From NCBI GenBank assembly GCA_016906335.1, contig JADEYG010000003.1:62001-126000 (forward strand): 64,000 nt of DNA, read 5' to 3'. Numbering within the stretch: position 1 is the first letter of the stretch; every line of letters begins with the position of its first letter. Shown here piece after piece: positions 1 through 64,000 of the stretch. Source of the stretch: Novakomyces olei. Taxonomy: Eukaryota; Ascomycota; Novakomycetes; Novakomycetales; Novakomycetaceae. A program made the position numbers and the translations under genes. A model generated the notes under the pieces. That model had not been told where the DNA came from and did not search any database. It worked only from the letters and a program-made list of their open reading frames with translations.

Positions 1-475
1 TTGCTACAACTTTAGGCCGTTTGCGTAAAGATTTCGGGCCAAACGTCGTATCAAAAGGCTCGCTTTCAATAATATTTGCTTTCACCGGCCGCTCAGACGT
101 TTCCAACAGGCTCATTGGCAGCTTGTTCCGTTTCAATAGCACAGTATAAGGATCAGCACTTTGTCCCGCCATCCGTTCTCGGAATTGAGTCAAAGCATCT
201 TGGCTAATGACGCGTGTGTTGTTGAACCACCGCCGGTCTGGATTCACACGGGCTTTGGGGACCTCTGTTGACTGAAAGGCGGCTTCTTGCACTATATCGC
301 CCTGAGCGTTGCGTCTAGCATGGCCGCCCTTTAACAAATTTACTTGCTTTGCTTTCTTTGCATCGCGGTAGAAATTTTCGCCTTTAACGCGCAAATTAGA
401 CGCTTTTGCTGCATTCTCGTTTCCTGCACTTGTCTGCCGCGCTCTTCTATTTGCCTCCTTCTTTCCCGTTCCCAT
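1..475 (-). CDS. NOG2: Nucleolar GTP-binding protein Nog2, N-terminal part (runs off left end)
   Basis: Reverse-strand reading from the ATG at 473-475 gives 158 open codons to the window edge. The start MGTGKKE, then NLRVKGENFYRDAKKAK, DRRWFNNTRVISQDAL and LLKRNKLPMSLLE, match the conserved N-terminus of yeast Nog2/Nug2 that precedes the circularly permuted GTPase domain. Nog2 is a GTPase on late nucleolar and nuclear pre-60S ribosomal particles, where it acts as a checkpoint before export. The GTPase motifs lie beyond the window, so only the family N-terminus is seen. The next gene to the right is on the same strand, with about 750 bp between them. Identification is strong because several blocks match in order. 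Confidence 0.93.
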   Translation of the reverse strand, partial: MGTGKKEANRRARQTSAGNENAAKASNLRVKGENFYRDAKKAKQVNLLKGGHARRNAQGDIVQEAAFQSTEVPKARVNPDRRWFNNTRVISQDALTQFRERMAGQSADPYTVLLKRNKLPMSLLETSERPVKANIIESEPFDTTFGPKSLRKRPKVVA

Positions 476-1229
476 TTTGCAAAAGAGGCAGATAGATTAA
501 TTTTTCATTTGCTATTTTTTAAATATATTGATTTTTTTGTCTTCATGCTATTTTCTAAACCCTCCAAGATAGGGTTATCCATAATATGCTATACTGCAAA
601 TTACGAGCTAATCATAGGACTTTATTATCTGAAATCTCTGCTATACAGGAAACGCAACGCGAATTTGAATGAATTTTACTTTTGAAGCAAACCAAGTAAT
701 CACCCGACACCGATGATTTGATCACGGGCCCGTATACTTTTAAATGGACTGGACCTGACGTGTTACCAAAAACTGGGCGCCGTCTGGAAAAATCGAGTCT
801 TGTCTCTGCCCACAAGCGCCTTGGTCGATGGGGACAGCACACATTTCAATAATGGCACTTGAGAACAAAAAGTTATTGTCTATTGTGAATTGGATTGTTA
901 GGATTAGGGCTTTAATTACTTCCATTGGAACACGTATGAGCATTATTATGATAAAGACAGATACTTTGTGCGAGCGCCCGAGCACAAGTCTAAATCGTGC
1001 AGTGTATTCTTCTTCAACGTAGAGATTCGCTAATCGATAGTCTAGCAGTCATAAACGGACTACTACTTACTTGAGCGAATGAATAAAAGTCCTCGCCAAA
1101 AATGTAAATGCAATTTCTTAAAAATGAAAAAACGCTCTCAATTCAAATAACATTTCCAAAAAATTAAACAAATATCCCTTAATCATTATAGTCTACGCGT
1201 TTATATTCGACTTGATACCTCGTGTAATC
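476..1229. other. Intergenic: NOG2 upstream region and 3' flank of the Zn2Cys6 gene
   Basis: AT-rich near both ends. Short open frames on both strands show no recognisable protein and no splice-supported structure. It must hold the NOG2 promoter, but I see no clear motif. Confidence 0.5.
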
Positions 1230-2915
1230 CTATCCCATGAAAATGTTCCAGTTTTGTTCAAACATAACAGTGCGCCAGCCTCCAAGGTCTTGAATAGTGA
1301 TCGACGGTGAGGCGTCCAGCAACTGCCAGACCTTTGCTACAAGTTCGAAACCCTTTATCATGTTACCAAATTTTAATCGCCGCTCAATAGCAGCAAATCG
1401 CGACTGCACAAAAGTCCGGTTTGGCCCGGGAGCAATGTAGCAGGCGGCTTCTACCAAAGGCCAACAGTGAACTGTGAGAAGGGGTGAAGTTTCTGGGATT
1501 GACTGCATATACTCGACAATTCGTTCGGCTAAACGATAAGGCAACTGCGGATCTTCCTCCGGTACAAATGAAGGGATATGCGTATAAAGAAATATCAGCA
1601 TTGCCATACGATAACACTCGGCTGTTGACTGAACTCCGAAAGCCTGTTGCATGTTTTCGAGCACTCCCATTGGAGGCTGTGGAGGCTTCCACATCATCAA
1701 ATCTTCCGTGAGTGCGAGCAGCTTCTCCAACCGATCTGCCGTCGGATTCTCTTGGTACAGAAATATATAGTGTACAAGCAAAGGGATCCTGACAAAGACC
1801 CATTCCGCCGTCCCCAAGATTGGGTCCACCCGTGCAATCGCTGGTGTGGAAACAAGGTTATTTTGGTCAAGAGTAGCGTAATTCCGGTCGGGTAAAAGAC
1901 TCGGCATAGCTGCTGTTGGATTTGGCAGAGAAAGTGAAGCAATTGCATACTGATAAATCCACATTGATCTCACAAACTGAGCGACGCCAGACGAAACTCC
2001 GACAGGGACCACCAGTAGGTTATTCAACAACCTTTCGCAAGCATAAATATGCTCTTCTCCACACCTGGTTTTGGAGTCCCATACTTCGATCCAGCTGAGA
2101 CACATGATTGCCGCTGCAATTGAATCAACGTTTTTGTTTACCGCTAAAGCCTTTTGAATACCACCGATACTGCGGGAAGTAAACTCGATTCCCTCGCGAA
2201 TATAGCCTAAATGGTGTGCAGCCATCCCGCACAGGGCGTAGGCAAGGTAGGAACTATTCCTTGCCGCTGGAAGTACGTCTTTAACCCAAGGATTGACGGT
2301 GGAAATAGCTACCATGGGAGCCGTGTAGCTCGAATACATGGCTATGAAAACGTCGAGTATATTAAAAGCAGGAGACGACGGGATTAAGGATTCCATATCG
2401 CCCCGGGACTGGGTATCAATGACCCCATCCACTAAATCTCCGTCATCTTCTGACTTGGGGCTCGCACTGGCTCTTCGTGACCGTGGCCGATTAACGATTC
2501 TCATCGGCAACCCGTCGGGGTATCCGGCACACTCGATATTTTTCGATGAGCAGTTCCTGCACTACACACGGTAAGCATACAAATGAATTTGGTACAAGAG
2601 CACGCGGTCACCATGAGAAGGGCAAAACAAAACTTTTATTGCAAGAGCTACTAAAAGCGTAGATAAATTGAGTAGATAAAACACAAATGCGAAATAAATA
2701 AATTAAATAAAAAAATTAAATTAAATTAAATTAAAAAAAAGCAGAGCGGAGAGCCATACTTTAGGTTTAGTCTCGTCGCATTTTAGTCGTTTTCGTTTGC
2801 ACGTAAAACAGCCCATACGGCTGTTTTGCCGCGGGGGTCGTGTGATTTTTGGCTTGCTAGGCGCAATGCGAGCAATTGCCACCTTTGGCCGAGCGCAAAG
2901 AGCGTTCTGCTCCAT
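1230..2915 (-). CDS. Zn2Cys6 transcription factor, two exons
   Basis: Model: exon 1 2915-2760, intron 2759-2562 (GTATGG...GTGTAG), exon 2 2561-1230, 495 aa. The intron falls between the third and fourth Cys spacers of the binuclear zinc cluster. Only after splicing does one see all six cysteines: C36-x2-C39-x6-C46-x6-C53-x2-C56-x6-C63, with KRKRLKC basic residues after the second Cys. This is the DNA-binding domain of fungal Gal4-type regulators. The rest (about residues 100-495) is helical, with NPWVKDVLP and AYALCGMAAHHLGY, typical of the Fungal_trans_2 regulatory domain seen in sterol and secondary-metabolite regulators. The ATG at 2915 is the first in frame after an upstream stop. The target is unknown. 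The amine oxidase is the next gene upstream on the same strand, 1.5 kb away, which alone does not show regulation. Confidence 0.85.
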
Positions 2916-4374
2916 CTTCCCAAAAGGTACTCGTCGAATACGTCGCAAGATCCGAGAAGCCCCGTGCCTTACGCCCAGCAAGCGGGCCTTTCAATATACT
3001 GCGATTTAAACGGGTTCTTGTATAGCACTGGAAGCTCCACGTCCGTCACCAACCGTCCAATCGACTGGCCTTCACTGTTTCCGAGCCCCCGCACTTTTGT
3101 ACCATCTGTTTGGCCGACAGATCTACTGCTGAGCCCTGCTGCCGTTCGAGCCCGCGACCAATTTTCTCTGCAGATAAGATTTGGTGATAAGAAAACCCGT
3201 GCGCTTCCATATACAGTAACCGACTCCGACGCGAGAACCAAAGTAGTTTAGCGCGCACTAATACTTGTCTGTCGTACAAGTAATAACGACCCGTAGACTG
3301 CTGCGCCCTAAATTAATTTGCCAATCTATTCTGCCAATTTATTCTGCCAATTTAATCTGCCAATTTAATCTGCCAAATTGACGCTCGCTCCAGCCCGTTT
3401 GCCATATAGATAGATAGTATGGGCATTGTTCTCGAGTCTGCAACGTCTCGTGGTCGTTATATATGCGCGCTAATGCGCGCTATCAAATCCGATTATCACG
3501 CTAGTCAAAAAATTCCTCTTTTCGAGCTTCGTGGCCGAATTAGCTATTGGCCTGTGACACGAATTAGCAGTTTACGATCAACAACAATACACGTCTGAGT
3601 CACTGTCTCCCAGACTTGAGCTTTCTCATAAACTGGCGCATATTTCGGGCACGAACTTATAGTATAGTATATTCAAAAAATAGTACTTTTTAACTTTAAT
3701 GCAAGTCTATGATATACCCACCCAAAAGGAAACGCAAAGCCAGGAACGGGTAACACGAGCAAACGTGGTGAAAGAGGCAATGCAAAAACGACCCGAAAGC
3801 GAGCAGTATAGGAAATGTGCTGTATACAACGAGAGGATCGACGAAATCAAAGAGATTCAGCGTAAAGAGCCACATAACCAGCCAATAAGCATCCAGTTTT
3901 ATTCCTATCGCGCAGTTGAGCGCTCGTCTGCCGCGTGTCTCGCTCTACCCCGCACTACGCTAAACCATTTCCAGGGCTAATGCCTCGAGCGTAAAAGGGT
4001 CTACATCCATTCCGGCTACTCGTAGGCAGTTGCGTAAAAATATTTTGAACATTTGATTTACTAGCAGGCATGGTAGTAAATAAATATGATGATATAAACT
4101 AAAATTCCCCTTCATCCCAATATTGTTGTGTACACATTTGACCGAAAATAAAGCAACGAATAGAAACCAAGTCTGCTCGTAAGCAGAAACTAAACATGAC
4201 AGTGATCCGCCAGTATTGGCATCTCAACAGCCATCCACCGATAACGGATTTTAATTCCCCACATTATTCCTTGTCTTTTCAAGACCATTTCTCTCTTTCT
4301 TTTTCTTTTTTTTCCTTTTTTATTTTGTGTGGGAGTTTCGGGTGGGGTCAAGCTCGGTAATTTCTTGGCCACGC
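2916..4374. other. Intergenic between Zn2Cys6 gene and amine oxidase
   Basis: Holds the promoter of the Zn2Cys6 gene and the 3' flank of the oxidase. Contains a 13-bp tandem repeat (3318-3379), a T-rich tract at 4290-4323 and a few short frames (for example 3699-3980 on the + strand) with no recognisable protein. Confidence 0.5.
3318..3379. repeat. 13-bp tandem repeat, about 4.6 copies
   Basis: Unit close to ATTCTGCCAATTT, with ATT/AAT variation at the start of each unit. It lies 400 bp upstream of the Zn2Cys6 gene start. The repeated GCCAAT core resembles a CCAAT box, which is only a resemblance. Confidence 0.85.
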
Positions 4375-6405
4375 TCACTTGCAGCAGTGGCTAGTGCCAT
4401 TGCTCCCATTGGCATGTGCCCCATTTGTACCATTCTTGTGTACCGCTGCCCCGTTTGCCTTGTCGCTGATGGCAAGAGTCGAAGTTCCGTCGACCAGAAC
4501 GCTGCTCGGGGGCACATCGAGGCAAGGGTTCTTCTCAAAGAAATGACTAGCTCGCAGCAATAAGCTCACGGGCTCTGCGGGCATAATCGGGAAATCTTCT
4601 GGACGTGGGAAATGCGTTAGTCCCATGTTTACCCACACAACAATATCCGTATTCTCCACTGGCTCCTCCGCCGCCACCCAATCCAGGATATTTGTGTTTT
4701 CCGGATTCTGTTCTCCGCTCGTTTGAGGCACAAAGTCTCCAGCGGGATACAGCTGCCCGTCACGGTACTGTGTGACCCAGATTGACTTGCGAGCGAATCC
4801 CGCCCGCTTCCATACTAAACTGCCCGGCTTGGCCATGAGACGAGGATTTTCACGGCAGACGACAGAGTACCCCACTGGTTTACCAGATGTTGCATTCAGC
4901 TTATTCGGGTTGACAATGCTCCATGTACGCATAGTGTCATGGTTATAATCATAGCCACCCGCCCGTTCAATTGTAGTCTTTTTGCTGTAAAAGGCGTTGC
5001 CATAGTAGTTGCCCTCACTGCCAACTTCGTCCTCGCCAGAGACGGCATCAGACTGGACAACAGAGTTGTTTTGCCCATCGATGCTCGGGTCGATACGCAA
5101 GTTGAAAATGTGCTGGTGATTGTGGGCAATTACGCCAGGGTTCACCATCGTTCCGTACCGGCTCGGGCTCTCGTCCGGTGCTACACAGTAAGTATTGAGG
5201 ATCCCAGTTAGCCGGAGCTCTGGCTGCACTGTCCCGTCCTGGTGGAAGGTCCAGTAGATCATGTACTCGTAATTGGCAGCGGTAAAGATTTGGGAAATAA
5301 CGAGTTTTGTTGCACGAGTAACAATGTGCGACTGGTCACGAAAGTCAGTGTGCTTAAAGAGCACTCCATTGTCCTCCTCGTGGATACATACTGCGTTTTT
5401 AATGACTGCTGGGTCACCGCTGCGGGTGTTGATGATGCCGTCGAGGTAGTGGATACTGCCTTTGCAGTCACAGCCAAGTTCCAGCGAGTTGGACATGAAC
5501 CCCATCCCGTACTCGCCCACGTCAAATGCATGTTTGCGCTGGTGAGGCCGGGAGGGGTCACCATAAGGCACAACCATCTCGGACAGGCTGAGCCGGTAAA
5601 AGAGGGGCCGATTGAACAGAGTTATATTGTTCAAGACAATACCCTCACGGTGGTTGAAGCCAATATGCATCTTGAACCCCTGCCAAGAGATCTCGTTCCC
5701 GTCCATTGTGAAATTAACGCCCTCTGGCTGTGAGACGTTGATGGGCTTGTTGTCGCGAAAAGTGTGGATAAACTGGGGCAGATAATTGCTCTGCTCCATC
5801 GGCACAGGCGTACGCTCAAGCTTGCTGCCCACGGGCTTGCGTACGTCAATGGCAATCACTTTACGCCTCTCCGTATCCACAACAGGGCAGAAGTCAAGTG
5901 GGTGAGCGTACTGGAAATCGTCACGTGACACGCGGTAGTACATGAGCGCCTGCTGCAGCCGCACACTGCTCCCAAACCGCTCATCGTACCCGACAGCCCA
6001 CGGATCACAATACACCTTGGACATGTCCGTTATACCGAGCGTTCGGCACTGCTCAATGACGTCAGCGTCGGCACGGACTACCTTCTCCGTCTCCACCAGA
6101 TCCTCGGGCGAGATTATCGGCTGTACGCCAAACTTTTCCTGCCACGCTGTGACTTTGGCGGCAGCGGTTGGGCCGAGCAGGACACGGCCTGCAAATAAAC
6201 GGCCCTCGCCTTTTTCGAGAACCACAATCTGCGCCTCTCGAGCCGGAGTTTCGCCTCCCTCGTAGAACTGCAAGAGCGCTTTTTTGGCCGGCTCTGCTAG
6301 CATTATACAGTTGAAGACGAGATCAAGACTCGGCTGGTAAGCTCGGGCAGCGGCCGCTGCCCGAGTAATCTCGGCCGCGCTCAGCGGGTCTAATGGGTGG
6401 ACCAT
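4375..6405 (-). CDS. Copper amine oxidase
   Basis: 676 aa, one exon. It oxidises primary amines to aldehydes with release of ammonia and peroxide, using copper and a tyrosine-derived topaquinone. The cofactor motif TAANYEY gives the precursor tyrosine Y379. The general-base aspartate sits in AFDVGEYG (D295). Copper ligands are visible as NHQHIF (H430, H432) and THFPRPEDFP (H598). Length and order fit fungal CAOs. Beyond about residue 635 the tail is rich in Asn, Gly and Ala and ends SHCCK. There is no SKL-like peroxisomal signal, although many fungal CAOs have one. An unbroken antisense frame at 5242-5733 is a codon-use shadow. The gene would serve amine breakdown as a nitrogen source. Substrate (methylamine, longer amines) cannot be read from sequence. 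Confidence 0.96.
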   Translation of the reverse strand: MVHPLDPLSAAEITRAAAAARAYQPSLDLVFNCIMLAEPAKKALLQFYEGGETPAREAQIVVLEKGEGRLFAGRVLLGPTAAAKVTAWQEKFGVQPIISPEDLVETEKVVRADADVIEQCRTLGITDMSKVYCDPWAVGYDERFGSSVRLQQALMYYRVSRDDFQYAHPLDFCPVVDTERRKVIAIDVRKPVGSKLERTPVPMEQSNYLPQFIHTFRDNKPINVSQPEGVNFTMDGNEISWQGFKMHIGFNHREGIVLNNITLFNRPLFYRLSLSEMVVPYGDPSRPHQRKHAFDVGEYGMGFMSNSLELGCDCKGSIHYLDGIINTRSGDPAVIKNAVCIHEEDNGVLFKHTDFRDQSHIVTRATKLVISQIFTAANYEYMIYWTFHQDGTVQPELRLTGILNTYCVAPDESPSRYGTMVNPGVIAHNHQHIFNLRIDPSIDGQNNSVVQSDAVSGEDEVGSEGNYYGNAFYSKKTTIERAGGYDYNHDTMRTWSIVNPNKLNATSGKPVGYSVVCRENPRLMAKPGSLVWKRAGFARKSIWVTQYRDGQLYPAGDFVPQTSGEQNPENTNILDWVAAEEPVENTDIVVWVNMGLTHFPRPEDFPIMPAEPVSLLLRASHFFEKNPCLDVPPSSVLVDGTSTLAISDKANGAAVHKNGTNGAHANGSNGTSHCCK

Positions 6406-6768
6406 TGTGCTGTAAATTTGTAGACTTTCGCTTAATCTTTAAGCTTATCTTTAAGCTTAGTCTTTAAGCTTAGGCTCTCGGCTTTGTGGGTGTCAGTTCC
6501 GTAATGTAGAGTCTGCTCACTGCTCCGCCCGTATGCTAATCGCACGAAAGAGAGGCGGAGGTAGAGTATACGCGTGGGACAGAGGCAATTGGGACAATGA
6601 CAGTTGTCTTGCGGGCGGGCGGTCCCGGTATTTATACCATTACTGGCTGTGCGCTAGACTCGTCGCCCGGCACAGCCTTATCGCGATTTGCCCCACGCGC
6701 TACGAGATAAAAGGTTATGATTTGACTGATCGGTAACGGGGGAAAGGCGCGCACGAATCACACGCCGC

Positions 6769-6788
6769 CATTGGTTCCCGGCCAATCG
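6769..6788 (-). promoter_or_regulatory. Paired CCAAT boxes upstream of amine oxidase
   Basis: ATTGG and CCAAT lie in opposite orientation 9 bp apart, about 370 bp upstream of the oxidase start. With a TATAAATA near 6628-6640 on the oxidase strand, this resembles a promoter bound by the Hap/CBF complex. Inferred from motif only. Confidence 0.35.
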
Positions 6789-6812
6789 GAATCCTTGTAG
6801 CGCCATACAGGA

Positions 6813-6925
6813 AATGGACAGATTAGTAAATGGACACATTGATATATGGACACATTGATATATGGACAGCATAATATATGGACAGTTTAATATATGGACA
6901 CATAAATTTAAGTATAAAATGGACA
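6813..6925. repeat. 16-bp tandem array with ATGGACA core, seven copies
   Basis: Seven ATGGACA cores lie at about 16-bp spacing (the last spacing is longer). The unit is near ATATGGACACATTGAT. It lies in non-coding DNA between the amine oxidase and the small coiled-coil gene at 8.3 kb. Confidence 0.85.
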
Positions 6926-8290
6926 GATTACTAACGAGCGTATATGTAATGCTGTTTATGCGCTAATAACAAACGACATAAAGCACACTCGCTCTATCAA
7001 TTACTTGTTCCGAGCGTTCAATATGGTGCGACTCCAAGATGGACCAGAGCAAGTGCGAATAAATTGGATAATAGCTCTTGCAGGCTATTTGCTTTTGCAA
7101 GGCTTTTGTTGATAAAAGCTAGTCCGTCACAGATATAAAGCGCGTTTACGTTTAGTGCGTACTACCGTTTTTTTACAGATGTTTCAAGTTTAGATCGAGC
7201 TTAGCGCCTGCCTAAAAGGCGGGGGTTTGCTTGATTTTATAGATACAGTGGATCATGTGGATACTGTAAAAAAATGATCGTCTTTATTTGGTATTTTGTT
7301 CATCTTTGTCTCTTGCTTTCGGCTCTTGCTTTAGAATAGCACATGCTCGCGCTCAACAAAGGCCCTCATCGATAAATCATTCCATTTATTTGCCGTGTAA
7401 AGTTGATTGGGTATTCACTACATATAAGTTTTGTTCTTTACGTCAGTTTATTATACCTTCTAATCTGTACGCCAGGATTATGACTGACCAAAATCTACAT
7501 CCCTTTTATGCAGGGTTTCGAGATTGCCAAAACACTCAAATCACGTCATGGTCAATCATGAAAAGTGTAACAACGGCCGTCTGTATAGCAATTGCGATGA
7601 AACAGAGTCCACCAATAATATTGCTCAATCTATGTACTCCCGCCCACGCATTGTTGTGTGGATAAACCGCTCGCAAGTAATCGTCGACCCGAGTATTTTT
7701 TTTCTCTTGGGCGTATCGCAGGGTATATACAAATAAAAGCATTGGCAATTATTGGAGAAACCTAGTCTATAAGAACACCAGTATAATTTATTTACGGCTC
7801 TCCTGAATATGAAGACTACAGGATTTATGTGTGGCATGACGCTATGCCCGCAGTTCTCGCTTATATTTCCGCTTATAGCAATAAATAATAGCTCTTTGGG
7901 TATAACAAGCGAGAGTGCTGTTTTAACGGCGACCAAATCTTGCAATTGTGCAATTTAATTTAGGCTTGGATTTTATCGTGTGTGAATAGTCGCGATGGTG
8001 ATAATTGATAATATTCGTTTCATGTGGAGAAAAGTCCGACCTAAGCTCGCGGCGTTTGAAAGTAGAAAGAAAAAATGTCAAATCTGACAAAAGGCCCCAG
8101 CTTAGAGAAAGGCCTAGTAGTAAACAAAAGCCCTCATGCTTGCCTATAAGAGCATTGGGCTGCCCAGTTTCCCAAGCGATCCCTTATTTTCACATCCAAT
8201 ACAAACAAGCTCATTTTGAACTCGCAGTGCTCAGAGCTTTTGCGCTCGCTGCCGTCGAGCCTGGAATTGAGGGACTATTTTACCAACACA

Positions 8291-8821
8291 ATGGGTGAAG
8301 GCATCTTTAGCCAGCTTGCTCCGATGGAAACTCGTTTGAGCGCTCAGATTTCTGCAGTGTGCGACGACGTTACTACACTGAGAACACAATTCACGGCATT
8401 TGGCGCAGACCTCAACGGATGTATGTTTGATTTATTATAAATTTAAGTTTTCTAATAAAATCAGTGACTACAACAACAAAGCAAGAGTCGCGAATAGTCA
8501 CATTCGCAATATAACGAGCAGAATTACTCCGTTGAAAGCGCAGTTCACTAACACTGCCATTGTCGATTTCCCGATAACAGTTCATGAACTGAATTCTTTG
8601 AGCAGTAGGTGTTTAGAGCATGGGTGTTTTTTTTATTAATATTTTTGGGGAAGGTTTGCTTTTGGTTTTCTTTCAGTTTAGTCGCTACATTGAAATTTAT
8701 TGATTTTGGCGTATTTGAATGTAAAAAATTCGGAGCATATCATTTCCTGTGGCCACAGAGTCGAAAAATACGTAAAGCTATACCTTCATTGTTTGCAAAA
8801 CTTTCGCATATTTGCCGATAA
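8291..8821 (+). CDS. Small coiled-coil protein with Mug135-like C-terminal region, three exons
   Basis: Model: exons 8291-8420, 8482-8604 and 8682-8821, 130 aa, frame kept through both introns (GTATGT...AAAG and GTAGGT...TTAG). The N-terminal part is helical (MGEGIFSQLAPMETRLSAQ). Exon 2 reads RVANSHIRNITSRITPL followed by IVDFPITVHELNSLS. Exon 3 ends in a basic helix (SRKIRKAIPSLFAKL). Exon 2 and both intron positions line up with the gene at 18737-19427, so the two are members of one family. The pattern of an N-S pair, PL, DFP, then a short C-terminal helix recalls the Mug135-like C-terminal domain of fungal proteins. That is from memory and not verified. No function is known to me. A CAG at 8462-8464 would break the frame, so AAAG at 8478-8481 was chosen as acceptor. 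Confidence 0.6.
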
Positions 8822-9279
8822 TTCAAATCAAGAGAGTAATTCGGTAATATTAGTCTTATACGTTGAAAATAATCGGGGCTGGAAAGACATTTAAGATCTC
8901 CATTTCATAATTTATAAATTCATTTGTTGCTTGTGTGTACGTAGAGCGAGAATGGGCATGCACCAATGCCGCGTACTAGTTTCTTTTTACCGTACGTAAT
9001 AAATTGATAGGAACTGGGAAATTCATACCAAGCAGACATACTAGATGATTCAAGCATTGTTATTAGACAATCAGCTTCATTCAGAATTGCATTTTAATAC
9101 ACTTTGTATCATATTCCAAACTCTTCTCCGAAACAAAACAAAACACAACCAATCGCGCACGGGAACCCTAGCACGATTCCGCGCTATATAGATATCTAGC
9201 ATGTAATTCAAAACTGCTTTCCTTCAATTTTCTCTGTAACGCTTTGTCACTTTATCCTTCTCCTGCCATATATAAGGCT
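8822..9279. other. Intergenic
   Basis: 3' flanks of two converging genes. No motif or reading frame of note seen. Confidence 0.5.
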
Positions 9280-12200
9280 CTATTTATTCCTCCTACCCGT
9301 CCTCAATCGGCGCCACAAGTGAGAAGGGGATATGCGACGGAGCAGATCATGTTCACGAATCCATGTGAAAATGTACGCCAATGAATAATTAAAAACAACG
9401 TATGCCAGGAGAATACCAAAATTCCGCCATTTCGTCCCTGGATCGATCGGAATCTGACCAAGGTACTCGCCGCCAATCCGGTAAGCGCAATAGTCGCAAG
9501 AGTCCTGGCCAAACGGGTTCACCAAATATCCAGAGGCCCCAGCGATCCAATCGCCAGCAAAACTAGTGCAAGTCTCGCCAGGAGGAATCAAGAACCTTTG
9601 TGTTTCCATTGCGGTACATTCGACTCGACGATTCTTCAAGAGGGTCCCGATAACACCCGAGGTATAATAATACATGGGTGTCAGGTAGGGCATCCAGTAC
9701 CGCCAAAAGACAGGAATCAGCCGGATCCGCTGAGTGACGCCAGTGAAGAGGTCATACGTAACCAAAATCAAGGGCACAACTTTGCTCATGACGGCAAAAG
9801 ACGGAGCAATCATAGAAAACGCTAGGGCCAGGCTATTGATGTAGATCAAAAGTGTAAGCAGCATCAAAAAGCTATACCCGCTCACGCTGGCGGCCACAGG
9901 CATGCCCATGGGAAAGTACCAGAGGACCCAGTAAAGTGTAGCTGTCAGGATACCATACGGCAATTCGACCACAACTATTCCAGTAACAAAAGCTGACCAA
10001 TGGTAAACTTTAGCCGGCCGCTCTCGCGCCACATAGACCTGTCGTAAGTCTGTGTACTTTGCGATAAGCGTAAAGAGCAATGCAGCAGGAATAGTAACAA
10101 TCATAAAGGCAGCAAAAAGGATCTTTTCCACACTCAAAATAGACGCGTCCAACCGGAAGAACGTAAAGCTGACAATAATTGCCTCAAAGCAAGCAGTAAA
10201 CACTTTTGAAAACGTATACTCTGCATCCCGCCAGTAATTACGAAAGAGCCGTAGGGTTACATAGTACATTTGAGTCCACAATGAGGCAGCAAACTCGCGT
10301 GAGTCGTCTCCTCCTTTTCCAGATTTCGTTGTGACTGTGTACTTTGCTTCCTCTAATGAGCAAAGCTGCTGCTCTACCGCACTCGACTCGGCCGATACTT
10401 GCCACGCATCTGCCGCTGAATGAGCAGATTTGCCACCGTGAGCTGTATCAATCAGCATATCTGCTTCATTGCCAGTTGAAGGTCGGGCCAGGTACTGCGG
10501 CACTTGGCCGCGGTCACCGAAATAAACAGTCCGGCCGCCACTGAGAGCCAGGACCCGGTCGAACAGGGAGAAGAGCGTAGCACTTGGCTGGTGAATGGTA
10601 CAGATAATGGCCAGTTGCCGGCTGTCTGCCAGTTTCCTCAGGAATCGGACTATATTATACGCAGACTGGGCATCCAGCCCGGACGTTGGCTCATCCAGAA
10701 ATAGTAGACAGTCCGGCCGGGAGCATAATTCGACACCAATAGTGACTCGTTTCTTCTCCTCCACCTGCAAAGTTTCAATTTCCGCGTCTTTGATATCTCG
10801 CAGCTCGAGTAAATCAAGCAGTGACTCAACTGTCTCCAATTTTTCCCGTTGGGAAACGTGGGCTGGCTGGCGCAGCATGGCAGAAAACACAAAGGCCTCT
10901 TCCACACTGGCCTTGCCGTCATGAATATCCATTTGCTCACAGTAAGCAGCTGTACGAGTGAAGGCTGGAGTCAGTGGACAGCCGTCAAACAGAATTGAAC
11001 CCTCTATTCTGCCCAGGCCAGAATTTCGTTGCGCCAGAGTGTTTAGGAGCGTTGTTTTCCCAGCACCAGAAGATCCAATTAGCGCTATCATCTCCCCGGG
11101 TTTAGCCCACCCATTTACACCGGAAAGAAGACGCCTAAAATCGCCATTAGGCAGGGCCACAGTCAGTGAGAGATTGTGCCACGTAAAGACATGTTGAGGC
11201 TGATCCAGATTGTCAATAGCTTTATTTTCAATAGCTTTATTTTCAATAGCTTTATTGTCAATAGCTTTATTTTCAATAGCTTTATTTTCAATAGCTTTAG
11301 AGGCAGGTCCCCGATTCTGGCGGCTTGATACACTCTCTTTGCCAGAGTGCGTCATGGCTTTTGCACTGCCATTGACATTATCGGTTTTGTTTCCTTCTTC
11401 CCTGCTTGAGCTGCCATTCGTCGTTTTAGTATTTGGACTAGTAGTTGCCTTCTCCGTATCTGAAGTAGAATTCACCTTTAGATTGTCCTTTGTGTCTCCT
11501 CGGGTTTCAATATCCCGAGTCTTCTGCCTCCGTACGAGCTCCAACGGCCTCGGACCTGAGTGTACAAACCTGACCCGCTCAAGAGCCACGATTTCAATCA
11601 CAATATAAGCCACCGTCCAGGCAATCACAATGCCGAAATTCCGCCAAATATGATGGGCCGAGTACCCATACCGCAATCCCACATACTCTGAGCCCCTTAC
11701 AAAGGCCTCGCCCGGCCGAGCTCCAGTGGCAGTGCAAGTCTGATGCTGCAATGTGTAGCGCGGGCCCTGTGGGACCATTGCGTCTGGCGTACAGGCAAAG
11801 AGCTGTCCCGAGTACTCGTTCGCCATTACTGCCTCATAAGCAAATCCGATAGGATCCAGGTACTGGAACCATCCGAACCAGGGCACTCTGCTCAACATTT
11901 GGTTTTTAGGGATAATATACCCCATAAACACGAGGCACGCGTCGAGGTAAGCTACACAGTACCTAATAGCCACAGGGAAACTTGGGCTCAAAGCCGCAGC
12001 ACATCGGTAGAGGCAGGTTAAGCATAGTGTAAGTACGTAAACAAACACGTAATAAGTAAAGAAATGACCTGCTGTGCGCTGGAAATTGCACATAAAATAA
12101 GCAATAATGGAAAACAAAAAAGTCTGAATAAAAAGTAACGGGATATCCACAAGGACCCGGCCGAGGGCGACTGCTGCTGGCCGGTAAAAGGCATAGGCCC

Positions 12201-13854
12201 TGTGCCTTTCGTATATTTCCCGGCCTTCAAGGATCGTATCCAGCTCTCCCAATTGAACCCATCCGGTATACAGCACTCCCAAGAAAAGAGCACCTCCACG
12301 TGGGAAGAGGTAGTCTGTTGTGGGCTGCATATTATAAAAAACGCTGCCCATCATAAGCGCATTTACGATGTTTAGGCCCGTTTTGGCTGCGAGTGCGTCC
12401 CTGTCGCCAAGCGTAAGCCAAAGCTGACGTTTTGCACACAGATAAACTTGCCAAGGTAGGGATACGGTGTAAGCAGAAGTAGCAAACCTCGACTTTTCCA
12501 TGTGCAGATAATTTGTCGCCTGCTTTTTATTGTTTTTCGCGTCGGCTACTGGTGCTTCTTTTGCGTACATGGTTATGCTCTCGCGGACTCTGCTATAATA
12601 CTCAGACCCACGGAAAGCCTGAGCCAGAGCTGTGGGAGTAAGCGGCGGTGAGCCGTGGTAAACCCGTTCATTGACGTCTGTTATACCCGTCAGAAAATCA
12701 GCTGCGTTCTGTCCCGGATGACGTACGAAGCCGAGCTGGCAAAAGTATTCTAGAGCCGCTGCAGGTGATCCGTAAAAGATTTCTTCGCCCTCATACAAGA
12801 GCATAATCTTGTCGGTCAGCTCATAAATATCATCAGACGCCTGGTACAGTGTGAGCACAGTCGTCATGTTTCGGCAGTCTGAAAGAACACGCAGACTCTT
12901 CACATAATCAAGCGCAGTTGCCGAGTCGAGACCGCGTGTAGAATTGTCCCAGCACGTTATGGTGGCACGAGTAAGTAAGCTCTCAGCGATAGAGAGCCGT
13001 TTCTTCTCTCCGCCAGAAATGCCACGTATAAATTCGTTGCCCACTGGTGTCGAGTAAATGTGGTCAATACCAAACATTTGCAGGAGAGAGTTTACGGTCT
13101 GATTGATCAAGTGCCGATGCCTCTTTGGCAGTTTAGTAGAGGCAGCAAACTTGAGCGTTCGGCCCACCGAAAGCACGGGAAAATGCTGATCATCGGCACC
13201 GTTGTAGATAACCTCGCTCCTATACTTGCGTGCCATTGTTGTGGCAGAAAGGCCACCGTAACTTATGTTCCCATTAACGGCACCATACTCTGCGTGCTGC
13301 AGGGCTATAGTCCGCAAGAACGTGGAGCAGCCGGCGCCTGGTTTGCCCAGGACAAGCAATATTTCTCCCGGATTGACTACACCACTAATATTGCGAATAA
13401 TAGGCGCTAATTTGGCATTGGTTCCGCCGAAGGGTGAAAGCTTCCGCACTAGATGGTAAAAGTCTAGACCAGAAACCGTAAGCCATATCGCCTTGGCAAA
13501 TGTTTTAGCAGGCACTGAGTGTGTACGCTCGCCAAGCACAGTCAAATCGTCAAAGGAGACTCCAAGAGCATGATCCGAAAATTGTGGGATCTGCTCTACG
13601 AGACGCGTAATTTCACCAAACACTGGCGTAGACTCATACTTTTCAATAGCGTTCGTCACGTGAACACGCGGCTCTTCCACAACCGTGCCCCTGTCGTCGT
13701 CAATTACATCATCGTACTCTTCCTGCGGCCATAAGGAATCGCTGTCCGGCGTGAACCGTTTGCGGGGCTCTGCCGCTATCGCTGTTCCGCTAGACGACGG
13801 GTCGTCTGAGGCAAACAGCGAGCTGCTTGAATGGCTGAAATAAGGTGGAGGCAT
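9280..13854 (-). CDS. PDR/CDR-type full-size ABC transporter
   Basis: 1524 aa, one exon, plasma-membrane multidrug exporter of the fungal ABCG (PDR) family, built as (NBD-TMD)x2. NBD1 has the PDR-specific degenerate Walker A GKPGAGCST (about 170-178), signature ISGGEKKR and CWDNSTRGLDSATAL with Asn in place of the catalytic Glu. NBD2 has a normal Walker A GSSGAGKTT (about 918-926), degenerate signature LQVEEKKR and FLDEPTSGLDAQSA. This split of one active and one inactive site is the norm for the family. Two blocks of about six membrane helices follow the NBDs. The linker before NBD2 carries a pentapeptide repeat (AIENK/AIDNK, about residues 852-881). The substrate is not readable. Upstream at 14558-14602 lies a TTAGGG doublet. 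Confidence 0.96.
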   Translation of the reverse strand: MPPPYFSHSSSSLFASDDPSSSGTAIAAEPRKRFTPDSDSLWPQEEYDDVIDDDRGTVVEEPRVHVTNAIEKYESTPVFGEITRLVEQIPQFSDHALGVSFDDLTVLGERTHSVPAKTFAKAIWLTVSGLDFYHLVRKLSPFGGTNAKLAPIIRNISGVVNPGEILLVLGKPGAGCSTFLRTIALQHAEYGAVNGNISYGGLSATTMARKYRSEVIYNGADDQHFPVLSVGRTLKFAASTKLPKRHRHLINQTVNSLLQMFGIDHIYSTPVGNEFIRGISGGEKKRLSIAESLLTRATITCWDNSTRGLDSATALDYVKSLRVLSDCRNMTTVLTLYQASDDIYELTDKIMLLYEGEEIFYGSPAAALEYFCQLGFVRHPGQNAADFLTGITDVNERVYHGSPPLTPTALAQAFRGSEYYSRVRESITMYAKEAPVADAKNNKKQATNYLHMEKSRFATSAYTVSLPWQVYLCAKRQLWLTLGDRDALAAKTGLNIVNALMMGSVFYNMQPTTDYLFPRGGALFLGVLYTGWVQLGELDTILEGREIYERHRAYAFYRPAAVALGRVLVDIPLLFIQTFLFSIIAYFMCNFQRTAGHFFTYYVFVYVLTLCLTCLYRCAAALSPSFPVAIRYCVAYLDACLVFMGYIIPKNQMLSRVPWFGWFQYLDPIGFAYEAVMANEYSGQLFACTPDAMVPQGPRYTLQHQTCTATGARPGEAFVRGSEYVGLRYGYSAHHIWRNFGIVIAWTVAYIVIEIVALERVRFVHSGPRPLELVRRQKTRDIETRGDTKDNLKVNSTSDTEKATTSPNTKTTNGSSSREEGNKTDNVNGSAKAMTHSGKESVSSRQNRGPASKAIENKAIENKAIDNKAIENKAIENKAIDNLDQPQHVFTWHNLSLTVALPNGDFRRLLSGVNGWAKPGEMIALIGSSGAGKTTLLNTLAQRNSGLGRIEGSILFDGCPLTPAFTRTAAYCEQMDIHDGKASVEEAFVFSAMLRQPAHVSQREKLETVESLLDLLELRDIKDAEIETLQVEEKKRVTIGVELCSRPDCLLFLDEPTSGLDAQSAYNIVRFLRKLADSRQLAIICTIHQPSATLFSLFDRVLALSGGRTVYFGDRGQVPQYLARPSTGNEADMLIDTAHGGKSAHSAADAWQVSAESSAVEQQLCSLEEAKYTVTTKSGKGGDDSREFAASLWTQMYYVTLRLFRNYWRDAEYTFSKVFTACFEAIIVSFTFFRLDASILSVEKILFAAFMIVTIPAALLFTLIAKYTDLRQVYVARERPAKVYHWSAFVTGIVVVELPYGILTATLYWVLWYFPMGMPVAASVSGYSFLMLLTLLIYINSLALAFSMIAPSFAVMSKVVPLILVTYDLFTGVTQRIRLIPVFWRYWMPYLTPMYYYTSGVIGTLLKNRRVECTAMETQRFLIPPGETCTSFAGDWIAGASGYLVNPFGQDSCDYCAYRIGGEYLGQIPIDPGTKWRNFGILLAYVVFNYSLAYIFTWIREHDLLRRISPSHLWRRLRTGRRNK
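11211..11300. repeat. 15-bp coding minisatellite in the ABC transporter linker
   Basis: Six copies of a 15-bp unit (TTTCAATAGCTTTAT or TGTCAATAGCTTTAT on the + strand) encode AIENK or AIDNK pentapeptides. The unit length is a multiple of three, so copy changes keep the frame. Confidence 0.93.
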
Positions 13855-14698
13855 TGCAGAAACAGCTTTGTCCCGGCTCCTGCCTGCTTCAAGCTTGGGA
13901 GCTTCAAGTGCCGCTTCCCGTGGGACTTTGAAAACACTCTAATACGAGAATGTACAAGGGACACAGATGAAAAGTAAATTATGCCGACTCCTTCTCGCCT
14001 TTGTCTCTTCAAACTATTGGAAATAATCGAACCGATCGACTACATCACCGTCCCCAACTGCACGATACACTCTTAAATAAACTTCGTATTTATAGCTTGG
14101 AAATATGGTAAATCAAAATTTTATGTTTAAACACGAAAACCCTATGAATCTTAAACGGGCAGGTGCCCTCCTGTCACTGGCACCTTCCTAATACGTATAG
14201 CTTCTTTGAACTTTAAAGGCAGGTGCCGGCAACGCTGTATGACGATCAATGATTGATTACATAGCGATCCCCACCGCAAGTAACGTTCCAGGCTATATTT
14301 CAGACTATAGTTTGGCGGCGCGGCACAATTTACTAGTGTATAATTTATGCAAATGCCAGCGCGTATTTATGTACGTGTCAATGGAGCTGTTTTGAGCGGT
14401 TTCCCATTAGTTGACCGACGTTTGCAGTGAAACAACGTAATTCTTAGTAGAAGGAACGTCAACCGGTAAGTCAGGGTGATCAAGTCGTTCCGTAATTGGG
14501 TCGTTTCGGTGGCTATACGACGTATATGAGTAGCGTGCAACTGCGTAATTTACCGTCTTAGGGTTAGTTAGGGTTATTAGCCTATTTAACCGGTTAGGGT
14601 TCACACAAATTCATATGAAATAAACTTGCCCGTCAATTAATATGTACAACACGACGCGTGCCATTCGGCAACGCGCTCTAAATACAACCAAAAAATAA
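13855..14698. other. Intergenic upstream of the ABC transporter
   Basis: Promoter region of the ABC transporter and 3' flank of the arrestin-like gene. Contains two copies of GCAGGTGCC (14159-14167 and 14219-14227) and the TTAGGG cluster at 14558-14602. Confidence 0.5.
14558..14602. promoter_or_regulatory. Telomere-like TTAGGG doublet plus a third copy
   Basis: TTAGGGTTAGTTAGGGTTA followed 17 bp later by GGTTAGGGTT. Two TTAGGG cores lie 10 bp apart. The same arrangement recurs at 22267, 52390 and 55062, with a related one at 53739, next to gene starts. In yeasts such sites bind Myb-type general factors (Tbf1). Binding here is inferred. Confidence 0.6.
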
Positions 14699-15738
14699 TC
14701 AGGCCTTATAACAAGGCAAATCAGGCACTGCTTCCTGTCGAAACGCCACGGTAATTGGAGCACATATTTTTACTACTCTGCCTGTGCTCAGCTGAAACTT
14801 GAGCTCGAGCGTGTGAGAATGCGAAACCAAACAAGTGGCCGTCGTACACGAGAGATGTTGACGCGAAAAGGAAAGCGGTAAATGCATCGGAGTCTGCGAG
14901 TGAGCCGGCAGCTCAATATCCGTTTTAAAATCGGATATTCTGAGAGCCGATGAAACATGAGTGGTAGCTGTTACGCCTCGATGACGTATATCCGTGTGGC
15001 CAATGATACTAGCGCGACAGGCGACAAGCTGCTGAGCACGGTTTCCGGGAGAAACAATAAGGTTTAGAATATGATCATTTGGAGAGATAATAGCGTCCGG
15101 TAGGACGGCAGTAAAAACTTCAAGAGGCCGAGATCGACGAAAGAAATTGCCCGAGATAATGCCCGACATGAACAGCGTCTCGCTATGGGGAGCTGCCGCA
15201 TTCAAAATAATCGGCGTCTGCTGAATGGTCCGGTCCCCCTTTTGTATTGCTATGTAGTATGATATACGGGATAAAAGATACAGCAAGTGATTTGCATCGG
15301 GATCGAGCGTGGCCGGAAGACTGGTTCCATGCACAGATCCTGAGCAGACACATGCGGCCGTTTGCATATTCAACGGGATTGTGAAGGCGAAATTGCCTAC
15401 TTCATCACACACAATCTGCATTCGTATAAACTAGAATGTAAGCATTAGTCTTGCGTCATTTTGTTGAAGCTTGAAAATTGAAGTTTATTAAATAGAGCTT
15501 AGCAGTATAATGAAATGCTGATTTCTTTATACGCAGATCCTGTCTTTCTCCTTACTTTGTGTATAATCTGACTAGCGGCTATTGTCACAGGAGACAAATC
15601 AACGGTACAAGCTCCGATAAAGCTAATTGTGAAATCCGGTTCTAAACCGTATATTTGGCCGCTCACTGTGTCTCCGGGGAGGTACGATTTCTGTTGCTCC
15701 GTTTCCTGGCGAAGAACCAGGCGGAGTTCATTGTGCAT
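14699..15738 (-). CDS. Arrestin-like protein, two exons
   Basis: Model: exon 1 15738-15556, intron 15555-15431 (GTAAGG, branch GACTAATG, TTCTAG), exon 2 15430-14699, 304 aa. The start MHNELRLVLRQ, then YLPGDTVSGQIYGL and FAFTIPLNM, resembles the first strands of an arrestin N-lobe. Later beta-strand-like segments (ALRISDFKTDIELP, ISPNDHILNLIVSPG) would form the C-lobe. It is short compared with most alpha-arrestins and I see no PPxY motif for a Nedd4-type ligase, so an adaptor role in receptor traffic is only a guess. The ATG at 15738 was preferred because the frame upstream has no other ATG. Fold assignment is moderately sure, subfamily unknown. Confidence 0.6.
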
Positions 15739-17153
15739 GATATTTTTGGAGCGGCGATAAAGCGGCCAAACATTCTGTATTGCGTGCGGAGACAGTTTGA
15801 GTGACAGGTTCACGCAAATTTAAAGCTTTAAAGTTAGACAAGACCGCGATGGTTTTTGACTTACCTTATACGTCGCCGACGTATATCTCAGTACTCTAGG
15901 CACTGTATACAAACTCTGAAACTTTTGTCGTGTTATACTCCAACCTGAGTTGGCGTACTAGTTCACTAGAACGTAAGCAATAGGGACAGCAAAACAAAGA
16001 AGAAGAAAAAAAAGCAAAGAAACGTTTGGAAGACAAAAAGTAAAAAAAAGAGCAAGAGTCAGAAATAGCCATTGAAAGATCATGACAGACACATATTAAA
16101 CAAAAAGTGCTGAGTTAATCGTCAAATTGGTTTGCCTACCAGAATCAAAAAGTAAAGTACCAGTGTCCACTTTGCTTTTTGTTTATTCACTCTCTTATCG
16201 GCTGTTGCTTTAACTAAATGAAGCGGTAAACTGACTAGTAAATAGCTTTTCTCTTGTCAAACGTGTTCTTTTCGCCTTCTTGTCGAACGGCCAGCTGTGG
16301 TTTGTCGGAGGTGTCAATTTCAATAACTCTTGGCTTCCTTCGCCAATGCTTTATAGGGCGGAGCCAACTGAATCGTGATTTGCACCTGATAAAATCAGTG
16401 GAGAAATGGACCTTTTAGGGAAGAGATACGGTGCTTAAAGTAATTGTGTTTCCGAAACGATTCATTCAGAATTCTGATCGGACGATAAGACATACTAACA
16501 AGCCTAAGCCTACATTAAAAGAGTCGCTAAAACAACAAACTAAACTTGCTCGACTAAACAGTGATCAACTGCACGTTGTCACAATTAAATTATTGCGAAA
16601 AGAATTGTTCGTTTGCTGAACTCAATTGCTGCTGATGATGTTTGATTATGCTTATACACATTCACCATGGCCCGATTAGGTAGCCGCTGTCATTTGCGGA
16701 GATACGAGATTTCAGTCATATATCTGTCGCTTCCTCTAATATAATGCGCGATAAGAAAAAAACATTAATTCTGTATCGGTACAGCATCATTTATTTTTTC
16801 TTCAGTGTGCTCCAATTAAATAGTAATTTTAACACTAAATTCCTGCCAACGAGGAGTAATTCATTCAGCAACCGTTTGGCCCGCGTCATTGCACGTTTAT
16901 GTGCAATGTAGGCTAAGATATTTGTAATTCAAGTAATACATGCTACCGTCCACCCGGCTAGGGCCAGATGAAGAGCCAATTTGGATTGTATACGAAAAAA
17001 AGCGATGCCATAAAGAAGCGGTACCGTATTTAACGCGCCTTTATTTAACGCACCTTTTAAACACCTAAATCACAAGACAGGGCGTAAGATTGCTTGGTGG
17101 TAAACGAATGATAAGCAATGAGGTAACGGTTATCAAATATATTATTCTTATAC
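15739..17153. other. Intergenic up to the inverted-repeat left arm
   Basis: AT-rich. Contains a perfect 8-bp hairpin at 16887-16908 (CATTGCAC, 6-nt loop, GTGCAATG). A 62-codon frame at 16431-16619 has no recognisable relatives. No gene supported. Confidence 0.5.
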
Positions 17154-17370
17154 TGCCAAAAGGACCTGTCTGCCTATCGCGAACTGGCGCGTTAATTTAT
17201 CGATATACTTAAATTCACTATACATGAAGTTTCCTTTGATCACAGTCGCGTACGACGTATATATTGCTAATACTATAGAGAACTTATTCTGTAAAATGCT
17301 TCTTGTTTTGTGAAAAGATATATTGAAGATTACTTCTACCAGCATTTATAACAGTTAGTGTTAGCGTAAG

Positions 17371-17390
17371 ATAACTAACCCTAAGCCTAA
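17371..17390. promoter_or_regulatory. Single telomere-like AACCCTAA site in left arm
   Basis: TAACTAACCCTAAGCCTAAC. The matching site in the right arm (32792-32811) lies about 230 bp upstream of PLP1, so the left one appears to be a copied promoter element without its gene. Confidence 0.45.
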
Positions 17391-17438
17391 CTTATTCTGG
17401 CTTACTATTGCTGAAGACTAGATAGATTGGCTCCAAGA

Positions 17439-17648
17439 TCAGTCACGAGTAACTGTAATAGCGTCAAGTGCCTTGATAAGGATTAAGTTGGCAATAACTC
17501 GCTCACTCATGCCGGACACTGTGCGATCAAGGCGCTCAATAAGGCTGTTAACATTGTCCTCTATATCGTCAAAGCGCTTATTCATAGCTTTACGGATCAG
17601 CATCAGCTCTTGTAGAATTTCGGCACCTATGTCGATTGGACGCTTCAT
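17439..17648 (-). CDS. Small coiled-coil protein C (left arm)
   Basis: 69 aa from the ATG at 17648. Begins MKRPIDIGAEILQELMLIRKAM and continues with RFDDIEDNVNSLIERLDRTVSG, a short coiled coil. It is a paralogue of the next gene (17911-18198): both have the same start and the same non-coding leader just before ATG (GCTTTCGAGTCTCCTCGCTGG), which shows tandem duplication. It lacks the Mug135-like C-terminal region of the full-length gene at 18737-19427. The right-arm copy at 32534-32740 is also open. Role unknown; it might be a truncated partner able to pair with the longer coiled coil. Confidence 0.55.
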   Translation of the reverse strand: MKRPIDIGAEILQELMLIRKAMNKRFDDIEDNVNSLIERLDRTVSGMSERVIANLILIKALDAITVTRD

Positions 17649-17910
17649 GGAGCCAGCGAGGAGACTCGAAAGCTATCTGAAATGCAGTATAATAGATATA
17701 AATTGAATTGATAACACGATAATGCTATCGCCTACGTGTATAGTAGGATTATGAGATAGATCCTTAAACTCATGCTGTTTCGAAAACCGCTATTTCGCGT
17801 GTCCATAATTGCGGCCTTGAAAAACCGAATAGGCTTGCTAAAAATAATATATTGCGATCAGTCAGTTCATAATACGAGTAACTTTGATAGTCTTCAAGGA
17901 AAGCAAAACT

Positions 17911-18198
17911 CTATACCTCAATGCGGATATCGTTGGCAACAGCTCGCTCTCTCATGCCAGCCACTGTGCGATCAAGGCGCTCAATTAGTCTGTTAAAATT
18001 GTCCTCCATGTCGTCAAAGCGCTTATCCATATCGTCACAGCGCTTATTCATATCGTCAAAGCGCTTATCGATAGCGTCACAGTGCTTATTCATATCGTCA
18101 AAGTGCTTATCCATACTGTCAAATCCCTTATCCATAGCCTTACCGATCAACTTCAGCTCTCGTAGAATTTCCGCACCTATGTCGATTGAGGGCTTCAT
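17911..18198 (-). CDS. Small coiled-coil protein B with heptad repeats (left arm)
   Basis: 95 aa from the ATG at 18198. After MKPSIDIGAEILRELKLIGKAM come 7-residue units of the type DKRFDDM/NKRCDDM (about residues 26-64), then NFNRLIERLDRTVAGMRERA. The periodic pattern is a plain coiled coil. The end reads RIE then GTATAG; splicing there to 17840 would add about 15 residues but not the family C-terminal domain, so the 3' end is uncertain. The N-terminal IDIGAEILRELKLI resembles FDQGANILEQLRLL in the gene at 18737-19427, so they share ancestry. The right-arm counterpart (32072-32275) has an early stop and four fewer heptads. Confidence 0.55.
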   Translation of the reverse strand: MKPSIDIGAEILRELKLIGKAMDKGFDSMDKHFDDMNKHCDAIDKRFDDMNKRCDDMDKRFDDMEDNFNRLIERLDRTVAGMRERAVANDIRIEV

Positions 18199-18736
18199 GG
18201 CGCCAGCGAGGAGACTCGAAAGCTATTTTAAGGGCCCTTGATATAAAGCGAGGGTGACTGATTCATATCACTCTCCGTTAATTTGCTTGCTTGACAACAT
18301 GGAACTTATCTCGGGAATCTTCCCATCTCTTTCAATATTTAAATTTATTAATGAAATGATATCTTATCCACCACGCTTTATGTATTTGGGTAGATCATCG
18401 TATTATTTAATAAAAATTTACTTTTAATCTAATATTCTGCTTCCTGCTATCTGATTGAGACCCTCGTAGTATTCTGTTGTCCTACCATCGTGTTTCAAGT
18501 TTTGTCACGTTTTACAAAGAATAGAAATGACCATTTATTAAATTGCTATGCGACGGCCAGATTAAAGGGGGAAAAAACTAATTAGTTAGAAGCTATCTAA
18601 GATATTCATCAATGCCTGATACGCACTGTTTTGGAAAACAAACGAGAGAAACAATTCGAAAAAACAAATGTAAAACAGAATGAAATCAAAATAAAGCAAA
18701 ATAACAGCACCGTCCAATTGAAGCATTCCTAACTGT

Positions 18737-19427
18737 TCAATCAAATTGCATAAAATAGTCCGGAATGGCGAGCAATCCTAGTTGTTTAAGAAGCTTCTTG
18801 ATCTTATGCTGTCTGTTTCCTCTATCGTTAATTCCCAATTCCATCAGAATACGGGAAACCTCAGAGTCTAAAAATTAATGCGAGAAAGATAATCGACACT
18901 TACAATTCAGTCTTAGAACTTCCTCGTATGTAGTAGGAAAGTCTGTGATCGGCTCTCCAGTACTTTTTGACATAAGTGGCTCGATGCGAGACGATACTAA
19001 TTGTGTACGACAATTAATGACTCGCACAGTGCAATTTTGCTCGCTACACAATGTCGCTTAGTAAATATTAATATATATAAAAACTTTACCTCCTCTCGAT
19101 AGAACTTTCGATTTGAGTGAAACGCTCGTTTATTGCCGCAAAGCTCCCATCGTTGGAATCAAACCGGGCTTCCATGAAGTCAAAGCGCCTAGACAAGTCC
19201 TGAAATTGCCTATCGTGGGCCTCCAAGCGCCTAGACAAGTCCTGATATTGCCTATCGTAGGCCTCAAAGCGCCTCTCACTATTTTCGTGAAGCAGCCTCA
19301 ATTGCTCAAGGATATTTGCACCTTGGTCGAAAATCGGCAAATGTAGCAGACCAGAGACAGCCGTTGCTAGTCCATGAATTTGGCCAACAAGGCTAGTAAA
19401 TTCGGGTCGCAAACTGGAAGAATCCAT
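18737..19427 (-). CDS. Coiled-coil protein A with Mug135-like C-terminal region, three exons (left arm)
   Basis: Model: exons 19427-19090, 19043-18904 and 18867-18737, introns of 46 and 36 nt (GTAAAG...GTGTAG, GTAAGT...TTTTAG), 202 aa. The N-terminal 110 residues include YDRQYQDLSRRLEAHDRQFQDLSRRFDF, a coiled coil of seven-residue steps. Exon 2 gives CTVRVINCRTQLVSSRIEPL and PITDFPTTYEEVLRLN. Exon 3 gives SEVSRILMELGINDRG and a basic helix ending in KKLLKQLGLL. Exon plan and sequence match the gene at 8291-8821. The PL...T...DFP...L...LG pattern with a closing basic helix recalls the Mug135-like C-terminal domain (from memory). An in-frame upstream ATG at 19619 would add 64 residues without coiled-coil character. 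Biochemical role unknown. Confidence 0.65.
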
Positions 19428-20741
19428 GTTGTTTGGTTGTTTGTGGAACAATAGGGTGTGATTTAAAATTGTGTACTGGCTATCGACGTGCGCTATTTTG
19501 TTTTTTAATATTATAAAATGAGGACGCCCATAACTCGGTGTCAGGTTCGCAAATGCGGCCTTTTTTGCATATATATATTTGATCACTATAGGTGTATGGA
19601 CAAGATAGAAGGAGGGCATTTTGGGTACAATAATGTAGAAATCATGCTTTACACACAGGAACGAATTGATGGCAGAATTTGAATCTCGGGTTCTAAAATA
19701 TTTGAAGATTAATCATCCCACGCAATGACACATTGCAACTATTTACGGCGATGAGCATGCCCGGATTCTATTGGCAGGTGCTATCAAGGATTTTCAACTA
19801 AGTGATACAAGCTATTTACTATGATTTGGATATAATATATGCTCATTTTTTCGCTGTTCGAAATTGATCTACTATTCCTTTTTACCACTTGATGTAAATA
19901 TCCCCAAATTAACCAATAATAATTTTATTTATTTACTATTTAGTACTTGAATACAGCTCGTTAGGTTTGCACCTAAACATTATATCTTAATTATTAATAT
20001 AATTAATTAGTAAATTTATTATATATTTAAGATATTATATACTGTTCATTGAAAGGGCCCTAGCTCAACATCGTGTCATGATAATCTAACATTGGGCGGC
20101 CCCCGGTTTATCTCCTTGTAGCCATTTAAACCACTTACTTAAAAGGGATTCTTATTGGAAATGGTATACAAAGGGAACGAAAGATGCATTTGCTCGATCG
20201 CACGTTGTCTATGAAAGGGACCCATTATCCCATAGCTTTACGTAATTTAATATTGATTTTAGTGCTTTGAAACTATTGTTGATTCGAGACGCCGTTATCC
20301 TATAGTTTCGCCTATATTGCAATAGCGCTGCTATCTTGTTTATTTCGATAAGGACTGTGTTGAATTATTTGAAGTTATGTTGAAGTTCGAACGGTTGATA
20401 TTAACTATCTGACTGTAGAAAAGAATGTTAAAGGTCCCCCAAGGTTCAGAGGCGCTGTCAGGGATATATATATATATTATTCAATAATAGATCTGGTAAA
20501 GACAGAATGTAGAAATTAGAGGAGATTTCAGTAAGTAAAGTAGAGACAGAATTATTCATGTAAGACAAGTGATTATTTCAAATAATAGAGTTAAATATAA
20601 GTTATATACTAGCTCATCGATTGGATTTTTTAAGGCTTGGTAGTTGAGAAATTATTCAAAGCAATACTTTTCTATGGCAGCGCTCTATGGAAAATGCAAA
20701 ACGCGAAAAATAAAAACTTAAATGATCAAAAACGATCTGGT

Positions 20742-22134
20742 CTAAGAAAACATCTTCGAATAAGCAGCGCGCTCTCGTTTCTTTTGATCAGCCAGACGCT
20801 GTTTGACAGTTGTTAGTTCACGTTGGATGGCAGCATCGCCCGGGGCAAGCTTATCTGCCTCCTCCAAATCTTTCAAAGCAGCTTCCAACGTTCGTGTTTG
20901 AATCATCGCAGATCCCCGCCGGTACAATGCCTTGGCCTTATCCGCTGCGCTGATTTTTTCATTATCAAGAGCGCTGTTAGCAGCGTTAGCGGCATCTTGC
21001 CAACGTTCCAATTTGAGATAGCACAATGCCAAATTAAGAGCACTGGAAGTGGCAATGGCAGCCAACTGTGAGTTTGCTGCAGCATCTTCGCTAGAATCAG
21101 ATGGTACAAAATCTGCAGTATAGCGGATAGCCTTTTCATACTTTTGCGCTGCCTCTTCCAAGGCTCCTTGCTTAAATAAAGCATTTCCGTACCCCTTAAT
21201 ATCATTTGCTGCTTTAAGCAAATCCGCAGCATTTCTTTCACCCGTGTGGTCTTGAGGATAGTCTTCGTACGAGTCACCAGAAGCGTCCGACGCAGATGGA
21301 ACATCTTCGTCAGGCGAAAGTTCGCCGCAGTCCTCAATGGTAACATTATTGAGTGGATGATCTCCACTGTCGGTTTTGGTAGCCTCAATTCGCCGTACTA
21401 TAGACTTGCCGGCGATCACACGACCAAACACGACATGTTTCCCGTCCAAATGAGGTGTCTCCGTTGTAGTAATAAAGAATTGGCTGCCATTTGTTCCAGG
21501 ACCAGAGTTGGCCATACTCAACAAGAAAGGCTGGTCATGTTTTTCCTGGAAATTTTCGTCGTCAAATTTTTGGCCTACTTGTCAGTATTGGGTTTTCTTC
21601 TTTCCTCAATCTAGACTAAATTTTGTCTTTAATCTTCGTCCACTTGTTCCATTTCCCTTTTAATTTCAACTTAAAGCTCGCTTGTAGACCCCTTGTTCTC
21701 TAATTTCCAAGTCTTACCATAAATGCTCTCGCCACCAGTACCGTTGCCGGCAGTAAAATCACCGCCTTGAATCATAAACTGAATTGTTAGTGGCATCAAA
21801 AATATGGCACACGCTCAAGCCAAGTCGCTTGTAATACGAGGTAAAAAAAATATATGCTGTGCATCTAACACTTACATTACGAATAACGCGGTGAAAAGAA
21901 CTGCCCTTGTAGCTCAATGGCACACCACTGCTACCTGTGCCCTTTTCGCCCGTACATAGAGCCCGAAAATTATCTGCTGTTCGTGGAACAATATCAGAAT
22001 AGAGTTCAAAATACACGCGGCCCAATGTCTGACAATTAACAAAATGGACCAATATCCAAGTCTTTGTGTAAGCTTACCTTTCCGCCCTGAGCAATTTGAA
22101 AGTACACGCGCGGTCGTGTGCTTATTACTGCCAT
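20742..22134 (-). CDS. CPR6: Cyclophilin-40 peptidyl-prolyl isomerase, Hsp90 co-chaperone
   Basis: Model: exons 22134-22078, 22028-21876, 21778-21718 and 21574-20742, 367 aa. Residues about 7-175 form the cyclophilin domain, with [71 protein letters not shown] and [12 protein letters not shown]. The rest is three TPR units ([69 protein letters not shown]) that in Cyp40 bind the Hsp90 C-terminus. The end [10 protein letters not shown] is typical of Cpr6/Cpr7. Catalytic Arg and Phe of the FHRVI and GSQFF blocks are present. It is divergent to WSS1, sharing a 320-bp promoter with the TTAGGG doublet. Confidence 0.95.
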
Positions 22135-22454
22135 TTCCCTATATCTGTCGATGCAAGTCGAAGGCCAATTTAGAGTTGTAAATAATTTGGGTAAACCGTA
22201 CGAATACGATAGAACAATGATTATCAAAGTCTAAACGCATCCAATCTTTAGCGTCGAGCATTACTATTAGGGTTAGTTAGGGTTATATTCGTATTAATAT
22301 TATAATATTATAATATTCTCAGTTTATAATTCATAATCTAGCACCTTCTCGCCTTACAAATCAATCCCACGCAATAATTATAATATTATTAAAATAATGT
22401 TATTATTATAAAAATAATAATAATAAAGCGCGCAGTTTTCGACAAACTGAAGCA
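22135..22454. other. Shared divergent promoter of CPR6 and WSS1-like gene
   Basis: 320 bp, with the TTAGGG doublet at 22267-22285 and runs of TAATATTATAA palindromes (22293-22320, 22376-22428). Confidence 0.6.
22267..22285. promoter_or_regulatory. Telomere-like TTAGGG doublet in divergent promoter
   Basis: TTAGGGTTAGTTAGGGTTA, about 130 bp from the CPR6 start and 170 bp from the WSS1-like start. It is identical to the 14558 site. Proposed binding site of a Tbf1-like factor serving both genes. Confidence 0.65.
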
Positions 22455-23345
22455 ATGTCGGAGCAGGATTACAGAGTCAAAGCGACTTTCCGTGGAAAAT
22501 CCTTCGAATACAGACTGCCCTCGGCGGACGCAACAGTTGGCGATTTACGTGGCTTGTTAGCGCGTGATACACAGACGCCGTCGTCGCAGCTTAAATTACT
22601 ATACAAAGGCCGACTCGATGACGACACTGCCAGTCTTGCGTCGCGTATTGCCTCTGGCGCCACGGTGATGGTGCTGCTCTCTCCAAGCGCAGACCAAGTA
22701 ATGGTAATGAACAAGAACGCGGCAAAAGCTGTCGGGGACAGGTCTAAAACGGGTGCACGGCCGTTTACTCGCAGTGCCTCTTCAGTGAGCCGTTTGCCCT
22801 CCATTTCTTCGCCTTTTACGTTTAACGAGATCCGGACTCTGCCCGGGTTGCCCCGGCAACGGGAGGCTCAAGCCTACTTGGAGCGCTTACGCGACGACGC
22901 CGGGATCCGTGGGATTATGAAAAAGTACGCGTGGACGGTTCCCGTCCTGTCTGAACTTGATCCCGCGGCAAACACGGAACATGGCGGCAAGATGTACCTC
23001 GGCTTTAACGTTAACGCCGGCTCGGAGATACAGCTCCGTATCCGGACCGACGACTACTCTGGGTTTCGGCATTATCCGACAGTGCGATACGCTCTGCTCC
23101 ACGAATTAACCCATAACCGGTTCGGCGATCATGACGCGGCCTTCCATCGGTTCTTGAACCAGCTGGAACGTGACGTAATCGCTCTTGATCCGTACGGAAG
23201 CGAGGGCCATTCGCTGTCGCGTGTACCGGCTGTTGCTGTGGACGAAACGGATGCTGACGTACGCGAACAACGACGGGAACTAGTACGGCAGGCGGCTTTG
23301 AAAAGGCAGCAAGACCAGAAACCGACAGAGCCGCGGTCGGATTAG
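22455..23345 (+). CDS. Ubiquitin-like/WLM-domain metalloprotease (Wss1 family)
   Basis: 296 aa, one exon. Residues 5-75 are ubiquitin-like (VKATFRGKSFEYRLPSADATVGDL...LLYKGRLDDD). Residues about 115-245 form the WLM zinc protease domain with HELTHNRFGDHD: H216, E217 and H220 of the HExxH site and H226 as third ligand. Wss1/SPRTN proteases cut proteins covalently trapped on DNA. S. cerevisiae Wss1 lacks the N-terminal ubiquitin-like domain, whereas fission-yeast and filamentous-fungal relatives have it. That gives a weak clue to lineage. The C-terminal 50 residues are charged and Arg-rich, with no clear SUMO- or Cdc48-binding motif that I can name. Confidence 0.9.
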   Translation: MSEQDYRVKATFRGKSFEYRLPSADATVGDLRGLLARDTQTPSSQLKLLYKGRLDDDTASLASRIASGATVMVLLSPSADQVMVMNKNAAKAVGDRSKTGARPFTRSASSVSRLPSISSPFTFNEIRTLPGLPRQREAQAYLERLRDDAGIRGIMKKYAWTVPVLSELDPAANTEHGGKMYLGFNVNAGSEIQLRIRTDDYSGFRHYPTVRYALLHELTHNRFGDHDAAFHRFLNQLERDVIALDPYGSEGHSLSRVPAVAVDETDADVREQRRELVRQAALKRQQDQKPTEPRSD

Positions 23346-24079
23346 TATTTCTGCCTTTGTCTTAAATATCATTGGTTTTGGTTGCCCGTTTACTCGAAGC
23401 GAAGGGCAGAGTTTCCTGGTGTTATCAATATTCTGAGTGCTCTGTGGACTAATGTTTTATGTCTATTTATGTATTAATTTGTTTATTAGAGAATGGAGAG
23501 TTCAAATTTTGTACCCTGTTTGTTGATTGTTGGGATTTTTATTGAGATTTTAATATCTTATTTTTGCTAATGTCTTGCCAAACAGGTCTGTACGGTAACG
23601 AGTTTGTGAGCACATACGATATACATTTTGTGCACAGACAGAGGGTTGTATAAAAGACAGATGGTTGTATAATAAAATCGTTGCTTTTACTATTAGAATC
23701 TATATCAAACCCATAATCCACTCTGTTATCCTCTGCTTGATTCTGGAACCAGGCAAAACAAGTTGCCAACACTATCCAAATACAAACAACCACGGCAACA
23801 ATCGGCTCTAAACAAGACGAACACAAGTCAAAGGTAGAAGAATAGTAGCAGCAAACACACGCACACTCGAAAACCCAAAATACACTAAACTAGAGACAAA
23901 TTATATGGTCAAGAGCAATAAAAACAAAACACAAATAAACAAAGGGCACGATTTTAAACAGAAAAAAATAAAATAAAAAAATACAGCAAGAGTCCCACAA
24001 GATATATATATGCGGAAAAAAAAACAAACAGATAAATCTTTGAGCGGCCGAGACGCAAAGTAGCGGCTTGCTTGTTCAT
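23346..24079. other. Intergenic between converging genes
   Basis: AT-rich 3' flanks of the WSS1-like and magnesium transporter genes. No supported gene. Confidence 0.5.
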
Positions 24080-25709
24080 TTACGAAAAATTGAACCGACG
24101 CGAGGCGAGATACGCGGCAAGTGCGACCAGTAAAATAAGCCCAAGCACACCGAAAAACCAGCCTAGATTTTCCACGCTTTGTCCAGGCACCTGCACATTC
24201 ATACCAAAAAGGCCCGTAATAACGTTCATGGGCACAAGCACGGTACCAAGCAGTGTTACCCGGCCGAGCAACTCGTTTATACGGTTGTTGCCGCGAATAG
24301 CGTCGACAGACAAGTAAGCCAAGTAATTAGAATGAGAGCGGGACAAGATCTTTTCAAACTGCGACAAGGACGACGTCATTGTGATTAAATGGTCCTGAAT
24401 ATCGCCCAGGAACAGTCCGATTTCACCCGTCGGGGCAACGTTCCAATTTTCATTGCACCTTTTGGAAAACATCTTTATAACGTCCGCTTTCCCGTACAGC
24501 AAACGGTACATTTGCATAACATTGCGACGGCACTCGGCAATTCTGCGCAGTAATTCTCCGTTTTCATCGGCCCTCGCCAAAAGGACATCGTCCTCAATCG
24601 CGTCTGTTTCGTGTTCAATGTACCTGATCTGTGGAACAAACTCGTCGACAATATTATCAATTAACGCATAAGAAATCCAGTCGGACGTAACATGCACATA
24701 GTCACGCAGCTGACGGATCCGCCGCCTTACATTTGCTGGGTGCGGTGCTGGTGAAAAGTGGAAAGTGAGCACACCCGTTTTGAAGACGACAATGTACATA
24801 TTCAGTGGCTCCAGGTAATCCGGGTCCCTTCGGTCAGAGACAAAAGAACGGAAAGTGATAAAGTAGTAGCCGCGGAAAAGCTCCACCTTTTCACGAGTTT
24901 CCTGTACCCTAATATCCTCAGCCGTCAGCGGGTGGATAGAGAAGGCCTTGGCCAGCATTTTCATCTCGCTGTCGCTAGGCGCAAGCACATCGAGCCACCA
25001 GACTCCGTGGTCGGAGCTGAAAAGGTCACGGACACTGTCTTCCTCTCCCAGCAGATCCTCAAACTCTTGGGCATGTCGAGTCTCATCTACTTTGGACCGG
25101 AAAAGCGAAAATCTGTCGGGAGCAAATTCGCTGTGTGCCTGAGACACTACACGTGCCAGCCGAGCATCAGCAACTGCCTCCCCGTCAGCCATTTTTGCTC
25201 CCAATCTAAATCTGTCGTCTTGCGCATTGCCAATACTAGACTCTCCGTCCCCTGAGGAAGACTGCTTTTCTTTCAAGTCTGACCATTTCTCCTCCATTGC
25301 CTTTCTGTCCGCCCGCAGCGACTGCAAGTTGGGCATATCCAGTGCTGGAGGCTCAGTCACAGGAACGGCCATACTGTAATTGCGTGGACGCTTGAAGCTG
25401 ATGCTGGATCCACGACGCAGCTTCTTCTTTCTCCTCTCCTGCCGCTGGACTTTTAAAAAGTGTTCGATTTCATCAAAGTCAATATCACTCTCGTTCTCCG
25501 ACTCTGAGTCCATTGGGAAACAGACATCGCCAGAGGCTCCGTCCGAGTACTCTCCGTTTGAATTCAGCCGCGAAACTTGACTGTCGACAGAGTTTCTGCT
25601 CGAGGTATCATCAATTGCATGTTCCAAGTCGGGCCTGTCCGTCAGTCGGACTTTGGGAGGTTTTATTGTACTCGTTCGCCTTTGCGAACTGGACCCGGGC
25701 ACGGGTCCA

Positions 25710-25756
<47 letters not shown>

Positions 25757-26260
25757 GTTTGTACTGTCCGCTCTACGCGAAACTGGGACGGCCTCTCCGT
25801 TTTCGTCGGAACTGGAAGACGACGACTGTTCTTGTGGGTGGAGATCATCAAACCCGCTTATAATATCAGCGTCTGAAGCCTCGAGGCCGTCAAAAACAGG
25901 AGACGCACCAATCACGTGCTGGCTGCTTTCCGTAGAGAATACGGGATGGTTATGATTGCTCTCGCCGTCTCCGTCTTGCTCGACTGCCTCTTCGGCCCGA
26001 TCATTGGCAAAAACTGGTTCGCCAGCACTAGCTGAACCGGCCGAGTTCGATCGGGCCCGGCTAGCGCTGCTGCGTGAGCCGGCACGTGCTACACCAGGAG
26101 CCGGCACGTGCAAAAGATCCACACGGTCCATGCTTGATCGCGAAAGAGCACGCTGCTGGGCTCGATGGTCCAGAATATCAGGTGTCCCCGGGTTTCCTCC
26201 CGGGTTTCCCGCCGGGTTTCCCGGTACAGCGGAAGAGCTTGTAACGTTTCCCGGTGCCAT
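24080..26260 (-). CDS. CorA-type magnesium transporter, ALR1/MNR2 family
   Basis: 726 aa from the ATG at 26260. The first 320 residues are low complexity and acidic, with a polyalanine run of about 15 (CTG repeat, 25712-25756) and the fungal ALR/MNR2 pattern DVCFPMD...DIDFDEIEHFL. The CorA core follows (WLDVLAPSDSEMKMLAKAFSIHPLTAEDI, FVPQIRYIEHETDAIEDDVL). Two C-terminal membrane helices follow: the first ends in the signature GMNVQVPG, with a conserved loop before the second (LGWFFGVLGLILLVALAAYL). CorA proteins are pentameric Mg2+ channels; Alr1 acts at the plasma membrane and Mnr2 at the vacuole. The sequence does not decide between these. An upstream TTG-AAT could not be a normal start. 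Confidence 0.93.
25712..25756. repeat. CAG/CTG trinucleotide run encoding polyalanine
   Basis: About 15 uninterrupted TGC units on the + strand, read as GCA (Ala) in the transporter on the minus strand. It is flanked by the short palindrome GGACCCGGGCACGGGTCC (25691-25708). Confidence 0.95.
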
Positions 26261-26520
26261 ATTCAAACGGGAAAAGAAAATCTGGTAATAAAATTCGTGC
26301 TAGTAAACGAGTAAACTCGTAGGCCAACAGTCTCAGGCAGACGTCTGTAAAGGCAGTGCGTGCGCTGTCTGAGCGCACACAGCAGCCAGTTTTGCGGAAT
26401 GAATGTCCAGTGTTGCCAACACTGCAGCTGGACAAAAGGGCAACGATTGTACTGTAGTGTTTTCACAGTTCTGTTTAGCAGCCTTTGTGAAAGCAGCCTT
26501 TCAAATATCAAGACTGGAAC

Positions 26521-26627
26521 AGTCTTGTACTGAAGAGTCTTGTACTGGAAAGTTTTGTACTAAAAATTTTGTAATGAAAAAGTCCTGTACTGAAGAGTCT
26601 TGTTCTGAAAAGCCTTGTACTAAAAAA
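26521..26627. repeat. 15-bp tandem repeat, about seven copies
   Basis: Unit close to AGTCTTGTACTGAAG/AAG, about 260 bp upstream of the Mg transporter start. On the + strand it would read as SCTEE-type pentapeptides, but no gene start or splice supports coding. Confidence 0.85.
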
Positions 26628-27249
26628 GCCTTACGGTGGTTTCCAAAGAGACTCAGAGCCAAACAACGGCGCGCTGGCGGCGCGGTTTAGCCAGAGTCCT
26701 GTGTAGGCGTAAATGTGGCCCTGCGCCAACGCGTAGAGACCAAAGTGTCCGGAAGCCAACTTGGAACTACCTGCGCACTTGGCGAGAGAAGAGCAAATCA
26801 ATCCAGTAATAAAGGAGACGAATGGGCACCGAGCAAAGGTCAATCGAGAACCAGATCGGCAGGCGAAAAAGATTCAGGTCTTACACAGTGCGATTGGTAA
26901 AGACGAGATCTCGTACGAGTCAGAGACCGAGTAAAAGACAAGTAAAGCACGAGCAAGTGTCGAACTGCTTAGAGACTTGTCGTTAACTTTTACAGAATTC
27001 GTGGGCCTTTTTTCACTTACCCGCACGATTACCGAACCGCTGGAGACCTATGGGAGATCAAAAGGAGACTGTGCGGCGAGAAAAGGGATAGAGCTCGCGG
27101 CGAAAGGTGTGCAGTACGTTCAAACTTTTAACGTTCAAATCTGTACTGTACTCCCTTTCTGCGAATCTGTTGATTGAAAAGATCCCTTTTGACGGAGTAA
27201 AGAGGATTCTTTCCACACTCAATATTTCACGCCACTAGTACCATAGTCT

Positions 27250-27320
27250 TACATTATTCTGCATAATTTTGCATTATTCTATATTGTTTTACATTATTCC
27301 ACATAATTTTACATTATTCT
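27250..27320. repeat. AT-rich 20-bp tandem repeat, about 3.5 copies
   Basis: Units like TTACATTATTCTGCATAATT with drift. Confidence 0.75.
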
Positions 27321-27602
27321 AACCGTCGCCTATTATTCTCCCTTTTTGTCTCTCCCGCGTCCGACTCGCCTGAAATTTTCTACTATATTATTACTTTATC
27401 GTATCCACCCTACGCCGTACATTTAAGCATTGTCAGGGTATTCTGTACACGTGCGGCAGCTGCTCTACAAAACTTGCCTTGAAAGGCACATTTGGGGCGG
27501 ACGAGGGCGGACGAGCCGGCGTTGTTTGCTTAAATTGAAGCCACTCTCGCCTGTCTTAAATGCACGCATGACCGATGGCAGCAATGGTGAGTCTTTAACA
27601 AT

Positions 27603-27679
27603 TCAGATTTTGATTTAGATTTAGATTTAGATTTTGATTTTGATTTAATTTTAGATTTAGATTAAATTTAAATTTAGAC
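27603..27679. repeat. GATTTA/GATTTT hexamer repeat
   Basis: Run of about twelve hexamers, degenerate at the right end, 235 bp upstream of SPC1. Confidence 0.85.
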
Positions 27680-27913
27680 TTGGATGTATTTCGCATACTT
27701 CTGTTTCTGTGGTTTATAAAGTTTCATATCGTACAGTCGTGCTTATAGTTTACACGTAAGATTAGATATGTCGAGTTTTAGAAACGTACAATATATTCAG
27801 TACATTTTCGCGACAACGGGATCGTATTTTCGTGGATGAACAAGTGGTGCAGAGCAGCGCAGGATATATACTAGCTTGGGCAGCGGCGGCTTAATTCCAA
27901 AAATTTGCCAATC

Positions 27914-28222
27914 ATGGACACAGTCACGGCGGCTGCTCGTGGTCTGCTTTTCCAATCAAACATTGATTTTGCGGGTCAAAAGCACGCAGACCGGCTAGCA
28001 CAGTATATAATCAGTGCATTCAGCGTAAATATCCCATCCTTTTATTCTTTGCACTGACAATTTAAGGTAATAGCTCTTGCCGCGGGATTTATACTGCAGG
28101 ATTTATTTGCTCTCGTGGTAGTTATGGCTTCGGGATTGGTTACCGCGCTTATTGTCGCTGTGCCACCTTGGCCAATGTATCGCAAACACCCTCTGCACTG
28201 GCGGCCGAGCAAGAGTTCTTGA
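27914..28222 (+). CDS. SPC1: Signal peptidase complex subunit 1, two exons
   Basis: Model: exon 1 27914-28024, intron 28025-28066 (GTAAAT, branch CACTGACAA, TTTAAG), exon 2 28067-28222, 88 aa. The start with FQSNIDFAGQKHADRLAQYII matches the SPC12/Spc1 signature of an IDF..Q...E/D motif. Two membrane helices follow (VIALAAGFILQDLFALVVV and ASGLVTALIVAVPP), then PPWPMYRKHPLHW, like yeast YPWYNKQKLRW. Spc1 is a small ER membrane subunit of signal peptidase that helps to tell cleavable signal peptides from membrane anchors. It converges on VRG4, with 500 bp between stops. The gene is easy to miss because neither exon alone is long. Confidence 0.92.
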
Positions 28223-28728
28223 GACAATTCTATTTTGCATCGCACTCTATAGCCTGTATACTTTACTGGTGCTATAAAACGCCGGCTTTGATTCTCTTTT
28301 AAACAGCATACTGTGCGAACTTTTGGCTATTAAAAGCATTAACTGCGAGTACATTTAGCCGTTTGGTTTTACGACACTTTACGGGCCTACCGATAATGTT
28401 ATGTGGCGCGTCCATAATCTGGCTCAATTGAGATTTTGTTTGGTGATCGTATTAGAAGCATTTATTTGTTGGCCATACAGAATCGTTGAAACCCTGTGTC
28501 CAATAATCGAATATATATTTGCATTCTCTTTATATACCTTTCTACCACAACAATGAATCGTGGAACTCACCATTCTTCCTCTGCATTCTCTGGTAATTTT
28601 TAAATTATAAGGAGAGAATAAGCGAATCCCTTAAAACTGTCCATTAAAGCCCGCGTATTCGTATTTATTGTCAAAAAACGGGCTTTGGATATATTTAATT
28701 GCTTTCAATAGTATTCACAACATCCGTC
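28223..28728. other. Intergenic between converging SPC1 and VRG4
   Basis: 3' flanks only; nothing else seen. Confidence 0.5.
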
Positions 28729-30273
28729 TTATTTGGACATGCTATCGCGGAAACTTTGAGAGCTGGCGCTCATTGTCCGCTGATTAGCAACTGGCAACGT
28801 TGCGGTGCGTGAATTTTGCTTGCTTTGATTCTGCTTGGCCACAGCGTACACAATCCCTGAAACAAATCCAATGGCAATCGCGGTAATAGAAAACATTGTG
28901 ACGGGTGCATCAAAAAACACAATGCCGGCAATAGCGATAGGAAGTTTGTTCAAAGAGCCCACAAAGCTATAAGTAGTAGAAGACGTTACCCGCACACACC
29001 AAGCAGAAGTGTAGGAAATGCCCACAGTAGACAAGCCGGAAAAGATCATCGACCAGATTACGGCCTGACGATGATCGGGTGGGAAGTTTATATCAACGTT
29101 CTCACCGCTCCAGTCCTCCATTAATATCGAGCAAAGTAGTAAAACAGGGACAGTGAGCAAATTGTTGTAGAACATGGCTACATCGTATCAGTACGTTTAA
29201 GATTGAAATAACAACAACAGTAAAGGTAATAATGTTTTCACGAGCTACTTACTGTCGAAATCTTTAAAGTTGGTAAGTTTAATCCGCTTGCGCATTCCCA
29301 ACACGTACAGCGCAGTAGTAACACAGTTTGAAAACATCCAAATGTATCCACTACTCAGCTGAGCAAGAGAATTTGCCTGTTGGGAGGGATTGGTAAAAGA
29401 GGAGATGACGGCTTGTACGTCGGCCCAGGCTGCAATCACGGATGAAAGAACCATAAGTCCAAAGGAGAATAGAGTCAATCCCGTGACGGTCCCTCCAAAC
29501 CACAATACCTCGCCGTAGGCAATCAAAATTATGGTCAAATTTTTGAAAATGGTGTATACCGGAATAGACAGGTACTGCAGACTTTCAGAGTTAGCGACAA
29601 CTATCCAGCTTTCAATACTTACGCTTTACTGCTTGTGTACGTCATCAATACCAGAAGCAGCGAAATAGGGAACCCTAGAAGCATAAGCAGTGTATTGAAT
29701 ATTAATCGACATACACTTTTTGGCCTCCGCCACATCAAAATCGCGAAACGTGATAACTTTGAATTGTTTGCCGATTTGAATTGCCATTACGGCGACGAGA
29801 GACTAGAATTAGAGTACTGTTGGCATTGCAGAAAGGACTCATTAATTCTGTGATCAATCGCTTAAAAGTACTCGGAAAATAATTTGCTTAATTGATTAAA
29901 GGAAAAGATTAGGAAACAGAAAAGAATACAGATGAATAGAGTCTGACACAATGGAAATATATAAACGCGAACAGTCAAGAAATGATTAGCCACGTACTTG
30001 AATCATAAGAAGGAAGAAGTTGAGATTAAAAGTGCCCGACAGCACATATTTATTGGTGGTTGTCATGAGAATCGATGCAATACAATAGCTTAATACAGGA
30101 ACCAGAGGATTGCTGATTATTAGTATAGTTTAATTATCTAAACCCTACTTGAGAAAGTGTGAAACTTCGGAAGAGAAACCAGAAGCCTTTGCTGGCCGGT
30201 AGAGATCATCGTCAACAGGTTCGTTTGTCGAGAACGTCGAAAGTTTGATATTGTCCTCTTTTGCATTGGCCAT
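28729..30273 (-). CDS. VRG4: GDP-mannose transporter of the Golgi, six exons
   Basis: Model: exons 30273-30149, 30112-29998, 29802-29715, 29674-29623, 29581-29253 and 29177-28729, 385 aa. Joined sequence reads [97 protein letters not shown] and [29 protein letters not shown], block for block like Vrg4. The protein brings GDP-mannose into the Golgi in exchange for GMP and is essential in yeasts for mannoprotein and sphingolipid mannosylation. The FYNN motif is intact. The GALNK motif reads GSLNK. Ten helices are expected from the family. Exon 4 is only 52 nt and the W of AKKWFP is split by an intron, which supports the model. The right inverted-repeat arm ends about 540 bp upstream. Confidence 0.96.
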
Positions 30274-30811
30274 TATCGTGTTTGATCCTTTAAAAGATAT
30301 TTAGCGCTGTTTGGTTGTCTTTAACTCACTTTACGCCCAAAGACGCGTTAGGTACAGAAATGATCAGTAAGGCCGTTTAGACCGGTAAATAATCAAGCGC
30401 GAGACTAAATCGAGAGCTGGATCAAATTATATGCCAGATACAAGTCAGTTTTGTTCTGACTTATGAACCTCAAACCAGCCGGATTGAAGCGATTGATACG
30501 AGTTATCTGGTGTTTTGCAACTGTTTTCGTGTTTTGCTCGGTATTATATGTATTTTTTGTCTATTATCTTACATTACATGCGAAAGTTCAATGGGACAAA
30601 TTCTTTATTTTGTGCGCTTAAATCTACGGCATATTGTGCTAACCTAGCATAGACGTTGGGTCGCTGCCAATATCATATATTATAGATCAAACAAATATAT
30701 GTTGCCTAAAGTTTATAGTATAAATTTTATATAAAATAGTAATATTTAATATTAATATATAATATGTATGTTAGGACCCAAACCAATATTTGAATTAAAA
30801 CCTAACTATCC
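30274..30811. other. VRG4 upstream region
   Basis: AT-rich, no recognised motif. Ends at the inner border of the right repeat arm. Confidence 0.5.
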
Positions 30812-31711
30812 AATCCTTATCAAAATAAACAAGGTAGCAGCGCTATTGCAATATAGGCGAAACTATAGGATAACGGCGTCTTGAATCAACCATAGTTTCA
30901 AAGCACTATAATCAATATTAAATTACGTAGAGCTATGGGGTAATGGGTCCCTTTAATAGACCACGGGCGATCGAGCAAATGCATCTTTCGTTCCCTTTGT
31001 ATACCATTTCCAATAAGAATCACTTAAGTGGTTTAAGTGGCTACAAGGAGATAAACCAGGGGTAGCCCAATGTTAGATTATCATGACACGATGTTGAGCT
31101 AGAGCCCTTTCAATGAACAGTAATATCTTAAATATATAATAAATTTACTAATTAATTATATTAATAATTAAGATATAATGTTTAGGTGCAAACCTAACAA
31201 GCTATATTCATGTACTAAATAGTAAATAAATAAAATTAGGTGGTAAAAAGGAATAATAGATCAATTTCGAACAGCGAAAAAATGAACATATATTATATCC
31301 AAATCATAGTAAATAGCTTGTATCACTTAGTTGAAAATCCTTGATAGCCACCTGCCAATAGAATCCGGGCACGCTCATCGCCGTAAATAGTTGCAATGTG
31401 TCATTGCGTGGGATGATTAATCTTCAAATATTTTAGAACCGAGATTCAAATTCTGCCATCAATTCGTTCCTGTGAGTAAAGCATGATTTTTACATTATTG
31501 TACCCAAAATGCCCTCCTTCTATCTTGTCCATACACCTATAGTGATCAAATATATATATATATGCAAAAAAGGCCGCATTTGCGAACCTGACACCGAGTT
31601 ATGGGCAGAGAATGGCCTCATTTTATAATATTAAAAAACAAAATAGCGCACGTCGATAGCCAGTACACAATTTTAAATCACACCCTATTGTTCCACAAAC
31701 AACCAAACAAC

Positions 31712-31905
31712 ATGGCTTCTTCCAGTTTGCGACCCGAATTTACTAGCCTTGTTCGCCAAATTCATGAAATAGCAACGGGTGTTTCTGGTCTGCTACATTT
31801 GCCGATTTTCGACCAAGGTGCAAGGTGCAAACATCCTTGAGCAATTGAGGCTGCTTCACGAAAATAGTGAGAGGCACTTTGAGGCCTACGATAGGCAGTT
31901 TCATA
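31712..31905 (+). pseudogene. Broken copy of coiled-coil gene A (right arm)
   Basis: Starts like gene A (MASSSLRPEFTSLV...HLPIFDQGA) but a 7-bp repeat of GTGCAAG shifts the frame, and the rest, including both later exons, is lost in the 0.9-kb deletion. Non-functional as a full-length family member. Confidence 0.8.
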
Positions 31906-32071
31906 AGATATCATTTCATTAATAAATTTAAATATTGAAAAAGATGGGAAGATTCCCCAAATAAGTTCCACGTTGTCAAGCAAGCAAATTAACGGAGAGT
32001 GATATGAATCAGTCACCCTCGCTTTATATCAAGGGCACTTAAGATAGCTTTCGAGTCTCCTCGCTGGCGCC

Positions 32072-32275
32072 ATGAAGCCCTCAATCGACATAGGTGCGTA
32101 AATTCTACGAGAGCTGAAGTTGATCGGTAAGGCTATGGATGAGGGATTTGACAGTATGGATAAGCACTTTGACGACATGGAGGACAATTTTAACAGACTA
32201 ATTGAACGCCTTGATCGCACAGTGGCTGGCATGAGAGAGCGAGCTGTTGCCAACGATATCCGCATTGAGGTATAG
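32072..32275 (+). pseudogene. Broken copy of coiled-coil gene B (right arm)
   Basis: Same start as the left copy but codon 10 is TAA (left: GAA at that place). The rest stays open to the same end. It has four fewer heptad units than the left copy. It could restart at a later ATG, giving a short helix only. Confidence 0.75.
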
Positions 32276-32533
32276 AGTTTTACTTTCCTTGAAGACTATC
32301 AAATTTACTCGTATTATGAACTGATCGCAATATATTATTTTTAGCAAGCCTATTCGGTTTTTCAAGGCCGCAATTATGGACACGCGAAATAGCGGTTTTC
32401 GAAACAGCACGAGTTTAAGGATCTATGTCATAATCCTACTATACACGTAGGCGATAGCATTATCGTATTATCAATTTAATTTATATTTATTATACTGCAT
32501 TTCAGACAGCTTTCGAGTCTCCTCGCTGGCTCC

Positions 32534-32740
32534 ATGAAGCCTCCAATCGACATAGGTGCCGAAATTCTACAAGAGCTGATGCTGATCCGTAAAGCTATGG
32601 ATGAGCGCTTTGACGATATAGAAGACAATGTTAACAGCCTTACTGAACGCCTTGATCGCACAGTGTCCGGCATGAGTGAGCGAGTTATTGCCAACTTAAT
32701 CCTTATCAAGGCACTTGAGGCTATTAGAAGTTACTCGTGA
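32534..32740 (+). CDS. Small coiled-coil protein C (right arm)
   Basis: 68 aa, open. Differs from the left copy at a handful of residues (KPP for KRP, MDERF for MNKRF, SLTERL for SLIERL) and at the C-terminus. Both copies being open while A and B are damaged in this arm could mean C alone is kept, or that it is simply short. Function unknown. Confidence 0.5.
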   Translation: MKPPIDIGAEILQELMLIRKAMDERFDDIEDNVNSLTERLDRTVSGMSERVIANLILIKALEAIRSYS

Positions 32741-32791
32741 CTGATCTTGGAGCCAATCTATATAGTCTTCAGCCATAGTAAGCCAGAGTAA

Positions 32792-32811
32792 GTTAGGCTT
32801 AGGGTTAGTTA
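32792..32811. promoter_or_regulatory. Telomere-like TTAGGGTTAG site upstream of PLP1
   Basis: GTTAGGCTTAGGGTTAGTTA, about 225 bp upstream of the PLP1 start, inside the repeat arm. It is a weaker version of the doublet (first core TTAGGC). Confidence 0.45.
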
Positions 32812-33035
32812 TCTTACGCATACACTAACTGTTATAAATGCTAGCAGAAATAATCTTTAATATATCTTTTCACAAAACGAGGAGCATTTTACAGAATAAG
32901 TTCTATAGTATTAGCAATATATACGTCGTACGCGACTGTGATCAAGAAACTTCATGTATAATATAATATAGTGAATTTAAGTATATCGATAAATTAACGC
33001 GCCAGTTCGCGATAGGCAGACAAGTCCTTTTGGCA

Positions 33036-34070
33036 ATGGCGGCGAGGGTCGATGAGCTAGCAAACGTATATGCCCGCGACGTGCGGCAAACAAAAGAGTC
33101 CGTGGAACAAGACGATTTGGCAGACATTATTGACGCGGAGGAGGACGACGGTTTTAGTCTCGGAGCTTATCGCGAGGCACGTCGTGAACAGCTCGCGAAG
33201 GAGTAAGTCTAGACTTTTTTGTGGACTATTTCTTATCGTTCAACAGGCTTCAAAAGGCGCAGTTGCTTCACAAGGAAGGCCATGGCGCTATTCATAATTG
33301 TTCTTCGGAGAAGGAGTTTCTTGATCTATCTGTGTATGTGACCCCTAAGAACGAATAATATGGACAAGACACGATCCCGACGATAACGACGACAACTAAC
33401 GTGTAAAGAAAGACCAAGGTTATGATTGGTAGTGTATATCACAAGGATTTCCGGCGCTGTGAAATTTTGCGGCGGCACCTGGAGGTATCATTGGGCTCTT
33501 TGTATTAGTTTACGGCATTTCTCATCAGTTTCTATGCTTTTGTTAAATACCTTTTTTTATTATTTTTTATTTTATTATTTTAATTTTTTTTTGCCAGTCT
33601 ATCTCCAACGCTCGTTTCTCACTACATCGCTAACCTAACACTACAATCTAGACTCTCGCTGAAAAGCATTGGCGGACAAAATTTGTGAGTTTAAATGCTC
33701 AAGAAGCGCCCTTTCTGTGCACTAAACTGGGGATCCGCATACTCCCTTGCGTGCTACTTTTTCGAGACGGTCATCTCGTGGACCGGTATTACTTTGCCAT
33801 AGCTGTATGCTATAGACTAAATATCTAGTATTGTCGGATTTGATGATTTGGGGAATCGGGATGACTTTCCGACTCTAGCCTTGGAGGAGCGCATTTCGCG
33901 CAGTGGTACGGAAAGAGAGACTGCTTGTCGCTGATAGCTTAGGTGTATTTTCCGCGTCAGGCGAGACGCCTAATGTGGCACGTAAGAGCGATTGGATGAC
34001 GAGGTCGTTGAACAAGACTAGTTTGTCGAAGCCTCGAGACGATAGTGACGATGACTTGGATATTGATTGA
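33036..34070 (+). CDS. PLP1: Phosducin-like protein, six exons
   Basis: Model: exons 33036-33202, 33247-33333, 33409-33484, 33652-33785, 33829-33905 and 33943-34070, 222 aa. N-terminal helix region (GFSLGAYREARREQLAKE, LHKEGHGAIHN), then the thioredoxin-like fold: SEKEFLD, VYHKDFRRCEILRRHLE, TKFVSLNAQEAPFLCTKLGIRILPCVLLFRDG, RIVGFDDLG. The acidic end DDSDDDLDID is typical. It matches the PhLP3/Plp1 group, co-factors of the CCT chaperonin in tubulin and actin folding. The CxxC of true thioredoxin is absent, as in the family. All introns have GT-AG ends. Two use AAAG or CTTAG acceptors just after a branch site. The start codon abuts the end of the inverted repeat, so its promoter is repeat DNA. 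Confidence 0.88.
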
Positions 34071-35425
34071 ACATTGTGGCACTGATCAATAACGATATAC
34101 AGTTATGTATGGTCTATTATATTGTAGATTTATTTTCTAAAATTTTCATTTACAATTTCGCTTTTCAATAACAATTTCGCACCTCTACGTATATTTGAAT
34201 TGTATGTATGTGCAGGCATGTAAGCACCAGATAAATGATTAATATACTAAAAGGATGTTTTTAATTTGTCTGATCTTAAAACCTTCGTCGATATGGTATA
34301 ATTGAAGAATAAGACATGCAACATTGCTTTTTTTTTGAGCCTCCTACTTTTGCGTATTACGATAGTATAATTGCATAATGAAGGTTCGTCATTGTATCGA
34401 TTTTCCCGGCACCTTTAAGCCTTTGTAACTTTTATTCGCTTTCAGTTTTGTGTCCACTTCAGTCGCCAGCTTTAACCTAATTTTTTTTTTTTCATTTGCG
34501 TCGCTGACACCGACACTTGTATCACCATTCCACTCAATTATTTGTACATTTTATTCTCATCAATCCTTTTTAGCATTTATCAATCAGTAAAGTATCGATC
34601 GTTTTCTGCGAATCAGTCTCAAAACTTGTACCATCGCAGACGTCTAAAAATTTGCTCGATGATTGTGTTTGTTCTGCAAAACAAAGAAGTCCTGCTCTGT
34701 AACAAACCAGGCTTCGACATTGTTAGGCAGAGCAACATTTACAGAGTAGCGAAAAGCTTCCAAAGCCGTACCGATATTGTACCCTCTTTTCTTGGTAGGT
34801 TGAACCCGCCGCGTCTTTGTTTTCCGAGAGCGCTCCCTTTACAAACACAGAGACAGTAGTGATCTATGCAAAAGGTATCGAAATATCCACGTTCCACGAA
34901 AATATTGAAAACAAAAAACTTAAAATCTGGCTCGTAAAGTCTCTCTAAGGGGAAAACCAAACCTGACAAATAAGAAATAACAATAAAAGAAAAGAATCAT
35001 CAGAAAATAAAGTACACTTGACATACACATGTATACGTATATATACATACATACATACATACATATTATATATATATATATATATATAATGACGCATTGA
35101 TATATATAGTATATACTTCCGCCTAATGCCGATAAAGAATCATGATAATATAAAAGCTTGTCCAATGAACCTATTTAATAAGAACGTTGCATCATAACAG
35201 GGTGATTGAATAGCAAACATAAACAAAGCACGAAAAAAAAAAAACAATTTGATATCCAAATAAACAGTATTAAATTGGCATTTTTTCCGGCCAACAAATT
35301 ATCTTTCAGGCACTGACGAACCATTAGGTGCAAACTAGTGAGGGCAGCGCTGGAGAATTAACCCCCCTAATTTTTTATCGGCCGTAAAGCCAAGTAAGAT
35401 TCATCCACAAACAGCCGTCGCACAA
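34071..35425. other. Intergenic between PLP1 and the PUF gene
   Basis: AT-rich with microsatellites (CATA)5 at 35044-35064 and (TA)11 at 35066-35088. No supported gene; a 105-codon frame at 34542-34859 resembles nothing. Confidence 0.5.
35044..35088. repeat. CATA and TA microsatellites
   Basis: Adjacent tetranucleotide and dinucleotide runs in the 3' flank of the PUF gene. Confidence 0.95.
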
Positions 35426-38400
35426 TTAGCGCTTGTTTTCTTTATCGCGCCCAGAGTCCAGCTGGAAGGCGGTTGCTTGCACAGCTGTCCCATTGCTCTC
35501 CTTCTCCAATCCCTCGCCGCCATTGGCCAAAAGTTCACTAGCGTGTCCGTCAGCCAGCGGCTCTGCAGACCCGTTATCCGAGTTCTCTGCGACCTCAATG
35601 GAGACCAGCAGCTTTTCGATCGAGGTCAAATGCTTCCCAAATGTAACCTGTTTCAGAGTATAGAGCTGAGGCCGTAATTTAGCAATAAATCGTCGTCGCT
35701 GGTCGTTGCGGGAGATATCCAGCATCTTTTGCACGACATAGTTTGCAAACTGATCCTTCATCATCCCGACAAGCACAGGGTTCCCCTCAGCATCGTCGGC
35801 CAGTGCTTCTTCGATCAGGGACGCCACCTGGTCAGCCGAGCCAAACGCTAAGCATTTTTCCACGACATTACTGGCAAATTTGTGCTTGGAAAGAGCAACC
35901 ACGTTGCCCCGAACTGCCTCGATCATACGCAGTCTGTCCCCAGGTCTAGGCCCACCGTGCTCGATCACGTGCTGGGCCACGTAGTTGCCGTACTGATCCT
36001 GTATTAGCGATCTTGTATGCTTGTGCAGCTCGTCGAGCAAAAACACTTGAGCCGAGGGTACATGCTCAAACATACGCTGTACGACACGGCAGCCATAAGG
36101 GTGAGTGGCCAGGGCAAAAGCCTGGCCTCTGATGGCGTTGGAAATAAAGGCAATTCTGTCGCTCGGGACCCGTTCGATTATCCGCTGGATAACATGGTTA
36201 CCGTTCTGGTCCTTTATAAGCCGCAAAACAGATCCGTGCAGCTCTTTAATAAGCACCAGCTGCTGGTCAGTGAGGACAAACTCGAGAGCCTTTTGCACGA
36301 CACGGCACCCGTACATTTGGAGGGAAAGGCTCTGCATATGGCCCTCCATGCGCCTACCAATCTCGGCTTTTTGCACCTGGCTACCAAACTCCAATAGCTT
36401 TTGTATAACATAGTTGCCAAACACGTCCGTCATCAACTGTAGGCAGTTGGGCATTACCTCCTCAAAGACCATCTCCTTCTCCTCTATAGAAGCAGTCTCC
36501 AGCTTTTGCTGCAGGAACCGGCTGCCATGCTGGTCGCCTGCAAACTGCACTACCTGGCCACGCACGTCTTTTAGCTCCAGGTTCGTGTTCCGATTAGACC
36601 GGAACATTTCCAGTAAATGGCTCCTCTGTGGCATCCGACCAGCTCTGCCGTCTTCCCCAACAAGGCTGCTGCCGTGATGGCTGCCGTGGTGGCTGCTTGT
36701 GCCGCTCATACTATGGCCATTCCCGTTTCCATTCCCATTTCCATTGTTATTGTTATTGTTATTGTTATGGTGGTGACGGTGGCCGGACCCGTTGCCGTGC
36801 GGCTTTGCCGACAGAGTGCCGTACACGCTTCCGTTATTAGCACTCACACTACTCTCTCCACTGCTGTTTACACTGTTCCCCGGCTGAGCCGAGGGCATTC
36901 CGCCCGGCATTGCCGGTACAAGCCGGTGCCCGTAAACGGCACTGCCAGGGGCGTACATTGGATCCAGACGGAACCCGGCAGTATCCAGCGGAGGAGACAT
37001 GTCGTAGATGTTGCTACGTCCACCGTTTCTGCCCGCAGAAAGCTGGGAAAGATGGCTCTGACTTTGGCCTTGGTTCTGGCCTTGAATTTGGCCTTGAATT
37101 TGGCCTTGGCCTTGGCTATGGCCTTGCTGCTGGCCCGGGTTTGGTGGGTACTGGTAATGTGCCATTGCCGAAGCAAAGCTCGGAGACAGTGAAGCAGCTG
37201 CGGGACTATTGATCCCGACTGGAAACGGAGACGACGAGCTGCTTGATTGGACAAATGGCGGACGGTTGCCACTCTGTTGTTGATTTTGTTGTTGATTTTG
37301 CAGTTGCTGTTGTTGCTGATGATAATTCTGGTGCTGTTTATTCATCAGAGCGTGGACGGCAGACGGGTCTTCGCCCAGACCAGAGTGGGAAGCAAAAGAA
37401 AACCCTGGCGCAGTACTGCCACTGCCACTGCCACTGCTGCCATTCATATTCATATTCATATTCATATTCATATTGCTGGCATTAGTATTGTAGCTTTGCG
37501 GTACTCGAGCCGGCCGCACTTGGCCTCCATCGTGAGCAAACAGCTGTGGAGAGAATAACGAGTCTGGCGAATAGAAACTGTTCAGTCCAGCGTACGAAGG
37601 CATAAAGGCCGTATTGCCAGCCAGAGCAGGTGGAGGCGAAGACTGGTAAGGGAACGGCTGCGGTACTGCCTGCTGCTGAGCCGCTGGAAAGTCGTGTGGA
37701 TAAGATTGGGAGAGCTGTGGCTGTGTTTGATGGTAAGGCTGTTGCTGGAACGTCTGGCCCGGCTGGTGGTGTGCCGAGATCGTGGTTTGGCCTGTAGTTT
37801 GGTCCTGATTAGAGCCTTGATTGCCTTGATTGCCTTGATTAGAGCCTTGATTGCCTTGGTTAGAGCCTTGATTGGAGCCTTGATTAGAGCCTTGATTCTG
37901 CTGGTAAGATTGCTGGAACCCTCCAGCAGCATTAAGCAATGGAGACAGTCTCTGCTGCTGCTGCTGATACTGCTGCTGAGGCTGCTGAGGCTGATACTGC
38001 TGATAAGAATGCTGATGTTGATGCTGATGTTGATATTGATGTTGATGGTCAAAGGCAGATGGGGACACAGAGGCAGACGACGAGGATGGTGCTACGAACC
38101 GCTGCTCGGCCGACTGGCTGCTCGGCCGTTGCTCAGGGAGGGACCTTGCACTCTGCAAGTCCGGCTGAAAGTGGCGAGACTGGGTCTTTGCGTACCGAAT
38201 ACTCTCTCCCTCAAACTGCCTAGCAATCTCGTCAGCGCTGGCGGCAGAAGGAGGAGACAGGTGCTGGTTTGAGCGTGGTCCTGGCTGCGACTGGCGCTGG
38301 TCAGTGGCATTTCCCAGCCCGTACTCTCCAACCGCAGAATCGTCGGGCATAGAGCCGTGCTGGACGGAGGCAGAGGACCTTGAGGCAGCCAAAAGAGGCG

Positions 38401-39856
38401 ACCTGTCTCCGCCAGGACCTGCACTAGCGACACTGCGATAAGACGCTGCTGAAAGCGAAAAGGCGCCAGGGTAGAACTCGGCAGAAGCGTGTAGTGGAGG
38501 CGAGACAGATCCGGGTCCGTTTCCGGGTCCGTTACCCCCACCAGTGGCCCCCACTCCCACTCCTGCCCCCACATTGGCCCCCACTGTGGCCCCCACTGTG
38601 GCCCCCACTGCTGAGCCTACTCCGACGGGCTGTTGGTGGTAGCTGGGAGGAGTTGAACTGCTCCGCAGCAGCGACGGGTCCGACTGGCTCAATGGCTCAA
38701 CGAGCTTTGAGTAAAAAGGCCGATGAGACTCGGCAGAGGCAAAATTTGCAGTTGCTGGGTGCCGCAGACTATTGTTGCCATAATCCATATGACTGCCCTG
38801 TCCAGAATCGCTGCCGTGATGGAGCACGCCTCCGGCTAAAGGCAAGCCGGACATGAACCGGGACCGGCCCCGAGCAAATATATCCTCGTCCACTGGAACA
38901 GACGAGGCAGAGGCAGAGGCAGAGGCAGAGGCAGAGGCAGTTGCTGCTGAAGCAGCTGAAGCAGAAGAGGCAGAGCTGGTCAGAGCAGCTGCGGCTGCCA
39001 CAGGCGAAGAGCTCGTCATATCGTCCAGCCGGGAGTGAGGAGCAGTCACAGTCCGCTGCCGCCGAAGAAACGGGTCCAGGCCTTGGAAAGTGCTGTTTAT
39101 GGCATCCACGTTTAGCGAGGATGTACGGTTACGATCTGTGCTGTTTATAATCGGCCCACCAGCCGAGGAGTGTGGTCCGCTAGCGTAAAGGCTGCCGTTA
39201 GCGGCAGTACTGTTGTTTGTAGCAGAATTGCCCTCAAAGAGCGATGAGGACGAAGACGCTGAATGGTTCCTCTGGTGCGAAGTATAGGGCAGCTGCTTGC
39301 TCGAGGCAAAAGGCGAATTTGCAGAGTCGAGCAGGACTCCTGCCAGCGCCTGTGACGAAATGGAGGACGATGCTGGTGACGAGGGAGGTGGGAGGGAGAA
39401 AGCGTCACGTACAGCCGCAAAATTATCGTGTCTTGTGGCCGAGTGGACCATAGAAGACTGGAAACGAGAAGGCGATCTGCTGGCAGAGGAGGTAGTTGAT
39501 CCTCCTCCCACATTGTTTAGTGCTCCCACATTGTTTAGTGCTCCTGAAACAGTCCCGTTTTGCGGTACATTTGGCCCGCTTTGGTCTCGAGGAGAGCTGC
39601 TGCCCTTTTTGCCGCTGCTGTTGTGGCTGCCTGGTCCACGAGAAGAATTGGGTACGGATCCAGCTGCGGGCCACAGGTCGGGTCCCGAGTATACCCTTCC
39701 GAGTCCCTCGCTGCCGCTGCTGCTACTGCTGCCTGCGGCATTTGCTGTTGCCGGCGCAGAGGCTGCGGCCCACGGCCGTTTCGGCGAAGCAGAGGCCGCA
39801 TGTGGCCAGTCGCCGCCGCCGCCAGCAGACACGGGCTGGCTCAAGTTCGAGGCCAT
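35426..39856 (-). CDS. Pumilio/PUF RNA-binding protein with very long low-complexity N-terminus
   Basis: 1476 aa, one exon. The C-terminal 340 residues (about 1085-1412) are the Pumilio domain. Eight repeat cores are visible in order: GSRFLQQ, NYVIQK, CRVVQK, NHVIQR, CRVVQR, NYVAQH, SNVVEK, NYVVQK. Residue triplets (S-R-Q, N-Y-Q, C-R-Q, N-H-Q, C-R-Q, N-Y-Q, S-N-E, N-Y-Q) predict binding to the classic UGUANAUA site, as in human Pumilio or yeast Puf3. Such proteins bind mRNA 3' UTRs and promote decay or localisation. The first 1080 residues are Ser, Gln, Asn and Gly rich, with polyQ, (NM)n, GSNQ/GNQ and GQIQ/GQNQ runs. This is the kind of sequence that drives condensates. Puf3-like identity is likely, but the mitochondrial target set cannot be inferred. 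Confidence 0.96.
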
Positions 39857-40798
39857 TCCATGAAGAGGAGAGGGTTAAGTGGAAGCGAGTGTCTTTTCGA
39901 CAACAGGTCAGAGGGTAAGACGGTGGAGCGCAGAGCAATGGGCCAACACTATTACCAATTTCCAGTGGCAATGGAGACCGTCAGCCGGAAAGATCAAGCG
40001 CAAAAGGACAGAGAGAGGAGAGGCGGAGCGAGAAAAGAGCCGCTGGTTGTCTATAACTTTGTAGAGTTAGTATTCCAATAGTCTGACAGGGCCCGCGGCA
40101 GAAGGGGAGCCGGTATGGGGGCCGGTACGGAAGCCGGTACGGTCTTACCTTGGCACTGAGGCCCAAAGACTCGGGTGGCAGCGGTGCCGGCTGATCTGGG
40201 TTGAGCTTGGGAACGCGCCCGTTAGGAGGAGAGCAGGTTGAGCAAACGGCGCGTACTGGTCGGGCCACTTGACGCGTCAAGGCAGTAAAGCCAAGATTGC
40301 GATTAATTCAGAGAAGGAGCACTCGAGTTTTGTAACTGCTTAAAAGGCGGATCAGCTTTGACGGTTCCCGTACGTCTTGAGCGCTCGTTGCAATTGTGCT
40401 TGGGAAGGCGATAAAATAAAAATTTAGATTGACAGCTGCGTATGTACGTAGTTTCACGTTTATACGGATTTATTTATTAACGTACGCACATTGTATAGTA
40501 CGTACTTTGTACTGACATTTATATATAATACAAGAGGATCCTTGGACAGGATTGGTGTAGGATTGGTATAGGATTGGTATAGGATTAGTGTAGGATTGGT
40601 ATTGGATTAGATGTATAGAGCAGTCTAAGGTTCTTGTATAGAGCAGTCTAAGGCTATGGCTATTTCGTGTAAGGCATGCAAACGCGCTCAAGGCATACAA
40701 ACGCGCTCAACACCGCAAAAGTTGCTACTTGGACTATGGCAAAATGGCATTATGTTAATGTGCTGGGCACTACCTACACGTTTGCTCAACATGTTTTA
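39857..40798. other. PUF upstream region
   Basis: GC-richer near the gene (to 40300), then AT-rich with two minisatellites (40548-40610, 40612-40653). No supported gene. Confidence 0.5.
40548..40653. repeat. 11-bp and 23-bp tandem repeats
   Basis: Six copies of about AGGATTGGTAT (40548-40610), then two copies of TGTATAGAGCAGTCTAAGG with a 4-bp spacer (40612-40653). Confidence 0.88.
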
Positions 40799-42232
40799 TT
40801 AGGGTTTAGTAAAGTATAGTATATTATAATATAACACGGCACCTTGGCCGGTGAGCGGGTCGGCTACATTACACACATAATACACGTCGCTTGGCACGAG
40901 CACATTAGTAACGTTTGTCCAAAAGTTAGATTGAAGCGTGCTACGGTTGGCCACGTACATACAATACTGGCAATGCGCAATGTGTAAAAGTCGTGCTTCG
41001 CACCGGCCTGGACCAGAGCATGAGGGGCAAGAAAGGGCAGGAACAAGGGCGGAAATACAGCTGTCTACAAACAAAGGGATATAATTAACATGGTCATACT
41101 TTTTGGGCCGTCTTGTACAAATAACCTGTACGTCTCGGCTCCTCTGGTGTAAATCTACTCCTACCTCGGTCGTGGCCATGGGAAACCGACACGTTTTCTC
41201 ATGGGCCTTGGCTGTTTTCCACTCGTATATTCCCCGTGCAAATCTTATACTGTCCAAGGTGCGGAAATTGCTTGTGCCATTCCACCTTGCGAATTTCTCC
41301 CCGCTCGTCCACAGGCAAATGTCATAACATACATACTGCGTATATATCTCCTAGCGGAGCCAGTGGCTATCCTACTTTCTGTCTCCACTACACCCTTCAC
41401 TAAAAGCTACGTATATAGTTGATTGATTGATTGATTGATGAAATAAACAAAACTATATGCCTATACTAATATTAAACAACACGGTTCAATTGCCCCAGCT
41501 GCCGTAAATCTTGTCCTTTGTAATCTTTTTGATGTTGCTTCGTGCAGTGCTCGTAAACATACGATCCACTCTACTACACTATTGGACGCTCGGCAGTAAT
41601 TCGATAGCGCAAAAAACAGCGTATTAGTGCTCTCCCGTTCTGAAACAGTACATCTTACTTCCATCAACTCTACGTTGCACAGTTCGATAAACGTTATTGC
41701 CTTGCGTTATCTCGCGTGTGTTTGCAATCTAGGAGACACAGTGTGCAACGTCGCCAATCGCCTGAATACGTGACATCTACAACATTACGATCGCACAGGA
41801 GTATAAACAAACGGGGTATAATATAGTAGAAAACCGCGAGTTACATTCTCGCATGAGACGCTCGTGTCCAAAAATATGTTGCGTGTGGGCTTTCATTACA
41901 TAAAAAGTAGGCTCCAATTCAATTGGCTTGGAGCCTTTAGAGCACATTAGCGCAGAGTCCAACGACAGCCCCTGTAAAATCTCCGTCTTATTTTCCGCAT
42001 GCTCCCAATCTGTACACACATTACTTTTGTGCTGTGTAAAAATCCTCCGAATCGAATACGGCTTTTCCGATAGCATAGTCGGCCACTGATTTATCATAAT
42101 CTGTTACTGGTTTATTATAGTACGTAGGATGGTGCAGACAGGGTTTTCCGGTACTGCAATAATATTGCGGTAAGGCGTTGCGCGCTCTCCCGTACCGTGA
42201 AGCAAACAAACTGTCTCTTGAAGACGTTTCCA
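40799..42232 (-). CDS. Possible multi-exon Cys-rich protein, unrecognised
   Basis: Several protein-like reverse frames follow each other: 42232-42021 (METSSRDSLFASRYG... VTDYDKSVADYAIG), 42040-41777 (DWEHAENKTEILQG... CNSRF), about 41730-41640 (IANTREITQGNNVYRTVQRRVDG, just after a CTCCTAG acceptor), and 41350-40799. The last frame opens after a CGCTAG acceptor and runs 183 codons with EKFARWNGTSNFRTLDSIRF and a CPSC-x15-CQYC pair that could bind zinc. Composition looks coding, but I could not fix one consistent set of splice junctions for the first two frames. It may be a decayed gene or two genes. I do not recognise the family. Limits are approximate. Confidence 0.3.
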
Positions 42233-42652
42233 TTCTTTTTTCAACCCGTTTTCACGTCTTCGGACCTCTTTCACTCGTTAGGATTTGGAGTTGGCACTCT
42301 TTTCTCTCTTTTTCCTTATAAATACGCGCTTTTCATTGACGCGTCAGACGCGTCTCTTTTGTTTATTTATCTTTTTACACCTTTTCCCTTGTTGGGTAGT
42401 TTGTTCAGCCTCCAAAGTCGGGCCTCAAATTGTGTTGAATTGCTGCTTTAGCGCAAGGAACGGACCTTGCCAATAGCCGGACGAACGTCTCGGCGGGTGT
42501 TTGGGCAAAATCTAGGGTTTTTCCCTTTGACTTGGACGATTTATTTGGGCTTTCAAAGGCAGGACAACTTTGGTCTGTGCGTGCGGATAAACTGCTCAAT
42601 ATTGGGCCAATTCCGCTTTTTTGGACGTTGATTTTTGAGTCGGTAATCACTA
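42233..42652. other. Intergenic
   Basis: Pyrimidine-rich 42230-42410, then the upstream region of the membrane-protein gene. No motif identified. Confidence 0.5.
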
Positions 42653-43201
42653 ATGGCGGTGGACCACAATGCCATTGTTTTGGCATGCGTGCTCGTGGCC
42701 CTTGTCCTCCTCTGCACAATACTAGCGGTAATATTACGAATAATGCACGTGCGGCGGCAGGCGGCCGCCTTAGCTTCAAAGGCAAGTTTCGAATCCTCTG
42801 ACCTGGAACGGTATACGCTGCCAGCGACAAAATCAAGTTATTCGCAAACAGTTTCTCAAACGGACGATTTGCCGGAAATTCCTCAATTCCATTTAACATG
42901 TGCCGATGATCATGCAAATGAGAATTCCAATTTAATTACCCCACCGTCTTCACCGAATCCAATGATGGTTACGGGATTCCAATCACGGTCTCCCCAACAG
43001 CCGCAATGTACGCCAAAGGCCTCGTATGACACGTGGCGTGAACAGCAACGGAGGTCGCGATTACAACAGAGCAATTGCGTAAAATTGAACTTGGGTGAGT
43101 CTGGAGGTGCTTATGTGGAAAAGGCACCAAGGTACGCGGATTTCGAGGATCTCGATGTGACTGCATTAGGCGGTCTTACCGAGAAGCGCCGGGTGCTTTA
43201 A
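42653..43201 (+). CDS. Single-pass membrane protein of unknown function
   Basis: 182 aa, one exon. A single strong membrane helix at residues 8-30 (IVLACVLVALVLLCTILAVILRI) is followed by the basic HVRRQ, so the N-terminus would be outside or lumenal and the tail cytosolic. The tail is Ser, Thr, Pro and Gln rich (TPPSSPNP, SRSPQQPQ) and ends in YADFEDLDVTALGGLTEKRRVL. No recognised domain. Such small signal-anchor proteins in yeasts often sit in the plasma membrane or ER. Codon choice and a clean start support a real gene, but with no known relative the call is moderate. Confidence 0.6.
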   Translation: MAVDHNAIVLACVLVALVLLCTILAVILRIMHVRRQAAALASKASFESSDLERYTLPATKSSYSQTVSQTDDLPEIPQFHLTCADDHANENSNLITPPSSPNPMMVTGFQSRSPQQPQCTPKASYDTWREQQRRSRLQQSNCVKLNLGESGGAYVEKAPRYADFEDLDVTALGGLTEKRRVL

Positions 43202-44367
43202 GCTCTCATATTATTACATTCTCTACTTGCATCATTGGCCTTGATGATTACTATTTTTTTTGGGGGGAGGCCTTTATCGTAGGAAAGTAAATGACAATTG
43301 ATAGAATATTGTTTACAAGAAGTGTAGGTCTATATATATCGTTCAAAAGATATTATAGTACTTTGTTATGGACTTGTTTAATTCTTGTTTATCGACCGTT
43401 TGGAATAAAACAGCATTCATTTAGACCGCAAGCAGGATTGAAGTTTATTACGATACAGCCTTAACAAATACTTATTGTACCTACCGTTCGTTTCGAAAGA
43501 TTGCGCGTCTAGAACCGTCTTGAAACTCAATATTTCTATATCAAAAGCGAGATTCAGGTCAAAGGATAAGGCGAATACGCATAATTTGGACAATGCCTCA
43601 AATTCAAAGGTCAAACAGAGATGGCTTTGTATTGAAGGACCAGCTAAGCTACCCGAGATTAGATAAAGAGAAATAATACAAAAACGAAAATGTATGTCGC
43701 ATTCAAATCTGAACAGAAATATCTAAATATGAAGGACAAGATTGTAAACAGCATGTTTAGAAACCTGCGAGTCAATGGATGGACCGAGTGGAAGGGAAAT
43801 AAGAATTAAAATTAACGGATCCTAGATTAATACGGCAACAAGTAATAATTACTGTGTGCTCGTAGACGCTTTAGAGCCCGAGGTTCACCTGGGCTGGAAT
43901 GATACATAGCGATCAATTAATTGGACGATCATCATTGTATATGTTTTTCGGCTATAGCTCAATATCGGTTATTGCTTTTAATTTTAAATTTCAGAAATTA
44001 GCTAAACTTAATACCAAAAACGCGGGGAAATTCGAGAGTGCAAGAGCCATTGGTCGACGCACCATCGACCGCGTCTAACAAAAGCAGTGCTCAGTTATAA
44101 TTACACGCATCATATCTGCCATTGCGACTGCTTGCGCCTTGGTCCAATAAACATCCCGCGTTTTTTAATAGTCGAAGAACGGGAATTTTGCTCAAAAGGG
44201 TATTTTGCGGGGAGAATATTATCACTGCCGAAAAATATTAGCGATTGTGGGGAACAAGACAACATTCCAGATCTATCCAAATTGAACAGCGCACGCAGAT
44301 CTTTGAAAAGGATATATAACAATGAATCTACCTAATCAGAAAAGCAACATTCGCTTGGATCGGCAAA
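43202..44367. other. Intergenic upstream of the sugar transporter
   Basis: 1.17 kb, AT-rich. Short frames (43475-43666, 44087-44335) without recognisable content. Presumably the transporter promoter. Confidence 0.5.
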
Positions 44368-46288
44368 ATGTTATTTTCATTTCGTCCTGGATTCCAGACG
44401 CAATTGGCCATTACAGTACTGTGCGAGACTGCCTTTACATTGTATGGTTATGATCAAGGCCTTTTTGGAGGCATCGTGACGCAGCACAGCTTTTTAGAGC
44501 AATTTAATTACCCGGGTTCGACTGTCCTAGGGTTAATTATATCCGTTTATAATCTCGGATGCTTTTTCGGATGCGTCACGGCATTTATACTCGGCGATCG
44601 TCTCGGACGCAAACGCATAATGTGGACTGCTTTTACTATTATCACTCTTGGTGCTGCAGTGCAATGCACAGCTTTCACGTAAAAAATCAGATTTTTACCA
44701 CTTCTTCTACTGCATTAATTATATTTTCAAAATCAATTTAATTTATATTCTTATTTGCGACGCCATTTTCTTTCCGTTTTCCACGTTGCCCCCGCTTTCA
44801 GTTGCTCTGGTATACATTAAATGCTGCAAAGCCCATTTGCTCACATAAATAGCCGAGCTCACCTTTTGATTGCGCGCATTTTTACCGGCATAGGCACTGG
44901 AATGGAATGCGCTACGGTCCCGGTAATACTTTTCCTTTCAATTGCTTCCTATAAGTTTGCTTCGAATTCACATTATGACGATCCACAAAATCTCCTGCCA
45001 TCCTGTACCTCTTTATTTTGTCATTTGCACTCAATTTATAGTTGTGATTTTCTCCAGATAGCGCTCTGAAATTTCGACGCGGTTCCTGACCATTGTCTAG
45101 ATCTTCCAGGCAGAGCATTGCACACCAGAAAACCGAGGGAAACTTGTCTCTTCTGAGGTCATGTTTGTCGGAGTCGGTATTTGTATTGCCTACTTCCTCG
45201 ATTTTGGTCTATCGTTTGTAAACAGCCATGTTTCCTTCCGATTCCCAATCGCTTTCCAAGGAGTATTCTCCTTTTTCGTCGCTGTTTTGCTCTTTGGAAT
45301 CCCCGAAAGCCCACGCTGGCTAATGTCCGTTGGACGCGACGAAGAGGCATTGCAGGTCATGGAACAAGTCCGTGGCTACCCTCGAGACCATCCGGTAGTA
45401 CGCGAGCTTCATGACAATATTGTGACTGCGTTGAAGCTTGAGCATCAAAATGGCAAAGGAGAATTCACGTGGCGCAGTATCGTCCTGTGCCGTGATAATG
45501 TGCGCAGCCTGCGCCGTATTATTCTTGGTCTCGTTGTACAAGTCTTTAATCAGGTATGGTTGTGCCTTCATTTCTCCAAACATGACTAAATCTAATATCA
45601 GATTGGCGGTATTAATCTCGTTGTATACTATATCAGCTATGTGCTTGAAAACAACGTCGGTCTTGATCCAGTTATCGCCAATGCTCTAGGCGGCTGTGTG
45701 CAGGTCATGTTCACCGTCGGCTCGCTTGTTCCCTCGTTTTTTCTGGATCGAATGGGTCGCCGAAAGACAATGATGATCGGCTCGGCTGTTTTGTCGATTT
45801 GCATGCTTATGATTGCCATATTATTACGCGTTGGTACTCGCGAGGCATCTACTGCTTCAGTCGCGTTCTTTTTCCTTTTCAACTTTGCATTCGGAGCAAG
45901 TATGAACTGTGTTCCTTGGGTCTACCAGTCCGAAATTAGCCCATTGCAATTGCGTGCACGCAGTTCGGCTATCAGCATCTCCGGAAATGCATTGTGCAAT
46001 TTCGCGATTGTTTTAATTTCACCAATTCTCACTGAGAGGATCGGCTATGCCACCTATATTATATTTGCCGGCACCAATGCCGTCTTCGTTCCGATAGTGT
46101 ACTTTTTCTTTCCCGAGACCACCAACAAATCCCTCGAGTCAATCGACTTTATCTTTGCAAAGGACAAATCCCAGCTCGCTCTACAAAATTCTGCTGCTAC
46201 CGACGAATCTGCTCCAAAGGCAGCAGAGACGGACAAGAGTACTTTTGAGCATGCAGAGTACGCCGAGGATTATTCTTCAACTCGATGA
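44368..46288 (+). CDS. MFS sugar transporter, four exons
   Basis: Model: exons 44368-44678, 44853-44922, 45101-45553 and 45602-46288, 506 aa. Twelve-helix sugar-porter family member. LYGYDQGLFGGIV (helix 1), GDRLGRKR (loop 2-3), IPESPRWLMSVGRDEEAL (loop 6-7), FNQIGGINLVVYYISYVL (helix 7, sugar-binding QxxGxN), FFLDRMGRRK (loop 8-9) and FFPETTNKSLESIDFIF (end). Exon 2 (70 nt) supplies ARIFTGIGTGMECATVP, needed for helix 4, which supports the model. The N-terminus is short, without a long cytosolic tail. The substrate cannot be read; it resembles low-specificity hexose or polyol carriers of fungi. The tail after the last helix is Ala- and Glu-rich. Confidence 0.93.
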
Positions 46289-46756
46289 ATTATTGTTTCC
46301 GCGTCCCAAAACATTTTAATCGAGAGCTGTAATGAAAGCGCTACTGCCTTATCTAAGAAATTATTTATTGTGCCGGATTTATGAGCTGCCGTTTCATGAA
46401 GTTGTCTAGGCGGTTAATTATTGATAGGCCAAATGTATTTTTTGTTTTATGAGCCAAATATCATTTGGAAATGAGTTTTGAAATTTTTTAAGGCAAATAG
46501 TACGCGACATAGAAATAGTCTAGTCGTGAAACGAAACGTGTAGATTTTTTCTTATCGGTCTGAGGTTTGAGTCCAATTTGTTTAGTCTGTCATATGAGAG
46601 TATATAAACGCTAAATTTCCAATCGCTTTTCTTTTAGTACTAATAAATTACTGTATTTATCATTTTTATTAGTGCTGAGTATTTGTGTGCTATAGATAAG
46701 AAAAAACTAAACAGAGCCTAGAAGTGGTGGTAAACTAGAGTCCAAGCATTGAAAAT
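46289..46756. other. Intergenic
   Basis: 3' flank of the sugar transporter and promoter of the small zinc-finger gene. No clear motif. Confidence 0.5.
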
Positions 46757-47148
46757 ATGGGCAACGGTAAATTATTATCTGTTTACCGGAAGGCTAACGA
46801 AAGTATAGGAGCAAAAGCACAGTCTCGAAGAGCGCGCCAGGACAAAACTACCGCTAAAAAAGGAAGTGGATCACAATTGAAGGTGGTAAGCTAGAAAAAG
46901 AAAAAAAAAAAACAAAAAAGAAAAAACGAAAAAAGGGAACCCGAGAAGAGAATGAATAGGCAAAAACATATCATAATCACCAACGACAGTCTATTGATGC
47001 AATTTAGAATGCCGAGGCTAAAAATGTCATTTGCCAAATTTGCCGGAATCCATTTATGCTGACCGTACGCGCACCTGAACTGCAACGCCATGCTGAGAGT
47101 AAACACAATAAAACTCTTCAAGACTGTTTTCCAGCCTTTTCTACTTGA
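46757..47148 (+). CDS. Small ZNF706-like zinc-finger protein, three exons
   Basis: Model: exons 46757-46766, 46809-46885 and 47008-47148, 75 aa. Exon 1 is only 10 nt (ATG GGC AAC G). The joined protein reads MGNGAKAQSRRARQDKTTAK, SQLKVNAEAKNVICQIC and then RHAESKHNKTLQDCFPAF. This is the layout of the small 4F5/ZNF706-like family: a basic N-terminus with the SQLK motif, and one zinc finger C-x2-C...H-x4-H (CQIC ... HAESKH). Members are found across eukaryotes, but their role is poorly known (ZNF706 is linked to stem-cell and translation functions in animals). The tiny first exon and clean branch sites (GCTAAC at 46792) support the model. Confidence 0.88.
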
Positions 47149-48092
47149 AGTCTGTCATCTCAGAAAATGCCTTTAATGGAGTGGAAGGATCGATTAGCAT
47201 AATTAGCGAGCGAGTTGATAATTCAAATTGATTTTTACAGGTGAAGGGCCGGCGTGTAATTTTGTGACGCGAAATAGCATTTTAATTACTAAGAACAACA
47301 TCAGTAGCTGAACAGACAGATTTACAAAGGAAAATTGGGGGTAAAGATAAGCATCGCAAACAAGTTAGTGGCTACGTTCGACAAGTCTTTCCAATGCGTT
47401 CTATTATTCGGCAAGCGCCCACGCTTGAAGTGCCACTTCCTGTAAAACGCTGAAAATACTATAATTTCGGGAAGGCACCACTGCCCAAATTTGCGAAACG
47501 TTTCACCAGCATGTTTGGCCCGATCGACCAAGATACTCCAATTGTCACGAGTATAGTAATAAGCTATTGAAACGGGGCAAAAATCAACCAATTATAATGT
47601 AAAGACTGAACAAGAACGACCTGGTCATAAAACTTTTCATAATAAAAGTAAAGAAACGCCAATAAATGCCTCCAAACAGCGCTGGATGAAAAGCTATCAT
47701 GTAATTCCAAAATTGTCGGTCTATGCTGAAAATTGTCACGACTCTGAATCGCAATTCTACTAGAATAAAATTCGCCTCACGGCCTTGCTTTTGTCACAAA
47801 GTTCAGATATTTATAGTCAGCGATGAGCCTATTCCCTGGCAATTTAATAATAGTAGAATTATTATTACGCATAAATCCTCAAAATTGCACAGTACTAATC
47901 TTACTTGAAATTTCTATTGATCCCAATGATCAGCCCTAAAATGAACATTATTGCCGGTGTCTATCTCCAAGCAAATCGTAGAATAGGCGTGGGATATTCG
48001 TGATATATCCGCGATTATATAATCCGGGGTTTTAGTGCGGGATGAATTGCTGCTGTAATTGTTGAAAAAACCAGCACATCTGGTCCTTGGCT
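47149..48092. other. Intergenic
   Basis: An 89-codon reverse frame at 47322-47591 has no recognisable content. Otherwise AT-rich flank of the methyltransferase gene. Confidence 0.5.
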
Positions 48093-49058
48093 ATGTCGCC
48101 CTCACGCGAAGTCAATGTAGTAGCCAAAACTGCCTTTGATCAGAACGCTGAGCTTTATGACGCTATTCGTCCGTCTTATATCCCAGAGGCAGTTGAAAAA
48201 GTCATTGAGGTTGGCCGTTTGAAGCCCGGCAGCAAAGTCCTCGATCTTGCAGCGGGTAAGATTACGATTGTAAAATTGACAATTTAAAGGAGCAGCAACA
48301 GAACAGAGGAATTACATTAATTCATGATTAAACAGTTAAAGACAAAAAGACCACAAGGGCTAATAATGGTGAAGAATACTCCTTTTAATAGCCAAAAACG
48401 AGATGGTTAAAGATACTTACTCTGAAAAGGAACCGGGATATTTACACGCCTACTGACCAATCGGGGATTGGAGCTTGTGGCTGTAGAACCTGCCGAAGGA
48501 ATGAGACGCGAGTTTCAGTCACATTTGCCTGATATTAGAGTATACGAAGGCAGCGCGTACGAACTGCCTCTTGATACAGCGAGTGTGGACGCTGTTATCG
48601 TAGCTCAGGCGTTTCATTGGTTCGCAGACGCGGACGCGCTACGCGAAATTTCACGCGTTTTACGTCCAAATGGCGCCCTTGTTCTTATATGGAACAAGAA
48701 TATAGCAGACGCGAGCCTTCCATGGGCTCAGCGAATCCGGGAACGGGAATATCAGTATGATAAGCACGTGCCGCAGTACCACAAAGGCGACTGGAGCAAA
48801 GTCTTTACAGAAACCAGTATTTTTACTCCTATTCAAGAGTGGCTGCAAACGTGGGAAAGGTGCCTTACACCGACAGATTTCTGGCGCGGACTTCTCTCTG
48901 TGTCTTTTGTGTGGTCGCTGCCGGAAGACGAGCGCGAAAGGTTTCGCCAATTCGTTTTTGACGTGCTGAATAATGATCCCACAGTTAAGCACACGGATAA
49001 GGGCGAGGTGGTCATCCCGCACAACGTCCGTGTTGCGTGGGCGTATAAGAACGACTAA
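48093..49058 (+). CDS. SAM-dependent methyltransferase, two exons
   Basis: Model: exon 1 48093-48255, intron 48256-48429, exon 2 48430-49058, 263 aa. The intron splits SAM-binding motif I, which reads VLDLAAGTGIFTRLL only after joining. Motif II acidic end is LVAVEPAEGM and the post-I/motif IV region VDAVIVAQAFHWFADADALREISRVLRPNGALVLIWNKN. This is a class I methyltransferase of the Methyltransf_11 type. QAFHWF is frequent in yeast trans-aconitate or small-molecule methyltransferase relatives (Tmt1/Crg1-like). No membrane or RNA-binding segment is visible, so a small-molecule substrate is likely but unproven. Confidence 0.9.
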
Positions 49059-49216
49059 TTTAGATTTGAAGTGATTCAGATTAGAGTTGATTTAACAACA
49101 GCTTAAAAAAGAAGATTGAGAGGAGAATTTAATGCTTTTAGTTCAAAGATGATAGCTCAAAACAGATTTGTCGTATTTCGAGCAAATTACTTTTACCTGT
49201 AAACGTAATTATTTTC

Positions 49217-52200
49217 CTATGAAAACATCCTGTATAAAGATTTCGTCGCAGTATGATATTTTACTGCATTTTCGGAAATTTGTTCCAGTTCAGAAGATTC
49301 GAGGGAAGACTCGTCGGTAGATTGGGATTTTCCCTGGAATAAAAGACTAATATATTTCAAGTCAAAAGCCATCTGCAGTTCGTAATTAATTGCGCCCCAG
49401 TCTTGGACTATTTCTTGTGAAGACGCTTGGTGTTTTGCATCTATGGCCAGTTCATCAGCGTCCTGGGTCTGGTCTGGTCTGGGAGGCATATCACCTTGAG
49501 CCTCAGATTGCTCACGGTCCTCTTTAACTTCCATAGACGAATCTGCCGTTGAAGTCTCATTATCTGGGAGATCAATATTTTTAATGTGTTCAACATCAGG
49601 TTTGCCGACAGCGACTTCAGAAGGTAAAGGAGCTGCTGCAATTTTCTCATTGAGGGCAGAGTCCGATTCTATACCTTCTCTGCCTTGCTCTCCAACTTCA
49701 ACAATTTGACCATTTGCAACATTATTTTGAGTCTCATTAGCTCGTGGGTTTTCAGTTTGGTTTTCTTCATGAGTTTTTCCATCTTTTTCGGCACCTCCAT
49801 CCCTTTCTTGATTATCAGGTTTTACGCCATTTTCTGATGTAGACCCTTCCTCTTCCGTTTCAATATTTCTATTAGTCTCATTTCCTTCTTGATGTCCGTT
49901 TTCCGCAGTGTTTCCGTTTGAAGTTTCAGTCGATGTCAATTTCCTGTCCGCTGGACGACAACGCTCAATCCACTCTCTAGTTTCCTGATAAAGAGAATCA
50001 ACTAGAGCTGCTCGAGTGACGGGATCAAAATCCTGCGGGCCTGCCGTAGAAATGTCCTTGCCCGCACTATGTACAAGCTGCGCCAGCGATCTGCTCGGCT
50101 TTAAGGGTATCCATTTATCTAGAGAAGAGGTAAGTTTGAATTAAAGAAACACAAATTCAGTTTTATATGGAAAGCCTTACCTTCCAGTCCAGTTTCGCTC
50201 CGTTTTGTTTCACTGTACGGAACAGAGTAGAGAAAAAGTGCATTTTTAATTGCTTCACACAGTCGCGCTCTCAGTTGATCCAGTACACCAAAGCCGTCAA
50301 CTTGAACTTGCAGTCGTGGTGCAGCGTACATTATACTTTCCCACCCGACTTTAAGTGCGGAAAGGCGACCTACTTTGTTAGTAATCGTTTAAAATTTGTA
50401 TCAAGTCACTTCTCGTTTTACATAACAATATTGAGTTAACACTCTTACCTTTGACAGAACTCGCATCAAGAGCTTTCGAAATGGATTCTTTTATGGTCAG
50501 GATAGCATTTGATCGTGACTTTTCGATATAACTGGCCTGTTCTTTTATCATTGTATTCTGACTGCTCTCCAACGCCTGGGTAATATCGCCAGCGAAAGAA
50601 ATCTGATCAGTGTAAAAAGCATTAACAGTTGAGACCACCTCTTCTGCAATTTTCACGCACTCATCCAAGTAAGACTTAAAAGCATGAAGAGGCTCTCGTT
50701 CGCCTTTAGCCGCAGCCAGGATTCGATATGATATCTCTCGTTCAGAAGCCTGCTCCCGATCTGGTCCTTGCAAAGGCTGTAACATGGCCGCAAATGAATA
50801 TGAAATAGAAGCAGAAAATGCGTCTTCTAAAAGACGACTCAATGTGGCCGTATTTACAATTAAGTTGGTTTCGTACAGCTCCAAAATTCGGGACTCTAAA
50901 GCCGGCGCCAGAGCATCACTCCATAGAACAAGCGTTAGGTCAGGCATTGATTCTTCCGCCAGCTCATATTCCCGAGCTTGTTTTAAAATAAGACGACTCT
51001 CTTGCAAAACATTGTCCAAAGATTGACCGGCTAAACGCTTGTTGAACTCTCGAAGAGCCGAAGCTAAAAGAGCCTGTTTCGTTGCTTCTTGAAGTTTGGA
51101 TTGGTTCGTTACTGGCTCTTGGCGGATCCACGCCCGAGCATTCAGAACCTCTTTTGCACTTAACAGCCTTTCTATCTCGGGCCGACGAAGTTGCACCAGC
51201 CGCCGTAAAATAAGATCATTTTGAAGCATTGGTGATTTTGTCGCAGAATTAAGTAGACTGGGCAAAACCTTTACAAGATTCTGTACGAGACTAAAAGTGC
51301 CTCCAACCATAGTCGCCACGTTTTTGCCCGTTAAACTATTTGCCCGGACATTTACTGCATGATCAAGTAAAGAAGATTCTCCACTAGAAGTCAAGATTGC
51401 TCTGGCCAACAGCGCATCGGCAGCTGTTTCTGCTGACTCCACGAGTACATGATCAATTTCGGACTTTAGCCATTGATCCAATTGTGAATTTTTTGAGCGA
51501 GCATTTGATATAATGGCTACTTCTGCAAGTTCAGGTGAATGAAGCAGCTCAGTACTATGTAAACACAGCCGGGCTACTAGAACAACACGAGCTGCGTCGA
51601 CCAAATTTTGTTGAGACACTAGATGCTTAATTACGCTGGGTGCATTTATAGCCAGTCGAATAAGCAAAGCGATAGGCGTTGACTCTGAGAATTTAGCACG
51701 CTTATCCAGAACAACCAAGAAATAAACGTATTCATCATTTTGTTGCAAAATAAATCAGCCATAGCAAGGGTTCAATAAGGACCTAGCCGTAGAAAGCCAT
51801 ATACGCCAAAAGCATCATTTAAATGACAGACTCGTTCAAGAATAATAAAGTATCTTAAAAAAGACAGAACAGCTAAGTTAATTAAAAAACCATGACATCC
51901 GTACCTTCTGTCTGAAGCTGAAAGGATTGATGAAGCGATTTCCGATCGCACGCTTGTCCCAGTTGTGTAAGATCAGAGTCAAATTGCTGCATAATTGCAG
52001 TCAGATCAATCACAGTTTCCGTAGTACGAAGCAAATCTTTGTACGAAGACCTAGAATTGTTAAGACGATGTAATTGATGCAAAGCCTACGCTACTAATAC
52101 ACGCAATTCTTTCGCCTTAGCGTTGGCCAACCCACTGATATTAGCATACAATAAGCACACAAATTGAACTTACAAAAGCTGAGACTCCAAATCGCGCAAT

Positions 52201-52268
52201 TGCGCCATTGAAGAGGCTGCGACAATTTGCCGCCATTGCGACTCGTCGCTTTGCAGCAGCCGTTCCAT
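49217..52268 (-). CDS. COG1: Conserved oligomeric Golgi complex subunit 1, six exons
   Basis: Model: exons 52268-52174, 52134-52090, 52050-51905, 51684-50449, 50369-50181 and 50118-49217, 870 aa, frame closed across all joins. The N-terminal heptad region reads QLRDLESQL...AKAKELRVLVASSYKDLLRTTETVIDLTAIMQQFDSDL, the Vps51/Cog1 signature. Then STPIALLIRLAINAPSVIKHLV and ARVVLVARLCLHSTELL, helical bundles of the tether. COG tethers retrograde vesicles at the Golgi; Cog1 bridges lobes A and B. The last exon carries a low-complexity Asn/Glu insertion of about 180 residues before the closing helix QDWGAINYELQMAFDLKYISLL. It is divergent to CAF16 across a 284-bp promoter with the TTAGGG doublet. 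Confidence 0.85.
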
Positions 52269-52389
52269 GCGCCAAACAGAGTTTAGTCTAAAGTCATGCG
52301 TACCGCGTTAGACTAAAAGTCAATGGGAATTGTGAAACTGTCGAAGTACATAATCTGGTAATGTAGTCTAAGATACAGTAAAATTGACA

Positions 52390-52407
52390 AACCCTAACTA
52401 ACCCTAA
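52390..52407. promoter_or_regulatory. Telomere-like doublet between COG1 and CAF16
   Basis: AACCCTAACTAACCCTAA, the reverse of the 22267 site, 122 bp from the COG1 start and about 145 bp from the CAF16 start. Central position in a divergent promoter. Confidence 0.65.
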
Positions 52408-52552
52408 TATAATATGAAATATAGCCCCCAGTCAATATTATGGTTGAGCGATATAAAACGATTCAAAGAGAATTAAGTTAACAATTGGATAATATAATTC
52501 GATGATGACATTTCGCGATTAAATTTGGAAGAGCCTGTGCTAATTGGACGGG

Positions 52553-53658
52553 ATGACAATTCAGGTCCGGGATCTTTCATTTGCCTTTTCCGAGAACTCG
52601 CTATTATCTCTAGATAATGTGTCAATCGACCTCCCGGGTGGGTCACGCACGGTTTTAGTAGGAGCCAATGGCGCAGGCAAGACCACATTGCTTCGCATAC
52701 TTGCTGGAAAGCGTTTGGCAAAAGCTGGAAGCGTTACAGTCGATGGAGTAGACCCCTTCCGTACTGGTGTCGAGGGGTTGACGTATCTCGGCACAGGTAT
52801 TTGCTACAAGTATACGGCTGACATTATCTAATTAGAAAAAAATAGAATGGGTGAACAACCCGGTTGTTCGCAATGATATTTCAGTTTCGCATTTGATTCG
52901 GTCTGTTGGAGGAGACGCTTTTTCCGAGCGGCGTGATGAGCTTATTGAAATGCTCGACATCGATATGCGTTGGCACATGCATGCTGTATCAGATGGTAAA
53001 TTTTTGATATTAAATTTTTTTTCTTCGACTTCTATTTGGCGTCGGTGACTGTGATTGCACATCTCCTGAGTATCTGTGAGTACGCGCTTTGTTCTTATTC
53101 TTATATTTTCGTCTCTTCATTTTATGTTTTCGATCTTGGCTGCAGGTTTTGTCTGAAACCGCCTTGCAGCACATATAATAGATAAAGTTATGATTATCGT
53201 TATTAATGATTATAGGTGAACGGCGGCGCGTGCAGTTATGTATGGGCTTGCTTAAACCTTGGCAATTTTTGTTCCTGGATGAGGTTACAGTAGATTTAGA
53301 TGTGCTGGCACGTAAGGATCTTTTAGACTATATTCGACACGAAACAGAAGAACGAAACGCGGTTGTCGTTTATGCTACCCACATATTTGACGGCTTGGCC
53401 CAGTGGCCTACGCATCTCGCTCACATGTCACTAGGTCGTGTCCTACAAGTCGGCAAAGTATCGGATTTCCCTCGCCTCAGCCAGCCTTCTGCTGGCGGGA
53501 ATAGCAGTTTGCTTGAATTAGCCCTTGAATGGCTCAAACGCGACAAAGAGGCCAGAGGTACTCGTGAGCAAGAACGGCGGCTTCAGTGGTCCGACGTTGG
53601 CGTAAAGGACGACGGTGGTGTGTTTACTGATTACTTCAAAAGAAGTCGAGGCCTGTAA
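52553..53658 (+). CDS. CAF16: Caf16-type ABC ATPase (Ccr4-Not associated), three exons
   Basis: Model: exons 52553-52796, 52846-52995 and 53216-53658, 278 aa. One soluble ATPase domain without membrane helices. Walker [19 protein letters not shown], then [25 protein letters not shown], signature region [25 protein letters not shown], Walker [17 protein letters not shown] and H-loop [13 protein letters not shown]. The order and LDID.RW.MH.LSDG motif match yeast Caf16, a partner of the Ccr4-Not complex and Srb9. The signature reads SDGER where typical ABC proteins have LSGGQ; this is normal in the family. The end [13 protein letters not shown] is also conserved. Confidence 0.93.
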
Positions 53659-53738
53659 TTAGACTGTAAAACTGAAACTAGCTAGCTCCTAATACGTATG
53701 ACATAAATTGGCATGTTTCTAATGAAAATAGTATCACA

Positions 53739-53756
53739 ACCCTAAATAACCCTAAG
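53739..53756. promoter_or_regulatory. Telomere-like doublet upstream of TDA10
   Basis: AACCCTAAATAACCCTAA, a variant of the doublet with the same 10-bp core spacing, 128 bp upstream of the TDA10 start. Confidence 0.55.
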
Positions 53757-53883
53757 ATTGAATTTAGCGCTTTGATGCGGGGTCAATGTATTAATAATCC
53801 CACGTTGCATCATTCGCTGAAAGCTTAATTATATTAAGGAACTTCAAACATTATGTTGCCGTGTCCGATATCCACGAGCAACG

Positions 53884-54723
53884 ATGGACAAGACACGATT
53901 AATCAGCAATTTTATCAAGTCACAGCTTGAGACCACACAAATCCGGCCTCTTATAATTGGCCTTACCGGGCCTCAAGGAAGCGGTAAGTCAACTGTATGT
54001 GCTTCGGTAGTGCGTGACCTCTTGGAGCAAGGTTTGTCGGCGTTTGTCTTGTCATTGGACGACCTTTACCTGACCTATGACGAGCAATTGCGCCTTGCCA
54101 GGTCTTATCCTGATAATGCACTACTACAATACCGCGGTGAGCCAGGAACGCATGATCTAAATCTGGCTCATCGTGTTTTTGAGCAATTATCGACTGTCGA
54201 GCAATCCGGGGCTGATCTCCCAGTCTACGATAAATCTTGTCACAATGGTCGCGGTGATCGATTACCGCCATCTGAATGGATCCATATAACCCCTCAGCAT
54301 GTTGACGTGGTGCTTTTTGAGGGCTGGATGGTAGGCTTCCGTCCAGTGACGGAAGAACAGGTGGAAAAGACTTGGAAAATCCCATCGTTTCCTCCAGGCC
54401 ATAAAATATCACATTTGCTTACAATAAATCAAAAACTGGGAAATTACACAAGTCTTTTCGCCCGACTACAGGCAATTGTTCACCTTGACACAAAGGATTT
54501 AAACAACGTTTATCGCTGGCGACTGGAACAGGAGCACTGTCTTATTCGTGCGCGAGGTTCGGGTATGAGCGATGAACAGGTAAAGGTTTTCATTGACGCT
54601 TATATGCCTGCATATTATCTCTATCTGGACACTCTACGCAAAGGGTTTTTCTCCACTCCCGGTAGACAGCTTTCACTAGTGCTTGATAGTGATCGACGCG
54701 TTGAAAAGGAAAAGGTGATCTAA
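53884..54723 (+). CDS. TDA10: Tda10/glycerate-kinase-like P-loop kinase
   Basis: 279 aa, one exon. Walker A GLTGPQGSGKST (about residues 28-39), SLDDLYLTYDEQLRLA, the substrate-loop region GEPGTHDLN and PVYDKSCHNGRGDR, Walker-B-like VDVVLFEGWMVGF and DLNNVYRWRLEQEH. This is the fungal and plant group related to D-glycerate 3-kinase (plant GLYK); yeast Tda10 is its member with a kinase fold and uncharacterised activity. The C-terminus has no targeting tail and the N-terminus no clear mitochondrial signal. Cytosolic small-molecule kinase is the best reading. Confidence 0.93.
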   Translation: MDKTRLISNFIKSQLETTQIRPLIIGLTGPQGSGKSTVCASVVRDLLEQGLSAFVLSLDDLYLTYDEQLRLARSYPDNALLQYRGEPGTHDLNLAHRVFEQLSTVEQSGADLPVYDKSCHNGRGDRLPPSEWIHITPQHVDVVLFEGWMVGFRPVTEEQVEKTWKIPSFPPGHKISHLLTINQKLGNYTSLFARLQAIVHLDTKDLNNVYRWRLEQEHCLIRARGSGMSDEQVKVFIDAYMPAYYLYLDTLRKGFFSTPGRQLSLVLDSDRRVEKEKVI

Positions 54724-55245
54724 TTCAATGGTCTTCTGAAGTGGTGGTGATATATTTATATATACATATTTCATTTTTCTGGCTTTTTTGATATACCGGC
54801 ATCTTGGTATGATATGAATCAATATATCTTGACTAATGATTGGTTTTGAGTTTGCATTTATTTTATTTTACGCCTGTTTGCAGACGGCTATTTCTCTACA
54901 GTATTCTCAAATTCCAATACATGTAGCTTCAAAAAAGAGGCTGAGGTTGCAATCGTCAAGCTTTACTCACCTCATTACGTGGAGGTATTGTTTTATGTTT
55001 TGGTGGTAGATTGATCTATGAACAAGCTGCTGGTAGTCACTAGTCCAACAAAATCTACAACTAGGGTTAGTTAGGGTTAGATACTGGCAGAACAATAATA
55101 TCATGAGCATATTCAAATTTTAGGCAACTTTGAGTGTTAAATGTATGGCTGTACCCAAAATTTGTATAATAAATTTCTCCATGGTCGATATCGAATAATT
55201 AATTTATTGACTCGAGTGACATTTCGTTCTTTATCTATTATTGAA
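54724..55245. other. ELP2 upstream region
   Basis: AT-rich; contains the TTAGGG doublet at 55062-55080, about 165 bp from the ELP2 start. Confidence 0.5.
55062..55080. promoter_or_regulatory. Telomere-like doublet upstream of ELP2
   Basis: TAGGGTTAGTTAGGGTTAG, the same core spacing as at 14558 and 22267. Confidence 0.65.
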
Positions 55246-58005
55246 ATGGAAAAAGATGCGATAGGAACCGAGTTTTTTGCAGGCGGCTGCAATCGCAGCA
55301 ACCAGACGTCAAGCGCACTTGTATTCGATGATTATACCTTATTTGCTTTTGCATCGTGCAACCAAGTTTGCTTATATAAAGTGGTAAGGCTTTTTCTGTC
55401 ACGTATTTTTATTCCAGCATTAACAGACCAAAGGACACAGTACGACTATCGCTTTTACGAATTATCAATGCGCGAGATGGTCTGATCGATTCATCTGACA
55501 TTACTGCACTGAAATTGGTAGTTTCCCCTTCAAATCGTATCTCTGTCGTTGTGGGCCATAGCAATAAAGCATGTGCTCTGGTTCATTTATTTACGGGAGC
55601 TGGAAATACCCTTGTTGCTTTATCCGGGCCGGCGATAAGCTTATTGCCGCCAAAACAGGGTTCTAGCGTTACTTGCGTAGACGCCTTGTCTCGTTCAGAT
55701 GATAAAGTGTTTTGCCTAGTAGGCAGTTTGTCGGGCAGCATTCACAATTTCGTTGTTTCCGATGACTCTATAACCGCTCAGCGATCATTTGATATACCAA
55801 GATACATTACAACTTGTGCAAAACTATATTCATTTGATGGCCTCAATAATACAATTAGCCTTGTTGGTGGCACAAGGGGTGATTTTCACGTTCTTGGGGC
55901 TTCGGCGACTGACGATGTTGCATTACAAATTCTGACTAGTGTAAAAGGCCATACGGACTGGCTTCGAACTATTGATACGTGCTTACAGCCCGACGGAACC
56001 TGCTTGATTGCAACTGGCAGTCAAGATCGTACGGTACGATTGTGGCTGCTGCGATCCGCAGAAGAGAAAAAAGGACTCGCTCAGTACTTGGACGGAGACA
56101 TCGTTGCCCCTATAAGTACTAATAATAAAGTAACCAGCAAATCTTATGATTTCAGACTGGCAGCCAACCAAAATGTGTATTCGATATGCACTGAAGCACT
56201 CTTACTTGGACACGATGACTGGGTACATACTGTTGCATTTGGTAGTGGCCAAAGTGCGACTGAGCTTCTCAGCATTTCTAGCGATACGTCCATGCTTATT
56301 TGGGCCGCTGATACGCATTCAGGAATATGGACCGTAACGTCGCGGTTGGGTGAACTGTCCGCTCAAAAGGGAGCAACTAGTGCGACCGGCAGTGCAGGCT
56401 GCTTCTATGGAGGCCTTTGGCTCAATCGGGATACTGTAGCGTGTAACACAAAAACCGGTAGCTGGAGGATATGGAAGAGAAGGCGCCAAGCTGAAGAAGA
56501 AATAAAAGAAGAAGGGGAAGAAAAGATAAGCGAAACCGAGCAAGATGACGGCGAGTACATTTTACAAAAATCTTCTCATGAAATAGAGACTTGGGAACAG
56601 TTACCGGGTCCTACTGGGCATATTGGAGCAGTTAAAGATTTGAGCTGGGAGAGAAGCTGTACTTCTTCTGGACTCTACCTGCTTACGTGCGGAGATGATC
56701 AGACTACCAGACTATGGGGCGGAAAAGGCTGCGAGTACCATGAGTTGGCTCGGCCCCAGATACATGGGTATGAAATGAATGCAATTGCCCTGGTGGATCC
56801 ATGGACGCTGGCCAGTGCAGCAGATGAGAAGGTGCTAAGAATTCTCCAATGCTCTAGTTTTATTCAAGGGAGACTGCAAAAATTGCACTGTGCTAGCCTC
56901 CTCAAGTGCCCTTATAATCTGCCACAGGCTTCGAGCATGCCATTGTTAGGTCTTTCCAACAAAACTATTGACAATGATCGAGGCGACGTTCAAGAAAAAG
57001 GCAAACAGGAGGAAAATGATGGTGGAGGTGGTGAAGAAACAGAGTCCTCTTTTCAATCTGGGGCTATTCCTACTGAAGAAGAACTACAAAGGTACACGCT
57101 TTGGCCAGAGAAAGAAAAATTATATGGGCACGGGTATGAACTGAGCGCAGTTTCTGCTTCGCCGGACGGTAATTTGGTAGTAACAGCGTGCAAATCAACT
57201 TCACCAGCGCACTCTGTTATTCGTGTTTACGATGCTAAAACGTGGCAGGAGGCCCAGGAACCGCTGGCAGCTCATTCGCTTACTGTAACACGAATGCAGT
57301 TCTCTCACGATGGGGTATATCTTGTCAGCGTTAGTCGAGACCGACAGTTGTCACTATACAGACGAGATAATGACAACAGACTCGATATTGTGTGTACTCT
57401 AGTTGCACATAAACGAATGGTCCTTGATGTAGCCTGGCTAAGAGGAGAGTACTGCTTTGCTACTGTTGGAAGGGATAAAATGCTACGTGTTTGGAAACTA
57501 AATGATGATAAAGATAATGCTATTACGGCGGCGGGTCAAATACAGGTTGATTCTACTTCATTTCCTACTGCTGTGGACTGCGTGGTTCGGGAGGAAAATG
57601 CTTATATTGCAGTCGGTACGAGCACGGGACAGATTAAATTGTACTCGACGGATAGTAATCTCGAAATTAAAGATCTAGGACCATTGCAGGGGTAAAGAGC
57701 TAATTAATAATATTTGTTTTATTTTATTAATTTATTTAAACTTCAGTTGTTTCAATTTTTTTTAATATTTTCAATATTTCTAATTTGATTAATCAATTAT
57801 TAATATTTTTTCTTTTTTAAATTTTTTTATTTTATCCTACTATTAATGCTGTTAACTTCTCATTTGCTAAATTGCTTCTAGTGTACCTCTTCCCATGAAA
57901 CCTATTACGCGTTTGCAGTGGAGTCCTTCTTTACCGGCGTCCCCAAATTTATTGGCCTGCGCTAGCGAGGACTGGTCGCTACGTGTAATCAGCGTACGCA
58001 ACTGA
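55246..58005 (+). CDS. ELP2: Elongator complex subunit 2 (WD40), three exons
   Basis: Model: exons 55246-55383, 55434-57691 and 57882-58005, 839 aa. Two seven-bladed WD40 propellers. Matching blocks with yeast Elp2 include GHTDWLRTIDT, TGSQDRTVRLWLL, LLGHDDWVHTVAF, SDTSMLIWAADTHSGIWT, ATGSAGCFYGGLW, LTCGDDQTTRLWG, ARPQIHGYEM, MPLLGLSNKTID, LYGHGYELSAVSASPDG, SLTVTRMQFSHDG and ITRLQWSPS...WSLRVISV from exon 3. Elp2 is the scaffold of Elongator, which modifies wobble uridines of tRNAs. Between blades lie acidic inserts (EEEIKEEGEEK; ENDGGGGEETESS). The first acceptor skips a CAG two bases after the branch site and uses AAAG. Confidence 0.95.
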
Positions 58006-58582
58006 ACGTAGTTAATAAGATGATTGTATAAAGTGGAAGGAATTTTGTATGGCAGACACCAACGGGCACAATGCAAAAAAAATTCGAAATAGAAATAAAA
58101 TGCAAAATTAATGTCATATAACTAAAGATCTGGCTAAAATTCTTGTGACTGAGTAAGCATAAAAGCAAAAAGAGTAGATACGCAAATCCCAGAGAAACAG
58201 CCTGGAATCATGTGACATACGACGGTCTTTGCTAAATTTATTATTCTCCGCTATTGACCATACACCAAACGATGGATCATATTATTCACAATTTAACCAT
58301 AATATTACTCCTCTATGGTTTTCGTGTGCAATTATAAGCCTGTCTCGTATTTAATAAAAGTATCCCCAATGAGCAAGCCAACGTCCAATGTCTTGGGAGA
58401 ATATATGAATTTTCAGGAGAAAAACACAAGGGAGTTTTACAGTGTATTATATATTCGCGCAAAGATCTATATATACATAAACAAATACATTGTCATACAT
58501 TAAGGCATTTAAGGCGATGAGCACCGAGTGCACTCGGGTCGCGTACAGCAGCTTAAAGTAAAGGCCTCATGATCCGTGCACT
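58006..58582. other. Formin upstream region
   Basis: AT-rich; no recognised motif. A 62-codon frame at 58315-58503 is not supported. Confidence 0.5.
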
Positions 58583-61500
58583 ATGAGCTCCCGTCAGTCG
58601 GACGGTGGCAATTCCACACACAGCCGGCAGAGCGTTTTTGCCGGAATTCCAGGAGCAATTATGCGTCTCGGGGGCAAGAAGAGCACCAGCTCGAGTCATC
58701 ATGATCCATCAGCACAGCTCGGAGGCACTATTGCCTATTCCTCATTAAGTGCAGACCGTTCGCCAATAGCAGTGAATCAGTTGCCGCCACCTGATCAGCC
58801 TGCGACAAATATGCATGTTAGGGCGCGAAGGCACGATTCTATGGTGGAACGAACTTTTTCCGTTGCTTCGTCGACAATTAGCAATAGCCGACTACAGCGG
58901 GACGATAGTATTTCTTCTCGACACAGTGTTTTTGCTCGGCCTTCTATGAGGTCAGCTAGTCGGCTACAAGACGATAACCGGAGCATTGCTTCGTCACGGA
59001 TATCTACAAGGAGCAGTGAGTCTACACGACAGTCAGCAATTACGTATGATTTCGTGGGACCGCATGGCGAGTTCAGTTTCGAGCAGCCTCGTGATGAGAG
59101 AGTGATTCAGCAGATGTTTGAAGCTTTGATGGTATGATTTACGTAGACACACCTATTTGTGACTTTTTCTACATTCAAATTTGAACTTGATTTACAACTA
59201 AAATGCCAATACAAATATTAGTCATTATTTTATTACATTATTTTGTTGCACTATTTTATTGTTTCTTTTTCTGTTTTAATGCTTATTCGACAATTGCTGA
59301 GTTTAGGCAAAACGCGACATGTCCTCCCTTCCGGAGCAGTCAAAGCGGCAAATGATGGCCTATCCAGTCTCCAAGAAATGGACTCTTATTCATCAAGATG
59401 CCCTTCAAGAATACGGTGAATGGGTATGTACAATTAATGCAAGCTGTAATCACCGCTTATACTTTTATAGAAACGAAAACGGCAAGGCCAGGCGGAACAT
59501 GATCGACGCAATAGCCCAGAATGGTTCATACGAGCAATTGTCAACAAGACGATAAAAGCCAAAGAGCTTCAGTCGCTCGAAGTATCCTTGCGCACCCAAA
59601 AGCTCGACTGGGTAGTAGCCTTTCTCGATAACCAGGGCCATATTGCACTCGGCAATTTACTTAACCAAACAAACAGGCAGAAAATGAATGATGGGGCACT
59701 GCAGATAGAGTATGAGATTGTCAAGTGCTTCCGTGCAATGTTCAATTTTGTCCCCGGTATTGAGGCAGTGATTGAGCGGCAGACAACAGTGAATGCATTA
59801 ATTGTGTCTCTGATTTCTCCCTCTGTTAATACACGCAAACTTGTGGCAGAATTATTAACCGTTGTATGCCATAATTTCGCAGCCGAAGGCCGCGACAAGG
59901 TTATGCTGGCCTTTGACTATCTCGCCCATGCTACTGGTGACCTTTCTCACTTTGATGCTTGGATGCGAGCCGTTGAGGCTACGCTGGACGGCCGAGGCCG
60001 ACTAGGCAGTTTAGTTGGTGCTTCGGAAGAGTACAGGCGCGGTGGACCTGGCGTAGAAGTGTTTTTGATTGATTATATGCTGGCTAATTTATATTTAATA
60101 TTTGAAGTAGCCAACGACGATGATGTTCGTGTCCGCATTCATATTCGGTACCAGCTAGAATCGTGTGGGATCGAACGGATCCTGGACAAAATGCAGGCCC
60201 TTCATCACGCAGTCATCGATGATTACGTCCGAGAATATTTTCAGCAAAAATCAGAGGACTTGGAAATTGTTAATAGTGGGGCTGAGGAGCTGCAGGTGGA
60301 TACAACAGACCCATTGGAAATTGTACAAACGATTTGGCATCGATTGGAAGGTTCAAGGAGTCAAGAACTATTTTTAAACGGGTTAAGGCACCTTTTATTA
60401 CTGCGTGAAAGTCCCGATGATACGGTTAAAATGTTTCAAATGATTGACACGCTCTTAATCCAGCTGGTTATGAACGGCAAAGGTACAATCTCAGAAAGCT
60501 CGGCGGCTCTAAATATGTCGATCCAGAAATTTATAGATCGAATGCATACAGAGGAAGAAGCTCAAAGGGCTCGGCACGATGCTAGAGAGGCTATTAAGCA
60601 TGCAAAACTGATGGAGTACGAAAGGGATCGTATGGCAGCTGAAGTCGCATTGGGTGCAGACGGAATGGTGGGCAAATTGAAAAAACGAGTTCATGAGCAA
60701 GCGGAATTAATACAAACGCTACAAAGAACGATTGATACCCTCAAGGAAGAATACGGTGAGCTGAAAAAGGTGCACATTGACCAGTTGCAGAAATCAGAGA
60801 TTGAAATACGCGAATTATTCTTGCAATTACAATCTGATGGAGACGCTGGGATCAGTTCTTCATCTGCCTTGAAATCGGCTCTTGATCCAGCGGAAAAGAG
60901 AGGTCTCCAGTTAACTTTAGCACAGCAACTTGAACGCAGAAAAACTGAATATAAATTGGAAGGGCTGTCTTGGACTGGCGCACCGGCGAATGAACGGTTG
61001 CGGATGCTACGTTTACGCATGGATCAGGCTGAAAAAGACGCAAAAGCTCTTGTTGATGAAAATGCACCATTTGCTTCGGACAGCGGTGCAAATAATATAC
61101 AGTTTGGGTCTTCCCGGGCACGAATGTCTTTACTTTTACGCAATTCTGCAATTGTTCAAGGCAGGCCAGAGGGAACTTTGGAACTAGACAATAAACAGTC
61201 GGAAACTGAAGTTTCAGGGACAAATTCAGCTCAAGAAAAAGGTCCTGGCTCAGCTGGTCTACGAAGGTCTCGAATCGAAAAGAACTTGCCTCGTTTAACA
61301 GCCGCCTCTGCTATATCTGAAGCTCCCGAAGACGAAAGTTCAAATGCTGAGGAAGATGAGAGTGTCTCTTCTTCAAGGCCAATTTCGATTTCTGTGGAAG
61401 ACCGAGCTCAAGTCGTGCATTTCCGGCGGCCAGGTCCTCCTTCTCATCCGCTTGTAAAGACGTTTGAGCTTTCGTCAAGACGCGGTGAAGCGGAAAATGA

Positions 61501-64000
61501 AGGCAACTTGTTGAATGCGCCTTCTACGGGGTCCACAGGATCTCCCTCCCTGGTAGCAAGCCAAGAGGAGAATAAAGAAGAAGGAACTAAAAAAGAAGCA
61601 AACAAAGAAGGAAATGGGCTACAAGATGGAGAAGATAAGTCGGAAAAGACTGCTTCTCCTCCTCCTCCCCCACCTCCACCTCCACCACCCCCACTTCCAG
61701 ACCTTTCTCGACCAGGAGCTGCTGTAGTCGGCGGCTCAGGCCCTCCGCCTCCGCCTCCACCGCCTCCACCTGTTCCGACAATAACCTCTACTGGCCGGCT
61801 CGTTGTGCCCGGCTTAAATCCGTCGGCCGGAGGTGCAATACCCCCACCCCCACCACCTCCGCCGCCGCCGGGTGGCCCAGCAGCAATAACATCTGCTCCC
61901 GGATCTCGCCTGGCAACACCTAAAACTTCACCGCAAATGGAAAACAACGGTTTTGAAGCAACACCAGGGTCAATTGCAGGTCGGCTAGCAGACGAAACAG
62001 GCCGGGAGCTTCCGATTCTTGATCCTGTTGCCCGATCGATGTTTGCTAAACGGCCAAAGTTAAAACAAATGCACTGGGATAAACTCGATACTGGCACAGA
62101 CTATACAATGTGGTCACAGAACCGAATTGATTCTTCAGAATTGCGAAAGGTCTTACACGATCGTGGAATCTTGGAGCAAATTGACAAGGCTTTTGCCATG
62201 AAAGACGTAAAGGTATTGACCGGCCGCAGAACCCAGCGAAAAGAATTGATGCCTACAGAATTACAGCATATGTTTGGTATTCAATTTCATAGATATGCGC
62301 ATTTATCTGTGGAAGATTTGGTCACAAAGATTCTGCATTGTGATCCCGAAATGGTAGACAATTTTAGTGAGTTTTTGGGTTTGGAAAAATTGCAAAATCA
62401 AGACAAGTTGAAACTGGCGTTGGAGCCTTATCGGACCGATTATCAGAATGGAGGGGCGGTCAAAATTTCAGGCGACAAAGACGTAAATGAACTTGCACGA
62501 TGGGACCATTTTTATGTTAAAACATTTGTTGACTGTGGTCATTACTGGAACAGAAGGCAGCAGGCGCTCACATTTAAAGTACAGCTGGAACGTAATTATG
62601 ACGGCCTACTTGCCCAGATCAGGGCCGTGGAACAGGCTTCGTTGGCGGTGAAAGGCTCAACAAATTTCCGGGAAGTTCTGGAGATCATTCTACACCTCGG
62701 CAATTATATGAACGACACTCCTCGACAGGCTGCCGGGTTCAAATTGACGTCTTTGACGCGACTGCCATTGACTAAAGATGAGAGAAACACGATGAGCTTT
62801 TTACAATTGGTTGAACGGATTGTTCGTCAGCAGTTCCCCCACTTGGAGCAATTTCTGCAAGACCTTTTAGGCCCCGTCGGTGAGGCTTGTCGGGTCAATT
62901 TGGAGAGCTTGCAAACTGAATGCCGTTACCTCAAGACCACATTGACCGTAGTACAGAGGGCAGTTGATACGGGAAGCCTGAGCGATCGATCGGTAATGCA
63001 TCCGCAAGACAAAGTAGTGGATATGCTTGTGCCCTGGCTTCCAGAGGCAGAAGAACAGGTCTCCCGTGTTCAAGCGTTGCATGAATCAATGCTTACAACA
63101 TTTGATAACGTACTGCAATTCTTTGGGGAGCAGCCGACGGACTCTGTAGCACGATCTACGTTCTTCCGTAAATTTGATACGTTTATGACGGACTATAGAA
63201 AGGCTCAAAGGGACAATCTAGCAGCAGAAGAAGATTCAAAGCGTACAGAAATAAGACGCCGAGCCCTCGAAAAGGCGAGCCAAAAAGACATACTCGAGCA
63301 AGCAATGAAATCCGATACTAGGGCCAAAGCAGCGGAAGACGATGCCGTGATGGATAATCTGCTGGCAAAGTTACGCAGTGGTGCTCCTGCCGGACGTAAT
63401 CGGCAATGGCAGCGGAATCGACTTACCGGGTCTTCCTCGGCTCCAGGTGCAGCAGCCAATACAGGCCCGCAAACTTCCGATGACTCTTCGAACGGTGTTT
63501 CTTCACACATTGTTTCGCGGCGAGAAATGCTACCGTCCCAGCGTCTTGTTCCGTCTGCTTCGACTTTGGGGTTTCCAAGAACGGTGTCCAGTTCGTCTAA
63601 TCTTGCAAATAAATTGTCAAATAATCCAACAAAAACGAGCTCCCATCAACATTTGGGTCAAAATTTGAGTACAAAATCAGGGACAAGTGGCAGCTTGAAT
63701 GGAACTTTGGATGAATTGCAACAGGTAAACAGTAGAGATGAAGCAGGCAATGATTCCGGGGCAGACGATCCACAGAATTTACCTTCTACACCTCCGCTTG
63801 CAGACTCGTCTGCTGATTCTTATCGTGAATTATCTACAAAACCCGGCACGTCACCCTTAGTTACCGTGTCGGAACGGAGTAAATCCGCCACTGAAATGCC
63901 TCTCGATCTTTCTGCTAGAGCTCAGTCTATGCTGGAAGGTTTGCGGACGGGTAAAATTGCACGGACACCTCCAATTTCTCCTCACAAAAGCCTGCATCGT
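58583..64000 (+). CDS. BNI1: Diaphanous-related formin, BNI1 type (runs off right end)
   Basis: Model: exons 58583-59131, 59307-59423 and 59471 to the edge, at least 1732 aa. A Ser-rich N-terminus (about 1-180) precedes the GBD/FH3 region (about 180-560; EWFIRAIVNKTIKAKELQSLEVSLRT, ILDKMQALHHAVIDDYVREYF), a coiled coil (about 570-690), the proline-rich FH1 (about 951-1025, three polyproline runs) and FH2 (about 1082-1498). FH2 has LKQMHWDKLDTG, LGNYMNDTPRQAAGFKLTSLTRL and NRRQQALTFKVQLERNYDG. A DAD-like MDNLLAKLRSGAPAGRNRQ follows at about 1516-1534. Such formins nucleate actin cables under Rho control. The protein continues more than 200 residues past the DAD as a Ser-rich tail. A long reverse frame at 61444-62097 is a polyproline shadow. 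Confidence 0.96.

What the first reader, a model, noticed from the sequence alone, without database searches (positions are those of the whole stretch)
18737..19427. Small coiled-coil family with a conserved three-exon plan
The gene at 18737-19427 and the one at 8291-8821 share exon limits, an NxxVRVxNxxxxxxxSRIxPL block, a DFPxT block and a closing basic helix. Only the coiled-coil length differs. The C-terminal pattern resembles the Mug135-like domain (named after a meiotically up-regulated fission-yeast gene). Truncated paralogues B and C carry only the N-terminal coiled coil. A full protein plus short forms that could pair with it is a layout seen in regulatory and in selfish systems. The function is open.
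Basis: partly seen in the sequence, partly recalled or inferred. Interest (0 to 1): 0.75.

Follow-up and report, generated by a model that had tools for sequence, protein, structure and literature searches.

The report
Possible relative of spore-killer genes
A small three-exon fungal gene in this window looks like a distant cousin of the fission-yeast Tdk spore-killer genes, and it sits in a block that was copied back-to-front nearby, where the copy is already broken; whether it kills or is just a relic is not shown.

Summary
Gene A (minus strand, 19427-18737, 202 aa) and gene D (8291-8821) share a middle exon of exactly 140 nt with the same intron phases. The encoded peptides align without gaps over 46 residues (score 75; 0 of 20000 shuffles reach it). 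Exons 1 and 3 of A and D are not clearly alike.

Plain Pfam scans do not recognise A or D. Graft and repeat tests place A exons 2 and 3 and D exon 2, weakly but in register, on Mug135_C (PF08593) or DUF3294 (PF07957). PF08593 is the conserved domain of the Tdk killer meiotic drivers (PMC12930445).

There A has lost its C-terminal exons and is frameshifted, B has an early stop and four fewer heptads, and C is open. The coil-only forms differ between copies about as much as non-coding DNA, so they look like decaying duplicates.

Best reading: a very divergent member, or relic, of the Tdk/Mug135_C superfamily (membership about 0.75). Present-day drive is unproven and less likely. No genome, RNA or cross data were available.

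The parts
19090..19427 (-). Gene A exon 1: 30-residue N-terminal helix, then PxFDQGANILEQLxLL and a heptad coiled coil with a 42-nt repeat
   Evidence: AlphaFold2 from the single sequence: helix 3-28 and 31-111, mean pLDDT 82; 3.5-residue hydrophobic period, 0 of 2000 shuffles reach it
19044..19089 (-). Gene A intron 1 (46 nt, GTAAAG...TACTAAG...TGTAG)
18904..19043 (-). Gene A exon 2 (140 nt): N-x-x-V-R-V-x-N ... SRIxPL ... DFPxT block, first half of the Mug135_C-like domain
18868..18903 (-). Gene A intron 2 (36 nt, GTAAGT...TTTTTAG)
   Evidence: a 36-nt intron with TACTAAT is also found in the GDP-mannose transporter gene of this window
18737..18867 (-). Gene A exon 3: basic helical C-terminus, second half of the Mug135_C-like domain, with the stop codon
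17911..18198 (-). ORF B: coil-only paralogue, 95 codons and a stop, 21-nt (heptad) repeat
17439..17648 (-). ORF C: coil-only paralogue, 69 codons and a stop, tandem to B
17154..20356 (-). Block copy 1 holding A, B and C
30811..33035 (+). Block copy 2, inverted; lacks about 0.88 kb (the rest of A exon 1 and exons 2-3)
31712..31902 (+). A-prime: N-terminal part of A, frameshifted by a 7-nt insertion and truncated
32072..32275 (+). B-prime: early in-frame stop, 84 nt (four heptads) fewer than B
32534..32740 (+). C-prime: open reading frame, close copy of C
8291..8424 (+). Gene D exon 1 (about 44 codons before the first intron)
8465..8604 (+). Gene D exon 2 (140 nt), homologous to A exon 2
8682..8821 (+). 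Proposed gene D exon 3; not supported by similarity to A or to the family, may be decayed or misplaced

Best explanation
Gene A is an intact-looking, very divergent member of the fungal Mug135_C superfamily (PF08593/IPR013902, overlapping PF07957), the superfamily of the Tdk killer meiotic drivers. Its long heptad helix (exon 1) should make the protein self-associate; the C-terminal domain (exons 2-3) is the conserved working part. By analogy with Tdk1, the likely way it works or once worked is that protein left in spores is poisonous unless fresh copies of the same protein join it and detoxify it, so only carriers survive. Shown here: A-D homology in exon 2, the heptad coil, block duplication and decay. 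Predicted from splice signals and homology: the three-exon structure. Inferred: family membership (about 0.75 likely). Inferred by analogy only: a selfish killer or a relic of one (about 0.45), active drive today (about 0.1). B, C and copy 2 are most simply decaying duplicates, as expected of a family with fast turnover.
For: Exon 2 of A and D: 140 nt in both, same phases, 0 of 20000 shuffles, third codon positions randomised while first and second are kept. Grafts: A exon 3 on a family-like N half gives PF08593 16.3 bits over profile 13-81; the N half alone and the 4 shuffled controls give none. A exon 2 on a family-like C half gives PF07957 13.5 bits over profile 88-150, 0 of 5 shuffled controls; D exon 2 gives 16.7 bits over 91-150, 0 of 4. 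D exon 2 repeated five times hits PF07957 in a compatible register, sixth of 13 listed families. [quoted passage not shown] internal repeats; 49 of 93 members are pseudogenes; homologues in 32 of 130 Saccharomycotina species, and a substantial fraction of the nine in Debaryomyces hansenii lack an N-terminal domain. Here: variable heptad number, tandem and inverted duplication, broken copies.
Against: Ordinary Pfam scans of A, D and their C-terminal pieces list no PF08593 or PF07957, and A repeated five times lists neither. A has no PP motif, and the Z-shaped domain was not shown. Membership does not imply drive: six further fission-yeast tdk genes tested in the paper showed none (PMC12930445, section 6). 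No relatives were found in collections of viruses, prokaryotes and plasmids, where fungal genes are not expected. The AlphaFold2 model of the C-terminal part is too poor to use (mean pLDDT 41).
Confidence: 0.5

Rival explanations
1. A, D and the block are relics: the family has no present function in this species, A is open only because it decayed last, and all similarity reflects past function.
For: Copy 2 is broken (A-prime, B-prime); coding stretches of A, B and C do not differ significantly in divergence from the non-coding block DNA (10 of 183, 3 of 199, 8 of 207 columns against 52 of 1599); pN/pS is 1.71 for A against A-prime before the insert and 0.71 for C against C-prime, on 6 and 7 changes. 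D exon 3 is unsupported.
Against: A keeps an uninterrupted three-exon frame with good splice signals; its exon 2 shows long-term protein-level constraint against D. The copy-to-copy counts cannot judge A itself, since A-prime is already broken.
Confidence: 0.3
2. A is an ordinary host protein with a Mug135_C-type domain, for example a chromatin- or DNA-associated regulator, without any killing or drive.
For: The paper tested drive only for fission-yeast members and calls tests elsewhere challenging (PMC12930445, section 13); six further fission-yeast members tested had no drive (section 6). The family-like constructs also touch the SAP domain model weakly (11.9-17.4 bits, E 0.0035 at best), which would fit nucleic-acid contact; shuffled exon 2 controls do so too, since the signal sits in the typed C half.
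Against: Duplication and breakage on this scale, and the patchy distribution reported for the family, are unusual for a housekeeping regulator. SAP was not listed for A or D themselves.
Confidence: 0.2
3. A is not a Mug135_C protein: a lineage-specific coiled-coil family whose short motifs resemble that domain by chance.
For: No Pfam hit in plain scans and none for the five-fold A construct.
Confidence: 0.2
4. The block is a mobile element and A-B-C are passengers or element genes.
For: Two inverted copies about 10.5 kb apart.
Against: By eye the aligned ends show no terminal inverted repeat or target-site duplication (no program was run for this); no transposase family among the Pfam families listed for A, B, C and D (for B the best 25 of 36 were shown); only two copies in the window.
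Confidence: 0.06

Closest known systems
Tdk killer meiotic driver family of Schizosaccharomyces (tdk1, tdk210, tdk203; PF08593/IPR013902), PMC12930445
   Same: C-terminal domain of a similar pattern preceded by a helix of variable length with internal repeats; several copies, many broken; fungal only.
   Different: A is 202 aa with no PP motif and no shown Z-shaped domain; its domain is below Pfam detection; it has two predicted introns. Host dependence and killing are untested.
DUF3294 (PF07957)
   Same: A exon 2 and D exon 2 grafts fall in register (profile 88-150 and 91-150), as does the five-fold D exon 2 construct (75-135).
   Different: Graft scores are below the cut-off of 20.6 bits; no paper in the searched library names this family.
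S. pombe Mug135 (namesake of Mug135_C)
   Same: Named domain at the C-terminus (recalled).
   Different: No sequence of it was available here; only the Pfam model was tested.
IPR013902 proteins of Debaryomyces hansenii that lack the N-terminal domain (PMC12930445, section 13)
   Same: No Tdk-type N-terminal domain shown before the conserved domain; read there as suggestive of pseudogenisation.
   Different: A has a long regular heptad coil in front and an intact predicted frame.

Membership tests
Mug135_C (PF08593) | Pfam score at or above the gathering cut-off 23.8 bits | tested here: not met
   No hit for A, D or their C-terminal pieces at E up to 10; the model is in the library
Mug135_C (PF08593) | In-register resemblance over both halves of the 82-position domain | tested here: inconclusive
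   A exon 3 graft 16.3 bits over 13-81, 0 of 4 shuffles; exon 2 grafts not discriminating on PF08593
DUF3294 (PF07957) | Score at or above 20.6 bits | tested here: not met
   A exon 2 graft 13.5, D exon 2 graft 16.7 bits, in register, 0 of 9 shuffled exon 2 controls; D exon 2 five-fold 29.1 bits summed over copies, which is not a fair score for one domain
Tdk killer meiotic drivers | N-terminal Z-shaped domain | tested here: inconclusive
   AlphaFold2 of exon 1 gives helix 3-28, break, helix 31-111; no Tdk structure was available to compare
Tdk killer meiotic drivers | PP motif in the linker | tested here: not met
   No PP in the 202-aa model
Tdk killer meiotic drivers | Helix of variable length and internal repeats before the domain | tested here: met
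   42-nt repeat in A, 21-nt repeat in B, four heptads fewer in B-prime; heptad period 0 of 2000 shuffles
Tdk killer meiotic drivers | Several copies with frequent pseudogenisation | tested here: met
   Within the window: A and D with the domain block; A, B, C and A-prime, B-prime, C-prime with the N-terminal motif; A-prime and B-prime broken. Genome-wide count not possible
Tdk killer meiotic drivers | Kills spores or progeny that do not carry the gene | not testable with these tools
   Needs crosses

The most novel reading that the evidence does not exclude
The A-B-C block is a living drive system derived from the Tdk superfamily in which the coil-only products B and C act as separate partners (antidote or decoy) of the full protein A, and the number of heptads sets which variants recognise each other; block duplication and heptad loss in copy 2 would then be a snapshot of an incompatibility class being born and dying.
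Probability: 0.07. Interest if true: 0.85.

Novelty: new member of a known kind. Interest (0 to 1): 0.5.

Why it matters
If A belongs to the Tdk superfamily, that family contains members too divergent for the Pfam model, so its published count (478 proteins in 150 of 1,430 fungal species, PMC12930445) is a lower bound. The window then offers a compact natural example of how such genes multiply and break: tandem shortening, inverted block duplication, heptad loss, frameshift. The question raised in that paper, whether repeat variation contributes to incompatibility between drivers, could be approached with the A/B/B-prime heptad variants.

Tried and rejected
Plain Pfam scans of A, B, C, D gave only coiled-coil and chance families (for B the best 25 of 36 were shown). 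Relatives were sought with the C-terminal part of A, the A-D alignment and B in viral contigs, with A and the A-D alignment in prokaryote genomes, with A in plasmids and in PDB sequences (best E 1.2, an SMC6 chain, taken as chance): none. These collections, apart from PDB, are not meant to hold fungi, so this says little. Rfam found nothing at its gathering thresholds. An AlphaFold2 model of A exons 2-3 was too poor, so no fold search was run.

The five-fold repeat test is noisy: the four true constructs listed 22, 19, 6 and 13 families and the three controls sent (two reversed, one shuffled; a fourth, shuffled D, was prepared but not sent) listed 7, 14 and 8. Five unrelated families scored above PF07957 for D exon 2. 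Only the presence of a family named beforehand, in a compatible register, was used.

The intron survey failed as a whole: no full model was found for the sugar transporter or the GDP-mannose transporter. Only the first intron of the latter was used, because a PDB match spans it.

Rejected: B as a spliced gene with a second exon (GTATAG...TTTTTAG); nothing like exon 2 is found there. Rejected: A starting upstream at 19619; that stretch carries indels of 4 and 7 nt between the copies. Accelerated evolution of A: 10 of 183 against 6 of 460 in its own upstream stretch (p 0.004), but against all non-coding block DNA counted (52 of 1599) p is 0.13, so not claimed.

Full report
What is there. The window is fungal: neighbouring reading frames carry a fungal-specific transcription factor domain, a PDR/CDR-type ABC transporter, copper amine oxidase, cyclophilin-TPR, WLM, CorA, sugar transporter and Pumilio domains (8 of the 10 frames sent had a match at E up to 1e-4). 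No whole genome is held for it, so the species is unknown and genome-wide counts were not possible.

Gene A. Enumerating splice models gives a 202-residue protein, the longest found, from exons 19427-19090, 19043-18904 and 18867-18737 on the minus strand. Intron 1 (46 nt) contains TACTAAG and ends TGTAG; intron 2 is 36 nt, GTAAGT to TTTTTAG. So short an intron is credible here: the GDP-mannose transporter gene in the same window (PDB match E 9e-10 over residues 31-80, which spans the junction) has a 36-nt intron with TACTAAT (the rest of that gene model was not resolved).

The middle exon is 140 nt in both genes and the phases are 2 and 1 in both. The two middle-exon peptides align without a gap over 46 residues, score 75 against a shuffled mean of 19.1 and maximum of 50, with 0 of 20000 shuffles reaching it. 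Identity by codon position is 0.46, 0.57 and 0.24: the third position has drifted to randomness while the protein is held. This supports real exons and real homology. Exon 3 of D is at chance against A (923 of 5000), exon 1 is marginal (23 of 5000) and at chance against B (1162 of 5000). D may be decayed at its end or its third exon may be misplaced.

B and C. B (18198-17911) and C (17648-17439) share A's P-x-x-D-x-G-A-x-I-L-x-x-L-x-L segment and heptads (A exon 1 against B, 0 of 5000 shuffles; A segment against C, 1 of 5000). They begin 30 residues later than A. A profile of the A and D middle exons finds only A and D in the window (next best E 0.99), so B and C have no recognisable C-terminal domain. 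The repeat unit is 21 nt in B and 42 nt in A. A exon 1 residues 31-112 show a strong 3.5-residue hydrophobic period (0 of 2000 shuffles), and AlphaFold2 from the single sequence gives two helices, 3-28 and 31-111 (mean pLDDT 82, pTM 0.46).

The missed duplicate. Profiles of the N-terminal segments find a second cluster at 31592-32737. BLAST of the window on itself shows that 17154-20357 and 30811-33035 are inverted copies, 93.2-96.8% identical in four main pieces. The alignment shows that copy 2 lacks about 0.88 kb holding the rest of A exon 1 and exons 2-3; A-prime also has a 7-nt insertion that shifts its frame; B-prime has an early in-frame stop and lacks 84 nt, four heptads; C-prime is open. 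Excluding gaps, the stretches counted differ at 73 of 2188 columns: 52 of 1599 non-coding, 10 of 183 in A, 3 of 199 in B, 8 of 207 in C. None of the coding stretches differs significantly from non-coding (p 0.13, 0.27, 0.68). pN/pS is 0.71 for C against C-prime and 1.71 for A against A-prime before the insertion, on 7 and 6 changes. The older divergence of B from C gives pN/pS 0.53 (0.128/0.24), which hints at some past constraint. The short forms therefore look like decaying duplicates, not conserved partners, though the counts are small. The spacer between the inverted copies is about 10.5 kb.

Family. Plain hmmscan does not find it. Because HMMER's filters hide weak scores, two further tests were used. 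First, five head-to-tail copies of each piece: D exon 2 hits PF07957, sixth of 13 families, in a register that, counted without gaps, lies within about one position of the typed family-like sequence; A, A exon 2 and D (exons 2-3) do not, and none of three controls does. Second, grafts. The typed N half plus A exon 3 matches PF08593 over profile 13-81 with 16.3 bits; neither the N half alone nor any of 4 shuffled exon 3 versions matches it. A exon 2 plus the typed C half matches PF07957 over 88-150 with 13.5 bits, 0 of 5 shuffles; D exon 2 gives 16.7 bits over 91-150, 0 of 4 shuffles; the C half alone gives none. D exon 3 adds nothing. PF08593 gains for exon 2 grafts (28.0 and 29.0 against 23.7 for the C half alone) do not count, since two of four shuffled D exon 2 constructs reach 27.6 and 28.0. 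PF07957 gains for exon 3 do not count either (25.0 against 24.7 in one of four shuffles). That sequence was written after I had seen A. Together this makes membership likely (about 0.75) but below any curated threshold.

What the family does. The one paper in the library that names IPR013902 is PMC12930445 (abstract, sections 3, 6, 8, 13, 14 and passages read). Papers naming Mug135, DUF1773 or UPF0300 were seen only as listings. It reports that tdk1, tdk210 and tdk203 of fission yeasts are single-gene killer meiotic drivers; that PF08593 is the most conserved segment; [quoted passage not shown] that the genes hold internal repeats; that 49 of 93 family members are pseudogenes; that six further members tested showed no drive; and that 478 such proteins occur in 150 of 1,430 fungal species, including 32 of 130 Saccharomycotina, with drive outside fission yeasts not tested. 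It describes Tdk1 as one protein with toxin and antidote conformations, and speaks of detoxification by self-interaction. A word search of its main text found no 'coil', 'SAP' or 'intron'.

Mechanism, steps marked. Shown or predicted here: a gene with a self-associating type of helix followed by a conserved two-exon domain. Inferred: the domain is of Mug135_C type. By analogy only: spores inherit toxic protein, and only carriers make fresh protein that joins and neutralises it. Against an exact Tdk match, A has no PP motif and the Z-shaped domain is not shown. Against present activity, copy 2 is broken, D's end is doubtful, and six further tdk genes tested in the paper did not drive. I therefore place 'selfish killer or relic of one' at about 0.45 and 'active today' at about 0.1.

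Verdict. A real, duplicated and partly decayed gene family with good evidence for A-D homology, probable remote membership of the Tdk/Mug135_C superfamily, and an unproven function. New member of a known kind; interest 0.5.

Noticed in passing
17154-20356 and 30811-33035: Inverted repeat of 2-3 kb flanking a 10.5-kb stretch with cyclophilin-TPR, WLM, CorA and GDP-mannose transporter genes; recombination between the arms could invert that stretch.
   Followed up: partly
898, 2761, 14558, 17375-17390, 22267, 32793-32808, 52398, 55071: TTAGGNTTAG (telomere-like) occurs 10 times against 0.48 expected from shuffles, in both block copies and in some cases within a few hundred bases upstream of other reading frames; possibly Tbf1/telobox-type promoter sites (recalled) or interstitial telomere repeats.
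   Followed up: no
33036-34063: Block copy 2 ends right at the ATG of a reading frame that looks phosducin-like by eye (recalled) and seems broken further on; Pfam gave no significant match for its first 85 residues.
   Followed up: partly
11209-11299: Six copies of a 15-nt in-frame repeat (NKAIE-type) inside the PDR-type ABC transporter reading frame.
   Followed up: no
Pfam PF08593 C-terminal half (constructs, not window sequence): Family-like Mug135_C constructs also touch the SAP domain model (11.9-17.4 bits, also in shuffled exon 2 controls, so the signal sits in the typed C half), hinting that the end of the domain may be SAP-like; a word search of the Tdk paper found no SAP.
   Followed up: partly
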